DNA of 64,000 nt from Thermococcus peptonophilus. GTDB taxonomy: Archaea; Methanobacteriota_B; Thermococci; Thermococcales; Thermococcaceae. The stretch covers positions 930,001-994,000 of the forward strand of contig NZ_CP014750.1 in the NCBI RefSeq assembly GCF_001592435.1. Direction: 5' to 3'. Below the pieces are notes generated by a model. The model did no database searches. It was given only the letters and a program-made list of their open reading frames with translations, and was not told the DNA's origin. This document shows positions 1 to 64,000 of the stretch, in pieces. A program made the translations under genes and the position numbers. Numbering within the stretch: the first letter of the stretch is position 1; each line of letters begins with the position of its first letter.

Positions 1-1
1 C

Positions 2-553
2 CTTGCCTTCCCTGCCCACTACATGGAGGCTAGGTACACCGTCTGGGAGGCCAACGAGAACGCCAAGAAGGTCATCGACGAGGCCTTTACCGAGTTCGAG
101 AAGAAGTTCGGTAGGAAGTACCAGAAGGTCGAGGAGTACAGGACCGACGATGCCGACATAATCTTCGTCACCATGGGCTCACTCGCAGGAACCGTCAAGG
201 AGTACGTTGACCACCTCAGGGAGAAGGGTCTGAAGGTCGGCGCTGCGAAGCTCACCGTTTACCGCCCGTTCCCGACCGAGGAAGTTAGGGAACTTGCCAA
301 GAAGGCCAAGGTTCTCGCGCTCCTTGAGAAGAACGTCACCTTCAGCGTCGGTGGGGCACTCTTCCAAGACTTCAGCAGGGCACTGGTTAACCTCGACGAG
401 AGGCCCAAGATAGTCGACTTCATCCTCGGCCTCGGTGGCAGGGACGTCACATTCAAGAACCTAGACGAGGCGTTGGCCATAGCCCAGAAGGCCCTCAACG
501 GTGAGGAGTTTGATGAGGTCAACTGGGTTGGCCTGAGGAAGGAGATACTGTGA
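2..553 (+). CDS. porA: Pyruvate:ferredoxin oxidoreductase alpha subunit, C-terminal part (cut by window edge)
   Basis: The reading frame is open from the first bases of the window, so the true start lies upstream. About 183 residues are visible. They correspond to the C-terminal half of the alpha subunit of 2-oxoacid:ferredoxin oxidoreductases, including the PAHYMEARY segment and the later domain around [14 protein letters not shown]. The enzyme oxidatively decarboxylates pyruvate to acetyl-CoA and reduces ferredoxin in the cytoplasm. The stop is ten bases before porB, so the two are co-transcribed. Similarity of porB to the Pyrococcus pyruvate enzyme argues for POR rather than the paralogous VOR, but the alpha chain alone is harder to tell apart. 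Confidence 0.9.
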
Positions 554-563
554 GGTGAGGAAA

Positions 564-1559
564 ATGGCCGTTAGGAAACCCCCGATTACCACTCGCGAGT
601 ACTGGGCACCCGGACATGCAGCCTGTGCCGGCTGTGGCTGTGCCACCGCCCTCAAGCTCGCCACCAAGGCCTTCAGCGAGGCCATGGAGGAGAAGTACGG
701 CGATCCGAACGCCTTCGCCATAGCCCAGGCCACCGGATGTATGGAGGTCGTTTCGGCTGTCTTCCCGTACACCGCCTGGAAGGTTCCCTGGGTGCACGTG
801 GCTTTCGAGAACGCCGCGGCCGCTGCCAGCGGTGTTGAGGCCGCTTGGAAGAAGCTCGGCAGGAAGGGTAAGATACTTGCCATCGGTGGAGACGGTGGTA
901 CTGCCGACATAGGTCTCCAGGCTCTCTCGGGAATGCTCGAGAGGAGGCACAACGTCGTCTATCTCATGTACGACAACGAGGCCTACATGAACACCGGAAT
1001 CCAGAGGTCAAGTTCCACCCCCTATGGAGCCTGGACCACCACCTCACCACCCGGAAAGTACTCAATCGGTGAGGACAAGCCCAAGAAGTGGGTCGCACTC
1101 ATAGCTGCAGCCCACCAGGTTCCGTACGTCGCTACCGCGAGCATAGGCAACCCCTTCGACTTCGTGAGGAAGATGAAGAAGGCGGCAAAGGTCGATGGCC
1201 CGGCCTTCGTGCAGGTTCACTGCACCTGCCCGACCGGATGGAAGAGCCCGCTCGAGAAGGGTGTCGAGATAGCCCGCCTTGCCATAGAGACAGGCGTCTG
1301 GCCGCTCTTCGAGATCGAGAACGGCGACTTCTTCAACATCAAGATACAGCCGCCTGGAGGGGGAGCAAAGGTCACCCGCGAGGGCGGCAGAATCGTAGCA
1401 ATCGAGTTCAAGAAGCCCATCGAGGAGTACCTCAAGCTCCAGGGCAGGTTCAAGCACCTCTTCAAGAGGCCCGAAGCAATCGACGAGATGCGCGAGCAGA
1501 TCAAGGCCATGTGGAAGGTCCTCGGTGTTGACGTCACCCTCCCGAAGCCGGAGGAGTGA
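564..1559 (+). CDS. porB: Pyruvate:ferredoxin oxidoreductase beta subunit
   Basis: 331 residues, the usual length for archaeal PorB. It binds thiamine pyrophosphate and one 4Fe-4S cluster. Visible are the N-terminal CAGCGC cysteines (C21 and C24, with C59 and a CTCPTG cysteine further on) and the TPP motif starting GDGG at residue 109 and ending near the [10 protein letters not shown] segment. The start at ATG 564 was chosen over GTG 555 because GGTGAGG sits just before it and the protein then begins MAVRKPPIT as in Pyrococcus. It is the last gene of the por/vor operon: a T-rich stretch follows and the next gene has its own intergenic region. Confidence 0.95.
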
Positions 1560-1577
1560 CGTTATCTTCACATCTTT

Positions 1578-1598
1578 CGTTTTTCATCTCTTTTCCAG
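1578..1598 (+). terminator. T-rich terminator candidate after porB
   Basis: Two T runs (TTTTT at 1580-1584 and TTTT at 1591-1594) follow the porB stop by about 20 bases. Oligo-T tracts are the usual intrinsic termination signal in Thermococcales. The rest of the 169-base gap to the next gene is AT-rich, with TATA-like TTTAAG and TTAAAAA stretches near 1606 and 1690. Confidence 0.4.
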
Positions 1599-1728
1599 AC
1601 ACTTTAAGGGTGTGAAAACGCAAAATTCTCCCAAAGGCTTCTGAACATGGTTTTCAACTTTTTGTTCATAACACTACTCTTGGGAAATTGTTAAAAAGGG
1701 TGTTACTAAATTTGAGTTTGGTGATACA

Positions 1729-2421
1729 ATGCTCGACCTCAACCGCCTTGTTGGGGAGGGAGACGCGGAAGGGATACTCAAATATGCCAGAGAGTTCCAC
1801 GGACACGTCTGCCCTTACCTTGCGCTTGGCATAAGGGCGTCGCTGGTAGCGATGAAGGAACTCGGCGTTGGCAGGCTTGACCACTCTGGAAGCGTCGATG
1901 AGTCAATCCTTGCAATAGTCGAGACAAACAGCTGCTTTACCGACGGTGTTCAGGTTACTACTGGGTGCACTCTTGGGAACAACTCGTTGATCTATCTCGA
2001 CCTCGGAAAGACGGCTTTAACGCTCGTGAAGCGCTCGACGTGGGAGGGGGTTAGAGTCTACGCTGATGCTGAGAGACTTACCAAATACTATCCTCCTGGC
2101 GCCAAAGAACTCTTCAACAAGGTCGTAAGGGAGAGAAAAGGGACTCCGGAGGAACGGAAACGTCTGTGGGAACTCTGGAAGGAGGCTGCCCTTAAAATGC
2201 TTTATCTCCCGAGGAGTGAGTTCAAGATCGAGCGTGTGAGAGTTCCTCCGATAGAACAGGCACCGATATTTGACAGTGTGCGCTGTTCCGGGTGTGGGGA
2301 ACTCGTCATGGAAACGAGGGCCGTTTACATAGATGGAAAACCCTACTGCCTCCGCTGTGCGGGGGAGAAAATCCCTGCCGTTGTTGGCAGGGGCATAACC
2401 AAACTTGAATGGAGGGTTTGA
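1729..2421 (+). CDS. FmdE-family metal-binding protein with C-terminal zinc ribbon
   Basis: 230 residues. Residues 1 to about 150 match the FmdE family (named after subunit E of formylmethanofuran dehydrogenase), with the HGHVCP motif (C28), C69 and the TTGCTLGN motif (C80) that form the family metal site. The C-terminus adds a four-cysteine ribbon (C186, C189, C207, C210). There are no other methanofuran genes here, so the family name should not be read as a function. The gene is one base from the binding-protein gene of a metal-type ABC importer, so it probably handles the imported metal or its cofactor, or senses it. Start: ATG with GGTGA five bases upstream. Confidence 0.8.
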   Translation: MLDLNRLVGEGDAEGILKYAREFHGHVCPYLALGIRASLVAMKELGVGRLDHSGSVDESILAIVETNSCFTDGVQVTTGCTLGNNSLIYLDLGKTALTLVKRSTWEGVRVYADAERLTKYYPPGAKELFNKVVRERKGTPEERKRLWELWKEAALKMLYLPRSEFKIERVRVPPIEQAPIFDSVRCSGCGELVMETRAVYIDGKPYCLRCAGEKIPAVVGRGITKLEWRV

Positions 2422-2422
2422 A

Positions 2423-3559
2423 ATGAGGAGGCTGGCTGCAGTTCTTCTGGTGCTGTTCGTAGTTCTTGCAGGCGGTTGCGTGGGTACTTCGTCCTCAAAT
2501 GGGACAGAGAAAGCCTCACAGCAGTACATAACCGTAACAGACTCCCTGGGCAGAACCGTTCAAGTTCCTGTGAATGTCCAGAAGGTCGTTGCCATCGGTC
2601 CAGGAGCTCTTAGGCTCATCGTCTACCTCAACGCGAGCGATATGGTTGTGGGAGTCGAAGACTTCGAGAAGAAGTATTCCTACGGAAGACCTTACATCAT
2701 CGCACACCCAGAGCTGAAGAACCTCCCAAGCATAGGTCCAGGAGGACCCGGAAAGCTTCCCAACCTGGAAGCACTCACCAACGTCTCCCCGGACGTGATA
2801 ATAGCGGTCTTCATAAGCAGGGAGCAGGCCGATGAGATTCAGGAGAAGACCGGGATTCCGGTCGTTGTCCTAAGCTACGGTGCGAGGGGAGGAATGAAAG
2901 GTTTCAACGACCCCAAGCTCATAGAATCCATTCAGCTGGCAGGTAAGATACTCCACAGGGAAAAGCGGGCAAAGGAACTCGTTGACTTCTTAAACTCCGT
3001 CCAGGAAGACCTGCAGAAGAGGGTGAAGGGTGAGAAGAGCCCAAGGGTTTACGTAGGTGGGATAGGTTACAAGGGCGCCCACGGAATAGAGAGCACCTAC
3101 GGTGACTACGCCCCCTTTGAAGTGCTGAACCTCACCAACATAGCCTCTTCCCTCGGCCCCGGATGGAAGACCATTGACAAGGAGTGGCTCCTCAAGGAAG
3201 ACCCGGACTACCTCTTCATCGACGAAGGTGGTTTAAAAATAATCCTCGACGATTACAGGAAGAACCCGGACTTCTACAGGGCACTGAGCGCCCTAAAAGA
3301 GGGCAGGGTGTACGGACTGCTCCCATTCAACTTCTACAACACCAACCTCGGAACGGCCATGGCGGACGCGTACTACGTTGGAAAGGTCCTCTACCCGGAG
3401 CGCTTCAGCGACGTCGACCCTGTAAAGAAAGCGGATGAAATCTACACTTTCCTCGTGGGAAAACCGGTCTATGAAACCCTCAAGGAACAGTTCGGCGGCT
3501 TCGGAAAGATAGACTTCGAGAACGGAACCGTTAAGTACTCACTCCCAACTTCACCGTGA
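2423..3559 (+). CDS. ABC importer substrate-binding lipoprotein, iron/cobalamin type
   Basis: 378 residues. An N-terminal signal peptide ends in a lipobox (LAGGC, C19) followed by a short Ser/Thr/Asn linker. The mature part has the BtuF/FepB-type periplasmic-binding fold, starting with the characteristic D-S-L-G-R-T-V-Q-V-P opening around residue 45. It would sit outside the membrane and deliver Fe3+ chelate, cobalamin or another metal complex to the permease. The start at 2423 was preferred over 2405 because GGAGGG precedes it by six bases and the signal peptide then begins MRRL. It overlaps the permease start by one base. The ligand cannot be told from sequence. Confidence 0.88.
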   Translation: MRRLAAVLLVLFVVLAGGCVGTSSSNGTEKASQQYITVTDSLGRTVQVPVNVQKVVAIGPGALRLIVYLNASDMVVGVEDFEKKYSYGRPYIIAHPELKNLPSIGPGGPGKLPNLEALTNVSPDVIIAVFISREQADEIQEKTGIPVVVLSYGARGGMKGFNDPKLIESIQLAGKILHREKRAKELVDFLNSVQEDLQKRVKGEKSPRVYVGGIGYKGAHGIESTYGDYAPFEVLNLTNIASSLGPGWKTIDKEWLLKEDPDYLFIDEGGLKIILDDYRKNPDFYRALSALKEGRVYGLLPFNFYNTNLGTAMADAYYVGKVLYPERFSDVDPVKKADEIYTFLVGKPVYETLKEQFGGFGKIDFENGTVKYSLPTSP

Positions 3560-4599
3560 TGTCAATGGACTACGAGGGCTACATCACCAGAAAGTTCCTC
3601 ATCGGCTTTCTTTTACTTATTCTTACAGTCCTGGTTAGCTTATACGCCCTCTCCCACGGTTCGTATTCACTGTCCACCATGGACGTCATAAACACGCTCT
3701 TTGGAAGGGAGGGTGGAAACGCCTACCTCATAGTCTGGAAGGTTCGCCTGCCGCGTATAGTTGCCGCCCTTCTCGTTGGTGCTTCCCTCGCCGTCTCCGG
3801 CGCGGTAATGCAGGGGTTCCTGAGAAACCCCCTGGCGAGTCCGTTCACTATGGGAGTCTCCCACGGGGCTATGTTCGGTGCATCTCTCGCTATAATCCTC
3901 GGTGCCGGCTATGCAGAGAGCACCGGTAGAATCTCGCTCGACAACCCGTATGCGGTTGTCCTGTTCGCGTTCGCTGGCGCCATGGTTGCTGTGGGTGTGA
4001 TTCTCTTACTGGCGAAGCTCAAGGGACTTTCCCCAGAGGCAATAATCCTCGCTGGAGTGGCCATGAGCTCCCTCTTCGTGGCACTAACGACCTTCATCCA
4101 GTACTTTGCGGATGAACTCCAGCTAGCGGCGATGGTCTACTGGAGCTTCGGCGACCTTGGAAGGGCAACCTGGCGGGAGGACGTTATACTGCTCTTGGTC
4201 TTTGTGCCCGTGTTTGTTTACTTCGTCGTGAAAAGGTGGGATTTGAACGCTTCCGCGGTTGGAGAGGAAGTGGCCAAAAGCGTTGGTGTGGAAGTCGAAA
4301 GGGTTCGCCTTGTGTCAACTTTCCTCGCCGCCCTGATAACGGCTGTCAGTGTGGCCTTCGTTGGGGTTATAGGGTTTGTTGGCTTGATAGCTCCACATCT
4401 TATCCGGCTCATAGCGGGAGGAGACTACAGGTTTCTGATACCACTCTCGGCCCTCGCAGGTGCTCTACTGCTCGTCACGGCCGACACCGTTGCGAGGCTT
4501 GTACTCGCCCCCACTGTACTCCCCGTTGGGATAGTGACATCATTCCTTGGAGCTCCGGCCTTCATATACCTCCTCGTGAGGATGGAGGGACGAAGATGA
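3559..4599 (+). CDS. ABC importer permease, FecCD/BtuC family
   Basis: About 346 residues with nine or ten hydrophobic segments, the FecCD family pattern. Family signatures visible include the R-L-P-R-I segment near residue 60, the N-P-L-A-S-P-F-T-M-G stretch after the first third, and G-L-I-A-P-H-L near residue 275, the loop that contacts the ATPase. It forms a dimer in the cytoplasmic membrane. The ATG at 3559 overlaps the stop of the binding protein (TGATG); ATG 3565 is an alternative. The downstream ATPase start overlaps its stop by four bases, so the three are translationally coupled. Confidence 0.9.
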   Translation: MSMDYEGYITRKFLIGFLLLILTVLVSLYALSHGSYSLSTMDVINTLFGREGGNAYLIVWKVRLPRIVAALLVGASLAVSGAVMQGFLRNPLASPFTMGVSHGAMFGASLAIILGAGYAESTGRISLDNPYAVVLFAFAGAMVAVGVILLLAKLKGLSPEAIILAGVAMSSLFVALTTFIQYFADELQLAAMVYWSFGDLGRATWREDVILLLVFVPVFVYFVVKRWDLNASAVGEEVAKSVGVEVERVRLVSTFLAALITAVSVAFVGVIGFVGLIAPHLIRLIAGGDYRFLIPLSALAGALLLVTADTVARLVLAPTVLPVGIVTSFLGAPAFIYLLVRMEGRR

Positions 4600-5342
4600 C
4601 CGCTGTTGAGGCCAGAAACCTTCACTACTCCTACAACGGCACTAAAGTCCTGAAGGACATCAACCTGAAGATTGAAGATGGGGAGTTTGTCGCGATACTC
4701 GGCCCGAACGGCGCCGGGAAGAGCACCCTATTGAAGTGCCTCTCCGGAATTCTCAGGTGCAATGGGGTTTATATCTCAGGACGGCCAATTGAGAAGTACT
4801 CTAGGAATGAACTAGCGAGGCTTATAGCCTATGTCCCGCAGAGGACTGAGCCGGGTTTTATGACCGTGTTCGATACCGTTCTGCTTGGTAGAAGACCCTA
4901 CATGGGATTGAGGCCCTCAAAGAGGGATATAGATGCCGTTAAAAACTCACTGAAAAAGCTGGGGATAGAACATCTTGCCCTAAGGAGCACTAGGGAGTTG
5001 AGTGGAGGCGAACTGCAGAAAGTCGGCATAGCTCGCGCTCTGGCACAGGAGCCGGAGATATTCATGTTCGACGAGCCAACGAACAACCTCGACATCAGAA
5101 GCCAGCTTGAGGTCATGAAGCTTGCGCGCGAGCTCTCTTCTGAGGGCAAAACCGTTATCATGGTCATGCACGAGATCAACCTCGCACTCCGCTTTGCAGA
5201 GAGGTTCGTGTTTATATTCAATGGAAGGGTCGTTGCGGATGGCGGTCGTGACATCCTGAGGCCTGCTTTGTTCAGAGAGGTTTATGGAACGGACGTCGAG
5301 ATTGGAGAGGTGCGCGGCATTCCAGTTGTTGTCCCCCTTTAA
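4596..5342 (+). CDS. ABC importer ATPase, iron/cobalamin type
   Basis: 248 residues with Walker A GPNGAGKS (about 36-43), the signature LSGGE (about 135) and Walker B FMFDEPT (about 157-163), followed by the H-loop MVMHE. It powers the importer formed with the preceding permease. The open frame extends far upstream inside the permease gene, but the real start is ATG 4596, which overlaps the permease stop as ATGA and gives the normal N-terminus for the family. It is the last gene of the FmdE-importer operon; an AT-rich gap with a fresh promoter follows. Confidence 0.93.
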   Translation: MTAVEARNLHYSYNGTKVLKDINLKIEDGEFVAILGPNGAGKSTLLKCLSGILRCNGVYISGRPIEKYSRNELARLIAYVPQRTEPGFMTVFDTVLLGRRPYMGLRPSKRDIDAVKNSLKKLGIEHLALRSTRELSGGELQKVGIARALAQEPEIFMFDEPTNNLDIRSQLEVMKLARELSSEGKTVIMVMHEINLALRFAERFVFIFNGRVVADGGRDILRPALFREVYGTDVEIGEVRGIPVVVPL

Positions 5343-5382
5343 TTGCTCAAATGTGGGTAATACTGTCAAATTTCTGGACAAA

Positions 5383-5392
5383 CCTTTTAAGC
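5383..5392 (+). promoter_or_regulatory. TATA box of the mrp-like gene
   Basis: CCTTTTAAGC stands in the 82-base gap before the Mrp/NBP35 gene, about 40 bases ahead of its ATG and followed by GGAGGTG at 5412-5418. It suggests separate transcription from the ABC importer operon. Confidence 0.5.
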
Positions 5393-5424
5393 CCTTAGGA
5401 AAACCTAAGTCGGAGGTGTTGCAG

Positions 5425-6324
5425 ATGACGATCAAAGCTCCGACCCTTAACGTTGGGGGTCTTGGTGTAGACCCCCTTGCCCAGAGGATTCAGGAAAAGC
5501 AGAAGAAGTGGAAGTATAAAATAGCCGTCCTGAGCGGTAAGGGCGGCGTTGGTAAGAGCACGGTTGCTGTCAACCTCGCTGCCGCCCTCGCAAAGAAGGG
5601 CTACTTCGTTGGAATCCTTGATGCCGACATACACGGACCGAACGTCGCCAAGATGCTCGGTGTTGACAAGGCCGATGTCCTTGCGGAAAGGATGGAAGAT
5701 GGAAGGTTTGAGATGCTTCCACCAACTGCAGACTTTATGGGTCAGGTTACTCCGATCAAAGTCATGAGCATGGGCTTTCTCGTTCCAGAGGATCAGCCGG
5801 TCATATGGCGCGGTGCTCTAGTGACCAAGGCCATAAAACAGCTCCTTGGGGACACCAAATGGGGCGAGCTGGACTTCATGATAATCGACTTCCCGCCAGG
5901 AACCGGTGACGAAATCCTGACTGTTACCCAGACGCTCCAGCTGGACGCTGCTATAATAGTCACAACCCCACAAGAGGTTGCCCTTCTCGACACTGGAAAG
6001 GCCGTTAACATGATGAAGAAAATGGAAGTTCCCTACATAGCGGTCGTCGAGAACATGAGCTACCTCATCTGCCCGCACTGCGGCAATGAGATAGACCTCT
6101 TTGGCAGGGGTGGCGGAAGGAAGCTCGCCGAGAAGGAGGGTGTTGAGTTCCTCGGTGAGATACCAATAGACCTCAAGGCCAGAGAGGCCAGCGACGCGGG
6201 AATTCCGATAGTCCTCTATGGGGACACCATAGCGGCAAAGGCGTTCATGGAGCTGGCGGAGAAGCTTGTAAAGAAGCTCGAGGAAATGAAAAGCAAGAAG
6301 GCCAGCGAAGAAGCTGAAGAGTAA
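5425..6324 (+). CDS. Mrp/NBP35 family Fe-S cluster carrier ATPase
   Basis: 299 residues. A deviant Walker A motif SGKGGVGKST starts near residue 37, and the paired cysteines CPHC (216 and 219) are the ones that bridge a labile 4Fe-4S cluster in the homodimer. Proteins of this family assemble or carry Fe-S clusters in the cytosol in an ATP-dependent way; several abundant Fe-S enzymes are encoded in this window. The start at 5425 follows a strong GGAGGTG; the longer upstream frame is not coding. The tail after residue 285 is Lys/Glu-rich. Located right after the metal importer, though with its own promoter. Confidence 0.9.
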   Translation: MTIKAPTLNVGGLGVDPLAQRIQEKQKKWKYKIAVLSGKGGVGKSTVAVNLAAALAKKGYFVGILDADIHGPNVAKMLGVDKADVLAERMEDGRFEMLPPTADFMGQVTPIKVMSMGFLVPEDQPVIWRGALVTKAIKQLLGDTKWGELDFMIIDFPPGTGDEILTVTQTLQLDAAIIVTTPQEVALLDTGKAVNMMKKMEVPYIAVVENMSYLICPHCGNEIDLFGRGGGRKLAEKEGVEFLGEIPIDLKAREASDAGIPIVLYGDTIAAKAFMELAEKLVKKLEEMKSKKASEEAEE

Positions 6325-6354
6325 ACCCTTTAAGTTTTACATTTCAACATTTCT

Positions 6355-6414
6355 CAGCGCGGCTCAGGCCGGCGGGAGCCGAAGCGATGGGGCCGCGCTG
6401 GACCAGGCTGCATT
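6355..6414 (+). ncRNA. GC-rich hairpin, candidate structured small RNA
   Basis: A perfect nine-base inverted repeat (CAGCGCGGC at 6355-6363, GCCGCGCTG at 6392-6400) encloses a second small stem, CGGC-GGGA-GCCG at 6370-6381, capped by a GNRA-type loop. The element is far richer in GC than its AT-rich surroundings, the classic mark of a structured RNA gene in a hyperthermophile. A TATA-like TTTAAGTT at 6329-6336 lies just upstream and a T run (6418-6422) follows. I found no C/D boxes and no convincing K-turn plus ACA box, so the class is unknown. It could also be a leader element of the next gene, whose start is 55 bases past the stem. Confidence 0.45.
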
Positions 6415-6454
6415 AACTTTTTAACATCTTTTTCGTACCAATTGCGGGAGGCAG

Positions 6455-7816
6455 ATGAAGAAAGCTCTTCCTGCTCTGTTTCTACTTCTAATGCTGGCGG
6501 GCTCCGTTTCAGCTGCAAGGGTTAGTTATTATCCTGATAAAGAAGCGTTTATGAAGTTCCTTGATTCAAATCTAACGTATCGAGTTGTTCCGGGCAACGA
6601 CCCCTGGTCAAAAGGGTGGGCAATATACATCGATGAAAAGCTCTCGATGGTAAAGGCGCGCGGGAACGATACCCTCGTTCTCATCGGGAACGTCTATACA
6701 AACGACCTGATGGCTGGAATCTGGAATCGAACTGGCCTTGATCCTTCTACTTCTCTGAGGCCTGCCATCATTGTGCTGAACGATACTGTTCTAATTACCG
6801 GAAGTCCCGAGAACCTCTACTTAACATATGAGCCTTTTGTAGGAATAAAAACGGACACTGCAAAAATTGCGACCACTATCCTGGGCGTCATTGCCTATGT
6901 TATTATCATGATGGCCATTCTAAAACGGGACGGGAGCTATGCTGGAAGCATGTTCTTGATGGGAGCTCTTCTTCTGGGAGAGTGGGCTTTGCTTGAACCG
7001 ATCCCCGCAGCCCTGATTTCGAAAACACTTTATCTTTCCCTAGCACGTCTGAACGACGCTCCGATCAGTGGCGTGTCGATCGTGGTAATCTCCAACGCCC
7101 TAAAGATTCTCCCCCCTGATGAGAGGCTGTTTTGGGCCGTGAGGTGGCTTTTGATCTTTACCCTTCTGGGCGTAACCGCCTACACTGCCCACAGGAGGGA
7201 ACGCAGTCTGGGGATTGTGGCATTCTTTTTAGCAATCTCGGCTCCCCTGTTTAGAGAATGGCTTCTGACTTCAAACGATATCTTGGGTTTGTTGGCATTT
7301 GCAGTCGTGGTGGCCATTGTGTGCAGTTCTAACTTTGCCCCGTCTTCTTCTGGAGTCGCTTCGGTGCTTGTTATGGGCCTGTTTACGGTGCTTGGAATGA
7401 CTTTCAATCCCTATCTGGCCCTTTTGCCCCTGGTCTTTGTTGTAGTGTTCCCCGGAAGGGCCAGCAGAAACGTCTCTTACCTGCTGCTGTCATCAATTGG
7501 GGCTCTCTGGATATACTATACCCTTGGAAAGGCCTGGCTGTTGCCGTGGTATCCTAGTACATTTCACATTAAGGTCCTGACTAATCTAGTGCGGGAAGGA
7601 CTGCTTCAACTGGCGGTTTTAATATATCCAGGGACTAGAATGGTTGTCAAGAGGAATGAGACCAAAATTAGAAAGAAGGGCCCAACGGTGTTCGTTGGAA
7701 TTACCACTGCGATGCTATTGCTCCTAGCACCATTTAAACCCGAGCTTATCCCGTATTCTCTGTACTCTCTGTCCGTACTTGCCGTCAGATTGATCAAGGC
7801 CTCTCTTCAAATTTGA
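6455..7816 (+). CDS. Unknown polytopic membrane protein with signal peptide and outside domain
   Basis: 453 residues, no family recognised. An N-terminal signal peptide (about 1-20) is followed by an extracytoplasmic region to about residue 135 with several N-x-T/S sites, then roughly eight to ten membrane segments; a basic loop (about 387-406) precedes the last ones. The start follows GGGAGG. The gene is noticeably more AT-rich than its neighbours and uses fewer G/C-ending codons, which could mean later acquisition. It ends convergently, overlapping the DUF2110 gene by 23 bases. The architecture (outside domain plus a bundle of helices) resembles membrane glycan or protein-processing enzymes but that is only a resemblance. 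Confidence 0.6.
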   Translation: MKKALPALFLLLMLAGSVSAARVSYYPDKEAFMKFLDSNLTYRVVPGNDPWSKGWAIYIDEKLSMVKARGNDTLVLIGNVYTNDLMAGIWNRTGLDPSTSLRPAIIVLNDTVLITGSPENLYLTYEPFVGIKTDTAKIATTILGVIAYVIIMMAILKRDGSYAGSMFLMGALLLGEWALLEPIPAALISKTLYLSLARLNDAPISGVSIVVISNALKILPPDERLFWAVRWLLIFTLLGVTAYTAHRRERSLGIVAFFLAISAPLFREWLLTSNDILGLLAFAVVVAIVCSSNFAPSSSGVASVLVMGLFTVLGMTFNPYLALLPLVFVVVFPGRASRNVSYLLLSSIGALWIYYTLGKAWLLPWYPSTFHIKVLTNLVREGLLQLAVLIYPGTRMVVKRNETKIRKKGPTVFVGITTAMLLLLAPFKPELIPYSLYSLSVLAVRLIKASLQI

Positions 7817-8534
7817 TAGCGCCGAAGACGGCTCCTGGTAGGTACGGCCCGATGGCCTTTATAATCCCAGGCGCCTGAGTGCCCTTCTTCAGAACCAGAA
7901 GGGTCTCCATGAGGCCGAGTTCTTCCAGTCTCTTGACGTCCCTTCCGTGACCCGTCTTTATGAGGGCTTCCTCGACTTTTTCGCTGATGGTCCCAACAAC
8001 AAAGAGCTTATCAAATCCGTCGCTTATCCATGACTTGATGAGCTTCAACTGCCACTCTGTGAAGGACAGCTCGACTTCCCTGGCCCCAAACTCGACCCTC
8101 GTGACTTCCACTTCCACTGGAAGGTTGTCAACCCATCCAAACCTGCGTATCATCCCCCTGACAGGGATGTCTCCGAACGTCTTTTTGAGGTAGTAAAGAG
8201 GCAGCAGGGCGTCCTTTGGAGCCGGCCTAAACACTCCTATGTCCACGTAGGCCCCGTAGCCGACCTTTCCAAGGTCGATGAAGCGCCCGCGATAGCTCTG
8301 GCCTTCCCTGACGTTCTTCAGGCTGTAGGGGACTTCGCCGAACTCTTCCCTGACGAGGTTGGCGCTTATTTCCTCGTCTTCCCCTGAGAGAGTTACCTTC
8401 ACCCAGTTCTTCTTAACAGCCGAGAGCTTCCACTCAACGTCAAGCTCGCCGAGAAGCGAGCGGAGCTTTTTGTTAAGCTTTTCAAATCCACTTCTATCCC
8501 CATAAACCTTTTCCAGAATAACAACTTCCTGCAT
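7794..8534 (-). CDS. DUF2110 family protein, S1-like segment
   Basis: About 246 residues of the archaeal DUF2110 family, function unknown. The middle (about residues 80-100) has the pattern G-R-F-I-D-L-G-K-V-G-Y-G-A-Y-V-D-I-G-V, which reads like the core of an S1/OB RNA-binding fold. It lies 33 bases after the TFE gene in the same direction, so the two are probably co-transcribed, hinting at a role near transcription or RNA. ATG 8534 was chosen because GGTGA precedes it; ATG 8543 is nearly as good. The 3' end overlaps the convergent membrane-protein gene. Confidence 0.75.
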   Translation of the reverse strand: MQEVVILEKVYGDRSGFEKLNKKLRSLLGELDVEWKLSAVKKNWVKVTLSGEDEEISANLVREEFGEVPYSLKNVREGQSYRGRFIDLGKVGYGAYVDIGVFRPAPKDALLPLYYLKKTFGDIPVRGMIRRFGWVDNLPVEVEVTRVEFGAREVELSFTEWQLKLIKSWISDGFDKLFVVGTISEKVEEALIKTGHGRDVKRLEELGLMETLLVLKKGTQAPGIIKAIGPYLPGAVFGAIKFEERP

Positions 8535-8567
8535 CTTCACCATCCCCGAAGTTCATTAAGAGACCAT

Positions 8568-9125
8568 TCACCCAGACTTTGACTTCTTTTTCTTTGAGGT
8601 CTTTCTGGGCTTCTTCTTGAGGCCCAGCTCGATCTCAAGCTCCTCAATTCGTCTTTTAAGTTCTTCTACGATATGTGTGTTGTCGTACTGCATGAGCATC
8701 CTGCCGCAGATCGGGCACTGGAACTCGTACTCCATTGCCTCATCAAAGGTGAGCTTTGGATGTCCTTCCGTGCCGCACCAGTAGTATATCTCGCTGGTTT
8801 CCTCTTCCAGCATTTCCTTGAGCTTCTTAAGTTCTGCCATTTTTCTGGAACGGATTATCTCTGGGAGCTTTTTAGTCTCAAGACGCCAGTAGTAGTAATA
8901 CCATCCAGTTTCTGGGTCTCTGATTCTCTTGAAGTCAGCCAGTCCCTCATCGTTGAGCATGTAGAGTATTCTTCTTACCGTGTTCACCCTTATACCGGTT
9001 GCCTCAGCCAGCTCTTCATCCGTGGCTTCTTTCATTTTTTCGAGGGCCTTGACTACCTCAACGGCTTCGTCTCCACCTATCTCCTGTGCGATCTCGAGGA
9101 GCTCCTTGTTTTTGCGCTTTGCCAC
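8568..9125 (-). CDS. tfe: Transcription factor E (TFE alpha)
   Basis: 185 residues. The N-terminal 85 residues form the extended winged helix of TFIIE-alpha proteins, containing [17 protein letters not shown]; a charged linker follows, then a zinc ribbon with C117, H122, C137 and C140. The first knuckle is C-x4-H rather than the textbook C-x2-C. The tail is Lys-rich. TFE joins the archaeal preinitiation complex, helps open the promoter and stays with the polymerase clamp. Start is GTG 9125 with GGGAGG about ten bases before it. A strong TATA-like GGTATATATA (minus strand, 9229-9238) lies about 100 bases upstream. Confidence 0.95.
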
Positions 9126-9279
9126 TGACAGCAGCCTCCCGGTGTTTGATTTTATTCACATACAGATTATCCCGGTAGATACAATCGCCTTAACGGGTAA
9201 ACTCCAATAGAAAAATAGGGTTCAATGATATATATACCTTTCCCGTCCCCATAGAAACCATAATGAACAAAAGAGAGCA

Positions 9280-9564
9280 TTAATCATTAAAGTATTCGTC
9301 TAGAAGCTCCTTGGCAGAGGGCTTGTAGAGCTCGAGAACTTCTATCTTCTCTATCACATTGCCCTCCCGGAGCTTCAGCTTGACCTTACCCCCGTAAACT
9401 TGAAGGTCATCGAGCATTCCATAGATGGCATCTTCAGCCTCCAGGGGGCTTTTAAACTTCATGATGTAATCTCCATCCTCGGTGATGAGCTTGACCCAGT
9501 ACTCGTTTTTCCTTTTGAAAGGACGGGTAATCTTTGGCTTGAAGTTGTCGATTACGACTTCCAA
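9280..9564 (-). CDS. Small conserved protein of unknown function
   Basis: 94 residues if started at TTG 9564, which follows GGAGGTGA at ideal spacing; GTG 9573 (97 residues) overlaps that site and is less likely. The protein is a mixed alpha/beta sequence with alternating hydrophobic strands and many Lys/Glu, no cysteines and no motif I recognise. The tail (SAKELLDEYFND) is helical. A TATA-like CCTTAAAAG sits upstream on the minus strand near 9623. It stands alone between tfe and the ABC-2 transporter genes. Confidence 0.65.
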   Translation of the reverse strand: MEVVIDNFKPKITRPFKRKNEYWVKLITEDGDYIMKFKSPLEAEDAIYGMLDDLQVYGGKVKLKLREGNVIEKIEVLELYKPSAKELLDEYFND

Positions 9565-9725
9565 AGGACTCACCTCCAGCCTAAGCCCCTTCTGCTACCA
9601 TATCATTAAGACGATGCTCTTTTAAGGGTTTTCCATTTCGCTCTTAATGAGTCTTGTATCTGCCTATTTAAAAGTTATGAAAGCAACTTTTTTAGACATC
9701 GAATTGAGTTTAGTCGGGTAGAGAT

Positions 9726-10694
9726 ATGAAGGCCGTCGAAGTTAACAACCTCAGAAAGAGCTACCCCAAGAGGATTCCCCTCCCCTTCCGAAAGGTTGAG
9801 TGGGTCGAGGCAGTTAAGGGTATAAGCTTCGAGGTCAAGAGGGGAGAGCTCTTCGGGTTGCTCGGCCCAAACGGTGCGGGAAAAACGACCACAATAAAAA
9901 TGCTGACGACGCTCCTCGAACCGAGCGGTGGGAGCGCCAAAATACTTGGACTCGACCTCATAAGAGATGCTAGGGAAATTCGGAAGAGGATAAACCTTGT
10001 GGCCGAGGGCGAGAGGACGCTCTACTGGAGGCTCTCCGCCTATGAGAACCTCAAGTACTTTGCGAGGATTTATTACGTCCCGAAATCCGAGATGGAGGAG
10101 AGAATTGAAGAGCTTCTGAAGCTGGTCGGACTCTGGGAGAGACGGAACGACCTCGTGATGGGTTATTCACGCGGTATGAAGCAGAGGCTTGCAATAGCGA
10201 AGGCCCTGATAAACGACCCCGAGGTGCTTTTCCTCGACGAGCCCACACTTGGTCTTGATGTTCAGAGCGCTCTCTTTGTCAGGGACTTTGTGAAGGGGCT
10301 CGTAAAGAAAGAGGGAAAGACCGTGCTCCTGACCACTCACTACATGGTCGAGGCCGAGGAGCTCTGCGACAGGATAGCCATCATAGACCACGGAAGGATC
10401 ATAGCGCTTAACACTCCCGAGGGCCTGAAAAAGCTCGTGAAAGACGAGGAAACCGTTGAAATCGCGGTGAGGGAATTCAATCCAGCACTTCTCGAAAAAT
10501 CCCCCTGGAAACTTGCGGTCGTCCAGAGTACTGGAGAGAGAACGGTGCTTAGGGGGAGCGTTGACGAGGAAGACCTTCCAAAGCTGGTTGAGTGGCTCGT
10601 CAAAAATCAGGTTAAAGTGGTCTCCGTCGAGAGAAAGGAACCTACGCTTGAGGATGTTTTCATAAAGCTGACCGGAAGGGGGCTGAGGGATTGA
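9726..10694 (+). CDS. ABC-2 type exporter ATPase
   Basis: 322 residues, the DrrA/CcmA-like ATPase of ABC-2 exporters. Walker A GPNGAGKT starts near residue 46, the signature segment is YSRGMKQRLAIAKAL, a common variant of LSGGQ, and Walker B VLFLDEPTLGLD follows. The C-terminal ~80 residues form the domain typical of this group, ending VERKEPTLEDVFIKLTGRG. It energises export by the two membrane proteins that follow. TATA-like CTATTTAAAAG at 9662-9672 is the probable promoter. The substrate is not evident. Confidence 0.9.
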   Translation: MKAVEVNNLRKSYPKRIPLPFRKVEWVEAVKGISFEVKRGELFGLLGPNGAGKTTTIKMLTTLLEPSGGSAKILGLDLIRDAREIRKRINLVAEGERTLYWRLSAYENLKYFARIYYVPKSEMEERIEELLKLVGLWERRNDLVMGYSRGMKQRLAIAKALINDPEVLFLDEPTLGLDVQSALFVRDFVKGLVKKEGKTVLLTTHYMVEAEELCDRIAIIDHGRIIALNTPEGLKKLVKDEETVEIAVREFNPALLEKSPWKLAVVQSTGERTVLRGSVDEEDLPKLVEWLVKNQVKVVSVERKEPTLEDVFIKLTGRGLRD

Positions 10695-11491
10695 TAGCGG
10701 CGGTGATCGAAAAGGAGTTCAGGATGTTCTTCCGCTATCCGTTGAGGGTTATAAGCTCTGTTCTCGTCGGCATAGTCTTTCTCCTCCAGTTCGTTTACTT
10801 TGGGCAGGCCGTTCTCGGCGGAAGGTACTCGGCGCTTCTGGAGGCCTCAACAGGGCTTGGGGATTACCCAACGTACGCGCTCATCGGCTATACCCTCTGG
10901 TGGGTCTCCTCATCACCCATAGAGGCCTACGTATGGGGAGTTCGGAGGGAACTCCAAAGAGGTACGTTCGAGACGAACGTCCTTTCCCCTTCGAGCCTGA
11001 CGGTTATTCTCCTCGGCCTGGCCCTCAGCTGGATGCTCATGGATTCAATACTCATGATCATCGTTTTTCTCATTGGTGTCTTTCTGTTTAAAATCCCTCT
11101 CAGCGCTGTGATTATCCTCAAATCCCTCCCGGTGATTTTCCTCTCCCTTCTGACATTTCTTGGTTTTGGGTTCCTCTTTGCGGGCCTCGTAATGCTTTTG
11201 AAAAATATAGGCCCGTTCGCCCAGCTCTTTGAGTTTGGAATGCTGTTCTTCTCCGGAGTCTTCTTCCCGCTCACCCTCATGCCGAACTGGGTGCGGAGTT
11301 TTGCAGAGATTATACCCCTTACGCACGCAATCTCAACGGTCAGAACCATATTCTCTGGGGGCGGCTATTCACAGGCCTCCAGCTCTATTGGGTGGCTGGT
11401 CATTCTTGTCCCACTGTACTGGCTGATTGGTTATCTCCTGTTCAGGTGGGCAGAGAAACTGACCAGGGTGATAGGGTATGGAGGCTACTGA
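10691..11491 (+). CDS. ABC-2 type exporter permease, first subunit
   Basis: 266 residues with six hydrophobic segments and the ABC-2 membrane fold; the motif around LFFSGVFFPLTLMPNWVRSFAEIIPLTHAI is the conserved C-terminal part of that family. Translation appears to start at TTG 10691, overlapping the ATPase stop (TTGA). The next permease overlaps it by 14 bases. With the downstream paralogue it would form a heterodimeric channel in the cytoplasmic membrane. Confidence 0.85.
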   Translation: MIAAVIEKEFRMFFRYPLRVISSVLVGIVFLLQFVYFGQAVLGGRYSALLEASTGLGDYPTYALIGYTLWWVSSSPIEAYVWGVRRELQRGTFETNVLSPSSLTVILLGLALSWMLMDSILMIIVFLIGVFLFKIPLSAVIILKSLPVIFLSLLTFLGFGFLFAGLVMLLKNIGPFAQLFEFGMLFFSGVFFPLTLMPNWVRSFAEIIPLTHAISTVRTIFSGGGYSQASSSIGWLVILVPLYWLIGYLLFRWAEKLTRVIGYGGY

Positions 11492-12296
11492 ACTCAGGGC
11501 GCTCTGGGGCGTCGCGGTGAAGAGCTGGAAGGTGTTCCTCAGCTACAAGGTCTGGTTCATCAGCGACATAGGGATGGGCTTCCTCTTCGTTGGACAGGCC
11601 CTCCTCATAGGGCTTGGACTTACTGGAAAGAGGAACTCCGAGGCCCTCCAGAGGCTCACAGGGTATTCTGACTACGTGGCATTCGCCGTTCTCGGTCTGT
11701 TGATTCTCAGCTTTGGTCTGACTTTTCTCAGCGGTTTTGTGTGGAGCGTCGTTGATGAGCTGTACACGGGAACACTGGAGTACTCATTCGCCGCCCCGAT
11801 GAGGAGGATAACGTTCTTCCTCGGCAACGTCCTGGTCAGGCTATTCCTCTCGCTCCTTTACATGGCGATCTACCTCCCCTTCTTCAAGCTGCTCTTTGGG
11901 CTAGGGATTAACCTCCTGGCAGTCCTTAAAGCCCTCCCTGTTCTGCTCCTCGGAAGTCTGGGGATGGTCGGGCTCGGTATGGTGGCCGCAGGTATCGTGC
12001 TCTACCTCCGAGACCCAGGGCCCTTCATAAGCATCCTGGAAATGCTCGTCTTTGCCCTCAGCGGTGCGATGTATCCCCTTTCGATTCTTCCCAGGGCCCT
12101 CCAAGCTCTGGCGAAGGCCCTCCCCTATGCGCCGACAACGGAGGCCCTGAGAAAAGTCGTGGTGTACGGCTACGGCTCAAGCACGGGCGAACTTTGGTAC
12201 CTTGCCGTGATATCCATTCTGTATTCCGTTCTGGGGTATCTCGTCTATAAATGGAGTGAAAAGCAGGCGAGGATTGTCGGCCTCAAGTCCTATTGA
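11478..12296 (+). CDS. ABC-2 type exporter permease, second subunit
   Basis: 272 residues, six hydrophobic segments, paralogous to the preceding subunit: the same [31 protein letters not shown] signature stretch occurs in the fifth segment region. ATG 11478 lies inside the 3' end of the previous gene, a coupling arrangement. The last 14 bases overlap the convergent PfkB kinase gene. Substrate unknown; drug, lipid or polysaccharide export are all seen in this family. Confidence 0.85.
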
Positions 12297-13167
12297 ATGG
12301 CAGATCCAGGCCGACTTCCTTTGCCATCCTTTTTACATCATCGAGCGGGACTATAGCGCTCCTCGCTCCAACCTTCTGGACGGTAAGGTATGCGAGCAGC
12401 ATCCCGAGCTTAGCGGAGTCGAGGAGAGACCAGCCGTTGAGGACGCCGTAGATAACACCAGCATCGAAGGAATCCCCGGCACCCGTCGAGTCAACTACCC
12501 TCGCACTCAGACCCCTAACCTCGAAGACGTTATTCCCCTCCCTGACGAGAGCACCACCACCGTTCAGAGTGACCACGAGGTTCTTGGCCCTGCACAGGCT
12601 CAGGTCAAGGCTCCCGTACTTGCGCCTGTACTCGTCCTCGTTCATCATCAGGTAGTCCACCTTGTTCTCAAGCTCACGCGGGAGCGGTGCTTCACCTATA
12701 TCCAGGGAGACCCTTATCCCCTTCTGGCTCGCGAAATTGACGGCTTCCTCTATAAGCTCCGGCGGGTTGGATGAGAGGTGGAGGAACTTGGCCCTCGATG
12801 CGTATTCGGGCTTGAACCTCCTCCTGAGATTTGCCCCGGGGTATTTGACTATCCTCTTGTCGTCCCCTGCAACCATCGCCACGGCAACGCCCGATGGCTC
12901 TTCAACTACGTCTATCCCACCTGTATCAACCCCGATGCTCCGGAAGTATTTGATGTGCATCTCTCCAACGTCGTCGTTTCCCACCGCCCCTATGTAGCCC
13001 GTTTTAAGTCCGAAGTGGGCGAGCCAGCTTATCGTGTTGGCGGCCGCGCCGCCCAGTCCAAAGTGGGCACCTTTGGCGCTGATCTTCTCGTGGAACTCTG
13101 GAAAGCGTTCCAGCGTGAATATTATGTCGTAGTTCAGGTTGCCGATGCCGATGACGTCCAGCTTCAC
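12283..13167 (-). CDS. PfkB-family sugar/nucleoside kinase
   Basis: About 294 residues, ribokinase-like fold. The N-terminal strand [11 protein letters not shown], the G-G-A-A-A-N motif after residue 40 (substrate site) and the signature [12 protein letters not shown] near residue 231, containing the catalytic Asp and anion hole, are all present. Members phosphorylate sugars, nucleosides or related alcohols with ATP in the cytosol; the exact substrate cannot be assigned. GTG 13167 preceded by GGTGGTGA is the best start. The longer frame runs back through the promoter of the divergent regulator gene and is not coding. That divergent pairing suggests the regulator controls it. Confidence 0.85.
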
Positions 13168-13219
13168 TTTCACCACCAAAATGATTGATTGCACTGGGGG
13201 GTTATAACACTTGGGGAAA

Positions 13220-13230
13220 AGATTTAAATA
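13220..13230 (+). promoter_or_regulatory. TATA box of the HTH regulator gene
   Basis: AGATTTAAATA stands in the 100-base gap between the divergent kinase and regulator genes. Its spacing predicts transcription starting near 13251, which places ATG 13248 at or before the transcript end and supports the downstream ATG 13269. Confidence 0.55.
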
Positions 13231-13268
13231 TCCATTCCTACCCATATATGAGTAAGAGGTGGACAAAG

Positions 13269-13862
13269 ATGATGCTCATACTTGAGGCCTACTTTAAGAA
13301 CTATCCCGCGAGGAGAAAGGTCGCGGAGTTCCTGTTCGAGAACGGGCTGAGCGTTAAGAACGGTAAAATCTACATAAAGAACGTTGAGGTGCCGATAAGC
13401 GAGCTTGCCAGGGCCATAGGCGTAAACAGGAAGATAATATACCATACGATAGAGTACATAGAGAAGACTTACCCGCTAAAGCTCGTGTTCGAAAGGCTGA
13501 ACCCACTCCCGAGCCTGATAGATGTTGCCCCCCTTATGGGCTGGGAGGTTCTGGAGATAGACGTTGAGAAGGATCAGTATCAGATGGCGTTTTCGGACGT
13601 GCTCAGGTTGCTCGCTGAAGATAATACCTCCATCATGGAGGTCTTTGGGAGAAACCTCAGAGAAGAAACCAGCAAGATTTACATAGTCATCGATGGAACG
13701 CTCTCAACAGAGACATTTGGCAAAATAAAGAACATCAGAGGCTTTAAGAGGCTTATACTCCACACACCTGAAAAGGATAAGGAGAAGTTCGTCTGCAACT
13801 ACTGTGAGGTTAAGTACTGCCCGAAGAGGGTATTGCTTGAAAACATCATCCGACGACCTTAA
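13269..13862 (+). CDS. Predicted HTH regulator with cysteine-rich C-terminus
   Basis: 197 residues from ATG 13269 (GAGGTGG six bases before it). The N-terminal ~75 residues read as a winged helix-turn-helix ([24 protein letters not shown]). The middle, about 85-165, is an alpha/beta domain that could be an ACT-like or other ligand domain. The C-terminus has a C-x2-C-x4-C cluster (CNYC-EVKY-C). No close named family comes to mind. Divergent from the PfkB kinase, so a local regulator of it is plausible. The 3' end overlaps the acylphosphatase gene by 17 bases. Confidence 0.65.
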
Positions 13863-14121
13863 AGCCCTCTAGCCCCTCAGGTTCTTCCCATTTTATCTCA
13901 ACCTTAGTGACCCTAGCCAGCGGCGGCCCCTGGTGGGCCCATCCTATTAAAGCCTCCACCCTTTCTGGCTCGCCCTCGATAACGGCTTCCACTGTCCCAT
14001 CCGGCAGGTTTCTGACCCATCCGTGGACTCCAAGCTTTCGGGCTTCCCTACTCATGCTCCAGCGAAAGCCCACACCCTGAACCCTTCCGTATATTCTAAG
14101 GTGCGCCCTTACCCGCTTCAT
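13846..14121 (-). CDS. acyP: Acylphosphatase
   Basis: 91 residues, exactly the usual size. The phosphate-binding loop [10 protein letters not shown] with catalytic R20, and N38 in GWVRNLPDG, are both present. The enzyme hydrolyses carboxyl-phosphate bonds such as in acetyl phosphate or carbamoyl phosphate. ATG 14121 gives the canonical N-terminus; the frame upstream runs into the promoter region shared with cutA and is not coding. Convergent with the regulator gene. Confidence 0.95.
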
Positions 14122-14191
14122 CACACATCCCGTTCTAAAATCTCCCGCAAGGGATTTAAGCTTTGCCCGATATTTATCCTTGGGTGGTCGT

Positions 14192-14506
14192 ATGGAAGCT
14201 ATCATCGTTTACACGACGTTTCCAGACTGGGAGAGCGCCAGAAAGGTCACCAGGGAACTCTTAGAAAGGAAGCTGATAGTCTGCGCAAACCTCAGGGAGC
14301 ACGAGGCTATGTACTGGTGGGAGGGCAAGATCGAGGAAGGGAAAGAAGTCGGCGTCATCTACAAGACCGAAGTTAGCAAGTGGAAGGAGCTGAGGGAGAC
14401 GATAAAGGAGCTCCACCCCTACGATGTCCCGATGATAGCCAGAATTGACCTCGACAAGCTCAACAGGGAATACTCGGAGTGGATGGCGAGGGTGCTCTTC
14501 GGATGA
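14192..14506 (+). CDS. cutA: CutA1-type divalent cation tolerance protein
   Basis: 104 residues. The family hallmarks are present: the opening strand [20 protein letters not shown], the YWWEGKIEE strand, and [11 protein letters not shown]. CutA1 forms very stable trimers; the name comes from copper tolerance in E. coli, but the molecular role is still unclear. Start ATG 14192 follows GGGTGGT; TATA-like GATTTAAGC lies at 14152-14160. Its stop overlaps the start of the DUF99 gene (ATGA). Confidence 0.95.
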
Positions 14507-15090
14507 TCCGCAAGGTTAAGCCCCAGATCAGGGTGGTTGGATTCGACGATGGCACCTTCTCATTTTCTTCAAAGCTGAAACATGAAAAGACAATACTGAT
14601 TGGAGTCGTGATGAAGGGTTCCGTTGAGGTCGTTGGTGTTCTCGCCCGCTGGATAACGGTTGATGGGAGAGACGTTACGGACGCTCTGATAGACGCCGTG
14701 AACTCATCACGGTTCAAGGACTTGAGGGTCATCCTTCTCAAAGGGATAACCTACGCCGGGTTCAACATCGTTGACCTTGAGAGGCTCCACAATGAGACTG
14801 GTCTTCCCGTGGTGGTGGTCGTTAGGAAGAAACCAGATATCCTGGCAATGGAAGATGCCCTGAGAAAGCACTTCCCGGATGCAGAGGAGAGGATAGCCCT
14901 GCTCAGAAAGGCTCCCCCTCTTGTTGAACTTGTGCCGGATAAGCTTTATTTCCAAACTGTTGGTTTGGACGAGAAAACGGCAGCTGAGGTGATTAAGGTC
15001 ACAACGAGGACAGGGCTCATACCCGAACCCCTAAGGCTGGCCCATATGATAGCCAGCGCCGTGATGACAGGGGAGAGCAAGCGGGAGTAG
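14503..15090 (+). CDS. DUF99 family protein, endonuclease V-like fold
   Basis: 195 residues, member of the archaeal DUF99 family, which is related in fold to endonuclease V (RNase H-like). The opening [13 protein letters not shown] carries an Asp pair where the nuclease family has a metal ligand. Whether it is a nuclease is not known. ATG 14503 overlaps the cutA stop and is preceded by GAGGGTG at 14488-14494. The longer frame from 14479 is not needed. A C/D box sRNA promoter begins immediately after its stop. Confidence 0.85.
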
Positions 15091-15120
15091 GTTTATAAAG
15101 GACTGAAAAAAGTTAAACCC

Positions 15121-15182
15121 GACCGATGATGGCAACAGGGTAGCTACCGAAGTTGATGTGGAAGCCGTTCCAGTCTGAGGTC
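15121..15182 (+). ncRNA. C/D box methylation-guide sRNA with its own promoter
   Basis: Box C ATGATGG (15126-15132), box D' CCGA (15147-15150), box C' TTGATGT (15153-15159) and box D CTGA (15175-15178) occur in order with guide-length spacers of 14 and 15 bases, the standard layout of archaeal C/D box sRNAs. A TATA box, TTTATAAA at 15092-15099, predicts a transcript starting at about 15121-15124, just ahead of box C. The RNA fills the gap between the DUF99 stop and the convergent stress-protein stop. Guides: 15133-15146 upstream of D' and about 15163-15174 upstream of D. Boxes D' and C' are imperfect, as is common. Targets not determined. Confidence 0.75.
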
Positions 15183-16019
15183 TCATTCACACGGAACGAG
15201 GAGCACCGGGAGTTTTGAGTCCCTTATGACCCTTTCCGCTGTGGAGCCGAGTATGAGCTCCTTGATTATGCTCCTGCCCTTCTTGCCTATGACTATGAGC
15301 GTTGCTTTTTTAGCTAGGGCAGTTCCTATTATGGCCTGACTGGCCGTTCCAACCATAACTTCCTTTTCGAACTCCACTCCGAGTTTCTCCGCAACCTCAT
15401 CCAGGCGCTTTTTCGCGGCATCTATGTTCTTCTCCAGCTCGTCTATTTTTCCGTAGTCAACCGAGTGGAGCAGGATCCCCTTTTCAATTTGCTCCCTGAA
15501 CTTCTCAACGGCATTCGTGATTTTTTCGGAGCACTCTGAGAAGTCCAGAGCAACAAGCGGCCTCTGGAAAAGTTCTGAGCACTTCACGGGAAGCTCAAAG
15601 GAGTCGTCTTTTTTCGAGTACTTGAGAAGGAGCACTGGCCTCTTCGTGGCTCTGACGAGGTTCGAAGCCGTGCTTCCCAGGAACATCTGCCTCCAGACGT
15701 TCTCGCCCACACTCGGACTGATGATGAGGTCAGCGCCTATGCTCTCCGCTTCCTCCGCTATTTCGAGGGAAGGAATGCCAATCCTCACGGAAGTCTTGAC
15801 GTCAATCCCCGTTTCCCTGAGAGTTTTTGCAAGCTCTTCGAGCTTGTTTTTGTAAATCTCCTCAAGCTCAAAGGCCTGGAGTTCTGCGACCGTTATGTCT
15901 ATGACGTGGAGCAGGTAGAGCTCCTTTGCGCCAAGCTCAAACAGGTCGGGGAGGCAGTTGTGAAGGGCATGAAGGGATATATCCGAGAAGTCGGTCGGAT
16001 ACAAAATCTTCTCAAACAT
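15183..16019 (-). CDS. Universal stress protein with two UspA domains
   Basis: 278 residues, two tandem UspA domains (about 1-142 and 150-278). Each opens with a strand of the type ILYPTDFS or PLVALDFSE and ends with a strand of the type PVLLL. The ATP-binding loop is clear in the second domain (VIGKKGRSIIKELILGSTAERV) and degenerate in the first (SPSVGENVWRQMFLGSTA), so probably only one domain binds nucleotide. Start ATG 16019, after GGGGTGA. Cytosolic; biochemical role unknown. Confidence 0.88.
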   Translation of the reverse strand: MFEKILYPTDFSDISLHALHNCLPDLFELGAKELYLLHVIDITVAELQAFELEEIYKNKLEELAKTLRETGIDVKTSVRIGIPSLEIAEEAESIGADLIISPSVGENVWRQMFLGSTASNLVRATKRPVLLLKYSKKDDSFELPVKCSELFQRPLVALDFSECSEKITNAVEKFREQIEKGILLHSVDYGKIDELEKNIDAAKKRLDEVAEKLGVEFEKEVMVGTASQAIIGTALAKKATLIVIGKKGRSIIKELILGSTAERVIRDSKLPVLLVPCE

Positions 16020-16121
16020 TCTGGTCACCCCAGTATATTTTTGTACCTTAATGCTTATTAGATTTGTCCATGCATTGGAAAGGATTATAACGCTCAGGTC
16101 GGAGTTTTATCGGTGATTGCA

Positions 16122-17318
16122 ATGGTCAAGAGAGTTCACATATTCGACTGGCATAAGGAGCACGCCAAGAAGGTTGAGGAATTCGCCGGCTGGGAGATGC
16201 CCATCTGGTACTCCAGCATAAAGGAGGAACACCTCGCCGTTAGGAACGGCGTTGGCATCTTTGATGTTTCCCACATGGGCGAGTTCATCTTCCGCGGTAA
16301 GGGCGCTCTGGAGTTCCTCCAGTATGTCACAACCAACGACATAAGCAAGCCCCCAGCCATAAGCGGAACCTACACGCTCGTCCTCAATGAGAGGGGAGCG
16401 GTAAAGGATGAGACCCTGGTCTTTAACCTTGGGAACAACGAGTACATGATGGTCTGTGATTCAGATGCCTTCGAAAAGCTCGACGCCTGGTTCAACGCCA
16501 TCAAGCGCGGAATTGAAAAGTTCGGTGACATAGACCTCGAGATAGAGAACAAGACCTACGACATGGTCATGTTCTCGATCCAGGGGCCGAAGGCAAGGGA
16601 CCTCGCCAAGGAGCTATTCGGCATAGACATCAACGACCTCTGGTGGTTCCAGGCCAAGGAGGTTGAGCTCGACGGCATAAAGATGCTCCTTTCGAGGAGT
16701 GGCTACACGGGAGAGAACGGCTTTGAGGTCTACTTTGAGGACGCCAACCCGTACCACCCCGACCCGAGCAAGAGGGGCGAGCCAGAGAAGGCCCTCCACG
16801 TCTGGAAGACCATCCTTGAGGCTGGAGAGAAGTACGGCATAAAGCCTGCTGGACTCGGCGCTCGTGATACCCTCAGGCTTGAGGCAGGATACACCCTGTA
16901 CGGAAACGAGACAAAAGAGAAGCAGCTCCTCAGCACTGACATAGACGAAGTCACGCCGCTCCAGGCCAACCTTGAGTTTGCAATCTTCTGGGACAAGGAG
17001 TTCATAGGAAAGGAGGCACTCCTCAAGCAGAAGGAGCGCGGACTGCCGAGCAAGATGGTGCACTTCAAGATGGTTGACAAAGGCGTCCCGAGGGAAGGCT
17101 ACAGGGTCTACAAGGATGGTGAGCCCATCGGCGAGGTCACCAGCGGAACACTCTCACCTCTCCTCGGCATAGGCATCGGAATAGCCTTCGTCAAGCCAGA
17201 GTACGCGGTTCCAGGCGTTGAAATCGAGGTCGAGATAAGGGGCAAGCCCAAGAAGGCGGTCACAGTCGCTCCGCCCTTCTACGACCCCAAGAAGTACGGC
17301 GCCTTCAGGGAGGAGTGA
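16122..17318 (+). CDS. gcvT: Aminomethyltransferase, glycine cleavage T protein
   Basis: 398 residues, full length. It transfers the methylene group from the aminomethyl-H protein to a tetrahydropterin and releases ammonia. Typical segments seen are FDVSHMGE, the [14 protein letters not shown] loop, the conserved [13 protein letters not shown] active-site stretch around 245-257, and the C-terminal barrel ending [11 protein letters not shown] 16122 with GGTGA six bases earlier is better than the upstream GTG. No other glycine-cleavage genes adjoin it here. Followed at once by a leaderless-type promoter for the next gene. Confidence 0.95.
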
Positions 17319-17319
17319 G

Positions 17320-17328
17320 CTTTTTAAG
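17320..17328 (+). promoter_or_regulatory. TATA box giving a leaderless EamA mRNA
   Basis: CTTTTTAAG begins two bases after the gcvT stop. Its centre is about 27 bases before ATG 17351, and no ribosome binding site precedes that ATG, so the transcript probably starts at the start codon. Confidence 0.5.
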
Positions 17329-17350
17329 TTCCTTTCTATTCTTTTTTCCG

Positions 17351-18178
17351 ATGTCAAAGAAACATGCAGTCCTCGCTGTTCTCCTCTGGTCAACGGTTGC
17401 CTCTGCCTTCAAGCTGTCGCTTAGATATCTTACACCACTTCAGCTACTGTTTTATGCGTCGTTGACTTCCCTTCTGGTTTTCGGACTTCTCCATTCCCGG
17501 GAGTTTTCTCTCGACCGGAGGAATCTCCGTTCGGCGTATCTTGGGCTTATAAACCCGTTCCTCTACTACCTCGTCCTTTTTTCGGCCTACGACAGACTGC
17601 CCGCCCAGGAAGCTCAGGCCCTCAACTACACGTGGCCTTTAATGCTCGTCCTGCTCTCCATCCCGCTCCTCGGAAGGAGGCCTGAACCGAGAACAGTGCT
17701 CGGTCTCCTCGTTGGATTCGCGGGGGCGCTAGTTATCGCGACAAAGGGTGAGCTGACGTCCCTGACTTTCTCTGACCCGCTGGGGGTTGCACTCGGCCTT
17801 GGGAGTGCCGTTATCTGGGCTTCCTACTGGCTCCTGAACCTCCGCGACGAGAGGCCCCTCGTTGAGAAGATGTTCTGGAACTTTCTCTTCGGGTTTGCCT
17901 ACGTTTCAACGCTGGTCCTGGTGAGCGGAGAATTTCAGCTCCCGCCGCTGGAAGGCCTAGTGGGTGCGGTTTACGTTGGGCTTTTTGAGATGGGGATCAC
18001 TTTCCTGCTCTGGTATAGGGCGGTTGAGGGTGATATTGCATTCGCTTCCAGTATAGCCTACCTTGTGCCGTTCCTAAGTCTCTTTTTTATATCCCTCATT
18101 GTGGGAGAGAGAATAGCGTTCTCAACGATTCTGGGGCTCGTTCTGATAGTCACTGGAATAGTTATGGAAAAGAAGTAG
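17351..18178 (+). CDS. EamA/DMT-family transporter
   Basis: 275 residues with ten predicted membrane segments in two repeated halves, each ending in the EamA pattern (LLGRRPEPRTVLGLLVGFAGALVIATKG in the first; GERIAFSTILGLVLIVTGIV in the second). Proteins of this superfamily mostly export amino acids or metabolites. The ATG at 17351 fits leaderless transcription from the TATA box at 17320-17328. The stop lies two bases from the D box of a minus-strand sRNA. Confidence 0.85.
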   Translation: MSKKHAVLAVLLWSTVASAFKLSLRYLTPLQLLFYASLTSLLVFGLLHSREFSLDRRNLRSAYLGLINPFLYYLVLFSAYDRLPAQEAQALNYTWPLMLVLLSIPLLGRRPEPRTVLGLLVGFAGALVIATKGELTSLTFSDPLGVALGLGSAVIWASYWLLNLRDERPLVEKMFWNFLFGFAYVSTLVLVSGEFQLPPLEGLVGAVYVGLFEMGITFLLWYRAVEGDIAFASSIAYLVPFLSLFFISLIVGERIAFSTILGLVLIVTGIVMEKK

Positions 18179-18236
18179 GGTCAGGGGCCGATTAGGTCAT
18201 CATCACTCAGCCACCTACCCTCACATCATCCCCAAA
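18178..18236 (-). ncRNA. C/D box methylation-guide sRNA, near-perfect boxes
   Basis: Reading the minus strand from 18236 down: box C ATGATGT (18229-18223), a 12-base guide (18222-18211), box D' CTGA (18210-18207), a three-base spacer, box C' ATGATGA (18203-18197), a 12-base guide (18196-18185) and box D CTGA (18184-18181). D', C' and D match the archaeal consensus exactly and C differs only at its last base. It occupies the whole 62-base gap between the EamA and signal-peptidase genes. It lies just after the signal peptidase stop on the same strand and no clear TATA box precedes it, so it is probably cut from that mRNA. Predicted targets contain CCACCTACCCTC or GGGCCGATTAGG. Confidence 0.85.
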
Positions 18237-18240
18237 GGAG

Positions 18241-18735
18241 TCATAACCCTATTCTCTCCCTAATCCACAGCGGGATTAGCCCGATTTTCGGGAACACGAG
18301 CTCTGCCTTGGCCTCGACGGCATAGCTCGGGACGCAGCCAGCTATCATTCCGTCGGGCATGCGGACTTCAAGGGAACCTTGTGAAGTCGGGTATGGTGGA
18401 TCTGGGACTGGGTTGTTGTCCCCCCACGTGACGAAGCATGTCTCTTCTTTTCCGTTGAGTTTCACGGTAGAGATGTATCTAACGCGGTGGATTATCGGGT
18501 AGGGATAACCCGGGCGTTTGTAGACTATCACGTCGTTGACTTTCACCTGCGACGGGTCGGTGACGCCCTTCAGAAGAACAACATCACCACGGTAGAAGAC
18601 GGGCTCCATCGAGCCGCTGACGACTATGACCAGAGGCGAATCGGTATGGAGGGCGAATCTGAGGCCCGAGTGTATGCCCGCGACTATGATAATGGTTAAA
18701 ACGATCCATGCGAGGTCTTTTTTCCACTCTTCCAT
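18241..18735 (-). CDS. Signal peptidase I, archaeal/ER type
   Basis: 164 residues. One N-terminal membrane segment (about 8-28) is followed by the catalytic domain: box with Ser42 in SGSMEPVF, and H83 in PIIHRV, which replaces the bacterial Lys as in Sec11-type enzymes. The Asp box is probably the WGDNN region. It removes signal peptides on the outer face of the membrane. Start ATG 18735, preceded by GGAGGCG, lies 40 bases inside the 3' end of the DUF531 gene. A C/D sRNA follows immediately on the same strand. Confidence 0.92.
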   Translation of the reverse strand: MEEWKKDLAWIVLTIIIVAGIHSGLRFALHTDSPLVIVVSGSMEPVFYRGDVVLLKGVTDPSQVKVNDVIVYKRPGYPYPIIHRVRYISTVKLNGKEETCFVTWGDNNPVPDPPYPTSQGSLEVRMPDGMIAGCVPSYAVEAKAELVFPKIGLIPLWIRERIGL

Positions 18736-19265
18736 TTTAACGCCTCCATGTATGTTGCTATTCTAGCGCCGATCGCGCCCATCGCGGTGCACGTTTCGAG
18801 GCTCGTTCTCTTTCCAGTCACATCCATGTGGTACCTTGCAATCTTAAAGATTTCCTCTGGTAGGCCGTGTCTTCCAAGCCCTATGATGAGGAGAAAGCTT
18901 CTGCCTGAGAGTGTTTCCCTCGCTAGTTCAAGGGGGCTTATCTCCTTTTCCGGCCAGGGTTTTCTAGTTGTTGCAACTGGAATCCCAAACTGGGGAGGAA
19001 ACCCCCTCTTGGGAAATTCGAGTAGGTGAAACTTGTTTGCCCTAGCCAGTTCCAGGAGATACTTTCCCCCGTCCCCAATCGTGGTATGTCCACTGACCTC
19101 TTCTGCTATTTCCACAGGTTTTCCCTCAAGGGGAAAGCCCACAAGGGCTAGGTGGAAGCCGTAGGCATGCGCTATGGGTGCAGCCCTGGCTATTGCCCTT
19201 AGATGGGCCTCGTGCAGACGTTTTGTGTCATAAGTATTGTATAATGCAAGGGTCAGTGTTGCCAT
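18696..19265 (-). CDS. DUF531 family protein, SPOUT-like
   Basis: 189 residues of the archaeal DUF531 family. The glycine-rich segment SFLLIIGLGRHGLPEEI and the later CTAMGAIGARIATYMEAL resemble the knotted C-terminal region of SPOUT RNA methyltransferases, so an RNA-modifying role is possible but unproven. No ribosome binding site precedes ATG 19265; the TATA element at 19289-19299 is about 27 bases away, fitting a leaderless mRNA. Co-directional and overlapping with the signal peptidase gene. Confidence 0.75.
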   Translation of the reverse strand: MATLTLALYNTYDTKRLHEAHLRAIARAAPIAHAYGFHLALVGFPLEGKPVEIAEEVSGHTTIGDGGKYLLELARANKFHLLEFPKRGFPPQFGIPVATTRKPWPEKEISPLELARETLSGRSFLLIIGLGRHGLPEEIFKIARYHMDVTGKRTSLETCTAMGAIGARIATYMEALKWKSGKKTSHGSF

Positions 19266-19288
19266 AGGTTTTTGAATTTCAAGGAACC

Positions 19289-19299
19289 CTTATAAATAT
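19289..19299. promoter_or_regulatory. Shared bidirectional TATA element
   Basis: CTTATAAATAT reads as TTATAAATA on one strand and ATATTTATAA on the other. It lies midway in the 54-base gap between two divergent start codons (19265 minus, 19320 plus), about 26-29 bases from each. Neither start has a Shine-Dalgarno sequence, so both mRNAs may be leaderless and driven from the same box. Confidence 0.5.
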
Positions 19300-19319
19300 T
19301 GAGCACCAAAAATATACTC

Positions 19320-20393
19320 ATGATGAGCATAGATGACATAGTTGCCCTTGCTGAGAGGGGACAGTTCGACGAAGCTATCCAGCGAGTTCCGGAGCTCTAC
19401 AATCCCGTAGAGCAGATAGAGGCGCTCGCAAAAATTGCACTCATTATGATGGAAAAAGGACTTGGAGATTGGGTGTGGGACGTTATTGAGGATGCCGCGT
19501 ACATAACAGAGAACTCGGAGGACAGCTACGTCAAGAGCCTCGGCTATGCAATAATAGGTGCTACCCTCTTCCAGCTTGGAGACGAGGACGGTGCGGAAGA
19601 ATACCTTGATATGGCATTAGAAGAAGCGGAGAGAATAGAAGACCCGCTAGAAAAGGGAGAAGTCGTAGCTGAAATCGCCCACAACGTAGCTATGACTGGG
19701 GACATCGATGGAGCACTTGGACTGTTTGATGAAGCCTTCGATTTGATAGCAAAGGCTGAGGTGGACTACAGGACAAAGGTTGACGAGCTGATAAAGATCG
19801 CGGAGATTATTGAGAAAACCGGCGATGACCTTCCCTCCGCAACGGCGAGGGAGTTCTACGAGGTGGCGTTTGACATATTTGACAAGCTGCGCGTGAACCA
19901 GAAAGCTGCAGTAGTTGAGAAGAAAATCGAGCTCGCAAAGACGCTCGAAAACGTCGGACTGCCCGAGATTAGGAGAGCCGTTTTGGAGGGTAGGTACCAC
20001 TACGCCCTGGCCCTCATAAGACGCAAGTTTAAAGGTGTAAAAGGACTCATCGGTCAGCTTGAAGTTGCTCTATGGATGAAAATGGTGAACAGCCCCGAGT
20101 ACAAGGACGTAGTAAAACAGGCCCTAGATGGGATTAAAGAGGCTGAAGTTCTTCCATCAAATGCATATTCAATCGCATTTCTCCTGACAGAGCTCGGGTA
20201 TTTGAAAGAGGCCCTTTATTTTGTCAGGCCTATTACGGACCAAACGAAAAAGGATGAACTGCTTCAGAAGATTGCTTTGGCCTTTTCGGAACGTGGGGAA
20301 TTCGAAGCAGCCCGAAAAATAGCGGGCGCAATCTCCGACCCATTACTGAGGGCGCAAACCTTAAGGGACATCGAGGCTATCGAGATAGGGTGA
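19320..20393 (+). CDS. TPR-like helical repeat protein
   Basis: 357 residues, almost entirely helical and acidic. Degenerate tetratricopeptide-type repeats are visible (for example A-x-x-G-x-F-D-E-A, G-D-E-D-G-A-E-E-Y-L, G-D-I-D-G-A-L-G-L-F, G-Y-L-K-E-A-L-Y-F and GEFEAARKIA). Likely a cytosolic protein-interaction scaffold; the partner is unknown. The start at ATG 19320 (or 19323) fits the TATA box, and the TTG at 19299 used by the longest frame lies inside it. The dipeptidase gene begins four bases after its stop, so they form an operon. Confidence 0.75.
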   Translation: MMSIDDIVALAERGQFDEAIQRVPELYNPVEQIEALAKIALIMMEKGLGDWVWDVIEDAAYITENSEDSYVKSLGYAIIGATLFQLGDEDGAEEYLDMALEEAERIEDPLEKGEVVAEIAHNVAMTGDIDGALGLFDEAFDLIAKAEVDYRTKVDELIKIAEIIEKTGDDLPSATAREFYEVAFDIFDKLRVNQKAAVVEKKIELAKTLENVGLPEIRRAVLEGRYHYALALIRRKFKGVKGLIGQLEVALWMKMVNSPEYKDVVKQALDGIKEAEVLPSNAYSIAFLLTELGYLKEALYFVRPITDQTKKDELLQKIALAFSERGEFEAARKIAGAISDPLLRAQTLRDIEAIEIG

Positions 20394-20397
20394 GCAG

Positions 20398-21330
20398 ATG
20401 ATATTCGACGCACATTCTGACCTGCCGACGTTCGTTTACGACGAGAGAAAGAGCGGAGCAACGAGGGTTCTTGAGAGAAACTATGATCGCTTCTTTGGTG
20501 GAATGATAACTTCCAGAGTTATGGCCATCTGGACGCGGTCCGAACGGAGAAAGGACGCGACCACCTACGGACTAGAAGTGTTGAACTCCCTCCTCAAGGA
20601 CATCGACGAAAGCGATAGCTTTGAGCTTGTGCGGAACGTTGAGGAAATGCGGAAGACGATCGAAGAGGGCAGGGTCGCCCTCTGGTTTGGTCTCGAAGGT
20701 GGGGAACCGATAGGGGAGAGCATTGAGCTCCTAGAGGTCTTCTACCGTCTCGGCCTTAGAGTTTTGACCCTAACCTGGAGCCTCAGGAATGCAATTGGGG
20801 ATGGTGTCTTTGAGAGAACCAACGGTGGCCTGACGAGGTTCGGCGTTGAAGTTGTCGGAAAGGCTGAAGAGCTGGGGGTAGTCGTTGACCTCAGCCACAT
20901 AAACGAAGCTGGATTCTGGGACACGCTCGACGTTACCTCATTCCCGGTGATTGCATCCCACTCAAACGCCAGGGCGCTCTGCGACAGCCCCAGAAACCTG
21001 ACCGACGAGCAGCTGAAGGCGATAGCGGAGAGGGACGGCGTTGTTGGGGCCGTTGCAATACCCTCCTTCGTGGACAGGGAAAAGCCGACGATTGAAAAGT
21101 ACGTTGAGCACATAGCGTATATGGTCGACCTCATAGGCCATGAGCACGTGGGCCTCGGCTTCGACTTCGTGTACTACCTTAGAGAATGGGGCGGAAAGAG
21201 CGTCGAAGGTTTTGAGAACGAGTCAAAGATTCCGGAGCTGTTAAAGCTTCTCCACGAGAGGTTCAGTAAAAAGGAAGTTGATGGGATAACATTCAAAAAC
21301 TTCGAGAGAGTGTTTGAGAGAATCACCTAA
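20398..21330 (+). CDS. Membrane dipeptidase family (peptidase M19)
   Basis: 310 residues of the renal-dipeptidase family, a binuclear zinc TIM-barrel amidohydrolase. Metal ligands visible are H6 and D8 in IFDAHSDLP, the Glu of LEGGEPIG near residue 104, and the two His in VDLSHINEAGFWD and PVIASHSNA. No signal peptide, so it acts in the cytosol, probably on dipeptides in a proteolytic, peptide-fermenting organism. GGGTGA overlapping the stop of the preceding gene serves as its ribosome site. The 3' end overlaps the convergent gene by four bases. Confidence 0.9.
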   Translation: MIFDAHSDLPTFVYDERKSGATRVLERNYDRFFGGMITSRVMAIWTRSERRKDATTYGLEVLNSLLKDIDESDSFELVRNVEEMRKTIEEGRVALWFGLEGGEPIGESIELLEVFYRLGLRVLTLTWSLRNAIGDGVFERTNGGLTRFGVEVVGKAEELGVVVDLSHINEAGFWDTLDVTSFPVIASHSNARALCDSPRNLTDEQLKAIAERDGVVGAVAIPSFVDREKPTIEKYVEHIAYMVDLIGHEHVGLGFDFVYYLREWGGKSVEGFENESKIPELLKLLHERFSKKEVDGITFKNFERVFERIT

Positions 21331-21779
21331 CGTCTCCCAAGGAACCTCGGCAGTCTAAGCGTTCTAACTTGACCGATAATCTCAGAGCGCAGGAGCATTT
21401 TCGGTTCTCCTGTCAGCCTAATCTTGAGTATCTTGGGAACTCTAGTTTGGAGGGGTAAAGTGCTGATTTTCTGTATCTCTTCCACTTTATGTTGAATATC
21501 CCCCGTAGGAAGTGGTCTATACAGCCCTCGGGCGATTGCCAGCTCCCTGTCACGTGCTCCTTCCTTTTTGCCCCTCCTGTAGGCCTCGATAGCCTCCCTT
21601 AAGACGCCGCTCTCCTCAGCGCTCTCAAATATAGAGTCTCTAAGCTCACGCCATATACCGACCCAGTCAGTATGGCCGTAATACGCTATGAAGTATCCCA
21701 GAAAGTAGGCCTTCCTTACGGGGTCTTCCTCAGCAATAATCTTCTTGATGTCGAGCGGCACCTTTGGAAGTTCCTTCAT
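21327..21779 (-). CDS. Unknown protein downstream of the KaiC-like gene
   Basis: 150 residues, unrecognised. The first ~75 residues are helical and acidic/aromatic (YFLGYFIAYYGHTDWVGIWRELRDSIF), followed by a Lys/Arg-rich stretch and a basic C-terminus. Its ATG overlaps the stop of the KaiC-like ATPase gene as ATGA, so the two are made together and may interact. No catalytic motif seen. Confidence 0.65.
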   Translation of the reverse strand: MKELPKVPLDIKKIIAEEDPVRKAYFLGYFIAYYGHTDWVGIWRELRDSIFESAEESGVLREAIEAYRRGKKEGARDRELAIARGLYRPLPTGDIQHKVEEIQKISTLPLQTRVPKILKIRLTGEPKMLLRSEIIGQVRTLRLPRFLGRR

Positions 21780-22477
21780 ACGACTGGCCCCCTAACAGTG
21801 AGGCCCTTTGGTCCGAACTCCAGGCGGTACATCTTGGTCTCATGCCTTGTTCTGCGCATCTTGAGAACCTGGATTGCCCTCGCCATATCGTTGCCTTCAA
21901 GGTAGTAGTGGAGCATTATGACGCCGTCGACGAGGTAGTGCTCCTCGCTGTACCTGTCCAGCTCAGTCAGCTCTGCTATTAGGAGGCTGGTTATTCCGAG
22001 GGCACCCATTGCCCTGAGAAATGTAGCGAGCTCGGCCCTTTTCTCTGCGGGGTCAGATGTCGGGAAGTCTATAGCCGTGAGAGGGTCTACCACGAGGCGG
22101 GTTATGCTGCTTTCCCGGACAAGATCCTTTATCCTGAACATGACACTGCTCCACTGAGGTGGCTTCGCAGTCGAACCCCAAAGCTCCTTCCCGAGGTCGT
22201 ACAGTATCAGGTTCCCCTTCTGAACGTAGTTCCAGACTGCGGGATCAAAGCGCTCGTAGTCCTTTATTACCTCCTCTGGGTCCTGGACAAGGGAGATGTA
22301 CGCTACCTTCTCACCCCTTTTGGCACCATCAACCAGAAACTGGACACCGAAGGTCGTTTTCCCGCTTCCAGGAGGGCCAGTGATGAGGTATGACTTTGAC
22401 TTAACAAAACCTCCCTCTATTAGGGGGTCAAATCCGTCGATACCAGTTGGAACTCTTTCAATCCTCCCTGCGACCAT
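21776..22477 (-). CDS. KaiC-like single-domain RecA-fold ATPase
   Basis: 233 residues. The KaiC opening (ERVPTGIDGFDPLIEGGF), Walker A GPPGSGKTT (about 34-42), and a Walker B strand ending LVVDPLTAID are present; the Walker B acidic Asp and a paired Glu region look intact. Single-domain archaeal KaiC homologues are common and their functions are largely unknown, with proposed roles in signalling or motility. A TATA-like GCTTTATAG lies upstream at about 22516-22524. The neighbouring divergent DUF257 genes are also RecA-fold-like, which suggests a functional cluster. Confidence 0.85.
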   Translation of the reverse strand: MVAGRIERVPTGIDGFDPLIEGGFVKSKSYLITGPPGSGKTTFGVQFLVDGAKRGEKVAYISLVQDPEEVIKDYERFDPAVWNYVQKGNLILYDLGKELWGSTAKPPQWSSVMFRIKDLVRESSITRLVVDPLTAIDFPTSDPAEKRAELATFLRAMGALGITSLLIAELTELDRYSEEHYLVDGVIMLHYYLEGNDMARAIQVLKMRRTRHETKMYRLEFGPKGLTVRGPVV

Positions 22478-22616
22478 GTTGCAACACCTATGCAGATTAT
22501 TTAGTTCAGAAGACTATAAAGCTTTTTGTGATGGGGCATAGTAGAATATTCAACTTTTTGAGGGACTGAAAGCGTTATAAAGTGAAAAATCAAAGAGAAT
22601 AATTGGGGGAACACCA

Positions 22617-23228
22617 ATGCTTGAGAAAATCCTTGAAACCATCGAAGCGCGCGGTGGGGGATTTGTTTTAGTTGAGTACTCTTCCCTCGATCACCCAGAG
22701 CTGGTGTTCGCTGAAATCATCACCAGCTGGAGAGAGAAAGGTATAAAGCCTCTGATTGTGGACATCGGCGACACGCTGCATATTTTCACGACCAAGTTGC
22801 AGATGATGGGAGTAAACATCGAAGTTGATAATCTTCCTGTTATTAAAGAAATGGGAAACGTGAGGGTGGGTAACATCATAGGAGAGGTTCACGAGACAGA
22901 GGACTTTGAGTACCATATGGCAAAATACGCTCAAATAGTCAAAAAAGTGCCTGAAGAGAGCAGGAATCACACAATAGTTCTCGGAATGGAGAAGTTCTCT
23001 TTTACCTTCACAGACAACCCCCCAAAGCTTGAGAGATACTTTGAGAAAATAAACAGGAGATACCTGAAATACACAGATGTAAGAGACTTTGTTTTCCTGA
23101 ACACTTCAGTTGCGAGCGAATACCTCACGAAGAGTCTCGAACAGGACTATGACTACGTTCTCCGACTGACGGGGATCGCTCTCAGCCTCGTAAAAACACC
23201 TGGGGGTGAAAACTTTGAAGTTCAGTGA
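22617..23228 (+). CDS. DUF257 family protein (first copy)
   Basis: 203 residues of DUF257, a family largely confined to Thermococcales. Length and the pattern of strands (FVLVEYSS, PLIVDIGDTLHIF, HTIVLGMEKF) resemble a KaiC/RecA core, but the Walker A loop is missing, so ATP binding is doubtful. GGGGGA precedes the ATG; TATA-like GTTATAAAG lies at 22575-22583. It overlaps the second DUF257 gene. Function unknown. Confidence 0.75.
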   Translation: MLEKILETIEARGGGFVLVEYSSLDHPELVFAEIITSWREKGIKPLIVDIGDTLHIFTTKLQMMGVNIEVDNLPVIKEMGNVRVGNIIGEVHETEDFEYHMAKYAQIVKKVPEESRNHTIVLGMEKFSFTFTDNPPKLERYFEKINRRYLKYTDVRDFVFLNTSVASEYLTKSLEQDYDYVLRLTGIALSLVKTPGGENFEVQ

Positions 23229-23826
23229 GTACCTCAAAACCTTAAGGCCAGGAGAAAGTGTTCTCATCGAACACGCATCCCTTTCGCCCTACCCAGTGCT
23301 CTTCTATGAGATAGGGAAAAATAGCGGGTGGGACAACATCCTGGTAATTGACATAATCGACTCTGCGCTCCCCGTTTTGAGATGGCTCAAGTTTACTGGA
23401 TTGGAAGTGCCTGAGAATAGTATAGCCCGGATAAAAGCTGGCGGCACTTCCACCTGGGGAAGGATTTTAATTGACGTGGATCCGCATAAGGATCCCGGTA
23501 TCTTCATGAGCAAGTTCCTTTCGAACCTCCTCAGTTATTATCGCACAAACAAAAACGTGACGACGGTTATAATGAATCCCGAGAGGATTATTCCCCTTCA
23601 GGACAACAGGCCTTCGTTCGTTCTCTACCTTGCAAACGCGGCCGCTGGGTTCCTTGGCAATCCGTACAGAAAGACTTTCTACTTTGTGAATTACGAACTT
23701 GCGCATAAGGGCTACCTTGCACTTCTCGAAGAGGCCTTCACGCGCGTCCTGAGGATAGAGGACAGCTCAGTTAGGATACTGAAGTCACTAAACCTTGACG
23801 AGGAAGGGACAACCCTCCAGCTTTGA
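23215..23826 (+). CDS. DUF257 family protein (second copy)
   Basis: 203 residues, paralogue of the preceding gene: both start with a short helix, an E-Y/E-H-x-S strand, an L-V-I/V-I-D-I strand and similar spacing thereafter, again without a Walker A loop. TTG 23215 is the likely start, because GGGGGTGA ends five bases upstream; the GTG at 23206 overlaps that site. Tandem duplication followed by divergence is evident. With the divergent KaiC-like ATPase it may form a partner set in which only one member hydrolyses ATP. Confidence 0.72.
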   Translation: MKFSEYLKTLRPGESVLIEHASLSPYPVLFYEIGKNSGWDNILVIDIIDSALPVLRWLKFTGLEVPENSIARIKAGGTSTWGRILIDVDPHKDPGIFMSKFLSNLLSYYRTNKNVTTVIMNPERIIPLQDNRPSFVLYLANAAAGFLGNPYRKTFYFVNYELAHKGYLALLEEAFTRVLRIEDSSVRILKSLNLDEEGTTLQL

Positions 23827-23835
23827 GGGCGAAGC

Positions 23836-23844
23836 ATTTTTAAC
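23836..23844 (+). promoter_or_regulatory. TATA box giving a leaderless methyltransferase mRNA
   Basis: ATTTTTAAC, centred about 25 bases before ATG 23865. There is no ribosome binding site before the ATG. Confidence 0.45.
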
Positions 23845-23864
23845 ATTCTTTCAAATTTCGGAAC

Positions 23865-24740
23865 ATGGAAGAGATTTATTACATCACGTTCAGAGAGGCC
23901 AGAATGCTTCTCGCCTCAAGGGGAAAAGTTAAGCTCAACCCTGACCTCAGGAAGACAAACAGGGTCCTGGAAGTCGAGATAAAAGACGATGGTGGTGCCC
24001 TTTTTCCGGACGGTACTCTCGTTGAAAGGAACCTCCTTGAGAAGATAGCCAGAGACGACGGGACAGTCTACTTCGTTTCTAATGGTGGGGTGTATAAAGC
24101 GGCAATAGCGAGCGAATCAGGCTTTTACAAGCTCGTCCCCACGATTCCACCAACGATAGAGATAAACGGCATAAGGATGCACAGAACGAAGAGAGTGAAC
24201 CCACTCCAGGACACGAGGAACAAAGTGAACACCGTGAACCCCAAGGAGGGTGAGACAGTCCTCGACACATGCATGGGACTTGGATATACTGCCATAGAGG
24301 CATCAAAGAGGGGGGCTTACGTTATAACCATTGAAAAAGACCCAAACGTCATAGAGCTAGCGAGGATAAATCCATGGAGCCGGGAGCTCTTTACGGGTGG
24401 AAAGATTCAGGTTATTCAGGGAGATGCCTTTGAAGTTGTTAAAAAGTTCAAGCAAGCCAGTTTTGACGTGGTTATCCACGACCCCCCGCGCTTCTCATTG
24501 GCAGGCCATCTCTATTCAGAGGAGTTCCACAGGGAGCTTTTCAGGATTCTTAAGCCTGGAGGGAGACTATTCCACTACGTCGGCAACCCGGGGAAGAAGT
24601 ACAGGAAAAAAGACCTCCAGAGGGGAGTCATGGAAAGGCTGAGGAGGGCTGGTTTTGTCGGCGTTAGAAGGGTCGAGGAAGCGCTTGGGGTTGTGGCGAA
24701 AAAACCAGAAAAAGGAATAAAAGCGGGCCAGTGGGATTAA
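23865..24740 (+). CDS. SAM-dependent methyltransferase (COG2521-like, archaeal)
   Basis: 291 residues. The N-terminal ~115 residues form a separate alpha/beta domain; the C-terminal part is a Rossmann methyltransferase with motif I VLDTCMGLGYTAI, an acidic strand VITIEKDP, and motif IV HDPPRFS, close to the D/N-P-P-F/Y type used on nucleic-acid bases. An RNA or DNA substrate is therefore likely but not identified. Start ATG 23865 is probably leaderless. The stop overlaps the convergent YdjM-like gene by four bases. Confidence 0.8.
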   Translation: MEEIYYITFREARMLLASRGKVKLNPDLRKTNRVLEVEIKDDGGALFPDGTLVERNLLEKIARDDGTVYFVSNGGVYKAAIASESGFYKLVPTIPPTIEINGIRMHRTKRVNPLQDTRNKVNTVNPKEGETVLDTCMGLGYTAIEASKRGAYVITIEKDPNVIELARINPWSRELFTGGKIQVIQGDAFEVVKKFKQASFDVVIHDPPRFSLAGHLYSEEFHRELFRILKPGGRLFHYVGNPGKKYRKKDLQRGVMERLRRAGFVGVRRVEEALGVVAKKPEKGIKAGQWD

Positions 24741-26137
24741 ATCCCGCCGACCTCTTCCAGCTCCTCAAAGGCTTCCAGGTTGGTGTAGTAGTCCATGAGC
24801 TTGGCTATCTCCTTTCTCAGCTTGAAACTCTTTGCTATTGCTATTCCAAAGCCTATCATTGACGGCCAGATGAGGTAGAGGAGCAGCTTCGCGTCGCCTA
24901 TCGGTATCGGCCTCGGGTCAGTGAAGCGGTTGAAATTCCATATCATCAGCGCTATCATGAGCCAGGCCGTTGAGAAGTTTGTAAGCCCACTGCCGCTCTC
25001 TCCGAGCTTGAATCCAGGAATAACGTCCTTGGTTATCGGCGGGAATAGGTTGCTGCCCATGAAGCCGAGCTGATCCTCGAAGACGTGGAGCCACTGCCCT
25101 ATCATCGAGGCGAGGGCAAGATCCGTCGCGTGGCTGTAGCCGAAGAGCTTGGCGAAGAGGAAAACGAAGATTCCAATTATCACTCCCATCGTCATCGAGT
25201 GACTAAAGCCGTGGTGCCAGGGAAGGAACCTGTCCTTAACGACTGTTTTACCCTGGTGTTTCGTTCTCCTGAAGGCTATCTCCGGGCCTGAGAAGGAGTC
25301 TATCCTCGTTGGCTTGGGATAGGTCTTGATGAATGGCACGTTCACCCTCGCTATTCCGAACTTCCTGTACTCCGGCGGCTCACCCCCAATGGCGACTCCA
25401 CCAGGGGTAACTATCGGCCCCATCTCGACCCTTACCTCCCTCCTCGGGGGGTCAAGGTGTACCCAGAAACGTCTGTAAACGTCCCCTGGAAGGCGGATGT
25501 TGTGTATCTTGACTATCTTCTCTCCCTCTTCGTATGCCTTTTCTATGGCATCAGCTATTGTATCTGCAATTCCCTGCGGGTGTGGAGCGTCGCTGACGAT
25601 GAATCTCAGCGAACCATCTGGGTCAATGTCCACGTATCCAAACACGAGCATCTTCTTACCTTCCTCAATCTGACCGAACTCCTCTTCAAAGATTTCGTAA
25701 TCGTCCCCAAAGGCCTCCACTGTTATCTTCCCTGTTCCATCGCTGAGAGTGAAAACTATGGTGTTGTACTCTTCCATTACGGTCTCAACGTTGCCCTTCT
25801 CGTCAAAGACCTCGTAGGACATCGTTCCAGAGCCTTTTGTGAGTATCTCCTCAACAACCCCCTCGATGGCGAAGAACTGGTAGCGGTTCTTCTCGCTTAG
25901 ATCCTTTATTTTGACGAGCTTCGGCGCGTAGTGCTTCTTCTCGTCCCAGGGGGCAGGGTCTATCTCGTAGTCCCTCCTCGCGAAGAACTTTCCAAACTTG
26001 AAGTCAACGAAGTCCGGAAAGTAGGCGGCCGCCGCCGCTATGACAGGAACTAAGATTCCCATCCTCAGGTCGGCAACGAGGGAGGGGAAGAACGTTACCG
26101 CCGCGAGGCCGGATATGTAGTGGGTAAACCCTCTCAT
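24737..26137 (-). CDS. YdjM-type membrane hydrolase split by an OB-fold insert
   Basis: 466 residues. The N-terminus (GFTHYISG, then YFPDFVD) and a later block (HHGFSHSMTMG, then QWLHVFEDQLG) carry the His/Asp residues of the YdjM (DUF457) membrane-bound metal-dependent hydrolase family. Between them, about residues 75-190, lies an OB-fold-like domain (FFAIEGVVEEI, IVFTLSDGTGKITVEAFG, VFGYVDIDPDGSLRFIV). Several membrane helices follow. It is the third gene of an operon with a TctA-like protein and a giant OB-repeat protein. The enzymatic activity of the family is unproven. ATG 26137 follows GGGGTGATGG. Confidence 0.75.
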   Translation of the reverse strand: MRGFTHYISGLAAVTFFPSLVADLRMGILVPVIAAAAAYFPDFVDFKFGKFFARRDYEIDPAPWDEKKHYAPKLVKIKDLSEKNRYQFFAIEGVVEEILTKGSGTMSYEVFDEKGNVETVMEEYNTIVFTLSDGTGKITVEAFGDDYEIFEEEFGQIEEGKKMLVFGYVDIDPDGSLRFIVSDAPHPQGIADTIADAIEKAYEEGEKIVKIHNIRLPGDVYRRFWVHLDPPRREVRVEMGPIVTPGGVAIGGEPPEYRKFGIARVNVPFIKTYPKPTRIDSFSGPEIAFRRTKHQGKTVVKDRFLPWHHGFSHSMTMGVIIGIFVFLFAKLFGYSHATDLALASMIGQWLHVFEDQLGFMGSNLFPPITKDVIPGFKLGESGSGLTNFSTAWLMIALMIWNFNRFTDPRPIPIGDAKLLLYLIWPSMIGFGIAIAKSFKLRKEIAKLMDYYTNLEAFEELEEVGGI

Positions 26138-26143
26138 CTTCCA

Positions 26144-27472
26144 TCACCCCAGTCCAAGCAGGTGCATGAAAGCCCCGGTATGCCCCGTCATGCTGATGAG
26201 CACCGGCAGTATTAGGCCGCCGAGGCAGTAGCTCCTCCTAGTGTTGAAGGCAGCCGCCATTAGACCTATTGCCGTCGAGACGAAGAGCACCACAACTCCC
26301 ATCCAGCCGGTGAGGAGGTAAGATATTGCTACCAGCACCGCAGCCACGAAGTAGGATACCTTCTTGGTGTGCATGACGTTGAAGCTCCTCGCTATAATCT
26401 TTGAAAGCCCATACGTAAAGAGGAAGCTTATTCCAGAGGCAAGCAGGATGACGCCGACGGCTGCTATGTACTCCGAATAGCTCTTTGGGGTGTAGAGAGA
26501 GCTGACGAGCCACGCTCCGGCTCCCCTTGTGAGCCTCAGGTTCGGCAGGAAGAGTAGGGAGAATGCTCCGACATAGTAGAGGACTCTGTTCACACCCTGG
26601 CTGATGATGAAGGCATCATCACCGCGCTGGCTCGTCATATGGCCTGCAACGAGCGCCCCCATACCTCCAGTGATTATCGGATAGACCGCCGCTATCGTCC
26701 CTCCGAGGGCACCCCCAAAGCTGGCCTTTAGGGTATTGTAGATGCTGCTCTCAACTTTGTCCTCCGGCTTCTGCGGTAGCATCGGCGGGTTGGAGAGTAT
26801 GTTGAGTATCACCCACGACATTCCAAAGAAGCCTATGAACATCGGCGTTAACCTTGTGTAGGCGCTCGTTGTGGGGAGTATGTTGGTGTTCATGACTATG
26901 AAGCCGAGGATTCCAGAAAGGAAGAACACAAAGATTCCGCCGAGTATCTGCCTCCACGCCAGCCAGAGCCTCTCCCTCACGGTCTTTCCCCTGTCGCCCT
27001 CTTTAGGCCACTCGCTCATGAACATGAAGAGGACTATTGCCGTCAGGAAGTACGTGATGTAGGGGCTTGTGGCCTGATAGATCGGGGGCAGTACCTTGGG
27101 GAAGATGAAGAGCATGCTGAAGACGAGGATCAGAGTGCCCGCAACTGCCCCAATGAGGTAGAGCAGTACTGCCTCGTGTCCCCTGCCGAGGAGGAGGTAG
27201 CGCTGGGTCGGGAAGAGGAGGAACACCGCACTCTCGTCAGCGACGCTAAAGTACACGCTTGATATTGCACTTACGTAGGCGTAGGCTACTATGGCCCCAA
27301 CTGCGAAGAACGGGAACGCCTGTACTGGCATAAGCTCGCCCACGCCGAAGACTGCCACCAGTAAGGCGATGATGTTGTAGATATGGAACCCCGGAATCCA
27401 AGATATCAGCGAGCCGAAGAGCACTCCGGCGAAAGACCAGATTAAAAGATCGGAGATGGGGAGCACGGCCAT
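26144..27472 (-). CDS. TctA-like polytopic membrane protein (COG1784 type)
   Basis: 442 residues with about eleven hydrophobic segments. It resembles the large membrane subunit of tripartite tricarboxylate transporters in glycine-rich loops such as GSLISWIPGFH near the N-terminus and GGALGGTIAAVYPIITGGMGALVAG in the centre, but the other two components of such a transporter (TctB, TctC) are not encoded here. Archaeal members form a distinct group of unknown function. It overlaps the stop of the OB-repeat gene by one base and precedes the YdjM-like gene by six, so it lies inside an operon and probably forms one membrane assembly with them. Confidence 0.7.
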   Translation of the reverse strand: MAVLPISDLLIWSFAGVLFGSLISWIPGFHIYNIIALLVAVFGVGELMPVQAFPFFAVGAIVAYAYVSAISSVYFSVADESAVFLLFPTQRYLLLGRGHEAVLLYLIGAVAGTLILVFSMLFIFPKVLPPIYQATSPYITYFLTAIVLFMFMSEWPKEGDRGKTVRERLWLAWRQILGGIFVFFLSGILGFIVMNTNILPTTSAYTRLTPMFIGFFGMSWVILNILSNPPMLPQKPEDKVESSIYNTLKASFGGALGGTIAAVYPIITGGMGALVAGHMTSQRGDDAFIISQGVNRVLYYVGAFSLLFLPNLRLTRGAGAWLVSSLYTPKSYSEYIAAVGVILLASGISFLFTYGLSKIIARSFNVMHTKKVSYFVAAVLVAISYLLTGWMGVVVLFVSTAIGLMAAAFNTRRSYCLGGLILPVLISMTGHTGAFMHLLGLG

Positions 27473-30444
27473 CACCTCACCTCGATGGCATCGGCGGTGT
27501 ACGGAATGATCTCAACAGTTCCCTTGTACTCCGAAACGTAGCCTCCGACCCTCACCGTCTGCCCTTTGCTGAATGTCATGTTCCCTGCGACGCTCTTCGG
27601 AATGAAGATCACCAGCTCCCCGCTTCCGTCGTCTATCGTGAGCTTGATGAAGGTCTTTCCTTCGTAAACGTCCTTGATCGTGCCCTCGACGATTACTGTT
27701 TTGCCCTTCATGTCGAGGGTGACGTCTCCAGTCTTGTAAGCCTCGGAAGGTACGGCTTCGGTGACGGTGAGTGAGACTACTTTCTTTGCGTCAGCGTCGT
27801 AGGTTATTTCTATCCTGCTTCCCGTTCCAGCCTCGAACGGGTTCGGGAGGAGCTCGCGGCTGATTGAGAGCGTGGCACTTCCGGTATCGTCGCTGACGGT
27901 GATGTAGTAGCCGTTGTCGTAGTCCAAGCTATCCCAGACCACGGTAAGGTTCACTTGACCAGTGGCAGATGAAAGCGCGGAAACGGTGACTTCCCTGGTT
28001 GTTTCTCCCTGTGACGGCACACCTTCAACCTTTACAGCCTCGGGCGTGTACACAACCAGCTCCGGCGCTCCGTTGTATTCTTCCACGTAGCCGGCTGTAT
28101 AAACAACTGAGCCTTCGGTGATGTTCAGGCCTGCTCCGTTCGGTATGAATACCGCTATCCCACCGCTTCCGTCGTCGAGGGTGAGCTTGAGGTTGTCTCC
28201 AACTGCTACTACCTTGACGGCGGTCGCGTTGAGGGCTATGACCTTACCCTTCATGTCGAGCGTAACCTCTCCAGTTCTGTATGTCCTCGGTGGAAGTGCT
28301 TCTGCGATCTCCAGGGAAGTTGCACTGCCGGAGAGGGGATCAACAACGATCTTGAGGGTGCTTCCAGTGGCTGCTTCGAGCGGGTTGGGGAGGAGATCCT
28401 TGGTTGCTGTCACGGTTGTGCTTCCCGTGCCGTCGTGAACTCCCAGGTAGTACTCTCCACTCTCGTAGGCGATAGAATCCCAGGTAACCGCCAGAAGGAG
28501 CGGCTCAACGGCGCTCTTGAGGTCAGCGACTGTTCCCTCAACGGGCCCGGTCTGCTCTATCTTCTTGATCGCCTCTGGGTGGAAGACGACAACTTCAGGC
28601 TCGTCGCGGTAGAGCTCAACGTAGCCTCCAATCTCAACTAGGTCGCCCTCCTGCGGGACGTAGGCCAACTCGTTGGCTGTAGTCCTTGGCACGAACACCG
28701 AGAGGCTTCCAAGGGTTATCTTGAGGTTGCCGCTGAGGTTAGCAACGTCTGTGACCCTGCCTGCGACAGCCACAATCTTTCCGACCATATCTGCCGTAAC
28801 GCTATCCGGGCGTATCTGAACTGGCGGAACCGCAGCCTGTACGATCAGGGACTCTCCTTTGAGGTCGTTCGAATCTTTAACGAGTGCCCTGATAACCAGA
28901 ACGCTTCCCTCGCCTGACTCCAGCGGGTTGAGAGCTATCAGAGCGTCCCTTGAAATGGAGACGGTGACGCCGTCAACGCTCATGTAGTAGGTTCCGTTGG
29001 CGTAGGTTATGCCCTGGAGGGAGCCGACAAAGTCAACTAGCCCCCCTCTGTATTTTCCGAGCTCCGAGACCCTAACCTGTGGAAGCTGTACTTCGGAGGG
29101 GCTGACCGGCCTTCCGAGGGCCTTCACCCCCGCTCCTGTGTAGACGACGATCTCAGGACTGCCGCGGTACTCGTCGAGGTAGCCGGCGACCTCAACACCG
29201 AGTCCCTCTTTGAGCCCAGTCAGCGTCTCGTTGGATAGCTCCCTGAGGGTCGCAGACGGTATGAAGACGTCTACCTTTCCAGTTCCGTCACTAACGACCA
29301 GTTTGAGGTTTGAACCGACCTTTTGAACTTCTTCAACGTTGGCCTTGACTGCAACTACTGTACCCTTCATATCTGGCGTCAGAACCCCCACCGGCAGGAA
29401 CTCTGTCTTAACGGGCTTGAGAGCTTTGAGGTATGCGCCAACAAGCCTGCCGTCGTCGCCCATCTTTCCGACCGCCTTGATAATGCTTCCACTGCCGACT
29501 TCGAACGGGTTGAGATCAGCGAGGACTTCCCTCGGGACGAGGACGTCGAGGTAGTTAGTTCCGTCGGTGAGCGTGAGGACGTAGCGCCCGCTCTCGTAGG
29601 ATATTCCCATGAGGTTACCCTGGACGGACATAACCATTCCGACGTAACCTGAAGCCTCGGCCAGAGAAACGAGCGGAGAGCTCTCTATTGGAGTCACGTT
29701 GAACTGCCCAAGTGACCGCACAACGATTTCAGGTGAAGTTCCCTTGTAGAGGTAGACAACGCCCGGCGCGTAAACGGTATCCCCAACTTTTACTGAGACG
29801 TTGTTTTTGATGAGGAGAACCCTCGGTATGAGGACTGTCACGGGCGCAACTCCCGTATCAACGGTCAAGAGGTAGCCGGAGCTGACGTTGGAGAACTCAG
29901 TAACGATTCCATGAACGGCGACGTAGGTGTTGCTCATGTTCTCGGTGAGCTCCTTAACAGTTGGCGGGTTCTCGGAGTAGAGCTTCCCGTTGAACTTCAG
30001 CCCTTCGAGGTACTGGAGCATGGCGTAGGTGTAGGTCTCCCTAACGCGGAGCTGCACCTCGGCAGTGACGTTGTCGCCGGGAAAAGGAATCACGCCCTTT
30101 TCTATCATCTCGTCCGCGAGCGGCGAGTATACCCTGACGTCCATCTGACCAGTCCCGTCATCTATCGTAAACGTCAGCGAGAGCTTACCGCCGGATTCCG
30201 ATACGTAGGGAACGCTCGCGACAGTTCCGCTCAGCCTAACGACGGCGTAGTTCATCATGTAGCTGCCAGTGACGTCGCTCACCTTCATCAGCGGTGCTTG
30301 GGCACCCTGGGCGACAACAAGGAGAACCGCAACTCCAATTACTGACAGCAAAAGCGAGAGATATTTCAGCTTCGACACGTCGATCTTTTTCTGCTCCTTC
30401 AGGCCGTGATAATACAGCTTTTTCTCTTCCTTCTCGCCGGCCAT
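27472..30444 (-). CDS. Giant membrane-anchored protein of ten tandem OB-fold-like modules
   Basis: 990 residues from ATG 30444 (GGAGGT upstream; the longer frame to 30504 is unneeded). A cytosolic basic N-terminus and a single membrane anchor (about 29-47) lead into a long outside region. I count ten modules by their recurring core strands: FTIDDGTGQMDV, LTVDTGVAPVTV, LTLTDGTNYLDV, LVVSDGTGKVDV, MSVDGVTVSI, ITLGSLSVFV, LGVHDGTGSTTV, LTLDDGSGGIAV, ITVSDDTGSATL and LTIDDGSGELVI. After the first, two subtypes alternate (one followed by L-NPFE/LE-GSG, the other by VFIP). The core resembles nucleic-acid-binding OB folds. It heads the operon with the TctA-like and YdjM/OB genes. Ligand unknown. Confidence 0.75.
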   Translation of the reverse strand: MAGEKEEKKLYYHGLKEQKKIDVSKLKYLSLLLSVIGVAVLLVVAQGAQAPLMKVSDVTGSYMMNYAVVRLSGTVASVPYVSESGGKLSLTFTIDDGTGQMDVRVYSPLADEMIEKGVIPFPGDNVTAEVQLRVRETYTYAMLQYLEGLKFNGKLYSENPPTVKELTENMSNTYVAVHGIVTEFSNVSSGYLLTVDTGVAPVTVLIPRVLLIKNNVSVKVGDTVYAPGVVYLYKGTSPEIVVRSLGQFNVTPIESSPLVSLAEASGYVGMVMSVQGNLMGISYESGRYVLTLTDGTNYLDVLVPREVLADLNPFEVGSGSIIKAVGKMGDDGRLVGAYLKALKPVKTEFLPVGVLTPDMKGTVVAVKANVEEVQKVGSNLKLVVSDGTGKVDVFIPSATLRELSNETLTGLKEGLGVEVAGYLDEYRGSPEIVVYTGAGVKALGRPVSPSEVQLPQVRVSELGKYRGGLVDFVGSLQGITYANGTYYMSVDGVTVSISRDALIALNPLESGEGSVLVIRALVKDSNDLKGESLIVQAAVPPVQIRPDSVTADMVGKIVAVAGRVTDVANLSGNLKITLGSLSVFVPRTTANELAYVPQEGDLVEIGGYVELYRDEPEVVVFHPEAIKKIEQTGPVEGTVADLKSAVEPLLLAVTWDSIAYESGEYYLGVHDGTGSTTVTATKDLLPNPLEAATGSTLKIVVDPLSGSATSLEIAEALPPRTYRTGEVTLDMKGKVIALNATAVKVVAVGDNLKLTLDDGSGGIAVFIPNGAGLNITEGSVVYTAGYVEEYNGAPELVVYTPEAVKVEGVPSQGETTREVTVSALSSATGQVNLTVVWDSLDYDNGYYITVSDDTGSATLSISRELLPNPFEAGTGSRIEITYDADAKKVVSLTVTEAVPSEAYKTGDVTLDMKGKTVIVEGTIKDVYEGKTFIKLTIDDGSGELVIFIPKSVAGNMTFSKGQTVRVGGYVSEYKGTVEIIPYTADAIEVR

Positions 30445-30643
30445 AAGCTTTAACCTCCAGTTATTTAACGTAGCAGGGGAGTTGATTGGTGGGCTTTTTA
30501 ACACTTTCGTGTCAAATCAATTCAGGGGTGGGCAGAACTGGGTAGGATTCAACATAACTTTTTGATATTGTAACTCCTCAGGATCTTTCACTTTTACGGG
30601 TTTGAAAATAAGAAAGGAAGAAGAAAAACGTCAGGAGTTCTCC

Positions 30644-32512
30644 TTAGGAGTTCTCCTTCAGGATTTTCTCAACGTCAAAACCTTCCTCGTACTTCTTCAG
30701 CTTCCTCTCAAAGAACTCGATGAAGAGCTTATAGCGCTTTGCCCTGTGCTTAGGGCTCCCGCGGATACTGTGGCCGTGTGCTCCCCTTCTGAATATGGCT
30801 ATGTAAGCTTCTTTGCCGAGGTCTTTCAGGACGTTGTAGAACATCAGACTCTGGTCAAGCGGGCAGCGGTAGTCCTCAAGGCTGTGGATCAGCAGGAGCG
30901 GCGCCTTCACTCTCTCGGCGTAAAACAGAGGGCTTAGCTTCCTATAATTCTCGTTTTCGAGCGGGTTTGCTCCAATAACCTCGACGTCGTACCAGAGGCC
31001 TATATCCGAGAAAGCGTAGCTCGTGAGCCAGTAGCTTATACCGTTCTCGCTTATGCCTGCCTTGAAGAGGTCTGACTGTGTTACCGCCCAGTTCGTCATG
31101 TAGCCACCGTAGCTTATGCCCGTTATTCCGACCCTCTCGCGGTCAGCTTGAGGCTCGAGCTTGAGGAACTCTTCTATGCCGTTCATTATATCCTCGAAGT
31201 CTTCTAAGCCCGTTCTTTCGAGAACCCTCAAGGCAAAGTCCTCGTCGTAGCCATTGCTACCGCGCGGGTTCACGAAGACGATGTAGTATCCTTTGCTCGC
31301 CATTAGCTGCATCTCGTACTTGAAGTAGTGGCCGTACATACCCTTCGGCCCGCCGTGGACGAAGACTATAACGGGAGCTTTCTCGTCCTCCTTGAGCTCG
31401 GGCCTGATGTACCAGCCGTCTATCTCGAGGTCTTTGCTCTTGAAGCGGAAGTGCCTCGGCTCGAAGGTCTTCAGCTTTGCGAATATCGGCCCGTTGTAGT
31501 CTGTCAGCTGTCTCAGCTCACCGTCGTAAAGGTAGAGCTCCCTTAAACGCGTGGCCGTCTCGATGAGTAACGCTACCCTTCCGTCGTGCACGTCAAAGCC
31601 CATTATCCAGTGGTCGCCGACGATGAGCGGCTTAACCTCCCCGTCCCAGAGGTAGAGGTTCACCCTGCCGGCGTCGGGAACCGTGAAGTATACCTTACCA
31701 TCCTCGAGCTTCGCGCTTCCGGTGTTGAGCGGGCCTTCGTAGACGGGCTTAAGCTCGCCGTCCCAGAGATAGAGCCAGTCGTGCTCGCTCATGAACTTCT
31801 TCTCCCTCTTTCCGTGGAGGAGGATGGCCTTTCCGTCGGAATCAACGGCCTCGAATGAGACCTTCTCGAAGAGCTTTTCCTCCTCGCCGTCCTTCCAGAG
31901 ATAGATATCGTAGAACTTGAAAAGGGCCGGTTTACTCCCCTCCCTGTGCGGGACGTTGATAACTATTCCATCGCCGTGCCATACCCCGCTGGAAAAGCGC
32001 GGCTTCTCGAACTTCTCAAGGATTTCCTCGCTCTCCGTGTCGAGTATCCAGAAGGTCGTCTTCTCGCCGTCGAGGAAGCCCATGTTGTCGAACCATACCG
32101 GAACGTCGTCATCAAATACAAAGTCCTCGTCGTCCCTCCTCTTGAAGCCCACAACGAGGAGTCTCCTCGAGTCATCGTTCCACTGGACTGAGCGAATGTT
32201 TTTGGCCGAGAGTACTTTCTTTGCACTGAGGGTCTCCATGTCCGCGACCCATATCTCGGTCTCCTTCTTCTCCTCGTTGGAGCGCATGAAGGCGAGCTTC
32301 TTCCCGTCGGGAGAAATCCTCGGCATCGAGGCGTTCTCGACGAACCTCCTACCGCCGGTCTCAAGGTCCTCAACAACAACGGTGCTCTCGTACTTATTGT
32401 CCTTCATGTTGACCTTCGTAAGGACGTAGGCCACCTTGCTCCCCCTTATTCTCGGATCTCCGAGGTAGGCGAACTTAGAAAAGGTCTTCTCGTTCCATTC
32501 GATACTGCTCAT
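30644..32512 (-). CDS. S9-family serine peptidase (acylaminoacyl-peptidase type)
   Basis: 622 residues: an N-terminal beta-propeller of about 350 residues and a C-terminal alpha/beta-hydrolase domain. The nucleophile Ser is in GISYGGY (about residue 469), the Asp in HSLEDYRCP (about 545) and the His in GAHGHS (about 580). No signal peptide, so it digests short peptides in the cytosol, in keeping with peptide fermentation. No close operon partner on the same strand. Confidence 0.92.
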   Translation of the reverse strand: MSSIEWNEKTFSKFAYLGDPRIRGSKVAYVLTKVNMKDNKYESTVVVEDLETGGRRFVENASMPRISPDGKKLAFMRSNEEKKETEIWVADMETLSAKKVLSAKNIRSVQWNDDSRRLLVVGFKRRDDEDFVFDDDVPVWFDNMGFLDGEKTTFWILDTESEEILEKFEKPRFSSGVWHGDGIVINVPHREGSKPALFKFYDIYLWKDGEEEKLFEKVSFEAVDSDGKAILLHGKREKKFMSEHDWLYLWDGELKPVYEGPLNTGSAKLEDGKVYFTVPDAGRVNLYLWDGEVKPLIVGDHWIMGFDVHDGRVALLIETATRLRELYLYDGELRQLTDYNGPIFAKLKTFEPRHFRFKSKDLEIDGWYIRPELKEDEKAPVIVFVHGGPKGMYGHYFKYEMQLMASKGYYIVFVNPRGSNGYDEDFALRVLERTGLEDFEDIMNGIEEFLKLEPQADRERVGITGISYGGYMTNWAVTQSDLFKAGISENGISYWLTSYAFSDIGLWYDVEVIGANPLENENYRKLSPLFYAERVKAPLLLIHSLEDYRCPLDQSLMFYNVLKDLGKEAYIAIFRRGAHGHSIRGSPKHRAKRYKLFIEFFERKLKKYEEGFDVEKILKENS

Positions 32513-32562
32513 AACGGTATCACCGGATTATGTTTGAATCATGGCTTATATCGTTTGCGGAA

Positions 32563-32572
32563 GGTTTTAAAC
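32563..32572 (+). promoter_or_regulatory. TATA box of a leaderless small membrane gene
   Basis: GTTTTAAACT, centred about 27 bases before ATG 32595, with no ribosome binding site between. Confidence 0.45.
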
Positions 32573-32594
32573 TCCAAAACTGTAGTTTTCCTCC

Positions 32595-32921
32595 ATGAAG
32601 GAAACAACTGCGGTTGGAATCATACTGGCGTTAGGCGTTGGAATCTCACTCATAGTCAGAAACTACCTCGGCATAGCGTTCGCCGCGCTTGGAATTCCAG
32701 CGTATCTGGCCTACACAGCGAGGGAGCAGAACATTCTGGCGAAGTCCAGGCTCTACGATAGGGACCTCTTCCTGATGATAATTATCTCAGCGGCCGTCAT
32801 ACTGGCCTTCAACTACTTCTTCGACCCAAGGGCGGGCCTGATAATACTGGCGCTGGCGGTTCCAGTGATAGCTCTCTACGCGGACAGGCTAAAGGCTAGA
32901 AAGAAGGCTCAGGAGGCGTAA
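32595..32921 (+). CDS. Small membrane protein of unknown function
   Basis: 108 residues with four hydrophobic segments (about 5-22, 24-41, 58-75 and 80-96) separated by short charged loops, and a Lys/Arg-rich tail. No recognised family. The ATG at 32595 fits a leaderless transcript. Its 3' end overlaps the convergent kinase gene by 33 bases. Confidence 0.65.
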   Translation: MKETTAVGIILALGVGISLIVRNYLGIAFAALGIPAYLAYTAREQNILAKSRLYDRDLFLMIIISAAVILAFNYFFDPRAGLIILALAVPVIALYADRLKARKKAQEA

Positions 32922-33539
32922 AAGGCTTCCGGTTCTCTTGTAGTGCCTCAGGGTATCTTTCATTTCTTCCCTAAACTTCTCGTCGAGGCCAAATTTCTCC
33001 CGCACCCTCTTTGATATCGCGTTCTCGCCTATGAATATCATCGCCATCGCCGAGGTCAGGTTGTTTGGCTTCCTAAACCCTGCCTTTTCGAAGTCTATCA
33101 TGTAAACGTCCTCGCCGATTATGATGTGCTTCCCGCCCTGTATCTGTCCGTGGTCTATGCCCAGCCGATCTAGGAGGGCTGTTTTCTCCACTATCCTGAA
33201 GAGATGCCTCTTTTCCACCTCCGCGAACAGAATAGGCTCACCATCGGCGAACTCCCTGATGAGGTAGGTGAGACCTTCAAATTCGCCCAGCTCCATGATT
33301 GGAGGGGTTATCCCAAAGGTGGAGGCAATTTTGGTAAGTTCTGCCTCTTTTTCGAAGTTGCTCCTCGTTGAGTCTGGTCTTTGAAGCTTTATCACGACTT
33401 TCCTCCCGCCTAAAACTCCAGTGAAGACTAGGCTCGTCGTCCCCTTGGCGAGTGGCTCAACGCCTCCAACGCCCTCCTCGGCCAGGTGCCTTAGAAACTC
33501 CTCCAGCCTTTTACTACTTATGATGTGCTCAAACGTCAT
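32889..33539 (-). CDS. Small predicted Ser/Thr protein kinase (COG2112-like)
   Basis: 216 residues, a minimal protein-kinase-like fold. The glycine-poor loop GTTSLVFTG is followed by the ATP-binding Lys K51 in VVIKLQRP; the catalytic-loop region is LGIDHGQI (D129, H130) and the metal-binding motif is D149 in IDFEKAG. The usual eukaryotic lobes are shortened, as in other archaeal RIO-like kinases. Substrate unknown. ATG 33539 was chosen; the frame upstream crosses the promoter of the divergent Lrp-domain gene. A TATA-like stretch near 33565-33577 (minus strand) suits it. Confidence 0.75.
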   Translation of the reverse strand: MTFEHIISSKRLEEFLRHLAEEGVGGVEPLAKGTTSLVFTGVLGGRKVVIKLQRPDSTRSNFEKEAELTKIASTFGITPPIMELGEFEGLTYLIREFADGEPILFAEVEKRHLFRIVEKTALLDRLGIDHGQIQGGKHIIIGEDVYMIDFEKAGFRKPNNLTSAMAMIFIGENAISKRVREKFGLDEKFREEMKDTLRHYKRTGSLLRLLSLLSSL

Positions 33540-33588
33540 ACGCGATAAGCTTAAATAGTCCGGCGATAAAATATTTTTGGTGATAGCC

Positions 33589-33816
33589 ATGGTGACGGCT
33601 TTTATTCTGATGGTTACGGCCGCTGGAAAGGAAAGGGAAGTTATGGAGAAGCTTCTTGCCATGCCCGAAGTTAAAGAGGCCTACGTCGTTTACGGTGAGT
33701 ACGACCTCGTTGTTAAGGTCGAGACCGAGACGCTCAAGGACCTTGACCAGTTCATAACCGAGAAGATAAGGCGCATGCCCGAGATCCAGATGACCTCGAC
33801 GATGATAGCCATCTGA
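33589..33816 (+). CDS. Stand-alone Lrp/AsnC ligand-binding (RAM) domain protein
   Basis: 75 residues with only the C-terminal RAM domain of Lrp-type regulators and no DNA-binding part: the first strand AFILMVTAAGKE, then helix EVMEKLLAMPEVKEAYVVYGEYDLVVKV. Such proteins bind amino acids and may pair with full-length Lrp proteins. Start ATG 33589 after GGTGAT; TATA-like CTTAAATAG at 33549-33557. Divergent from the kinase gene. Confidence 0.88.
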   Translation: MVTAFILMVTAAGKEREVMEKLLAMPEVKEAYVVYGEYDLVVKVETETLKDLDQFITEKIRRMPEIQMTSTMIAI

Positions 33817-33917
33817 GCTTCCGGCTCTTTTTGTTCTCCTTAATCCCCGACTTAGCTAGTTTTCCAGATACAAAGGACAACTCGTTCTTATCGTTATCAA
33901 AAAGGAAAGGAAAGTGT

Positions 33918-34832
33918 TCATTCCACTATTTTTAGGAATATCTCTTCGAGGGTGGGTTCTTTGATTTGGAGGGTGAGTATTTTTGCTCCTTGTTTTGCCA
34001 CGTAGTCGTGGAGTTCTTCTCTGATGTCTTTTTTGGCCACAATCCTGTACTTGTTCTCGCCGAGGGGTGAAGCGCGCCATGGGACAGTGCTCCAGTCGAC
34101 GGGCTTGCTCGTCTCCAGAATTATCGTGTAACCGGCCTTCTCTAGGAACTCGCGCTTGATCTCCTCCAGGCTTCCCTCTCTGATAAGCCTTCCCCTCACG
34201 ATGACTCCAACGGTATCGCAGATTTCCTCAACGTGAGCCAGGATGTGGCTTGAGAAGAAGACTGTTTTTCCGGCTTTTCTCTGCTCCCTGATAATGTCCT
34301 TGAATTCTGCGATGCCCTTCGGATCCAGACCGCTCATCGGCTCGTCGAGGATTAAGAGGTCCGGGTCGTTGATGAGTGCTTGGGCTAGTAGGAGCCTCTG
34401 CCGCATTCCCTTCGAGAATTTGCCCACTTTCCTGTTCTTAGCCTCGCTTAGGCCGACGAGGTCGAGGAGTTCTTTGATTCTCTTCTCTTTTTCGTTTTTT
34501 GGGATTTTGAATGCATCTGCGATTATGTCGAGGGTTTGGACTGGCGTTAGAAAGTCCCAGAGGGTTGCGTGTTCGGGCATGTAGCCGATTCTCTTCTTTG
34601 CTTGGACGAGTTTGTCCTCGTCGAATTTTCCATCTCTGAAGATTTCTAGGTCGAGGAGTTGTATGCGGCCTTGTTGGGGGAAGATTAGGCCGAGGGTGCT
34701 GAGGATGGTTGTGCTTTTTCCTGCTCCGTTCGGCCCGAGAAAGCCGTAGATTTGGCCGGGTTTAACCTCGAGGTTAAGGCCGTTGAGGGCCTTAACGTCC
34801 TTGTAGAATTTGACGAGATCCTCAACCCTCAT
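33918..34832 (-). CDS. ABC-2 type transporter ATPase
   Basis: 304 residues. Walker A GPNGAGKST (about 35-43), signature FSKGMRQRL, Walker B LLILDEPMSGLDP and a C-terminal ABC-2-specific domain ending IKEPTLEEIFLKIVE are present. It follows two permease genes on the same strand (37314 to 34842), so the order is permease, permease, ATPase. ATG 34832 follows GAGGTGA; GTG 34835 is possible. Export substrate unknown. Confidence 0.88.
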   Translation of the reverse strand: MRVEDLVKFYKDVKALNGLNLEVKPGQIYGFLGPNGAGKSTTILSTLGLIFPQQGRIQLLDLEIFRDGKFDEDKLVQAKKRIGYMPEHATLWDFLTPVQTLDIIADAFKIPKNEKEKRIKELLDLVGLSEAKNRKVGKFSKGMRQRLLLAQALINDPDLLILDEPMSGLDPKGIAEFKDIIREQRKAGKTVFFSSHILAHVEEICDTVGVIVRGRLIREGSLEEIKREFLEKAGYTIILETSKPVDWSTVPWRASPLGENKYRIVAKKDIREELHDYVAKQGAKILTLQIKEPTLEEIFLKIVE

Positions 34833-34841
34833 CACAAACCA

Positions 34842-35762
34842 TCACCTCAAATCCATCCTAAGGAACCTGACTAATCCAAGCGCGAGGTACACGGGGGTGA
34901 GGCCCAGGATTATGAGAACCTGGGTCGGATTTTTGGCTATGGAGTGGCCGACTCCAAGGTATTCAATCGTGTATGTTCCGTCGTCATTGAACGAGGTCTC
35001 CTCCATATCCTTTAACGCATCCATCATCATCACTTGCGGTGCGTAGAACAGGTACTTCAGGTGATACTCCCTCTGGAGTTCTTCACGCCTCTGCTGATAT
35101 TTGGACTTTTCTTCAGGGGCTAATTTGAGAAAATCTCCCCTCTTCTGGATTCCGAATTCCTTATCCGCTTTCTTCTCTGCCCACCCATCAACAACCTGGG
35201 GCATCACCAGGGAAGTCACAAGGAATAGGACAAGGGCAACTCCAAGGGCCGTGTTCTGGGAGCGTATCACGCTCGATATAAGAATTCCCAGGGCAAGGAG
35301 CTGGAGCATCGCCAGGAGGATGAGACCGTTGGCCAGCACGAGGTCGGAGATCAGCTTCCCCGTGAGCGAGACTCCGTAGTACTTTGTTATAACGAAGGAG
35401 AGCAGGGTTGCGATGAGCATGGCCACGATTATGCTGACCGACTGGCCCAGGAACTTGCCCAAGAGATAGGGGGCTCTTCTTATGGGCTTGCTGAGTGCTA
35501 CCCTTATCGTCCCGTTCTCAAGGTCGGAGTTCAGCGAGGTTGCCCCTGCGATGAGCGCGTAGAGACCTATGAAAAGGAACGCGCTGACCATTATATAGCC
35601 CACGAGACTAGTAGCCAGGAGTCCCTGGGGATTCGAGGCTCCTTCAAGGTTGTCTCGGATTTCATAAAAAGCCATGATGTAGATCAGCACCATCAGGGCC
35701 GTTATCAGCCAGAACTTCTTCTGCCGTATGCTGTTCCCGGCTTCCAGTTTTAAACTCCACAC
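34842..35762 (-). CDS. ABC-2 type transporter permease
   Basis: 306 residues from GTG 35762, which has GAGGTGA five bases upstream; that site overlaps the stop of the previous gene. Six hydrophobic segments and the ABC-2 motif NGTIRVALSKPIRRAPYLLGKFLG near residue 90 are visible. A charged extracytoplasmic loop (about 185-250) is unusually long. It pairs with the frameshifted permease upstream and the ATPase downstream. Confidence 0.82.
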   Translation of the reverse strand: MWSLKLEAGNSIRQKKFWLITALMVLIYIMAFYEIRDNLEGASNPQGLLATSLVGYIMVSAFLFIGLYALIAGATSLNSDLENGTIRVALSKPIRRAPYLLGKFLGQSVSIIVAMLIATLLSFVITKYYGVSLTGKLISDLVLANGLILLAMLQLLALGILISSVIRSQNTALGVALVLFLVTSLVMPQVVDGWAEKKADKEFGIQKRGDFLKLAPEEKSKYQQRREELQREYHLKYLFYAPQVMMMDALKDMEETSFNDDGTYTIEYLGVGHSIAKNPTQVLIILGLTPVYLALGLVRFLRMDLR

Positions 35763-35767
35763 TTGTA

Positions 35768-37314
35768 TCACCTCAGGTCTGCCTTTTTGAACTTCAGCCA
35801 CGAGGCCGCAAGGTAAAGCAGTGTTGGAATCACAATCAGTAATAGATTACTCTTGTGATTTAAAAGATTAACTAACGGCCCTGGCGGCAGTGCTTTCTTC
35901 GGAGACACCGCCGATGCTAAGGCAAGGTACTGAACCTCTGGAACCGGGAAGTAGAGGGCCTTTCTCGCGAACTCTTCAGAGCGTCCAAACACTGCCATAA
36001 ATGCTATCGGTACTGCGAAGTCCAGCAGGAAGGCCAGCAAGATTGAGGTTAGGAGTGCTTTCCTGCCCCCTGTGAGGGTTGAGAGCAGGTAGCCGAGGGC
36101 AAGGTAGTAGAGGAGCGAGAGGAATAGGAGAACTCCGAAGACGAGCCCAATTTCAACGGCCCTCCTTCCACCCCCGAGGTGGACGGCGTAGGCGATGAGA
36201 ACCCCAGTGTAAAGGGCCGTGCCGAGGAAGACCGCCACCACGTCGCTCAGGAGCGTTCCCAGGAAGAAGTGCTTTCTCCTCAGAGGCTTGCTGAGCAGGA
36301 CTCTGGCAGTTCCGTTCTCCACGGTCGAGCTTATTGAAAGCGCCCCGAGCGGGAGAACCACCAGGGGCAGGGAAACCCGCTTAGGTTGAAAATGAGCGAG
36401 TTCAAAAGACCCGCGAGGTCGTAGTGGGTGTAGCCTTTGCTGAGAGATCCTACCTTCATCAGTGCCATCAAGCCTGAGAAAACTGCAAAGGCAATGAAGC
36501 GCTTGCCCTGCAGGCTCAGACCAAGGAAAACTCCGTAAAGCCCGCGCAGTGGGGAGGAGACATCCATGGACACTTCCGCGGGTAGGGATCTGGATCCTTT
36601 GAGCTCCGTCAGTCTGAAGAGCTCCATTCCAGCGATTGAAAGGGCGAGTGAGAGGGCTAAAAGCTCTCCAATGGGCCTGTAAGATATCGAGATTTCACTT
36701 TCAATAGAAAGAACCTTTCCGAGATAGACCGTTGGGATAAACGGATAGTCTAGCTCTCCCGCGAGGGCAAGGATGATGAAGGCCCCGAGGCCAAGAACGA
36801 CTCCGAAGTCTCGGGAGGTCGCGAGCGGGAGCAGGAGGAGGGCGATTCCGATTACACCGACCAGCGAGAGCGAGAGTGCGAGCGAGCCGATGACGTAGTC
36901 CCTGACCTCGAAGCCGTGAAGGGACATTGCGAGCGCTCCAGAGAGCACTATCCCAATAGTGGAAGCTAAGGCAAGCTTTGACCCCTCAATGACCCAGCTT
37001 AGGAAGTAGCGCCTTCTCGTTAGTGGCTTTGAGAGCATCAGGATCAAGTTGCCGCGCTCGAAGTCCAAGCCGAAGTTAGAGAGGAGGATTATCAGGATAA
37101 CTGGGAAGATGAGGTACTTGAGAAAGACGGGAAGCCACTTGGTCAGCAGTTCGAGCGTCACTATGTAGCCAAGCTTTTCTGGGGGGAGTGTTATGTTGTG
37201 GACGCTGAAATGGTATAGCTCCAGCCCTACTCCAATGGCCGGGAACAGGGAGAGGAGAAAGACGATAACTGGATGGTTCGTCCCGACTCGTTCAATCAGT
37301 TTGGCTTCTTTCAT
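35768..37314 (-). pseudogene. ABC-2 permease gene interrupted by a frameshift
   Basis: Two overlapping frames make one protein of about 515 residues. The first (37314 to about 36375) has the permease motif LILMLSKPLTRRRYFL and several membrane segments and runs on after S-G-F into a nonsense tail that stops at 36331. The second picks up at that point in another frame (S-L-P-L-V-V-L-P-L-G-A) and continues with a second motif copy, TARVLLSKPLRRKHFFLG, to 35768. The shift maps to the short run GGGTTTCCC (minus strand, 36371-36381); one extra T would restore G-F-S-L-P-L. It may be a real mutation, a programmed shift or a sequencing error. If a separate gene, the second frame would start at 36361 but would lack its first helix. 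Confidence 0.7.
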
Positions 37315-37532
37315 TTAGCCACACCCCTAAAGCTAGGTCATAATGATGGCTACACTTCCTGCTATTTTGAGTATGGACAGCATTCTACCACCGTGAAATT
37401 TAATCCAGCTTTGGCAAGAGGCTTGAGGCTGATGAGATACTTTTCATATCCCTGAAAACTTCAAGACTACTTTAAAGATGTTCTTCATTCCAATCAGGAA
37501 AAGTTAGAGAAAAGACCTTAAAAGTTTAATGC

Positions 37533-38207
37533 TCACTTGTTCATCATCAGTCTTATCCTCTCGGCTGCGTCCTTTGCCTTGTCAGAGATGTTGCTGAGGG
37601 TTCTGGCTATGTTGAGGAGGTAGAAGCCCTCACTCCAGTCCATCTTATCAGCGTTCTGGAAGACCAGCCTCATGAGTTCTGTATCGAGACCGTCGATCTT
37701 GCTCTCGACCCCCTCGATCTCATGTATGATCTCGTACTCCCTCTCGATCTCCTTCTCCGCAAAGCCGCTCTCAATGACCCTGTCCATCTGGACTATCGCC
37801 CCATAGACAAGCTTAGCCGCTTTGATGCTCTCCGTGCCCATCTGAAGAATGACTTCCTTTATCTCCTCAGGAATGTCTCCCGGCTCTTTAACGAGGAGCC
37901 ACTTGGCGGTGTCTTCAGCTGCATCGGCCACCTTGTCCTGCATGTGGAGGTATATGAGCACGTCCTCCCTCGCTACCGCCATCATGAGCTTCGAGCTGAG
38001 CGAGTCCCTTATCTCCGCTTTTATCCTGTCCGCGACGTCCTCAAGCCTGTCCACTTCGAGGGCGAGCTTTTTCATCTCCTCGTAGTTGCCCTCACGCCAC
38101 GCCTGGAGTGCCTTTTCCAGTGTTTCGACCGTCTGGAGAGCTACTTCAGCGTGCTTTATCAGAGGTTTGAAGGGACTTTTCGCAAAGAGCTTGGTCCAGA
38201 CCTGCAT
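37533..38207 (-). CDS. PhoU-like / DUF47 phosphate transport accessory protein
   Basis: 224 residues, all helical, of the DUF47/TIGR00153 group related to PhoU. Acidic helices with E/D-x-x-x-D patterns (DRLEDVADRIKAEIRDSL) are the family metal-binding type. The next gene upstream on the same strand is a PiT phosphate permease whose stop overlaps the leader of this one, and such pairs act together in phosphate uptake. ATG 38207 follows GGGGTGAT. Confidence 0.88.
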   Translation of the reverse strand: MQVWTKLFAKSPFKPLIKHAEVALQTVETLEKALQAWREGNYEEMKKLALEVDRLEDVADRIKAEIRDSLSSKLMMAVAREDVLIYLHMQDKVADAAEDTAKWLLVKEPGDIPEEIKEVILQMGTESIKAAKLVYGAIVQMDRVIESGFAEKEIEREYEIIHEIEGVESKIDGLDTELMRLVFQNADKMDWSEGFYLLNIARTLSNISDKAKDAAERIRLMMNK

Positions 38208-38211
38208 GGTA

Positions 38212-39423
38212 TCACCCCACAATCATCAAGACCTTGAACAGGGAGGCACTTATCAGGGCCGCCACGGGAACCGTAACGAACCACGAGATGATTATATCCC
38301 TAACGATGTCCTTGTTTATTGCCTTTACTCCTCTGGCAAGACCAACGCCGATGACTGCGCCAACAACTACGTGGGTCGTTGAGATCGGGAGTCCGAGCCA
38401 GCTCGCCACGAGAACGACTGTAGCGGCCGAGAAGTCTATGGTAAAGCCGCGTGTGTTGGTAAGCTCGGTTATCCTCCTTCCGACGGTCTCCATAACGCGG
38501 TAGCCGTAGGTAGCCACTCCAAGCGCGATTCCAAGGCCGCCCATGGCCAGTATCCACCTCGGCACTGGAACTTTCATACCGGCCATGCCCATGGTGGCCA
38601 CGGCGTAAACTGCCGCCACAGGCCCTATCGCGTTGGCCACGTCGTTTGCACCATGGGCAAGGGCCACGTAGCCCGAGGTAATGACCTGAACACGCCTGAA
38701 AATCGACTCTACTCCGATAAACGGGTCAGAGGACGGAAACTTCGCCCTGAGGGCGAAGAAGAGGATCAGGAACACAACGAGGCCTGCTGGAATGCCGTAG
38801 AAGATCACTCCCCTTCCCAGGTCTTTCCCGTGGAGAACCTTGATGTAGAACATTGTGCCAATCACGACGAAGGCAAGCCCAACCCAGAAGGGCGACCAGA
38901 TTTTGGAGCTTTTCACCGGATCGTTTCTTTCGAAGATGCTCTTGGTCAGGGCCTTGAAGACGAAGAAAGCCATTATCGCACCAATTATCGGTGAGAGTAT
39001 CCAGCTGAGGACGACCTGAGTCATCTTGCCCCAGTTGACTACTGAGAACCCTGCGTAGACTATGCCGTAGCCCACTATTCCGCCTATGATCGAATGGGTA
39101 GTTGAAACGGGCAGGCCGAACTTAGTGGCTATCACCAGCCAGATCGTAGCGGCAAGCAGGGCCGCAACCGAACCGTATACAAGAATGTTTGGGTCGGTTA
39201 TCTTGTCCGGGTAGAGAATTCCCTTCCTTATCGTCTCCGTGACGCTCTTTCCAAAGAAGTAAGCCCCGGTGAACTCCAGAACGCCGGCTATCAGAACCGC
39301 CTGCTTTGGGGTTATCGCCTTTGCACCAACGGCTGTGCTCATCGAGTTGGCCGCGTCGTTCGCCCCTATGGCCCACGCCATCCCAAAACCGACAATTATA
39401 GTTATCAGCAACCAGGGGTCCAT
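38212..39423 (-). CDS. PiT-family inorganic phosphate permease
   Basis: 403 residues with about ten to eleven membrane segments and the two duplicated PiT signatures: GANDAANSMSTAVGA near the N-terminus and ALAHGANDVANAIGPVAA after the middle, plus two P-V/I-S-T-T-H motifs (GLPVSTTHSIIGG; GLPISTTHVVVGA). It takes up phosphate or metal phosphate with a cation gradient. Start ATG 39423. A TATA-like GATATTTATATTG (minus strand, about 39452-39466) fits the promoter. Operon partner: the PhoU-like gene. Confidence 0.95.
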   Translation of the reverse strand: MDPWLLITIIVGFGMAWAIGANDAANSMSTAVGAKAITPKQAVLIAGVLEFTGAYFFGKSVTETIRKGILYPDKITDPNILVYGSVAALLAATIWLVIATKFGLPVSTTHSIIGGIVGYGIVYAGFSVVNWGKMTQVVLSWILSPIIGAIMAFFVFKALTKSIFERNDPVKSSKIWSPFWVGLAFVVIGTMFYIKVLHGKDLGRGVIFYGIPAGLVVFLILFFALRAKFPSSDPFIGVESIFRRVQVITSGYVALAHGANDVANAIGPVAAVYAVATMGMAGMKVPVPRWILAMGGLGIALGVATYGYRVMETVGRRITELTNTRGFTIDFSAATVVLVASWLGLPISTTHVVVGAVIGVGLARGVKAINKDIVRDIIISWFVTVPVAALISASLFKVLMIVG

Positions 39424-39528
39424 GACCGCCACCAGAGGTAGCAGAATTGAGCAATATAAATATCTTGCCGCAGTAGAATATATTCCCGCAAGGGTCTCTA
39501 TATAGGGTGGATATAATAAATAGAATGG

Positions 39529-41178
39529 TCAAGGAGAGACCTTGACAGGCTCAACTTCAATCGATCCGTCCTCCTTCATAAACAGGCGGACGTAGTGGTA
39601 GAATCCGCCTTCCTCTGGCTTGGCGTATAGCGGTGCTCCTGCTCCTCCCGTTATGACAAACGGAACTCCCTCATAAGTTCCGTACCAGTAGATGTGGATG
39701 TGGCCGAAGATTCCAAAGGCGTTGTATTCTCTCATAAGTTTGAGGAGCTTCTTGGCATCAGAGGGATCGAGGGCATGCTCATCGCTCGGCCTCGGGTCGT
39801 AGGGCGGCGCGTGCATAACTACAACAGGTCTCTCTCCACGTTTCTTTGCGGTCTCCAGTTCTTTTTTCAGCCACTCCCACTGTTCATCGGTGAGTCTGTA
39901 ACCGTTCATAACGTCGTTTGCGAAGATGTAGCGGTAGCCTCCGAGGCTGAAGGCGTAGTCAGTCGGGCCGAAGTAGTAATGGTAGATGTTGACGCCCTCT
40001 CCATTGTACTCATGGTTTCCAACTGCCACAAATACCGGCTTGTTCCACTTCCAGGCCCTCATAAGCTCCTCCCACTGGTAAATAGTGCCAGAGTACACAA
40101 GGTCGCCGCTGTCAATAACAAAGGCGCCGTCTTCCCCGTTGATCGCATCCCTGATCTTGAAGAAGACCTCTGGCTGTTTCTCGCCGCTTCCTGGCCTGTG
40201 ATCGCCGAACGCCAAGACTGTATAGTTGCTAACGTTTGCGGGCACTATTGAGAAGTCCCCGGAGGAGATCACGACCACCCTCGTTCCGCCAAAATCCGCC
40301 GCCTTCACAGCCCCCTTCTGGTCACTTCTAGCGATAACGTAGTTGGGGTTGATGTTGTCTATCACGTAGGTGAGGGTTATCCCTTTGTTGTTCTTCACCC
40401 TAACGCTCACGTTGAAGCCGAGGGCATGGATGTAGACCTTGGTGTCGTTCACCAGCTTAATAAAGCCGCCGCTGACGGTTACGTTCTCCCCTTTGACGAC
40501 GCGCCAGTAGTACTGGAATGGTTCGTCAAAGATTATCTGATGGAGAGTAACGAACTCATCGTCCTCAGCTATTCCATCGAGGTTCGTGTCGCCTATCTCC
40601 TTCACCAGTATCCCCTCGAAGTCCCTTGAACGAACAACCGCCGTCCTGTCGAGCTGGACTTTCCCGGATTTTATGCCCGCGAGGAAGTTGAGTGCCGCAC
40701 CGACTCCAGCCCTGCTTGTGCCGGAGACCACCATTACTGCATTCCCTTCTTTGGAGTTGAATATTGCAACAATGCCGTGCCAGGGGGCGATGTAGTGCAT
40801 GCCGTTCCTGTAGGCTATGTATCCGAAGAAATCAAGCTTCTGCACCTGAACCGGCTTTCCGAAGAGGGTCTTCTTTGAATAAACGTCCTGCGGCGATAAA
40901 ACCAGGATGCCGCTACCGGAGTATTCGGAGGAAGGTTTAACGTTGGCATTCGGGAAGTAGTGCTTCACGAGGTTCTCATAGCCATTGCTTACGTAGAATG
41001 TCCCGTTGAAAAGCTCGTACCAGCTGGCGATGACCTTGCCGGGGGCGTAGCTCTTGAAGTTTATGCCCGAACTCTGAGCGCTCGTTGAAGCTGTTTCCGT
41101 GTTTGTGTTAGTAGTACTTCCTATACAACCGGCGGTGAATACAACCGCCAGTATTAAAAGGGCAACGGCTTTTTTCAT
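39529..41178 (-). CDS. Exported metallophosphoesterase lipoprotein
   Basis: 549 residues from ATG 41178 (GGTGAT upstream). A signal peptide ends at a lipobox (FTAGC, C18) followed by a Thr/Ser/Asn-rich linker. The N-terminal ~270 residues are a unique region; the C-terminal part is a calcineurin-like phosphoesterase with AFGDHRPG, IDSGDLVYSG, GNHEYNG, MHAPPYDPR and GHIHIYWYG, the usual set of metal ligands. GNHE and GHIH are intact. It is outside the cell and might release phosphate, since the phosphate permease genes lie next to it on the same strand. Confidence 0.85.
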   Translation of the reverse strand: MKKAVALLILAVVFTAGCIGSTTNTNTETASTSAQSSGINFKSYAPGKVIASWYELFNGTFYVSNGYENLVKHYFPNANVKPSSEYSGSGILVLSPQDVYSKKTLFGKPVQVQKLDFFGYIAYRNGMHYIAPWHGIVAIFNSKEGNAVMVVSGTSRAGVGAALNFLAGIKSGKVQLDRTAVVRSRDFEGILVKEIGDTNLDGIAEDDEFVTLHQIIFDEPFQYYWRVVKGENVTVSGGFIKLVNDTKVYIHALGFNVSVRVKNNKGITLTYVIDNINPNYVIARSDQKGAVKAADFGGTRVVVISSGDFSIVPANVSNYTVLAFGDHRPGSGEKQPEVFFKIRDAINGEDGAFVIDSGDLVYSGTIYQWEELMRAWKWNKPVFVAVGNHEYNGEGVNIYHYYFGPTDYAFSLGGYRYIFANDVMNGYRLTDEQWEWLKKELETAKKRGERPVVVMHAPPYDPRPSDEHALDPSDAKKLLKLMREYNAFGIFGHIHIYWYGTYEGVPFVITGGAGAPLYAKPEEGGFYHYVRLFMKEDGSIEVEPVKVSP

Positions 41179-41260
41179 ATTCATCACCTTTTTGAGTCCC
41201 CCTTTAAATCGGCGGGGAACGTTTAAATATGATTCGATTCAAGTTTCAAACGGTGGTACC

Positions 41261-41617
41261 ATGTTCGTCGGGCACTATAAGGACGTCCCTGAGAAGGACA
41301 CCGGTTTTGAGGGAGTGACGATCCGCTGGCTCGTTTCTCCAAAGCTCGGCGCGAAAAACTTTGCGATGCGCTACTTCGTCATGAAGAAGGGCTCCGAGAT
41401 ACCGATACACCAGCACGACTGGGAGCATGAGATATTCATCGTCAGGGGGGAGGGGGTAATAACCAACGGGAAGGAGGAGTTCCACGTTAAGGAGGGCAAC
41501 TTCCTCTACGTTCCGCCCAACGAGCCGCACGGCTACAAGGCAACGGGAGAGACGCTGGAGTTCCTCTGCATAATCCCTGCCAAGAAAGAAGCTATCCCAG
41601 AGGACGAATGGGCCTGA
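41261..41617 (+). CDS. Small cupin-domain protein
   Basis: 118 residues, a single cupin barrel. The metal-binding motif is IPIHQHDWEHEIFIVRGEG (His-x-His and Glu) with the third His in PPNEPHGYKA. Typical roles range from sugar isomerases to dioxygenases and sensors; none can be assigned. ATG 41261 follows GGTGGT, and the TATA box GTTTAAATAT lies at 41221-41230. Its coding region opposes and sits just after the phosphoesterase. Confidence 0.82.
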   Translation: MFVGHYKDVPEKDTGFEGVTIRWLVSPKLGAKNFAMRYFVMKKGSEIPIHQHDWEHEIFIVRGEGVITNGKEEFHVKEGNFLYVPPNEPHGYKATGETLEFLCIIPAKKEAIPEDEWA

Positions 41618-41624
41618 GTTCTAC

Positions 41625-42908
41625 TCAAACACTTTTTTCCAGTTCTCCCCTCAGATACGTTGAACCGGCCCACGTGATCTTGGCCCGGGTTATTTCTCCC
41701 CTGTCACCTGCGTCGAGAATTATGTCCTTGTAGTTGAACGTTCTACCCTCGATTCCGCCCTTTTCACCGGGACCGTGAACAAGAACTTCGACTGCCTTTC
41801 CAAGATAGGTCCGGTTTATCTCGTAGGCTATCTGGAGGCGGAGCCTGTGCAACAGGCGGGAGCGCTCCTTCACCTTCCAGCCGGGCAGTTGCTTCCACTT
41901 GGCCGCTATCGTTCCCGGTCTTGGGGAATAACGGGAAACGTTTATCTTGTCCGGCCTGACCCTCTTTACAAGCTCAACTGTGTTCTGAAAGGCCTCGTCG
42001 CTCTCCCCCGGAAAACCGACTATTATATCGGTGTTGAGGTTCAGACCGGGGATTTTCTTCCGGAATTCCCTCACGATCTCCTCGAACTCCTCAACGGTGT
42101 AGTTCCGCCCCATCCTTCTCAGAATTTCGTTGTCGCCGCTCTGAACGGGCAGGTGAAGGAACTTGTAGACCTTGGGGTTTTGGTAGGCCTCTATCAGCTC
42201 GTCGAGGAACTTTAAGACGTGGTTCGGGTTCATCATGCCGACCCTGACGCGAAAGTCTCCTTCGATGGCTGTTATTTCGTCGAGGAGCTCTGCCAGGTTC
42301 GCTCCGATGTCAAAACCGTAGCACCCGGTATCCTCGCTTGAGAGCTGGATTTCCTTGTAGCCCCTCGCAAGGGCCTCTTTTACCCACTTAACTATGAGTT
42401 CGGGCTTGTAGCTCTTGAGCACACCGCGGGCGAAGCGTGTTGCACAATAGGTGCAGGCGTTGAGGCAACCCTCACTTATCGGGACGACGAAGACGACGCC
42501 GGACTTCCAGAGGCGAGGCAGTTCGAGCTTGTCTACCTTCCTTTCCTTCCAGCCCTCAACTGAGACCAGCTTCCCTCCGCGTTCAGCCACGTCTATTGCC
42601 TCGGCGATTCTGTCTATGCTCTTGACGCCGAGCATCCCGGAGACGCGGGGGTCAATAACCTCAGGGTTAACGTGGACGAGACAGCCGGTTGCGATAACCT
42701 TCTTTCCAGAATCGAGAAGTTCGCGTATTCTCCTCGCCATCTTATGCTCCGTTGGGTCTTTGACGGCGCAGGTGTTCACGACGATGTAGTCGGCGCTTTC
42801 CGGGCTTTCTGCTAACTCATAGCCAGCCCTAAGCAGAATAGCTTCCATAATCTCCCCGTCTGCTTTATTCCTCGTGCAGCCGTAGCTCTCGACGTAGACG
42901 CTGACCAT
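41625..42908 (-). CDS. tRNA t6A37 methylthiotransferase (radical SAM, MtaB/CDKAL1 type)
   Basis: 427 residues in three domains: the N-terminal UPF0004 domain with cysteines in ESYGCTRN, NTCAVKD and ATGCLV, the radical SAM core with CLNACTYC (about 149-156), and a C-terminal TRAM domain. The enzyme converts t6A at tRNA position 37 to ms2t6A. No ribosome site precedes ATG 42908; a TATA-like TTTTTTAAACC about 25-30 bases upstream suggests a leaderless mRNA. The longer frame to 42950 is unlikely. Confidence 0.88.
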   Translation of the reverse strand: MVSVYVESYGCTRNKADGEIMEAILLRAGYELAESPESADYIVVNTCAVKDPTEHKMARRIRELLDSGKKVIATGCLVHVNPEVIDPRVSGMLGVKSIDRIAEAIDVAERGGKLVSVEGWKERKVDKLELPRLWKSGVVFVVPISEGCLNACTYCATRFARGVLKSYKPELIVKWVKEALARGYKEIQLSSEDTGCYGFDIGANLAELLDEITAIEGDFRVRVGMMNPNHVLKFLDELIEAYQNPKVYKFLHLPVQSGDNEILRRMGRNYTVEEFEEIVREFRKKIPGLNLNTDIIVGFPGESDEAFQNTVELVKRVRPDKINVSRYSPRPGTIAAKWKQLPGWKVKERSRLLHRLRLQIAYEINRTYLGKAVEVLVHGPGEKGGIEGRTFNYKDIILDAGDRGEITRAKITWAGSTYLRGELEKSV

Positions 42909-42987
42909 CGGGATGGGTTTAACAGTAGGTTTAAAAAACAGACGGTTCAAAAGTGTGGAATAAACGAGAGTGAAAAAGAACTCTCAA

Positions 42988-43206
42988 TCATTCAATGACT
43001 GAGGCGAAAGCGAACTTCCTCTTGACTGAGTTGATAACGATCTCAACCTCGTCGCCGACCTGGGTGTTCGGGACGAATATGACGAACCCCTTTATCTTGG
43101 CGATGCCGTCACCGCCCTTTCCGAGGCTCTCAATCTTGACCGTGTATCTCTCCCCAACCTTAACTGGGGCTTCCTGTCCATATCCACCAAACCTGTCTCC
43201 ATACAT
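42988..43206 (-). CDS. Stand-alone TRAM-domain protein
   Basis: 72 residues from ATG 43206 with GGTG six bases upstream. The body is a single TRAM OB fold ([44 protein letters not shown]). Small archaeal TRAM proteins bind RNA and act like cold-shock or RNA-chaperone proteins. The N-terminus is Gly-rich (GDRFGGYGQ). A TATA-like CTTTATATAC (minus strand, about 43284-43294) lies upstream. It stands just before the methylthiotransferase, which also ends in a TRAM domain. Confidence 0.88.
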
Positions 43207-43300
43207 ATCTAACACCAACTCTTTCAACTTTGAGACCCTTCCGAAAGACTCCAGAAGAGTCCCGTTGTTGGGTTGGCCGAAGAGTATATAAAGCTTTGGG

Positions 43301-43747
43301 TCACTTCGCCAGTTTCTCGGCGAGTTCAACCGCTTTTTGGACCCCAGCTTTTACCTCATCGCTCAGCTCCATACCGAGGCCTATCTCCTTGGCGACAATC
43401 CCGATAAAGTGGATCTCCGCCTTTTTCAGCCTCTCATCGAGCTCCATGAGGAGCTTTAGTCCATCGATGGCACCAATGAAGTGGGCGCTCCTGATTTCGG
43501 CATTCAGCTTCTCAAAAATCTCCTCACCCTTGAAGTGGACAACTTCACCGGCCTTCAGCTTATCGCTCAGGATGGCGTCGATGATTACTATCCTCTCCTC
43601 GCCGCCGTAGTGGTTGGCAAGCTGGAAGATGTCCGTCCCAACTTCAAGCACGTTGTACCCTCTTTCCGCGAGAATTCTGCCCGCTTTTAGCCCGGCTCCA
43701 TCGTCCTTCATCAGCTCGTTGCCGAGGGCGAGAATGAGGGTTTTCAT
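43301..43747 (-). CDS. NiFe hydrogenase maturation protease (M52)
   Basis: 148 residues. The motif [14 protein letters not shown] near the N-terminus (the usual GNxLxxDDGxG of HybD/HycI) and the strand ERIVIIDAI with the second acidic ligand are present. It clips the C-terminal tail of the hydrogenase large subunit once nickel is in place. It lies downstream of hydBGDA on the same strand, and HydA ends VARL after the DPCISCSVH motif, a plausible site. A toxin-antitoxin pair separates it from hydA. Confidence 0.9.
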
Positions 43748-43765
43748 GGTTAGACACCTATAATT

Positions 43766-44182
43766 TCAACCTTCTCCTTTTCGGCTGGAACCTTTGAATT
43801 CATCATCCATCGTGGCCAAGGAAAAGCCGTGCTCGATGCAGGTGGCCAAAATCATGGCGTCGTTGGGAAGGAGCGCGTACTTTTCTATCAGCTCGCGGGC
43901 GATTTCAGTTGTCCTCCTTGTAGTCTCGACAAAACCATACTTCGAAAGTGCAGAGAATACAAGCTTAAGTTCCCCCGGCAACTTGTCTGGCTTTCGTTTG
44001 AGACTCCTCGGCGCTCTCCCCGAATAGTGTCCCATCATCACGTAGACTACCTCGCTGAAGACTACTGAGTTTATGTAGAGGATGTTCTCTTCCCTGAATA
44101 GTTCTGAAAGAAGCCTCTCGGCGCGCTCGTTTCCCTTTAAGTACTCAACCAGAACGGAGGTGTCTACCAACGTGTGCCTCAT
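43766..44182 (-). CDS. PIN-domain ribonuclease, VapC-like toxin
   Basis: 138 residues. The PIN core has the first Asp in HTLVDTSVLVEYL, a Glu in VVFSEVVYVM, and the later Asp in LLPNDAMILATC and TMDDEF, the conserved acidic quartet. Such toxins cleave RNA. ATG 44182 overlaps the 3' end of the small upstream gene by 38 bases, the normal arrangement of a VapBC pair. The C-terminus (SSRKGEG) may be slightly trimmed. Confidence 0.82.
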   Translation of the reverse strand: MRHTLVDTSVLVEYLKGNERAERLLSELFREENILYINSVVFSEVVYVMMGHYSGRAPRSLKRKPDKLPGELKLVFSALSKYGFVETTRRTTEIARELIEKYALLPNDAMILATCIEHGFSLATMDDEFKGSSRKGEG

Positions 44183-44360
44183 AGCATTCCTCCTTCAGCT
44201 CTTCCCATGACTTATCGGTCTTCAGGATGCCCTTTAGCTTCTTCATCTCTCCCCATAGAGCTTTTCTATTCCTGAGGTACTTCGCCATCTCCTCAACTTC
44301 CCGCCGGAACTCCTCGGCATATTCCTTTGGAACCTCAACTTCAATCACAACTTTCTCCAT
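44145..44360 (-). CDS. Putative VapB-type antitoxin
   Basis: 71 residues, charged and helical, opening with the strand KVVIEVEVPKEYAEEF often seen in archaeal antitoxins of PIN toxins, then a long helix. It overlaps the PIN-domain gene. Function is inferred from the pairing. Confidence 0.72.
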   Translation of the reverse strand: MEKVVIEVEVPKEYAEEFRREVEEMAKYLRNRKALWGEMKKLKGILKTDKSWEELKEECYEAHVGRHLRSG

Positions 44361-44408
44361 ACCCTCACCACTGAAAGATAGGTCTGAAAACTTAAAAAAG
44401 TTGAGAGG

Positions 44409-45695
44409 CTAAAGCCTCGCCACGTGCACGGAACAGGAGATGCACGGGTCGTATGCCCTAACCACCATCTCGGCGAAGAACTTCAGTCTCTCTGGATCGT
44501 CGTTGTAGTGCTTCTCCGCCATCATCCTCACGTGCTCCTCCATCATGGCGAGGTTAAAAGCGGTGGGCGTGATTATGTCTGCATAGCTGACCCTTCCATT
44601 CTCGACCTTGAGCGCGTAAACGAGCACTCCACGCGGGGCCTCGGTAGTTGAGACGCCGAAACCGTCCCTTATCTCCACCTCGTCCCTCGGTCTTATCGGC
44701 CACTTCGAGAGGGTCTCATCGATAAGGTCTATCGCCCTCTCCGTGAAGTAGACGAGCTCAAGCGCCTGCGCGAGGTTGTTGGCGAAGGGGTTTGTAGGTC
44801 GGAGCAGGTCTTTATGGCTCTCGTAGAGCTCTTTGGCCCTTCCGTAGAGTGTATCTGCGTTGTTCACGAGGCGCGATATTGCACCGACCATGAAGGGCTT
44901 CCCGTGGTAGTGGCTGTGCTTGGCGAAGCTGTGCTCAACGACGAACTCCTTTATGTGCTCCCTGTATTCTTCACTCGGGAATTCATTTCCGTCCGAGGCC
45001 TTGAGGTAGTCGCCGTAGATTCCATAAACTCCATTCCTAGGCTTGACTGCTATGTGGGTGATCGGCCCCTCGACTTCCTCGTACTGCTCAAGCTTTGTGA
45101 AGAGCTCGAAGGTGTACTCCGCCTTCGGAAGGGCCTCCTTAAGGCGTCTCTTCATCTCCTCAAGCACGCTCTTGTCAGGGAGTTTCCCGAAGCCGCCTAA
45201 GACCGCGTTCTCCTGGTGGATTGCCCTGCTTCCGAGTTCGTCCATGATCCAGCTCCCGAGGTTCTTGAGGTCGAGGGCAGTCTTTATTTCCCTCTTGTAC
45301 TCCTCTACCATGTGGAGCGGCCCAGAGTAGCCCATGTAATCAGGCAGGACGAGGAGGTAGAGGTGGAGTGCATGGCTCTCTATCATGTCGCCGATGTAAA
45401 GGACCTCCCTGAGGGCCTGGATTTCCTCGCGCGGGGTGAAACCGACTGCCTTCTCAGCGGCCTCAAGGGCAGTGAGCTTGTGGGCGGCGGAACAGAAGGA
45501 GCATATTCTTGGATATACCGATAGGGCTTCGTCGAGCTTCTTGCCGAGAGTTATGGCCTCGAAAAAGCGCGGCCCCTCAATGATGTTGAGCTTGACCTCT
45601 TTCACGCCGTCGTCACCTACAACGATCTCAACGCCGCCCTTGCCCTCGACCCTCGCTATGTGGTCAACGGTGATCGGGAGATAAACGTTCTTCAT
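44409..45695 (-). CDS. hydA: Cytosolic NiFe hydrogenase large (alpha) subunit
   Basis: 428 residues of the bidirectional NADP-linked sulfhydrogenase type. The nickel ligands are in [10 protein letters not shown] (about 61-70) and DPCISCSVH at the C-terminus, after which four residues (VARL) follow and are probably removed by the maturation protease. With HydB, G and D it forms the soluble tetramer that exchanges H2 and NADPH. The start overlaps the stop of hydD by four bases. Last gene of hydBGDA. Confidence 0.95.
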
Positions 45696-46486
45696 TCTTT
45701 CACCCCCTCGAATATCTTGTTAACCATCTCCTCTAGCTTCGGGTTGTGGGCGTTGAACATTCTCATCCTCTCCAGAATCTCCTCCTTGGTCAGCCCCTTC
45801 TCCCTGAAGACCCTCGCGAGGGAGTCAAACCAGGCAACATCGTAGCCTATCGCTCCCCTGCACCCGATGCACGCTATTCCAAAGGCAGGGCATCTGGCAT
45901 CGCAGCCCGCCCTCGTTACCGGGCCGAGACAGGGCTCGCCCTTCTCAAGGAGGACGCAGGTGTTCCCCCTGAGCCTGCACTCGAGGCAGACTGGATAATC
46001 AATGTCCTCGGGCCACGAGCCTATGAGAAGCGTTCCGAGCGTGTAGAGGAAGTCCCTCTTCTCCGGCGGACAGCCGTAAATGTTGTAGTCCACTTTAATG
46101 TAGTTAGAAACCGGTTCGGCCATCTTGGGCTGGAACTTGACCTTTGCATCGCCGTAGACCTTCTTCCACAGCTCCTCCAGCGGTTTGTCCTTCTCCCAGC
46201 TCTGCACACCACCCTGGACGGCGCAGGAGCCGACTGCAACCACTATCTTGGCGTTCTCGCGTATCTTCTTGACGAGCTCTATTTCTTCCTCCGTTGAAAC
46301 GCTCCCCTCGATGAGCGCTATGTCGACCGGCTCGTCCTCGTAGGAGTCCCTCTCCAGCATGAACCAGCAGGCTATCTCCACGTTTGGAATGAGCTGGAGT
46401 ATCTCATCCATCATTGCAAACTGGAGCTGGCAGCCGTAACATGACGTTAAAGCGTAAAACCCAATCCTTATCTTCTTATCACTCAT
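45692..46486 (-). CDS. hydD: Cytosolic NiFe hydrogenase small (delta) subunit
   Basis: 264 residues from ATG 46486 (GGTGGTGG ahead). It carries the proximal cluster cysteines in TSCYGCQLQ and more cysteines for a second and third cluster in [29 protein letters not shown]. It passes electrons between the nickel site and the beta/gamma module. The 6-base start shift relative to the longest frame removes residues before M-S-D-K-K, and keeps it after the stop of hydG. Confidence 0.95.
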
Positions 46487-46496
46487 CGCCACCACC

Positions 46497-47375
46497 TCAG
46501 TCAAGCAAGCCCGGTGTTGATATTATGTCGAAGTAGCCGAAGACCGGTCCGTCTTTGCAGATGTACTTCCAGCTCGTACTCGTTCCGACGTTGCAGTGGC
46601 CGCATTTGCCTATCCCGCACTTCATCTTCCTCTCCAGGGTCACGTAGATGTTCTCCGGGCGATAACCGTAGTTGATGAGGGACTCGAAGACGGCCTTGTA
46701 CATCCTCGGTGGGCCGCAGATGGCCACGGCAGTCTTCTTCGGGTTCGTGTTCGCCTCGGGAATGAAGTTCTGGGGCCTGCCTTTTCTTCCCGGCCAGTCC
46801 GGGTCTCTCGTCACACTCTGGATTATCTTGACGTTCTCGGCTTCAGCTAAGTCCTTCATGGCCTCAAGCTCCTTGTAGAAGAGGAGATCCTTACCATACC
46901 TCGCCGTGTTGATGAAGGTTATGTTCCCGTACTTCCAGCGGTTGTCCATGGCGTAGAGGAAGACGCTCCTGAGCGGTGCAGTTCCGAGACCTGCCGCGAT
47001 GAGGAGGAGGTCCATTCCCTCCCACTCGTCAACGGGGAAGCCGTTTCCGTAGGGGCCGCGAACGAGAACGGTGTCGCCGGGTTTAAGGCGGTGAATTACG
47101 GTTGTAACCCTTCCAGCCTTCCTGATGCACAGCTCGAAGAAGCCGCGTCTCATCGGTGATGAGCAGATGCTTATCGGAACCTCACCGACTCCTGGGATTG
47201 TGAGCTGGACGAACTGTCCCGGCCTAAACGTCCACTTTTCTGCAAGCTCGGCATCCTCAAACCTGAAGAGGAACAGCTTTTCCTTCTCCGTGAGCTGGTA
47301 AACTTTAAGCACCTTCGCCCTGTGGAGCGCGTAGGGGTTGTCGTTCGGCATCATTATCTCCTTTGGAAGAACCAT
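46497..47375 (-). CDS. hydG: Hydrogenase gamma subunit, FAD/NAD(P) and 2Fe-2S
   Basis: About 292 residues. It resembles dihydroorotate dehydrogenase electron-transfer subunits: FAD-binding FRPGQFVQL and the PISICSSP segment, the NAD(P) loop [17 protein letters not shown], and the C-terminal 2Fe-2S cysteines in [14 protein letters not shown] with a later C in YICKDG. It is the site that exchanges electrons with NADP(H). The start is ATG 47375 or GTG 47381; neither has a perfect ribosome site. Confidence 0.93.
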
Positions 47376-47377
47376 GC

Positions 47378-48481
47378 TCACAGCTCATCCCCCCTTATGT
47401 GGGATGCGTAGGCGAAGCCCCTCTTCGGAATCTCTTCGGTTATCTCGCTTGGGCAGGACTTCTCTTCGAGGCCGAGGATAGTCCTCAGGTTCCTCACGAA
47501 GCTTATGCCGGCCGGGCAGAAGTAGGTGCACCTTCCGCAGCCAACGCAGTAGCTCAGGCCGAGCTTCTCGTTGTAGGAGTTCTTACAGAGGTAGCGGTTC
47601 CTGAAGCGGTCTTTCTTCGTCGGCCTGAAGTTGTGGCCACCCGCCACAAGTCCGTGGCTCCTGAACTGGCAGGAATCCCAGCGCCTCTCACGGTAGCCGG
47701 TGTTCCCATCGAGGTTCACTATGTCCTGCACCTCGTAGCAGCGGCACGTCGGGCAGGTTGTATTGCAGATTCCGCAGGCGAGGCAGAGGTCGGCCTGTTC
47801 GTCCCACATCGGGTGCTCCATCTCAAGCTCAAGGAGGTAGCGCAGGTTGCTCCAGTCCTCGTGGTACTTGAACGCCTGAGCGCGCTTGTTCTCGAATTCC
47901 CTGAAGTTGCAGATGTCCTCAGTGGTTACCTCCTCAAAGAGCTTGATGTTCTTATCAACTATCCTATGGCCCATTGGTGAGCCGACTCTAACGAGCCAAC
48001 CGTCCGGGAGCTCGTGGAGGAAGAGGTCGAAGCCATCATCTGCAAAGTCAGTCTCCCTTAGGTTGCAGAAGCAGTACTCGTCGGGCATACAGCTTATCCC
48101 GATGATTATGCCCTTCTCGCGCCTCGCCTTGTAGTACTTGTCTGGGAACTCGTCGAGATAGACTGTATCGAGGATTTTGAGGCCGAAGATATCGCAGGCG
48201 TGGACGCCGAAGATCACGAAGGGCTCTACGTCCTCAATGACCTCACTGTACTCAGGCTTGCTCAGGTCGAACTCGAAGAGCTTCTCCCTCGGAAGAAAGA
48301 AGAACTTCTTAGGCGGCATTATCGTCCTGTTGTAGTGGAACTCGACCTTCCTGACGTCATCTATCTCCCTGAAGTCGTAGAACTTCTCCGAAATCTTGAC
48401 GGGAGCGTAGAGCTTGCCCCAATCCTTCAGGCGCTCAAGGAATGTGTACGTGTTCTCCTTCGGGAGCTTAACGTATCTCAA
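47378..48481 (-). CDS. hydB: Hydrogenase beta subunit, iron-sulfur
   Basis: 367 residues from TTG 48481, preceded by GGAGGTGG; the longer start at TTG 48496 overlaps that site. Two 4Fe-4S motifs are seen: [14 protein letters not shown] and [14 protein letters not shown]. The N-terminus ([12 protein letters not shown]) matches the Pyrococcus hydrogenase I protein. First gene of hydBGDA, reading away from the divergent mbh operon. The leader faces a shared control region. Confidence 0.95.
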
Positions 48482-48580
48482 CCCGACCACCTCCAATGAA
48501 CATAAACATACACGTGCCCATTTTCGTTCCCTCAGTTCTGGTTAGGCTTAAGGGCTAAAAAAGCGTTTTTTAACCCGAAA

Positions 48581-48597
48581 ATTCTAAACCAAAGGTT
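48581..48597 (-). promoter_or_regulatory. Imperfect SurR-type site on the hyd side
   Basis: ATTn3AACn5GTT (48581-48597) fits the extended SurR motif GTTn3AACn5GTT with one mismatch in the first half. It lies about 20 to 30 bases upstream of the likely hyd TATA element, where an activator would act. Strand refers to the hyd promoter. Confidence 0.5.
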
Positions 48598-48653
48598 CAA
48601 TAGCTACTTTTAGGCCGACCGAACTTTTATCTTATTTTTGTGTCGTTTTAGGG

Positions 48654-48676
48654 GTTGTAAACCTTTGGTTTAAAAC
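48654..48676 (+). promoter_or_regulatory. Full SurR-type operator on the mbh side
   Basis: The bases read GTT-GTA-AAC-CTTTG-GTT-TAA-AAC, that is GTTn3AACn5GTTn3AAC. This contains the known extended SurR recognition motif exactly and adds a second GTTn3AAC half. SurR is the Thermococcales redox regulator that activates hydrogenases when sulfur is absent. The site lies about 47 bases before the mbh TATA box. Confidence 0.7.
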
Positions 48677-48722
48677 GGGCCGTTTGATACCTTCTCTTGC
48701 CAAACAAAAGCTTGGGAAAAGC

Positions 48723-48731
48723 GTTTTAAGC
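48723..48731 (+). promoter_or_regulatory. TATA box of the mbh operon
   Basis: GTTTTAAGC stands about 60 bases before the mbhA TTG start. It predicts a transcript start near 48753 and a leader of about 35 bases ending in GGAGGTGG. Confidence 0.55.
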
Positions 48732-48787
48732 ATAATGAGAAATCGAAAGTGAGAGGTGCTGAAAACGTTCCATCTGGAGGTGGTAGT

Positions 48788-49291
48788 TTGCCGTTCATAG
48801 TGGCTTTCCTCTTTGCCTACATCGTGTGGCTGGTCTTAACAGCGGGAAGCAGCGGACTGCTGTGGAGTACAGAAGAACTAGTGGCTGGACTGATATTCGC
48901 GGCAATAGTTGGCTATGCAACGAGGGATGTTGTAGGTGAAAACTCAACGCGCTTCCTGAACCCAGTGAAGTGGTTACTTGGGATTGCCTACGCTCCAGTC
49001 CTCTTCTGGGGCATGGTAAAGGCTAACTTTGACGTCGCTTACAGAGTCATAACCGGAAAGATAAGGCCTGGAATAGTCCGCGTCCCGGTGGACCTCGAAA
49101 ACGACGCCCAATACACAATCCTCAGCAACTCAATCACACTTACCCCGGGAACCCTGACAGTTGAAGCCGATCCGGAAGAGAAGGCGCTCTACGTCCACTG
49201 GATTAACGTGCCAAAGGGCCTTGAGAGGCCCGAAAGCTCGGAGCCGGTCGCTGGGCCCTTCGAAAAGTGGGCCAGGAGGCTGGGAAGATGA
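48788..49291 (+). CDS. mbhA: Membrane-bound hydrogenase subunit A (MnhE-like)
   Basis: 167 residues from TTG 48788, which has GGAGGTGG in front; the GTG at 48749 lies at the expected transcript start. Two membrane segments are followed by a soluble part (RPGIVRVPVDLENDAQYTILSNSITLTPGTLTVEA), the pattern of MnhE/MrpE Na+/H+ antiporter subunits. First gene of the ferredoxin-oxidising, H2-evolving MBH complex; its Mrp-like half pumps Na+. Confidence 0.9.
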   Translation: MPFIVAFLFAYIVWLVLTAGSSGLLWSTEELVAGLIFAAIVGYATRDVVGENSTRFLNPVKWLLGIAYAPVLFWGMVKANFDVAYRVITGKIRPGIVRVPVDLENDAQYTILSNSITLTPGTLTVEADPEEKALYVHWINVPKGLERPESSEPVAGPFEKWARRLGR

Positions 49292-49545
49292 TGGCATTCT
49301 TCTACGCGATGGTTCTCGTTGGGATGGCAGGTCTTATCTCGGTGCTGAGGTTAATACTCGGGCCTACGGTTCCCGACAGGGTCGTCGGCGTTGACACCCT
49401 CAACACCCTCGTCGTCGCGGGCATGATATTACTCGGAGCCGCATACGACAGGACGATCTACATCGACATCGCGATAGTCTACGCCCTTCTGAGCTACATA
49501 GGCACGCTGGTGATAGCCAAGTACCTCCAGGGGGGATTGGCATGA
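49288..49545 (+). CDS. mbhB: Membrane-bound hydrogenase subunit B (MnhF-like)
   Basis: 85 residues with three membrane helices and the MnhF/MrpF signature L-R-L-I-L-G-P-T-V-P-D-R-V-V-G-V-D. Its ATG overlaps the mbhA stop by four bases. Belongs to the sodium-translocating membrane part of MBH. Confidence 0.92.
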   Translation: MMAFFYAMVLVGMAGLISVLRLILGPTVPDRVVGVDTLNTLVVAGMILLGAAYDRTIYIDIAIVYALLSYIGTLVIAKYLQGGLA

Positions 49546-49913
49546 ACTACGTTGAGGTGCTCATCTACGTCTTCCTCGGGATAAGCGTAACCTTCAACCT
49601 CCTCGGAAGCTTCGCGCTCCTCCGCTTCCCGGACGTTTACACAAGGCTCCACGGTGCGACCAAGTGCACGACCTTTGGGACGATCTTCGCGGTCTTTGCC
49701 GTCGTCACCCACGCCCTCTACCAGCTCCACAGGACAGGAGACTCCAAGTACCTTCAGATGGCCCTCCACAGTTTCATCGCCCTCATAGCGCTCCTTCTCA
49801 CGAACCCGACTGGAGCGCACGCGATAGCCAAAGCGGCACACCTCAGCGGGGTGAAGCCAGTTAGGGCCGTTGTTGATGCCTACGAGGAGAAGCTCGGGGG
49901 TGGTTCCAAATGA
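49542..49913 (+). CDS. mbhC: Membrane-bound hydrogenase subunit C (MnhG-like)
   Basis: 123 residues, three membrane helices, MnhG/MrpG family with R-F-P-D-V-Y-T-R-L-H-G-A-T-K-C. Translationally coupled to mbhB and mbhD by ATGA overlaps. Its C-terminal tail after residue 95 is soluble and basic. Confidence 0.92.
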   Translation: MNYVEVLIYVFLGISVTFNLLGSFALLRFPDVYTRLHGATKCTTFGTIFAVFAVVTHALYQLHRTGDSKYLQMALHSFIALIALLLTNPTGAHAIAKAAHLSGVKPVRAVVDAYEEKLGGGSK

Positions 49914-50176
49914 ACGCCGTTGGCCTTGACATGCTCATCCAGGCCATAATCCTCTTAGGAGTGCTCATCACGGCCTATCTTACAATACGCTACCGCGATC
50001 TTCTGTCGGCGGCATTGGCCTCGGCAGCGATGAGCCTCCTGCTCAGCCTTGAGTTCTACACCCTGCACGCGCCGGACGTTGCGATAGCAGAGGCGGCTGT
50101 CGGTGCTGGCGTTGTTACTGCCGTCGTTGTTTACGGCATCGCGAAGACGGAAAGGTGGGAGCGTGAGGTGCCATGA
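49910..50176 (+). CDS. mbhD: Membrane-bound hydrogenase subunit D
   Basis: 88 residues with three hydrophobic helices and the motif HAPDVAIAEAAVGAG, which in the Mrp antiporter belongs to the C-terminal part of MrpA or to the DUF4040 group. Part of the ion-translocating arm of MBH. Coupled to its neighbours by four-base overlaps. Confidence 0.9.
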   Translation: MNAVGLDMLIQAIILLGVLITAYLTIRYRDLLSAALASAAMSLLLSLEFYTLHAPDVAIAEAAVGAGVVTAVVVYGIAKTERWEREVP

Positions 50177-50469
50177 AGAGAACCCTGGCTTATCTGTCGC
50201 TCCTGTTCATACTCGGTGCACTCCTCTACATAGCGAACCCCAACTACGGCCTTAAGTTCGGGCCTGGCGGAGAAGACTGGCTGAAGTACCGCTACACTGA
50301 CAACTACTACATCGAGCACGGCATCGAGGAGGTTGGCGGTACCAACATCGTAACCGACATCGTATTCGACTACCGTGGCTACGATACCATTGGAGAGGCA
50401 ACCGTTCTCTTCACGGCCATAGCAGGTGCAGTTGCACTTCTAAGGCCCTGGAGGAGGGATGAGAAATGA
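50173..50469 (+). CDS. mbhE: Membrane-bound hydrogenase subunit E
   Basis: 98 residues: a short N-terminal helix, an outside region of about 50 residues (YYIEHGIEEVGGTNIVTDIVFDYRGYDTIGEATVLF) and one C-terminal helix. This is the MBH-specific version of the region at the MrpA/MrpB junction. ATGA coupling at both ends. Confidence 0.9.
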   Translation: MKRTLAYLSLLFILGALLYIANPNYGLKFGPGGEDWLKYRYTDNYYIEHGIEEVGGTNIVTDIVFDYRGYDTIGEATVLFTAIAGAVALLRPWRRDEK

Positions 50470-50915
50470 ACGACTCCGACATGGGTGTTATCGTCAGGAC
50501 TGCCGCGAGGGCTACGATACCGCTCATCGGAATATTCGGGGCCTACGTTGTCATGCACGGTCACCTCACGCCCGGTGGCGGCTTCCAGGGAGGGGCCACC
50601 ATAGCGGGAGCCGGAATCCTGTTCCTCATAGCCTTCGGACTCGGCGAGATGAAGAAGCGCTACAACAAGCACCTTTACTCGGCCCTTGAAGGTTTGGGAG
50701 GCCTCGTCTTCCTTGGCGCGGCTATGCTGGGCATAGGAACGGCCTTCTTCTACAATACCCTCTGGCACAACGGCCCGTTCTTCAATGGGAAACCTGGGAC
50801 ACTGCTCTCCGCTGGATTTTTGCCGATAATGAACCTCGCAGTCGGACTGAAGGTCTTCACGGGCCTTGTTAGCGCCCTAACTGCCATAGCCCTCTGGAGG
50901 AGGTGGAAATCTTGA
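50466..50915 (+). CDS. mbhF: Membrane-bound hydrogenase subunit F (MnhB-like)
   Basis: 149 residues, four membrane segments. The family motif G-H-L-T-P-G-G-G-F-Q-G-G is intact near residue 35-46, as in MnhB/MrpB. It belongs to the Na+-translocating part of the complex. Confidence 0.92.
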   Translation: MNDSDMGVIVRTAARATIPLIGIFGAYVVMHGHLTPGGGFQGGATIAGAGILFLIAFGLGEMKKRYNKHLYSALEGLGGLVFLGAAMLGIGTAFFYNTLWHNGPFFNGKPGTLLSAGFLPIMNLAVGLKVFTGLVSALTAIALWRRWKS

Positions 50916-51271
50916 TCCAGTTCCAGTTCATAGTTGCGTTCCTCATGATAGCACTCGGAATCTACGCTTTCCTCGCGAAGAGGAACCTGCTCAAACTCGT
51001 GTTGGCGCTCAACATTATAGACTCGGGAATTCACCTGCTCCTCATCAGTCTTGGATACAGGATGGAGCTCAACGAGCTTCCGACCGCTCCAATCTATACG
51101 GGCTACGAGACGCTCAAAAGCCCGATGGTTGGCCCGCTGCCCCAGGCACTCGTCCTCACGAGCATAGTCATCGGCGTCTGTGTGCTTTCTCTAGCTGTTG
51201 CCCTGACGATAAACGCCTACCGCCACTACGGAACCCTTGACGTGAGAGCCCTGAGGAGGTTGAGGGGATGA
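50912..51271 (+). CDS. mbhG: Membrane-bound hydrogenase subunit G (MnhC/NuoK-like)
   Basis: 119 residues from TTG 50912, which overlaps the mbhF stop (TTGA) and follows GGAGGTGG. Three membrane helices; family segment LKLVLALNIIDSGIHLLLI. The GTG at 50903 used by the longest frame is part of the ribosome binding site. Homologous to complex I NuoK and MrpC. Confidence 0.92.
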   Translation: MIQFQFIVAFLMIALGIYAFLAKRNLLKLVLALNIIDSGIHLLLISLGYRMELNELPTAPIYTGYETLKSPMVGPLPQALVLTSIVIGVCVLSLAVALTINAYRHYGTLDVRALRRLRG

Positions 51272-52809
51272 ACGGCGAGACGATCTTACCCTACCTGATT
51301 ATCGTCCCGCTCTTCGGAGCGTTCTCAATGCCGATAATCAGCCTCTTGGGAAGGAAGGCCAGAGAAGCGTGGGCGGTCATTATCTCTGGAATAACCCTCA
51401 TAGTCGGCTCAGCTGTCTTCTACTCAGTATACGAAAACGGCCCGATGCTCTACACCCTCGGCGCTAAGAGCCCGTTCGGCAAAGCGAACTTCCCGGTCAG
51501 GATAGTCTGGGAGGTTGACCTGCTCTCAGCTTTAATGGTGCTCATGGTGACCCTCGTTGCCTTCCTGGCGGTGCTCTATTCCATCGGCTACATGAAGCAC
51601 GACACGGGTCTGGACAAGTACTACACCCTAATCCTGATCCTCGAACTCGGAATGCTCGGCATAGCTATAACCGGCGACCTCTTCAACTTCTACGTCTTCC
51701 TGGAGATAATGAGCATAGCCAGCTACGCCCTCGTCGCATTCAGGAACGACACCTGGGAGGGCATCGAGGCTGGAATCAAGTACATGTTCGTCGGCTCGAT
51801 AGCGAGTTCCCTTATCCTCCTCGGGATAGCGCTCCTCTACGGCCAGTACGGAACGCTAACGATGGGCTACCTTGCAGTCAAGCTTGCCCAGAATCCAACG
51901 GTAGTGGCTAAGGTGGCTTTGGCCTTCTTCATAGCGGGCCTGCTCTTCAAGAGCGGTGCATCGCCGGTTCACATGTGGCTGGCCGATGCCCACCCAGCGG
52001 CACCGAGCTCGATTTCGGCCATGCTTTCCGGCCTGGTCATCAAGATAGGTGGTGTCTACGCCCTTGCGAGGATACTCTTCAGCATCTACGGGGCTAGTGT
52101 GAACATGAAGACCGTCGGCTGGGTGATCATAATCTTCGCCTGCATAACCCTCATCGTCGGCAACGCGATGGCGGTAATACAGACTGACATGAAGCGCCTT
52201 CTGGCCTACTCCTCCGTCGGACAGATAGGCTACATCCTTCTAGGCCTCGGAATAGGCTTAGCGGCCTACGGCAGCAGAACGGGAGATATTGCCCTAGCTG
52301 GAGCGATATACCACACCTTCAACCACGCCCTCATGAAGGCGCTCCTCTTCCTCATAGCTGGAGCCGTCATTCACGAACTCGGGACGAGGAACCTCAACGA
52401 GCTGAGCGGTTTAGCGAAGACCATGCCGAAAACAACGTTCGCCTTCCTCATCGGTGCGGCCGCGATAGTTGGACTGCCGCCGCTGAACGGATTCGCGAGC
52501 AAGTGGCTCATCTACGAGAGCTCGGCGATCTTCAACCCGGTTTTGGGCGCTATAGCGATAATCGGGACTGCCTTCTGTACCGCAGCCTACGTTAGAGTCC
52601 TCTACACTTTCTTCGGAAAACCCAGCGAGAAGGTAACAAAGGCAGAAGACCCGGAGGCGAGCATGCTCTGGCCGATGATAATCCTGGCTTTGGCAATAAT
52701 CATCATGGGACTCTTCCCGTGGCAGATAAGCGACAAAGTCATGATCCCAGCGGCTAAGGCCCTCGAAAACCAGCTCGGGTACATAGCAACACTGATGGGA
52801 GGTGCCTGA
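51268..52809 (+). CDS. mbhH: Membrane-bound hydrogenase subunit H (MnhD/NuoN-like antiporter)
   Basis: 513 residues with about 14 membrane segments. It is the large antiporter-like subunit: LEIMSIASYALVAF near residue 145, the conserved Lys in FIAGLLFKSGASPVHMWLADAHPAAPSSISAMLSGLVIKIG region, and HTFNHALMKALLFL near 350. These carry the ion path shared with complex I. Confidence 0.95.
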   Translation: MNGETILPYLIIVPLFGAFSMPIISLLGRKAREAWAVIISGITLIVGSAVFYSVYENGPMLYTLGAKSPFGKANFPVRIVWEVDLLSALMVLMVTLVAFLAVLYSIGYMKHDTGLDKYYTLILILELGMLGIAITGDLFNFYVFLEIMSIASYALVAFRNDTWEGIEAGIKYMFVGSIASSLILLGIALLYGQYGTLTMGYLAVKLAQNPTVVAKVALAFFIAGLLFKSGASPVHMWLADAHPAAPSSISAMLSGLVIKIGGVYALARILFSIYGASVNMKTVGWVIIIFACITLIVGNAMAVIQTDMKRLLAYSSVGQIGYILLGLGIGLAAYGSRTGDIALAGAIYHTFNHALMKALLFLIAGAVIHELGTRNLNELSGLAKTMPKTTFAFLIGAAAIVGLPPLNGFASKWLIYESSAIFNPVLGAIAIIGTAFCTAAYVRVLYTFFGKPSEKVTKAEDPEASMLWPMIILALAIIIMGLFPWQISDKVMIPAAKALENQLGYIATLMGGA

Positions 52810-52810
52810 A

Positions 52811-53158
52811 ATGTTCGGTTATTGGGATGCAATTTACTTCGTCTTTGTCTTTATCATTGGTCTCCTCCTTGCGTATCTCCTCGAGAGGTGGGCCAAGAGG
52901 AGCGGAATGGGGACGAGGGAAACCGGAGATGGAACGAAGATATTCATCAGCGGCGAAGACCCGGAGAAGGTTATCCCGGGCTTCGAGCACCTTGAGGGCC
53001 ACTACACCGGAAGAAACGTCATGTGGGGCTTAACTTATGCCCTTAAGAGCTTCTTCACAGTACTCAGGAGAGACCACACCGGCCTGCTCACCGACTACGC
53101 GAGCTACCTTGTGATAACGACGGCCTTCGTGCTCGGTGTTCTGTTAATCTGGGGGTGA
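52811..53158 (+). CDS. mbhI: Membrane-bound hydrogenase subunit I
   Basis: 115 residues from ATG 52811, six bases after GGGAGGTG; the stop of mbhH lies between. Two hydrophobic segments, one at each end, with a soluble charged middle (YLLERWAKRSGMG, DPEKVIPGFEHLEGHYTGRNVMWG). It links the antiporter arm to the hydrogenase arm. It ends LIWG*, and the same residues recur at the end of the insertion that follows. Confidence 0.88.
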   Translation: MFGYWDAIYFVFVFIIGLLLAYLLERWAKRSGMGTRETGDGTKIFISGEDPEKVIPGFEHLEGHYTGRNVMWGLTYALKSFFTVLRRDHTGLLTDYASYLVITTAFVLGVLLIWG

Positions 53159-53341
53159 ATAGAGATGAGGCAACTTGGTGATGTTCGCATTCACTCCCCA
53201 TCCGAAGGACGGACTAAACGTGCGAACAGTGAAAATGGTGCCAGTATGGGCAACCCCACTGGAAAGAGAGGTTTTGAGAGTGAAAATGTTTCCGCGAGCG
53301 CTTTGCGAAGCAAAGGGCTCATATGGGGGTGAAGTGAGATG
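53145..53341 (+). repeat. 174-base insertion flanked by imperfect direct repeats inside the mbh operon
   Basis: Two 23-base copies (53145-53167 and 53319-53341) match at 19 positions, including TGGGGGTGAA and GAGATG. The first covers the end of mbhI, the second the ribosome site and ATG of mbhJ. Between them lie about 150 bases with a hairpin (CTTTGC-GAA-GCAAAG at 53301-53315) and a repeated AGTGAAAATG. All other mbh genes overlap or nearly touch, so this gap is out of character. It could be a short mobile or MITE-like element or a local duplication plus insertion. I see no second copy in the window. Confidence 0.55.
53165..53332 (+). CDS. Doubtful 55-residue ORF within the mbh insertion
   Basis: ATG 53165 has GGGGGTGA six bases ahead of it, taken from the duplicated repeat, and the frame is open to 53332, ending GLIWG* like mbhI. 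The protein is rich in Ser, Gly, Asn and Arg, lacks hydrophobic helices and has no motif. It could be translated but looks more like inserted DNA than a subunit. Confidence 0.25.
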   Translation: MRQLGDVRIHSPSEGRTKRANSENGASMGNPTGKRGFESENVSASALRSKGLIWG

Positions 53342-53869
53342 GCGATAACCGTTCCCGCTAACCAAAAGGGGCAGAAGTCAACCCCGTCGGAGCGCGAGAG
53401 GCTCGAAAAGAGGATAGCCCAGCTCTGCCGATTTATAGGTAGATCACCCTGGGTTTTCCACATAAACAGCGGCTCATGCAACGGCTGCGACATTGAAATC
53501 ATCGCGGCCCTAACACCGCGCTACGACGCTGAGCGCTTTGGGGTCAAGCTTGTGGGTAGCCCAAGGCACGCGGATATACTCCTCGTTACCGGGCCGGTAA
53601 CCAACCAGAGCCTCGAGAGGGTTAAGCTCGTCTACGAGCAGACGCCAGAGCCTAAGATAGTCGTGGCAGTTGGGGCGTGCCCGACAGGGGGGAGCGTCTT
53701 CTACGAGAGCCCGTTCACGAACGCTCCGCTGGACAGGGTTATTCCCGTGGACGTTTACGTCCCCGGCTGTCCACCGAGGCCTGAAGCCATTCTTCAAGGC
53801 GTAGTTCTGGCCTTGGAGAAGCTTGCCAGGATGATTAAGGGAGAAGTCCCAGAGGAGGTGAAGGAGTAA
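53339..53869 (+). CDS. mbhJ: Membrane-bound hydrogenase subunit J, small NiFe subunit (NuoB-like)
   Basis: 176 residues. The single 4Fe-4S cluster ligands are in SGSCNGCDIE (C47, C50), VGACPTGG (about C114) and PGCPPRPE (about C144), as in NuoB and group 4 hydrogenases. It passes electrons to the nickel site in MbhL. The start lies in the second direct repeat; GGGGGTGA from that repeat is its ribosome site, so the insertion kept expression possible. Confidence 0.95.
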   Translation: MAITVPANQKGQKSTPSERERLEKRIAQLCRFIGRSPWVFHINSGSCNGCDIEIIAALTPRYDAERFGVKLVGSPRHADILLVTGPVTNQSLERVKLVYEQTPEPKIVVAVGACPTGGSVFYESPFTNAPLDRVIPVDVYVPGCPPRPEAILQGVVLALEKLARMIKGEVPEEVKE

Positions 53870-54441
53870 TGTCCGCTGATGAGGTTCACGATCCTGTTGC
53901 TGAAGAAGTCAAAGAGCCGACGAAGGCAGAGGAAGTGGCGAAAAAAATAGCCGAGCGCTTCCCGAGCGCGAGCGTCGAAGTGAAGACGAACAAGTGGGGA
54001 AGGCAGAGGGTCTGGGTAAGGGTTCCGAGGGAGGACTACAAGGCCCTGATGGGGTTCATCAAGGAGCTCGACCCGGAGGCCCACTACTCAATAGGAATCG
54101 AACAGGACTGGGGAGAGGAGCTTGGTTTTTTGGCCCACTTGGTTATTCACTACAGGGACGCTCCCGCTGTTTCACTCATCGTGGACGTCCACGCACCAAA
54201 GGACGACCCAGTAATTCCAGATATCAGCGACATCTTCCCGATAGCGCTCCAGTTCGAGAGGGAAGGGATGGAGATGGTGGGGCTTGACTTTGAAGGGGCA
54301 CCTGACAAGAGGAGGCTCTTTCTCCCGGAGGACTTCCCGGAGGGCATCTACCCGCTTCGCCTCGACGACAAGGGTATTTCAGAAGAGATGGTCAAGAACG
54401 CTGGTCATCCCTACCTGATAAAGAAAGGGGGGAAGGAGTGA
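53869..54441 (+). CDS. mbhK: Membrane-bound hydrogenase subunit K (NuoC-like)
   Basis: 190 residues, soluble. The C-terminal half has the NuoC/30-kDa fold, with VDVHAPKDDPVIPDISDIFP and the acidic GLDFEGAPDKRRLFLPEDFP end. It holds the small and large catalytic subunits together on the cytoplasmic side. Its ATG overlaps the mbhJ stop by one base. Confidence 0.93.
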   Translation: MSADEVHDPVAEEVKEPTKAEEVAKKIAERFPSASVEVKTNKWGRQRVWVRVPREDYKALMGFIKELDPEAHYSIGIEQDWGEELGFLAHLVIHYRDAPAVSLIVDVHAPKDDPVIPDISDIFPIALQFEREGMEMVGLDFEGAPDKRRLFLPEDFPEGIYPLRLDDKGISEEMVKNAGHPYLIKKGGKE

Positions 54442-55721
54442 TGACCGAAAAAGTCGAGTACTGGGTCAAGATACCCTTCGGCCCGATTCATCCCGGACTT
54501 GAAGAGCCCGAGAAGTTCATACTCACCCTCGACGGCGAGAAAATCGTTGACGTTGACGTCAAGCTTGGCTACAACCTGCGCGGAATCCAGTGGATAGGCC
54601 TGAGGAGGAACTACATCCAGATAATGTATCTAGCGGAGAGAATGTGCGGGATATGCAGCTTCTCCCACAACCACACCTACACGAGGGCCGTTGAGGAGGC
54701 AGCGGGCATAGAGGTGCCGGAGAGGGCAGAGTACATCCGCGTCATCATCGGCGAGCTTGAGAGGATACACTCCCACCTCCTGAACCTCGGCGTTCTGGCA
54801 CACGACATAGGTTATGACACCCTGCTCCATCTCACCTGGCTGGCAAGAGAGAAAGTCATGGACACCCTTGAGGCAGTCTCCGGGAACCGTGTGAACTACT
54901 CGATGGTAACGATAGGCGGCGTCAGGAGGGACATCGACGAGAAGAAGAGGAGAGCAATAGAGGAGATGATAAAGTACTACAAGGAGGTCTTCCCGCAGAT
55001 AGAGGAGGCCTTCCTCCACGATCCGACGATAGAAGCCCGTTTCAGGGACACCGCTGTGATAAGCAAACGCGTTGCCCTGGAGCAGGGTGCCGTCGGTCCA
55101 ACCGGGAGGGGAAGTGGAATCAGGGACGACGCTCGCTGGAGCGAGAGGCTTGGGGTTTACCCAGACCTCGGCATAAAGCCGGTCATGCCGCAGGACGTGA
55201 CAGGGGAGAGACCGAGGGGAGACGTATTCGACAGGATGGCCGTCAGAATAGGGGAGCTCTGGCAGAGCCTTGAGCTCATAGAGCACGCCCTCGATGCCAT
55301 GCCCGATGGGCCGATAAAGACCTTCCCGAAGGACAACGTCCTCTACGCCAAGCTTAGACTGATGGTTGACGGCGAGGGAATAGGCAGGTACGAGGCCCCG
55401 AGGGGGGAGCTGGTGCACTACGTCCGCGGGAAGAAGGGAAGCGATAAGCCGCTCCGCTGGAAGCCGAGGGAACCGACCTTCCCGAACCTCTTCGCGGTTG
55501 CCAAGGGTGTCATAGGCGACCAGGTTGCCGACTTTGTGGTTGCAGTCGCTTCAATAGACCCATGCCTGAGCTGTACCGACAGGGTTGCCGTTGTGCAGGA
55601 CGGCAAGAAGAAGATACTGACCGAGAAGGATCTCTTGAGGGAGTCAATAAAGAAGACGCGTGAGATCAACCCCGATATCAAGGGAGACCCAAGCCCGCTT
55701 GGGGTGGGCTGCGTGAGGTGA
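54441..55721 (+). CDS. mbhL: Membrane-bound hydrogenase subunit L, large NiFe subunit (NuoD-like)
   Basis: 426 residues. The NiFe ligands are in RMCGICSFSH (C69, C72) and SIDPCLSCTDRV (C375, C378). Unlike HydA, the protein continues about 48 residues past the second motif, ending SPLGVGCVR. It evolves H2 from protons with electrons from ferredoxin. Start ATG 54441 (GGAAGGAG ahead), one base into the mbhK stop. Confidence 0.95.
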   Translation: MTEKVEYWVKIPFGPIHPGLEEPEKFILTLDGEKIVDVDVKLGYNLRGIQWIGLRRNYIQIMYLAERMCGICSFSHNHTYTRAVEEAAGIEVPERAEYIRVIIGELERIHSHLLNLGVLAHDIGYDTLLHLTWLAREKVMDTLEAVSGNRVNYSMVTIGGVRRDIDEKKRRAIEEMIKYYKEVFPQIEEAFLHDPTIEARFRDTAVISKRVALEQGAVGPTGRGSGIRDDARWSERLGVYPDLGIKPVMPQDVTGERPRGDVFDRMAVRIGELWQSLELIEHALDAMPDGPIKTFPKDNVLYAKLRLMVDGEGIGRYEAPRGELVHYVRGKKGSDKPLRWKPREPTFPNLFAVAKGVIGDQVADFVVAVASIDPCLSCTDRVAVVQDGKKKILTEKDLLRESIKKTREINPDIKGDPSPLGVGCVR

Positions 55722-55725
55722 TAGC

Positions 55726-56718
55726 ATGGACGTGATGAGCAACGTGGTTTATCCCGTCGCGGGCCTGCTCGGCCTCTACGCCTTTGTCTCACTAGCCTCG
55801 CTCCTCTGGGAGGGAATAGACAGGAAGTTAGTTGCCAGGATGCAGAGGAGGATCGGTCCCCCGATAGTCCAGCCGATCTACGACTTTCTAAAGCTGGCGA
55901 GCAAGGAGACGATAATACCAAACACCGCGAACTACATGTTCAAGGCCGCGCCTGTTCTGGCCCTGGCCACCGCTATAGCTCTCCTCGCCTACACGCCGAT
56001 GGGCTTTGAGCCGATACTGTCAGGAAAAGGAGACGTCATAGTTTTCATTTACCTCCTGACCCTCATCAGCTTCTTCAAGATGCTCGGTGCAATAAGCTCA
56101 GGAAACCCGTACGCCAAGATAGGCGCCGCGAGGGAAGCGACGATAATGGTCTCAAGGGAGCCAGCGATGATGCTGGCGATATTCACCATAATGTGGCGCA
56201 TCGGAAAGCTCGGCGTTGACAAACCCTTCAGCATGAGAACCTTCTACCAGCACAACATCTGGGAAATAGGAACTCCGATGAGTTTCGTCGGGGCTGTGAT
56301 ACTCCTCTACGTCTTCGCCGTCTGGCTGGCGAGCGAGATAGAGGTCGGGTTCTTCAACATACCCGATGCCGAGGAGGAGATAGCGGAGGGACTCCTCGTC
56401 GAGTACAGCGGGAGGTACCTCGCCCTGCTCAAGCTGACGCACTCTCTGAAGGCCTTCATTTCAGCATCCCTCGTTGTCGCGATATTCTTCCCGTGGGGAA
56501 TCTCGGGCTACTTCGGGCTGACGGGCCTTTCAGCGAACGTCGCTGACCTGCTCTTCCACACGCTTAAGGTGTTCGTGGTCCTCTTCGTCGTCCAGAGTGT
56601 CTTCAGGGCAGTGACGGGGAGGCTGAAGATAACTCAGGCCGTTGACTTCCTCTGGAAGAACGTCTTCCTGGCCTCGCTGATTGGCTCGCTACTCATAGCG
56701 ATGGAGGTGATAATGTGA
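55726..56718 (+). CDS. mbhM: Membrane-bound hydrogenase subunit M (NuoH-like)
   Basis: 330 residues with about eight membrane segments. NuoH signatures are seen: RRIGPPIVQPIYDFLKLASKE near residues 41-61, and the acidic EIEVGFFNIPDAEEEIAEG loop around residue 205-223, which lines the quinone-like cavity in complex I. It anchors the hydrogenase arm. Confidence 0.95.
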   Translation: MDVMSNVVYPVAGLLGLYAFVSLASLLWEGIDRKLVARMQRRIGPPIVQPIYDFLKLASKETIIPNTANYMFKAAPVLALATAIALLAYTPMGFEPILSGKGDVIVFIYLLTLISFFKMLGAISSGNPYAKIGAAREATIMVSREPAMMLAIFTIMWRIGKLGVDKPFSMRTFYQHNIWEIGTPMSFVGAVILLYVFAVWLASEIEVGFFNIPDAEEEIAEGLLVEYSGRYLALLKLTHSLKAFISASLVVAIFFPWGISGYFGLTGLSANVADLLFHTLKVFVVLFVVQSVFRAVTGRLKITQAVDFLWKNVFLASLIGSLLIAMEVIM

Positions 56719-57146
56719 AGACCCCAATACTTGTCCCAGTGGTGCTCAGGAACCTCTTCAAGAGGCCAGCAACCAACCGCTTTCCAGAGACCGAACCTGT
56801 GCCGATTCCCGAGGACTTCAGGGGTATGATAACATACAATGTGGACAAATGCGTCGGCTGCAGGATGTGCGTCAACGTCTGCCCTGCCGGGGTGTTCGTC
56901 TACCTTCCGGAGATAAGGAAGGTTGCCCTCTGGACTGCTCGCTGTGTTTACTGCGGTCAGTGCGTTGACGTCTGTCCCACAGGGGCGCTTCAGTTAAGCA
57001 AGGACTTCTTACTGGCCAGCTACGACAACAAGAGCGACCGCTTTATTCCGCTGAAGCCAGAGAAAGTCGAGGAGATAAAGAAGAAGCTGGAAGAGCAGAA
57101 GAAGGCCAAAGAGGCCGCGAAGAAGGAGAAGGAAGGGAAGGCTTGA
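56715..57146 (+). CDS. mbhN: Membrane-bound hydrogenase subunit N, 8Fe ferredoxin (NuoI-like)
   Basis: 143 residues from GTG 56715, overlapping the mbhM stop, with GGAGGTGA four bases ahead. Two 4Fe-4S motifs: C46, C49, C52, C56 and C77, C80, C83, C87. It takes electrons from ferredoxin. The tail (after about 122) is a Lys/Glu-rich helix. A T-rich stretch after the stop (from 57147) probably ends the mbh transcript and runs into the convergent ferritin-like gene. Confidence 0.95.
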   Translation: MKTPILVPVVLRNLFKRPATNRFPETEPVPIPEDFRGMITYNVDKCVGCRMCVNVCPAGVFVYLPEIRKVALWTARCVYCGQCVDVCPTGALQLSKDFLLASYDNKSDRFIPLKPEKVEEIKKKLEEQKKAKEAAKKEKEGKA

Positions 57147-57154
57147 TTTTTCCT

Positions 57155-57640
57155 TTACTTTTCGTTGATTCCCATTTTAATTGCAAGGGCCTTCAGGGAC
57201 TCGTAGTGTCCCCTCTCAATGTCCGCCAGCGTGAGATAAACCTTTTTGAGCTCCTCGTTTTTGCACTCCTCCGCGAGCTTTCTGTATATCGTCTCTGCCA
57301 GCTTTTCGCTCTCCATTGCTATCTCTAAAACGTTCTTCAGATCCTCGATCTTCCAGAACTTGCCGAGGACGTTGAGGGCTTCAACGTTTGGAACGTTCAC
57401 TTCGTCCAGCTCGTCCCCGTAGTTCTGGCGGTAGATTTTGTAGAGCTCGTCGCCATGTCTTTTTGACTCGTCACCGAGTCTCTTGAAGGTGTTCACGACT
57501 TCCCCTGGAAGACCGAGTTCCTTGGCACGCTCGGCAAGCTTCCAGTAGGTTTCTGCCTCTTCGTATTCTCCTTTTATCCAGTAAGAGAGGAGCTCCCTCT
57601 CGTTGAGTTTTCTTATCTCGTTGAGGATCTCCACGACCAT
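57155..57640 (-). CDS. Ferritin-like (rubrerythrin-type) helical protein, copy 1
   Basis: 161 residues from ATG 57640, all alpha-helical. The pattern E-L-L-S-Y-W-I-x-G-E-Y-E-E-A, D-E-S-K-R-H-G-D-E-L and D-I-E-R-G-H-Y-E-S-L fits the four-helix ferritin/erythrin bundle with an E-x-x-H motif for a diiron site, but there is no rubredoxin domain. Similar proteins detoxify oxygen or peroxide. It lies convergent to mbhN and two bases after a paralogue. Confidence 0.78.
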   Translation of the reverse strand: MVVEILNEIRKLNERELLSYWIKGEYEEAETYWKLAERAKELGLPGEVVNTFKRLGDESKRHGDELYKIYRQNYGDELDEVNVPNVEALNVLGKFWKIEDLKNVLEIAMESEKLAETIYRKLAEECKNEELKKVYLTLADIERGHYESLKALAIKMGINEK

Positions 57641-57641
57641 T

Positions 57642-58121
57642 TCAATCACCCAGCTTTTCGTATTCCTCCTTTAGGGCTTCGTAATGTAACCTCTCAACAT
57701 CCGCGAGCCTGAGGTAGAGCTCCTTCAGCCTTTCGTCTTTCACTTTCTCGGCGAGGAGCTTGTAAACCTTATGGGCGGTCAGCTCACTCCCCATCGCCGC
57801 CTCAAGGACTTCCTTTATCTGGTCTGCCCTCTCGAATTTGTCGAGAACTGATAGAACCTCTACCGGCGGTATGTCAGTCTTCGGCTCCCTTGAAAAGTTC
57901 TTCCTGAAGATCTTCGTCAGCTCCTCGGCGTGTCTCTGGGAGTCCTTTGAGAGCTTTTCAAAGACCCTGGCAATGCTCTCCCCAAGGCCGAGCGCCCTTG
58001 CTCTCTCGGCGAGCTCCCCGTAGAGCTTTGCCTCCTCCTTCTCCCCGCTTATCCAGTAGGCTAAGGCCTCCTCGTAGCTCAGCTTCGAGAGCATATCAAT
58101 GACATCATCAACGTCTATCAT
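57642..58121 (-). CDS. Ferritin-like (rubrerythrin-type) helical protein, copy 2
   Basis: 159 residues from ATG 58121. Close paralogue of the next gene: same layout with E-A-L-A-Y-W-I-S-G-E-K-E-E-A, D-S-Q-R-H-A-E-E-L and D-V-E-R-L-H-Y-E-A-L. The longer frame to 58244 crosses the neighbouring gene and is not coding. Tandem duplication; both probably co-transcribed with the THUMP gene upstream or from their own start. Confidence 0.78.
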   Translation of the reverse strand: MIDVDDVIDMLSKLSYEEALAYWISGEKEEAKLYGELAERARALGLGESIARVFEKLSKDSQRHAEELTKIFRKNFSREPKTDIPPVEVLSVLDKFERADQIKEVLEAAMGSELTAHKVYKLLAEKVKDERLKELYLRLADVERLHYEALKEEYEKLGD

Positions 58122-58161
58122 TTTGACCACGACCAGTGAAACAGCACCAACCCTAATAAGC

Positions 58162-58644
58162 CTATTCCTCCACCTCAAAGCGGAGAATCTCCCCTCTCTT
58201 GAGGACTCCCACTCCCGCTTTCTTCCCGAGGACTTCAACGACAACGGTGTAGTCGGGATTGCTCAGGTTCACAGGCATGTTGTAGTGCTCAACTATAAGG
58301 GAGCCGAGCTTCACCTCAAGCTCCCGTTGGGAGAGTTTTTTGTTTCCCCTAACTTTTGCTCTCACCGCAAAGTTTCCCCAGATGTTCTCCGCTAGTTTTA
58401 GTACAGCATCCGCTATCTCGCCAAAGGAGGCCCTCACAAGAACTTCCAGCGGCACGACCCTTTGGATCGCCTGCGTTTCAAAATCTTTAAGTCTTTGAAG
58501 CGCTTCTTCCTTCGATAGGGGAGTTTCAGCAAGCAGGACACCCCTCCAGTCAGTTCCATGAGCCTTAACTTTTTCAAGCGCCCATTCCAGCTCGAGTATT
58601 GCGTCGCCTTCCCTTCCCTGCGGGCATGTTACCAGGAGAATCAT
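58162..58644 (-). CDS. THUMP-domain RNA-binding protein (Tan1-like)
   Basis: 160 residues, mostly a THUMP domain like the yeast Tan1 protein, with the family strands VTCPQGREGDAILELEWAL and, in the second half, VRGNKKLSQRELEVKLGSLIVEHYNMPVNLSNPDYTVVVEVLG. Tan1 supports tRNA acetylation at C12; the archaeal protein may bind tRNA for a similar modification. A TATA-like GAATATAAAAACC (minus strand, 58666-58678) stands close to ATG 58644, with GGTGAG between them. Confidence 0.85.
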   Translation of the reverse strand: MILLVTCPQGREGDAILELEWALEKVKAHGTDWRGVLLAETPLSKEEALQRLKDFETQAIQRVVPLEVLVRASFGEIADAVLKLAENIWGNFAVRAKVRGNKKLSQRELEVKLGSLIVEHYNMPVNLSNPDYTVVVEVLGKKAGVGVLKRGEILRFEVEE

Positions 58645-58705
58645 ATCAGCTCACCGATGGACAGGTTTTTATATTCTTGAAGCCATTTTAAATCGGTGAG
58701 GTGAA

Positions 58706-59914
58706 ATGGAAAGAGATGGCCTTAAGTTTTACCCTTCTCATTCATATGACGTTTATGGTCTCTCTCACAACCCGTTTGAGCAGCTCGCAAGCGAAGGGAT
58801 AGCCGACGTCGAGAGCATCCACGTCTATCAGGAAGTTGACATGCGTCTCCAGATGATAATCTCAGAGGTTCTCGGTCACAAAAGTTCTATTGCCCTCAGT
58901 ATAGTTGGTCCGCTCGGGATGGGCAAGACCCAGAGGCTCAAAAACATAGCCAAGGCCATCGAGGAGAATGGGGGGAAGGCGATCTACGTCAAGGTTGACA
59001 CCAACGATATTCTAAAGCTCACGCGCGACATCTTCTATGCCCTTAAGCCGCCGAGGAGCAGGACGAACATCTTCTTTGAGAACCTCTCGAGGAAGCTCGG
59101 CTTCATAGACAGGCTGGAAAAGATGCTGAGCGACCCGAACGAGTACAAGAGCAGGGATATTGCGGAACTCCTTGTGGAACAGCTCAAAAAGTACCCCTAT
59201 TCCGCACTCCTTTTAGACGAGCTCGAGAACATGCAGGGAGCTGGAGAGAGGGAAAAGATACAGTTCTTCGAGATGCTGAGGCACGTGATAAGCACGATGC
59301 CGCCTGGCTGTATTGTCGCCTTCGCCTGCATCCCAGAGGCCTACGAGGAGTACACGAAGATATTCCCGGCGTTCTTCATGAGGCTTCACTACGAGTTCAA
59401 GCTGAGGCCGATGAGCGTTGAGGAGACCTTTGAACTTGTCAAGAAAAGGCTCAATAAAGCGCGGGTGAAGGACACAGACGACCCGATCTATCCGTTCACC
59501 GAGGAGGCAATCAAGCTCATCCACGATCTGGCCAGAGGCAACCCGAGGCAGATTTTAAGGCTTCTCCACTACGTCCTGAGCGAAGCGGCGAAGCACAAGT
59601 TCGACCCGATAGATGAGTACGTGGTGACGGCCATCCTCGAAGAGCCAAAGAGCCTGGAGGAGTACCTTATGAGGATTCCAAAGAGCTACAAAGACCTCGT
59701 CGAGGCAATAGTCTTCGAGTTCAACGGCGGGCCAGTGAGCTACATTCAGGTGGCCAAGGCAGTCAAGAAGCCGGGTATGCAGGTATATGAGAGCCTCAAC
59801 GAGCTTGTAAGGCTGGGCTTTCTGGTTGGAGACCCGAACGGCAGCTATAAGGTCCCGGACTATGTCAGAAAATTTTTAGAGGAGGGACAGGCCGAGAGGC
59901 TTAGGGGTGAGTGA
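58706..59914 (+). CDS. AAA-family ATPase with winged-helix C-terminus
   Basis: 402 residues. Walker A GPLGMGKTQ (about 70-78), Walker B ALLLDELEN (about 168-176), sensor region IVAFACIPEAYEEYTKIF and an Orc1/Cdc6-like lid (LARGNPRQILRLLHYVLSEA) are seen. The last ~75 residues form a winged helix (VSYIQVAKAVKKPGMQVYESLNELVRLGFLV). It resembles archaeal Orc1/Cdc6 and other DNA-binding AAA proteins, but it is not the usual initiator. The following YdjM-type gene starts at the next base after its stop. Confidence 0.75.
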   Translation: MERDGLKFYPSHSYDVYGLSHNPFEQLASEGIADVESIHVYQEVDMRLQMIISEVLGHKSSIALSIVGPLGMGKTQRLKNIAKAIEENGGKAIYVKVDTNDILKLTRDIFYALKPPRSRTNIFFENLSRKLGFIDRLEKMLSDPNEYKSRDIAELLVEQLKKYPYSALLLDELENMQGAGEREKIQFFEMLRHVISTMPPGCIVAFACIPEAYEEYTKIFPAFFMRLHYEFKLRPMSVEETFELVKKRLNKARVKDTDDPIYPFTEEAIKLIHDLARGNPRQILRLLHYVLSEAAKHKFDPIDEYVVTAILEEPKSLEEYLMRIPKSYKDLVEAIVFEFNGGPVSYIQVAKAVKKPGMQVYESLNELVRLGFLVGDPNGSYKVPDYVRKFLEEGQAERLRGE

Positions 59915-60448
59915 ATGCCGAACTACGATGCCCACGTCCTCAGCGGGATAGTCACCTACCCGGCAGCAGTGCTCGTAGGATTCCTCCTTAAACTCTACCT
60001 GAAAGTCCCTCTGGAGCTTACGTCAACGGCCATGATGCTCGGCTATGCGTTCTACGTCCTGGGAAGCGACCTTCCCGACCTCGACCACCCCGATGCTCTG
60101 ATACACAGGGGTGCAAAGCCCATAGTCAGCGTCGCCGTTGGAAGCGCGGCCTTCCTGTGGGCAAACGGATGGGTGAACCTCAGCCCGGAGTGGGTCTCGG
60201 TGGTCGTTGCCTGGGCAATCGGAGCTGTTGGGGCTTTGGTTGGATGGTACGCCTTCACATGGCTGATGCCGCATCACAGGGGGATCGTCCATTCCCTGCT
60301 TTTCGCGACTGTTTATGGTCTGCTGGTCTTCCTGCTGGTTGAGTACGGGCTCAAAATGAGCACGGGGGAGGCCCTCTACACCGGCCTGTCAGCGTTCCTG
60401 GGCTACACCCTGCACCTCCTCCTTGACGGCTCTCTGAAGCTCATATGA
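59915..60448 (+). CDS. YdjM-type (DUF457) membrane protein
   Basis: 177 residues with five membrane segments. Family residues: YDAHVLSGIVTY, GSDLPDLDHPDALIHRG and LMPHHRGIVHSLLFA, the His/Asp groups of the predicted membrane metal-dependent hydrolases. Shorter than, and lacking the OB insert of, the YdjM-like protein at 24737-26137. Coupled to the AAA ATPase gene. Confidence 0.82.
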   Translation: MPNYDAHVLSGIVTYPAAVLVGFLLKLYLKVPLELTSTAMMLGYAFYVLGSDLPDLDHPDALIHRGAKPIVSVAVGSAAFLWANGWVNLSPEWVSVVVAWAIGAVGALVGWYAFTWLMPHHRGIVHSLLFATVYGLLVFLLVEYGLKMSTGEALYTGLSAFLGYTLHLLLDGSLKLI

Positions 60449-60483
60449 ATTTTCATTTCGCAGTTCACATATCTGTGGAACAA

Positions 60484-60494
60484 GGCTTTTAAAT
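60484..60494 (+). promoter_or_regulatory. TATA box of trxB
   Basis: GCTTTTAAATT lies about 40 bases ahead of the trxB ATG, with the ribosome site GGAGGTGAG (60514-60522) between. Confidence 0.55.
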
Positions 60495-60528
60495 TGTCCA
60501 CTCTAGTGGGAGGCGGAGGTGAGTAAAA

Positions 60529-61521
60529 ATGTTCAGCCTTGGAGGATTCTCACGCGGTGGGGAGTACGAGAAGAAGACCTGGGACGTTCTCATTATAGGT
60601 GCTGGCCCAGCAGGGTTCACCGCTGCTATCTACGCCGCCCGCTACGGTCTCGGAACACTGATCATAAGCAAAGACCTCGGCGGCAACATGGCTCTGACGG
60701 ATCTCATAGAGAACTACCCGGGCTTTCCAGAGGGGATCAGTGGCTCAGAGCTGACCAACAGGATGCACGAGCAGGTGAAGAAGCTCGGCGTTGACGTTAT
60801 CTTCGACGAGGTAGTGAAGATCGATCCAGCGGAGTGCGCCTACTACGAGGGACCGTGCAAGTTCACGGTAAAGACCGCCAACGGAAAGGAGTACAAGAGC
60901 AGGACGATTATCATTGCCGTCGGCGCTGCACCGAGGAAGCTGAGAGTTCCAGGTGAGGAAGAGCTTACCGGAAAGGGCGTTTCATACTGTGCAACCTGTG
61001 ATGGCCCGCTCTTCAAGGGGAAGAAGGTAATCGTAGTCGGCGGTGGGAACACGGCCCTTCAGGAGGCCCTCTACCTCAAGAGCATTGGCGTTGACGTCAC
61101 CCTCGTCCACAGGAGACAGCAGTTCAGGGCCGACAAGATACTCCAAGACAGGTTCAGGGAGAGCGGCATTCCGGCGATACTGGACACGGTAGTTACAGAG
61201 ATCATCGGGAAGGACAAGGTAGAGGCCGTTAAGCTCAAGAACGTCAAGACCGGCGAGGAAACCGTGATGGAGGTCGACGGCGTCTTCATCTTCATCGGCT
61301 ACGAGCCTAAGACAGACTTCGTGAAGCACCTCGGCATTACCGACGAGTACGGCTATATCCCGGTTGACATGTACATGCGCACCAAGGTTCCGGGAATCTT
61401 CGCGGCTGGAGACATAACAAACGTCTTCAAACAGATAGCCGTCGCCGTCGGCCAGGGAGCGATAGCGGCCAATTCAGCGAAAGAGTTCCTCGAGGAGTGG
61501 AAGAGCAAGAACAGCGAGTGA
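60529..61521 (+). CDS. trxB: Thioredoxin reductase
   Basis: 330 residues. FAD-binding GAGPAG at 24-29, the redox-active pair CATC (C154 and C157), the NAD(P)H loop GGGNTALQEAL, and the C-terminal AAGDITNVFKQIAVAVGQGA are all in place. It reduces thioredoxin or glutaredoxin-like proteins in the cytosol; in this family NADPH or NADH donors both occur. It has its own promoter. T-rich DNA (61524-61551) follows. Confidence 0.95.
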   Translation: MFSLGGFSRGGEYEKKTWDVLIIGAGPAGFTAAIYAARYGLGTLIISKDLGGNMALTDLIENYPGFPEGISGSELTNRMHEQVKKLGVDVIFDEVVKIDPAECAYYEGPCKFTVKTANGKEYKSRTIIIAVGAAPRKLRVPGEEELTGKGVSYCATCDGPLFKGKKVIVVGGGNTALQEALYLKSIGVDVTLVHRRQQFRADKILQDRFRESGIPAILDTVVTEIIGKDKVEAVKLKNVKTGEETVMEVDGVFIFIGYEPKTDFVKHLGITDEYGYIPVDMYMRTKVPGIFAAGDITNVFKQIAVAVGQGAIAANSAKEFLEEWKSKNSE

Positions 61522-61523
61522 TT

Positions 61524-61551
61524 ACTTCTTTTCACCTTCTTTTCAACTTCT
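61524..61551 (+). terminator. T-rich terminator candidate after trxB
   Basis: Repeated short T runs (TTACTTCTTTTCACC, TTCTTTTC) begin three bases after the stop, with no strong hairpin. A promoter region for the next gene follows. Confidence 0.4.
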
Positions 61552-61575
61552 AGTTCACAGAGTTTTCGCAGTTTT

Positions 61576-61590
61576 CCGAAAATTTTTCGG
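61576..61590. promoter_or_regulatory. Perfect palindrome upstream of the aminotransferase TATA box
   Basis: CCGAAAA-t-TTTTCGG, seven-base arms around one base. It lies about 25 bases upstream of the TATA box (TTATATAGG, 61619-61627), a position suited to an operator bound by a dimeric regulator. A looser TGTG...CACA inverted motif at 61599-61616 sits between. Confidence 0.4.
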
Positions 61591-61656
61591 TCAAAATTGT
61601 GCATCGATGAACACAGGCTTATATAGGAAAAAGACAAGCTTCTCCCGGTGATGCGC

Positions 61657-62994
61657 ATGGTGGTTAGGCCAAACGTTAAGGAACTCCCTGGAAAGAAGGC
61701 AAAGGAAATTATTGAGAGGAACTTCAAGTACCTGGCGACGACTACTCAGGACCCCGAGAACCTCCCGATAGTCATTGACCACGGAGAGGGCATAAGGGTC
61801 TATGACGTTGATGGAAACGTCTTCTACGACTTCGCGAGCGGCGTCGGCGTTATAAACGTCGGCCACGCCCACCCGCGCGTTGTCGAGGCCATAAAGAAGC
61901 AGGCCGAGAAGTTCACCCACTACTCACTGACCGACTTCTTCTACGAGAACGCCGTCGTTCTGGCTGAGAAGCTCATCGAGCTGGCCCCCGGTGACATCGA
62001 GAGGAAGGTCGTCTACGGCAACAGCGGTGCCGAAGCCAACGAGGCCGCTATGAAGCTCGTCAAGTACGGAACCGGAAGAAAGCAGTTCCTAGCGTTCTAC
62101 CACGCCTTCCATGGAAGGACGCAGGCAGTCCTCAGCCTTACCGCGAGCAAGTGGGTTCAGCAGGACGGCTTCTTCCCGACCATGCCGGGCGTTACACACA
62201 TCCCCTACCCGAACCCATACAGGAACACCTGGGGCATTGACGGGTATGAAGAGCCCGACGAGCTGACCAACAGGGTTCTCGACTTCATCGAAGAGTACGT
62301 CTTCAGGCACGTCCCACCGCACGAGATCGGTGCAATCTTCTTCGAGCCGATACAGGGCGAGGGCGGCTACGTTGTTCCGCCGAAGGGCTTCTTCAAGGCC
62401 CTCAAGAAGTTCGCCGACGAGTACGGAATCCTCTTAGCGGACGATGAAGTTCAGATGGGCATAGGAAGGACCGGAAAGTTCTGGGCCATCGAGCACTTCG
62501 GAGTTGAGCCGGACCTCATCCAGTTCGGAAAGGCCATCGGCGGCGGCCTCCCGCTGGCTGGCGTCATCCACAGGGCAGACATAAGCTTCGACAAGCCCGG
62601 AAGACACGCAACGACCTTCGGCGGCAACCCAGTCGCGATAGCCGCTGGTATAGAGGTCGTCGAGATCGTCAAGGAGCTCCTCCCGCACGTCCAGGAGGTC
62701 GGGGACTACCTCCACAAGTACCTCGAGGAGTTCAAGGAGAAGTACGAGGTCATCGGCGATGCAAGGGGTCTCGGTCTCGCTCAGGCCGTCGAGATCGTCA
62801 AGAGCAAGGAGACCAAGGAGAAGTACCCCGAGCTGAGGGACAGAATAGTCAAGGAGTCGGCCAAGCGTGGACTGATTCTCCTCGGTTGCGGCGACAACAG
62901 CATCCGCTTCATCCCGCCGCTCATCGTTACCAAGGAAGAGATCGACGTGGCTATGGAGATATTCGAGGAGGCCCTCAAAGCGGCTCTGAAGTGA
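61657..62994 (+). CDS. Class III aminotransferase, probably ornithine aminotransferase
   Basis: 445 residues. PLP enzyme with [15 protein letters not shown], the [13 protein letters not shown] motif (Asp for the pyridine nitrogen) and the Schiff-base K292 in FGKAIGGG. The closest relatives I recall are the Thermococcales omega-aminotransferases annotated as 4-aminobutyrate or ornithine enzymes; a Thermococcus homologue next to trxB has been reported as ornithine aminotransferase. Amino acid racemases share the fold, so substrate should be treated as probable. Start ATG 61657 after GGTGA; ATG 61651 is also possible. Confidence 0.85.
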
Positions 62995-63037
62995 AAGCTT
63001 TTAACTTCTTCCCTATTTTCTATTCTGGTGATGGATG

Positions 63038-63637
63038 ATGGCGGATATAATAACTGAGCTTGCGAACTATACCCCATATGTTTTCCTTGTAGCGGTGCTG
63101 GTTTTCCTAGCGTACATCTGGGCCAACAGGACGAAGTTTAAGAGCGTTAACACAATAGCCATAGCCGGCATTACTGCCGCTCTCGTGGCCGTGGCAACGA
63201 ACGTTATTAAAGTTCCAACGCCGGCAACAGGAGGGTACATAAACCTCGGCGACACTATGGTCATGTTCACGGCGATGCTCTTCGGTCCTGTTATCGGAGC
63301 GTTTGCGGGTGGCGTTGGTTCGGCACTCGGCGACGTCATGGGCGGCTATCCTGGATGGGCGCCGGTAACACTCGTCGTTAAGGGCATCGAGGGACTTGTA
63401 GTTGGATACGTGGCAAAGAGGATGCCAGGGAACTCGGGACTCATCGTTGGTGGAACAATAGGTGGGCTTCTGATGGTCACCGGCTACTTCCTTTTTGAAG
63501 CCTACGCCTTTGGGGTCCCGGCCGCACTTGAAGAAGTACCTGGCAACCTCCTTCAGGCAGTTACGGGAGTTCTCGTTGGTACGGTACTCACGAATGCAAT
63601 AAAAAAGAGATATCCAGAAGTGGAGGCGCTAATTTAG
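63038..63637 (+). CDS. ECF transporter S component
   Basis: 199 residues, six membrane segments. After a first helix, the segment FKSVNTIAIAGITAALVAVATNVIKVP and then INLGDTMVMFTAMLFGPVIGAFAGGVGSALGDVMGG are typical of S components of energy-coupling-factor vitamin importers. It needs the shared EcfA/EcfT module, not seen in this window. The ligand is unknown. ATG 63038 follows GGTGATGG; TATA-like AGCTTTTAAC at 62997-63006. The stop overlaps the convergent DUF1884 gene. Confidence 0.82.
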   Translation: MADIITELANYTPYVFLVAVLVFLAYIWANRTKFKSVNTIAIAGITAALVAVATNVIKVPTPATGGYINLGDTMVMFTAMLFGPVIGAFAGGVGSALGDVMGGYPGWAPVTLVVKGIEGLVVGYVAKRMPGNSGLIVGGTIGGLLMVTGYFLFEAYAFGVPAALEEVPGNLLQAVTGVLVGTVLTNAIKKRYPEVEALI

Positions 63638-63918
63638 ACATCGAGCTTTTTGAGCTCGTTCCACACTTCTTTTTCTTCGAGTAGGGGTTCAACGGAAACC
63701 CTTCGTGAAGCCTTTTTTATCTGGCCCAGATAGTTTGAATCCGCAATGACTGCATCGTAGCCCAGCTCTTCAATCCTGTATATCTTGAGGTTCATCTGTT
63801 TTAGGGCATCTTTTGAGTACTCTATGAACTGCGGGCCTGCCAGCATTATGTCGGGGTTCATTCCTTCGGCTCTTAGCTCCTCTATTATCCTCTCTATCAC
63901 TTCAAGTATCTCACTCAT
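63634..63918 (-). CDS. DUF1884 protein, A-domain (Family 4) encapsulin-like
   Basis: 94 residues from ATG 63918. A helical N-terminus (ILEVIERIIEEL) is followed by an alpha/beta part with GPQFIEYSKDAL, IYRIEELGYDAVIADSNYLG and VSVEPLLEE, which is the DUF1884 family and resembles the A domain of HK97-type capsid proteins. The family has been described as truncated Family 4 encapsulins of Thermococcales, paired with particular enzymes. Here it overlaps the end of deoC by eight bases (start inside the deoC stop region). Whether it builds shells in this organism is not known. Confidence 0.72.
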   Translation of the reverse strand: MSEILEVIERIIEELRAEGMNPDIMLAGPQFIEYSKDALKQMNLKIYRIEELGYDAVIADSNYLGQIKKASRRVSVEPLLEEKEVWNELKKLDV

Positions 63919-64000
63919 CGGGAGCACCTTTGACTATTTTTACCCCACTGGAGGTACCAATCCTGTTGGCGCCGGCCTCTATCATGGCCAGGGCCTGCTC
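63911..64000 (-). CDS. deoC: Deoxyribose-phosphate aldolase, C-terminal end (cut by window edge)
   Basis: Only 29 residues and the stop are visible on the minus strand, the rest lies beyond the window. They read E-Q-A-L-A-M-I-E-A-G-A-N-R-I-G-T-S-S-G-V and then K-I-V-K-G, the DERA end with the phosphate-binding glycine/serine region R-I-G-T-S-S-G. The enzyme splits deoxyribose 5-phosphate into glyceraldehyde 3-phosphate and acetaldehyde. Its stop overlaps the start of the DUF1884 gene. Confidence 0.85.
   Translation of the reverse strand, partial: EQALAMIEAGANRIGTSSGVKIVKGAPDE

Follow-up and report, generated by a model that had tools for sequence, protein, structure and literature searches.

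A three-gene operon of Thermococcus peptonophilus with a ten-module OB array, related to archaeal OB-TctA pairs and possibly involved in nucleic acid translocation

The stretch of DNA that was analysed (the window; 64,000 nucleotides of Thermococcus peptonophilus, contig NZ_CP014750.1, positions 930,001 to 994,000) carries on its minus strand, at 24737-30444, an operon of three genes, read in the order 990-aa OB protein, TctA-like protein and YdjM-type protein (Table 1). The first gene starts at an ATG at position 30444 with the motif ggagg in front of it. The TctA-like gene can be read either as 443 aa from a GTG at 27475 or as 442 aa from an ATG at 27472; the one-base overlap with the preceding gene that was given in the first-pass annotation of this DNA holds for the ATG, and the six-base gap given with it was likewise borne out. 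Upstream, at a distance of 199 bases, there is an S9 peptidase gene, and at the other side a convergent methyltransferase gene that overlaps the YdjM-type gene at its end; the unit therefore comprises exactly three genes. Elsewhere in the window there are two overlapping DUF257 genes (PF03192; 22617-23826, plus strand), whose presence is variable in the same neighbourhood of relatives, and a gene for a second YdjM-family (PF04307) membrane protein (59972-60427, plus strand) that has no OB match. A search with PADLOC returned no defence-system match worth following (best E 0.09).

Table 1. Genes and domains of the operon, with positions in the window
Feature	Position	Strand	Basis
990-aa OB protein	27472..30444	-	ORF, Pfam, module HMM, AlphaFold2, Foldseek
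OB modules 1-10 (residues 63-987 of the 990-aa protein)	27484..30258	-	HMM; model of modules 8-10; Foldseek
OB modules 1-5 (residues 63-114, 166-245, 266-331, 355-440, 464-526)			module HMM
OB modules 6-10 (residues 549-626, 651-700, 727-804, 829-881, 908-987)			module HMM
TctA-like integral membrane protein, OB-partnered archaeal TctA clade	26144..27475	-	Pfam, tree, profiles
YdjM-type (PF04307) membrane protein, 466 aa, candidate metal-dependent hydrolase	24737..26137	-	Pfam, alignment, model
OB domain in the YdjM-type protein (residues 88-181)	25595..25876	-	PF01336, modelled barrel, Foldseek
C-terminal YdjM segment (residues 305-388), WHHGFSH and WLHVFED motifs	24974..25225	-	PF04307 match, invariance

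All three proteins were found in the same 30 genomes, out of 61 in the genus and 94 in the family, and in none of the 33 family genomes outside the genus. In the syntenic loci that were read, the same genes flank the operon on both sides. The first-pass annotation had considered that the genes might not be conserved together in other genomes; instead, they share one locus and an identical set of genomes. Five genomes that lack the operon retain at this locus only 43-91 codons, the 3' end of the YdjM-type gene, and these leftovers indicate that the operon was lost as a unit. In these scars (L083, L084, L085, L086 and L087) the YdjM-type 3' end adjoins the methyltransferase gene, and in L084 an OB remnant is also left, in inverted orientation. 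The three genes are thus one real operon, inherited and lost as a unit. That they are unrelated and adjacent by chance is extremely improbable; although no physical interaction data were found that would connect the proteins, the common distribution, the single locus and the overlaps speak against chance, and the joint gain and loss, with its scars, already contradicts it.

The 990-aa protein has a short cytoplasmic N-terminus and a single transmembrane helix (residues 26-44), followed by the OB modules. Pfam detects the OB family PF01336 (E 1.3e-29), and an HMM seeded with the last repeat recognises exactly ten modules (i-E-values 3e-11 to 1e-31), in agreement with the anchored protein with ten tandem OB modules that was first annotated. 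An AlphaFold2 model of modules 8-10 has a mean pLDDT of 92, and its best Foldseek matches in the PDB are tandem-OB proteins, mostly DNA-binding (HIN-200/IFI16/p204, Teb1, LEF-3, RPA and CST). The fold of the single module is clear; that the three-module model as a whole reaches TM-scores of only about 0.3 is due to the freedom of the modules to rotate relative to one another. Ig-like modules, which the first-pass annotation had also kept in view, are ruled out by the model and by these matches. In six genomes the array is shorter (about 640-700 aa), and in five of the six a 470-aa OB paralog adjoins it. Extra OB paralogs (335-498 aa) lie beside the array in L077 (6461-7894, inverted), L075, L076, L078, L079, L069 and L065, which suggests that modules are gained and lost in this region.

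A single N-terminal helix and N-glycosylation sequons in excess (12 where 4.7±1.9 are expected, repeated in full-length array homologs with 10-15 against about 5) make it most likely that the array lies outside the cell. With a net charge of -40 and modules of 0 to -6, the array is acidic; strong DNA binders typically are not, which was counted against a role in DNA handling, although most archaeal OB partners of TctA are likewise acidic. The acidity and the wealth of sequons, as well as the capacity of OB folds to bind oligosaccharides, would agree with a glycan or surface-layer system with oligosaccharide bound by the modules, glycan or lipid intermediates carried by the TctA-like protein, and lipid-linked material as the substrate of the YdjM-type protein. 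We consider such a system improbable, since neither the operon nor the conserved genes immediately flanking it include a glycosyltransferase or sugar gene, and since the genetics of a related pair, described below, concern transformation.

The third protein, of 466 aa, matches YdjM PF04307 at residues 305-388 (E 7.8e-12; 45.5 bits against a curated cut-off of 29) and OB PF01336 at residues 127-183 (E 3.6e-7). Its OB region was modelled as a barrel whose best Foldseek matches are to Pyrococcus abyssi RPA; the membrane part was modelled poorly. The matches and the modelled barrel uphold the earlier description of a YdjM-type protein split by an OB domain. Candidate metal ligands (H6, D42, D45, H308, H309, H313, H351 and D355) are invariant in 18 homologs, and the protein is a candidate metal-dependent hydrolase. 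As a lead, the YdjM family may share the phospholipase C/P1 nuclease fold. Several K and R residues lie in the segment before the soluble part, and the soluble part contains no sequons, where 0.4 would be expected, in itself weak evidence; charge and sequons together weakly suggest that the protein's own OB domain is intracellular, which would leave the ten-module array as the one likely extracellular OB part. The outside location first given to the array is likely, on its helix and sequons, and may not extend to the OB domain of the hydrolase. Sequence searches found no relative of solved structure for the YdjM-type protein or for the TctA family.

The second protein is TctA-like, as first annotated (PF01970, E 3.8e-43), with ten helices in a hydropathy scan instead of the eleven originally counted. 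The usual transporter partners are indeed missing, no TctB or TctC gene being present in the operon or its flanks. In a tree and profile comparison against five reference TctABC permeases, the operon TctA groups with an OB-partnered archaeal clade apart from these permeases (branch support 100/100); it scores 224 bits against the profile of that clade and has no match to the TctABC profile. It sits on a very long branch and is strongly diverged. The PGxH motif, R317 and the glycine core of the OB-partnered clade are retained, and residues otherwise invariant in the clade are altered (H65, P72, G77, P79 and H91 in the numbering of the operon TctA), a further point counted against DNA handling. 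The operon TctA is a diverged clade member, perhaps with another substrate or direction.

Archaeal TctA proteins are often accompanied by OB proteins. The 80 archaeal loci gathered by TctA alone contain 48 co-directional ORFs directly upstream of TctA, and 30 of these encode an OB protein (E < 1e-3), against OB matches in 8 of the 689 other ORFs. Because ORFs were called simply as the longest ones, spurious upstream ORFs may be included; their only effect would be a lower OB rate. Pfam confirmed OB domains for most of the upstream OB proteins that were sampled. The arrangement seen in the operon, with a single-helix OB protein directly upstream of and co-directional with TctA, is thus found in 30 of the 80 loci, and the organisms with such a pair include Woesearchaeota, Aenigmatarchaeota, Hadarchaeota, Hydrothermarchaeota, Theionarchaea and Thermoplasmata. 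On these sequence comparisons the pairing is ancient. No regular YdjM or common nuclease neighbour was seen downstream of the other archaeal pairs, and the third gene is therefore peculiar to the operon. Two cyanobacterial plasmids (NZ_CP060823.1 and NZ_CP112877.1) also bear an archaeal-type pair, in which an anchored OB protein precedes TctA as in the operon; unlike in the operon, the OB proteins are short (231-253 aa) and YdjM is absent. A NERD-domain gene comes next at one plasmid locus, and one of the plasmid OB proteins is annotated merely as hypothetical.

Almost the whole of the Thermococcales has a second TctA; in all 20 of its loci that were checked, the gene directly upstream overlaps it and encodes an anchored protein of about 385 aa. 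Across the 243 ORFs of these loci an OB HMM picks 18 of the 20 upstream genes and nothing else at E < 1, and the OB profile of this family-wide pair matches the operon modules (E 1.4e-5). The pair (own copy at about G000:C1:1160168-1162424; also L088:6168-8428) thus resembles the operon in its overlapping anchored OB protein and TctA. It differs in its degenerate OB repeats with conserved cysteines, which are usually neutral to basic, in a TctA only 25% identical to that of the operon, and in the absence of a YdjM gene. Recent duplication of this pair as the source of the operon is not supported by the tree, in which the operon TctA clade stands alone on its long branch. Taken together, the operon is very probably a member of the archaeal OB-TctA kind.

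Although the first-pass annotation knew of no characterised system of this composition, the OB-TctA core had been characterised genetically in 2023. A transposon screen in Methanococcus maripaludis, followed up by deletion and complementation, showed that natural transformation depends on both MMJJ_13020, an OB-fold protein with one helix, and MMJJ_13030, a TctA-like protein with 11 helices, each of them essential; the TctA homolog of M. thermophilus was likewise required for transformation. The TctA-like protein was proposed to be the DNA transporter. For the OB protein, BLAST gave no single clear homolog in M. thermophilus (Fonseca et al., 2023; PMC10133366). By their published description these genes are like the operon, with a single-helix OB protein adjoining an archaeal TctA-like protein without TctB or TctC; the operon differs in its ten OB modules, its strongly diverged TctA and its added YdjM-OB gene. 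Among the activities first suggested, which were uptake, binding or processing of DNA, RNA or glycan, DNA handling is the best supported because a related pair is needed for transformation in M. maripaludis (PMC10133366), and the operon proteins probably handle DNA at the cell surface. Whether the operon moves nucleic acid we judge to be evenly balanced. To be weighed against it, the operon is missing from other genera of the family, the Pyrococcus-type ones included, and some of these are transformable.

Two other kinds of transport bear on this question. A transporter of small solutes, carboxylates or similar, would have TctA as the permease, the OB array as its substrate-binding protein and the hydrolase as a lipid or metabolite enzyme. 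The TctA fold and name, and a 2015 prediction of carboxylate transport for this family (arCOG04469; PMC5898192), point that way, and the changed conserved residues of TctA could mean a different cargo. Yet the operon has only the TctA superfamily in common with the bacterial TctABC tricarboxylate transporter: TctB and TctC are not there, its TctA falls in a different clade (100/100), the partner of TctA across archaea is an OB protein instead of a solute-binding protein, and the phenotype in two archaea is one of transformation (PMC10133366), so we regard solute transport as unlikely. Slightly less probable still is export, in which DNA or nucleic-acid-loaded material would be released, for instance into vesicles, with the polymer guided outward by the array and trimmed by the hydrolase. 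No sequence feature fixes the direction of transport, and presence is patchy within one genus, both of which export could accommodate; however, the sole genetics on a related pair concern uptake (PMC10133366), and the operon has no secretion ATPase.

For nucleic acid uptake, the model that we infer would begin with the ten-OB array, anchored by its one helix, extending into the surface layer and capturing a polymer that is most probably DNA. The conduit across the membrane, presumably for inward passage, would be the TctA-like protein, and the YdjM-type hydrolase, fixed at the membrane and with its own OB domain, would cut or process the same polymer, probably on the cytoplasmic side. The three proteins would then share tasks that ComEC unites in one: the bacterial protein combines an OB fold, a membrane channel and a metal nuclease (PMC12455585), and archaea have no identifiable ComEC (PMC10133366). 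The likeness is one of outline, as the operon has separate proteins, no sequence relationship to ComEC and no beta-lactamase-like domain. Pfam gave no match to the ComEC competence domain (PF03772) in the three proteins, and none of 31 relatives had ComEC above the cut-off. It is conceivable, if somewhat doubtful, that the operon is a ComEC-like nucleic-acid machine of independent origin, with OB capture, TctA conduit and YdjM processing nuclease, a specialised offshoot of an ancient archaeal OB-TctA module for DNA uptake that reaches DPANN archaea and cyanobacterial plasmids.

The operon would act beside the family-wide OB-TctA pair, and the presence of that pair suggests an accessory or altered-substrate translocator rather than the basic competence machine. 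With about equal weight for and against, we read the operon as a Thermococcus-specific, enlarged second version of the OB-TctA module, an accessory translocator, probably of nucleic acid, to which a hydrolase has been added. The wide linkage of OB protein and TctA agrees with the 2023 genetics of DNA passage into archaea; the pair is here extended to DPANN lineages, Hadarchaeota, Hydrothermarchaeota and Theionarchaea. One transformable genus possesses the module in two versions, of which the operon has a long array of DNA-binding type and a candidate processing enzyme.
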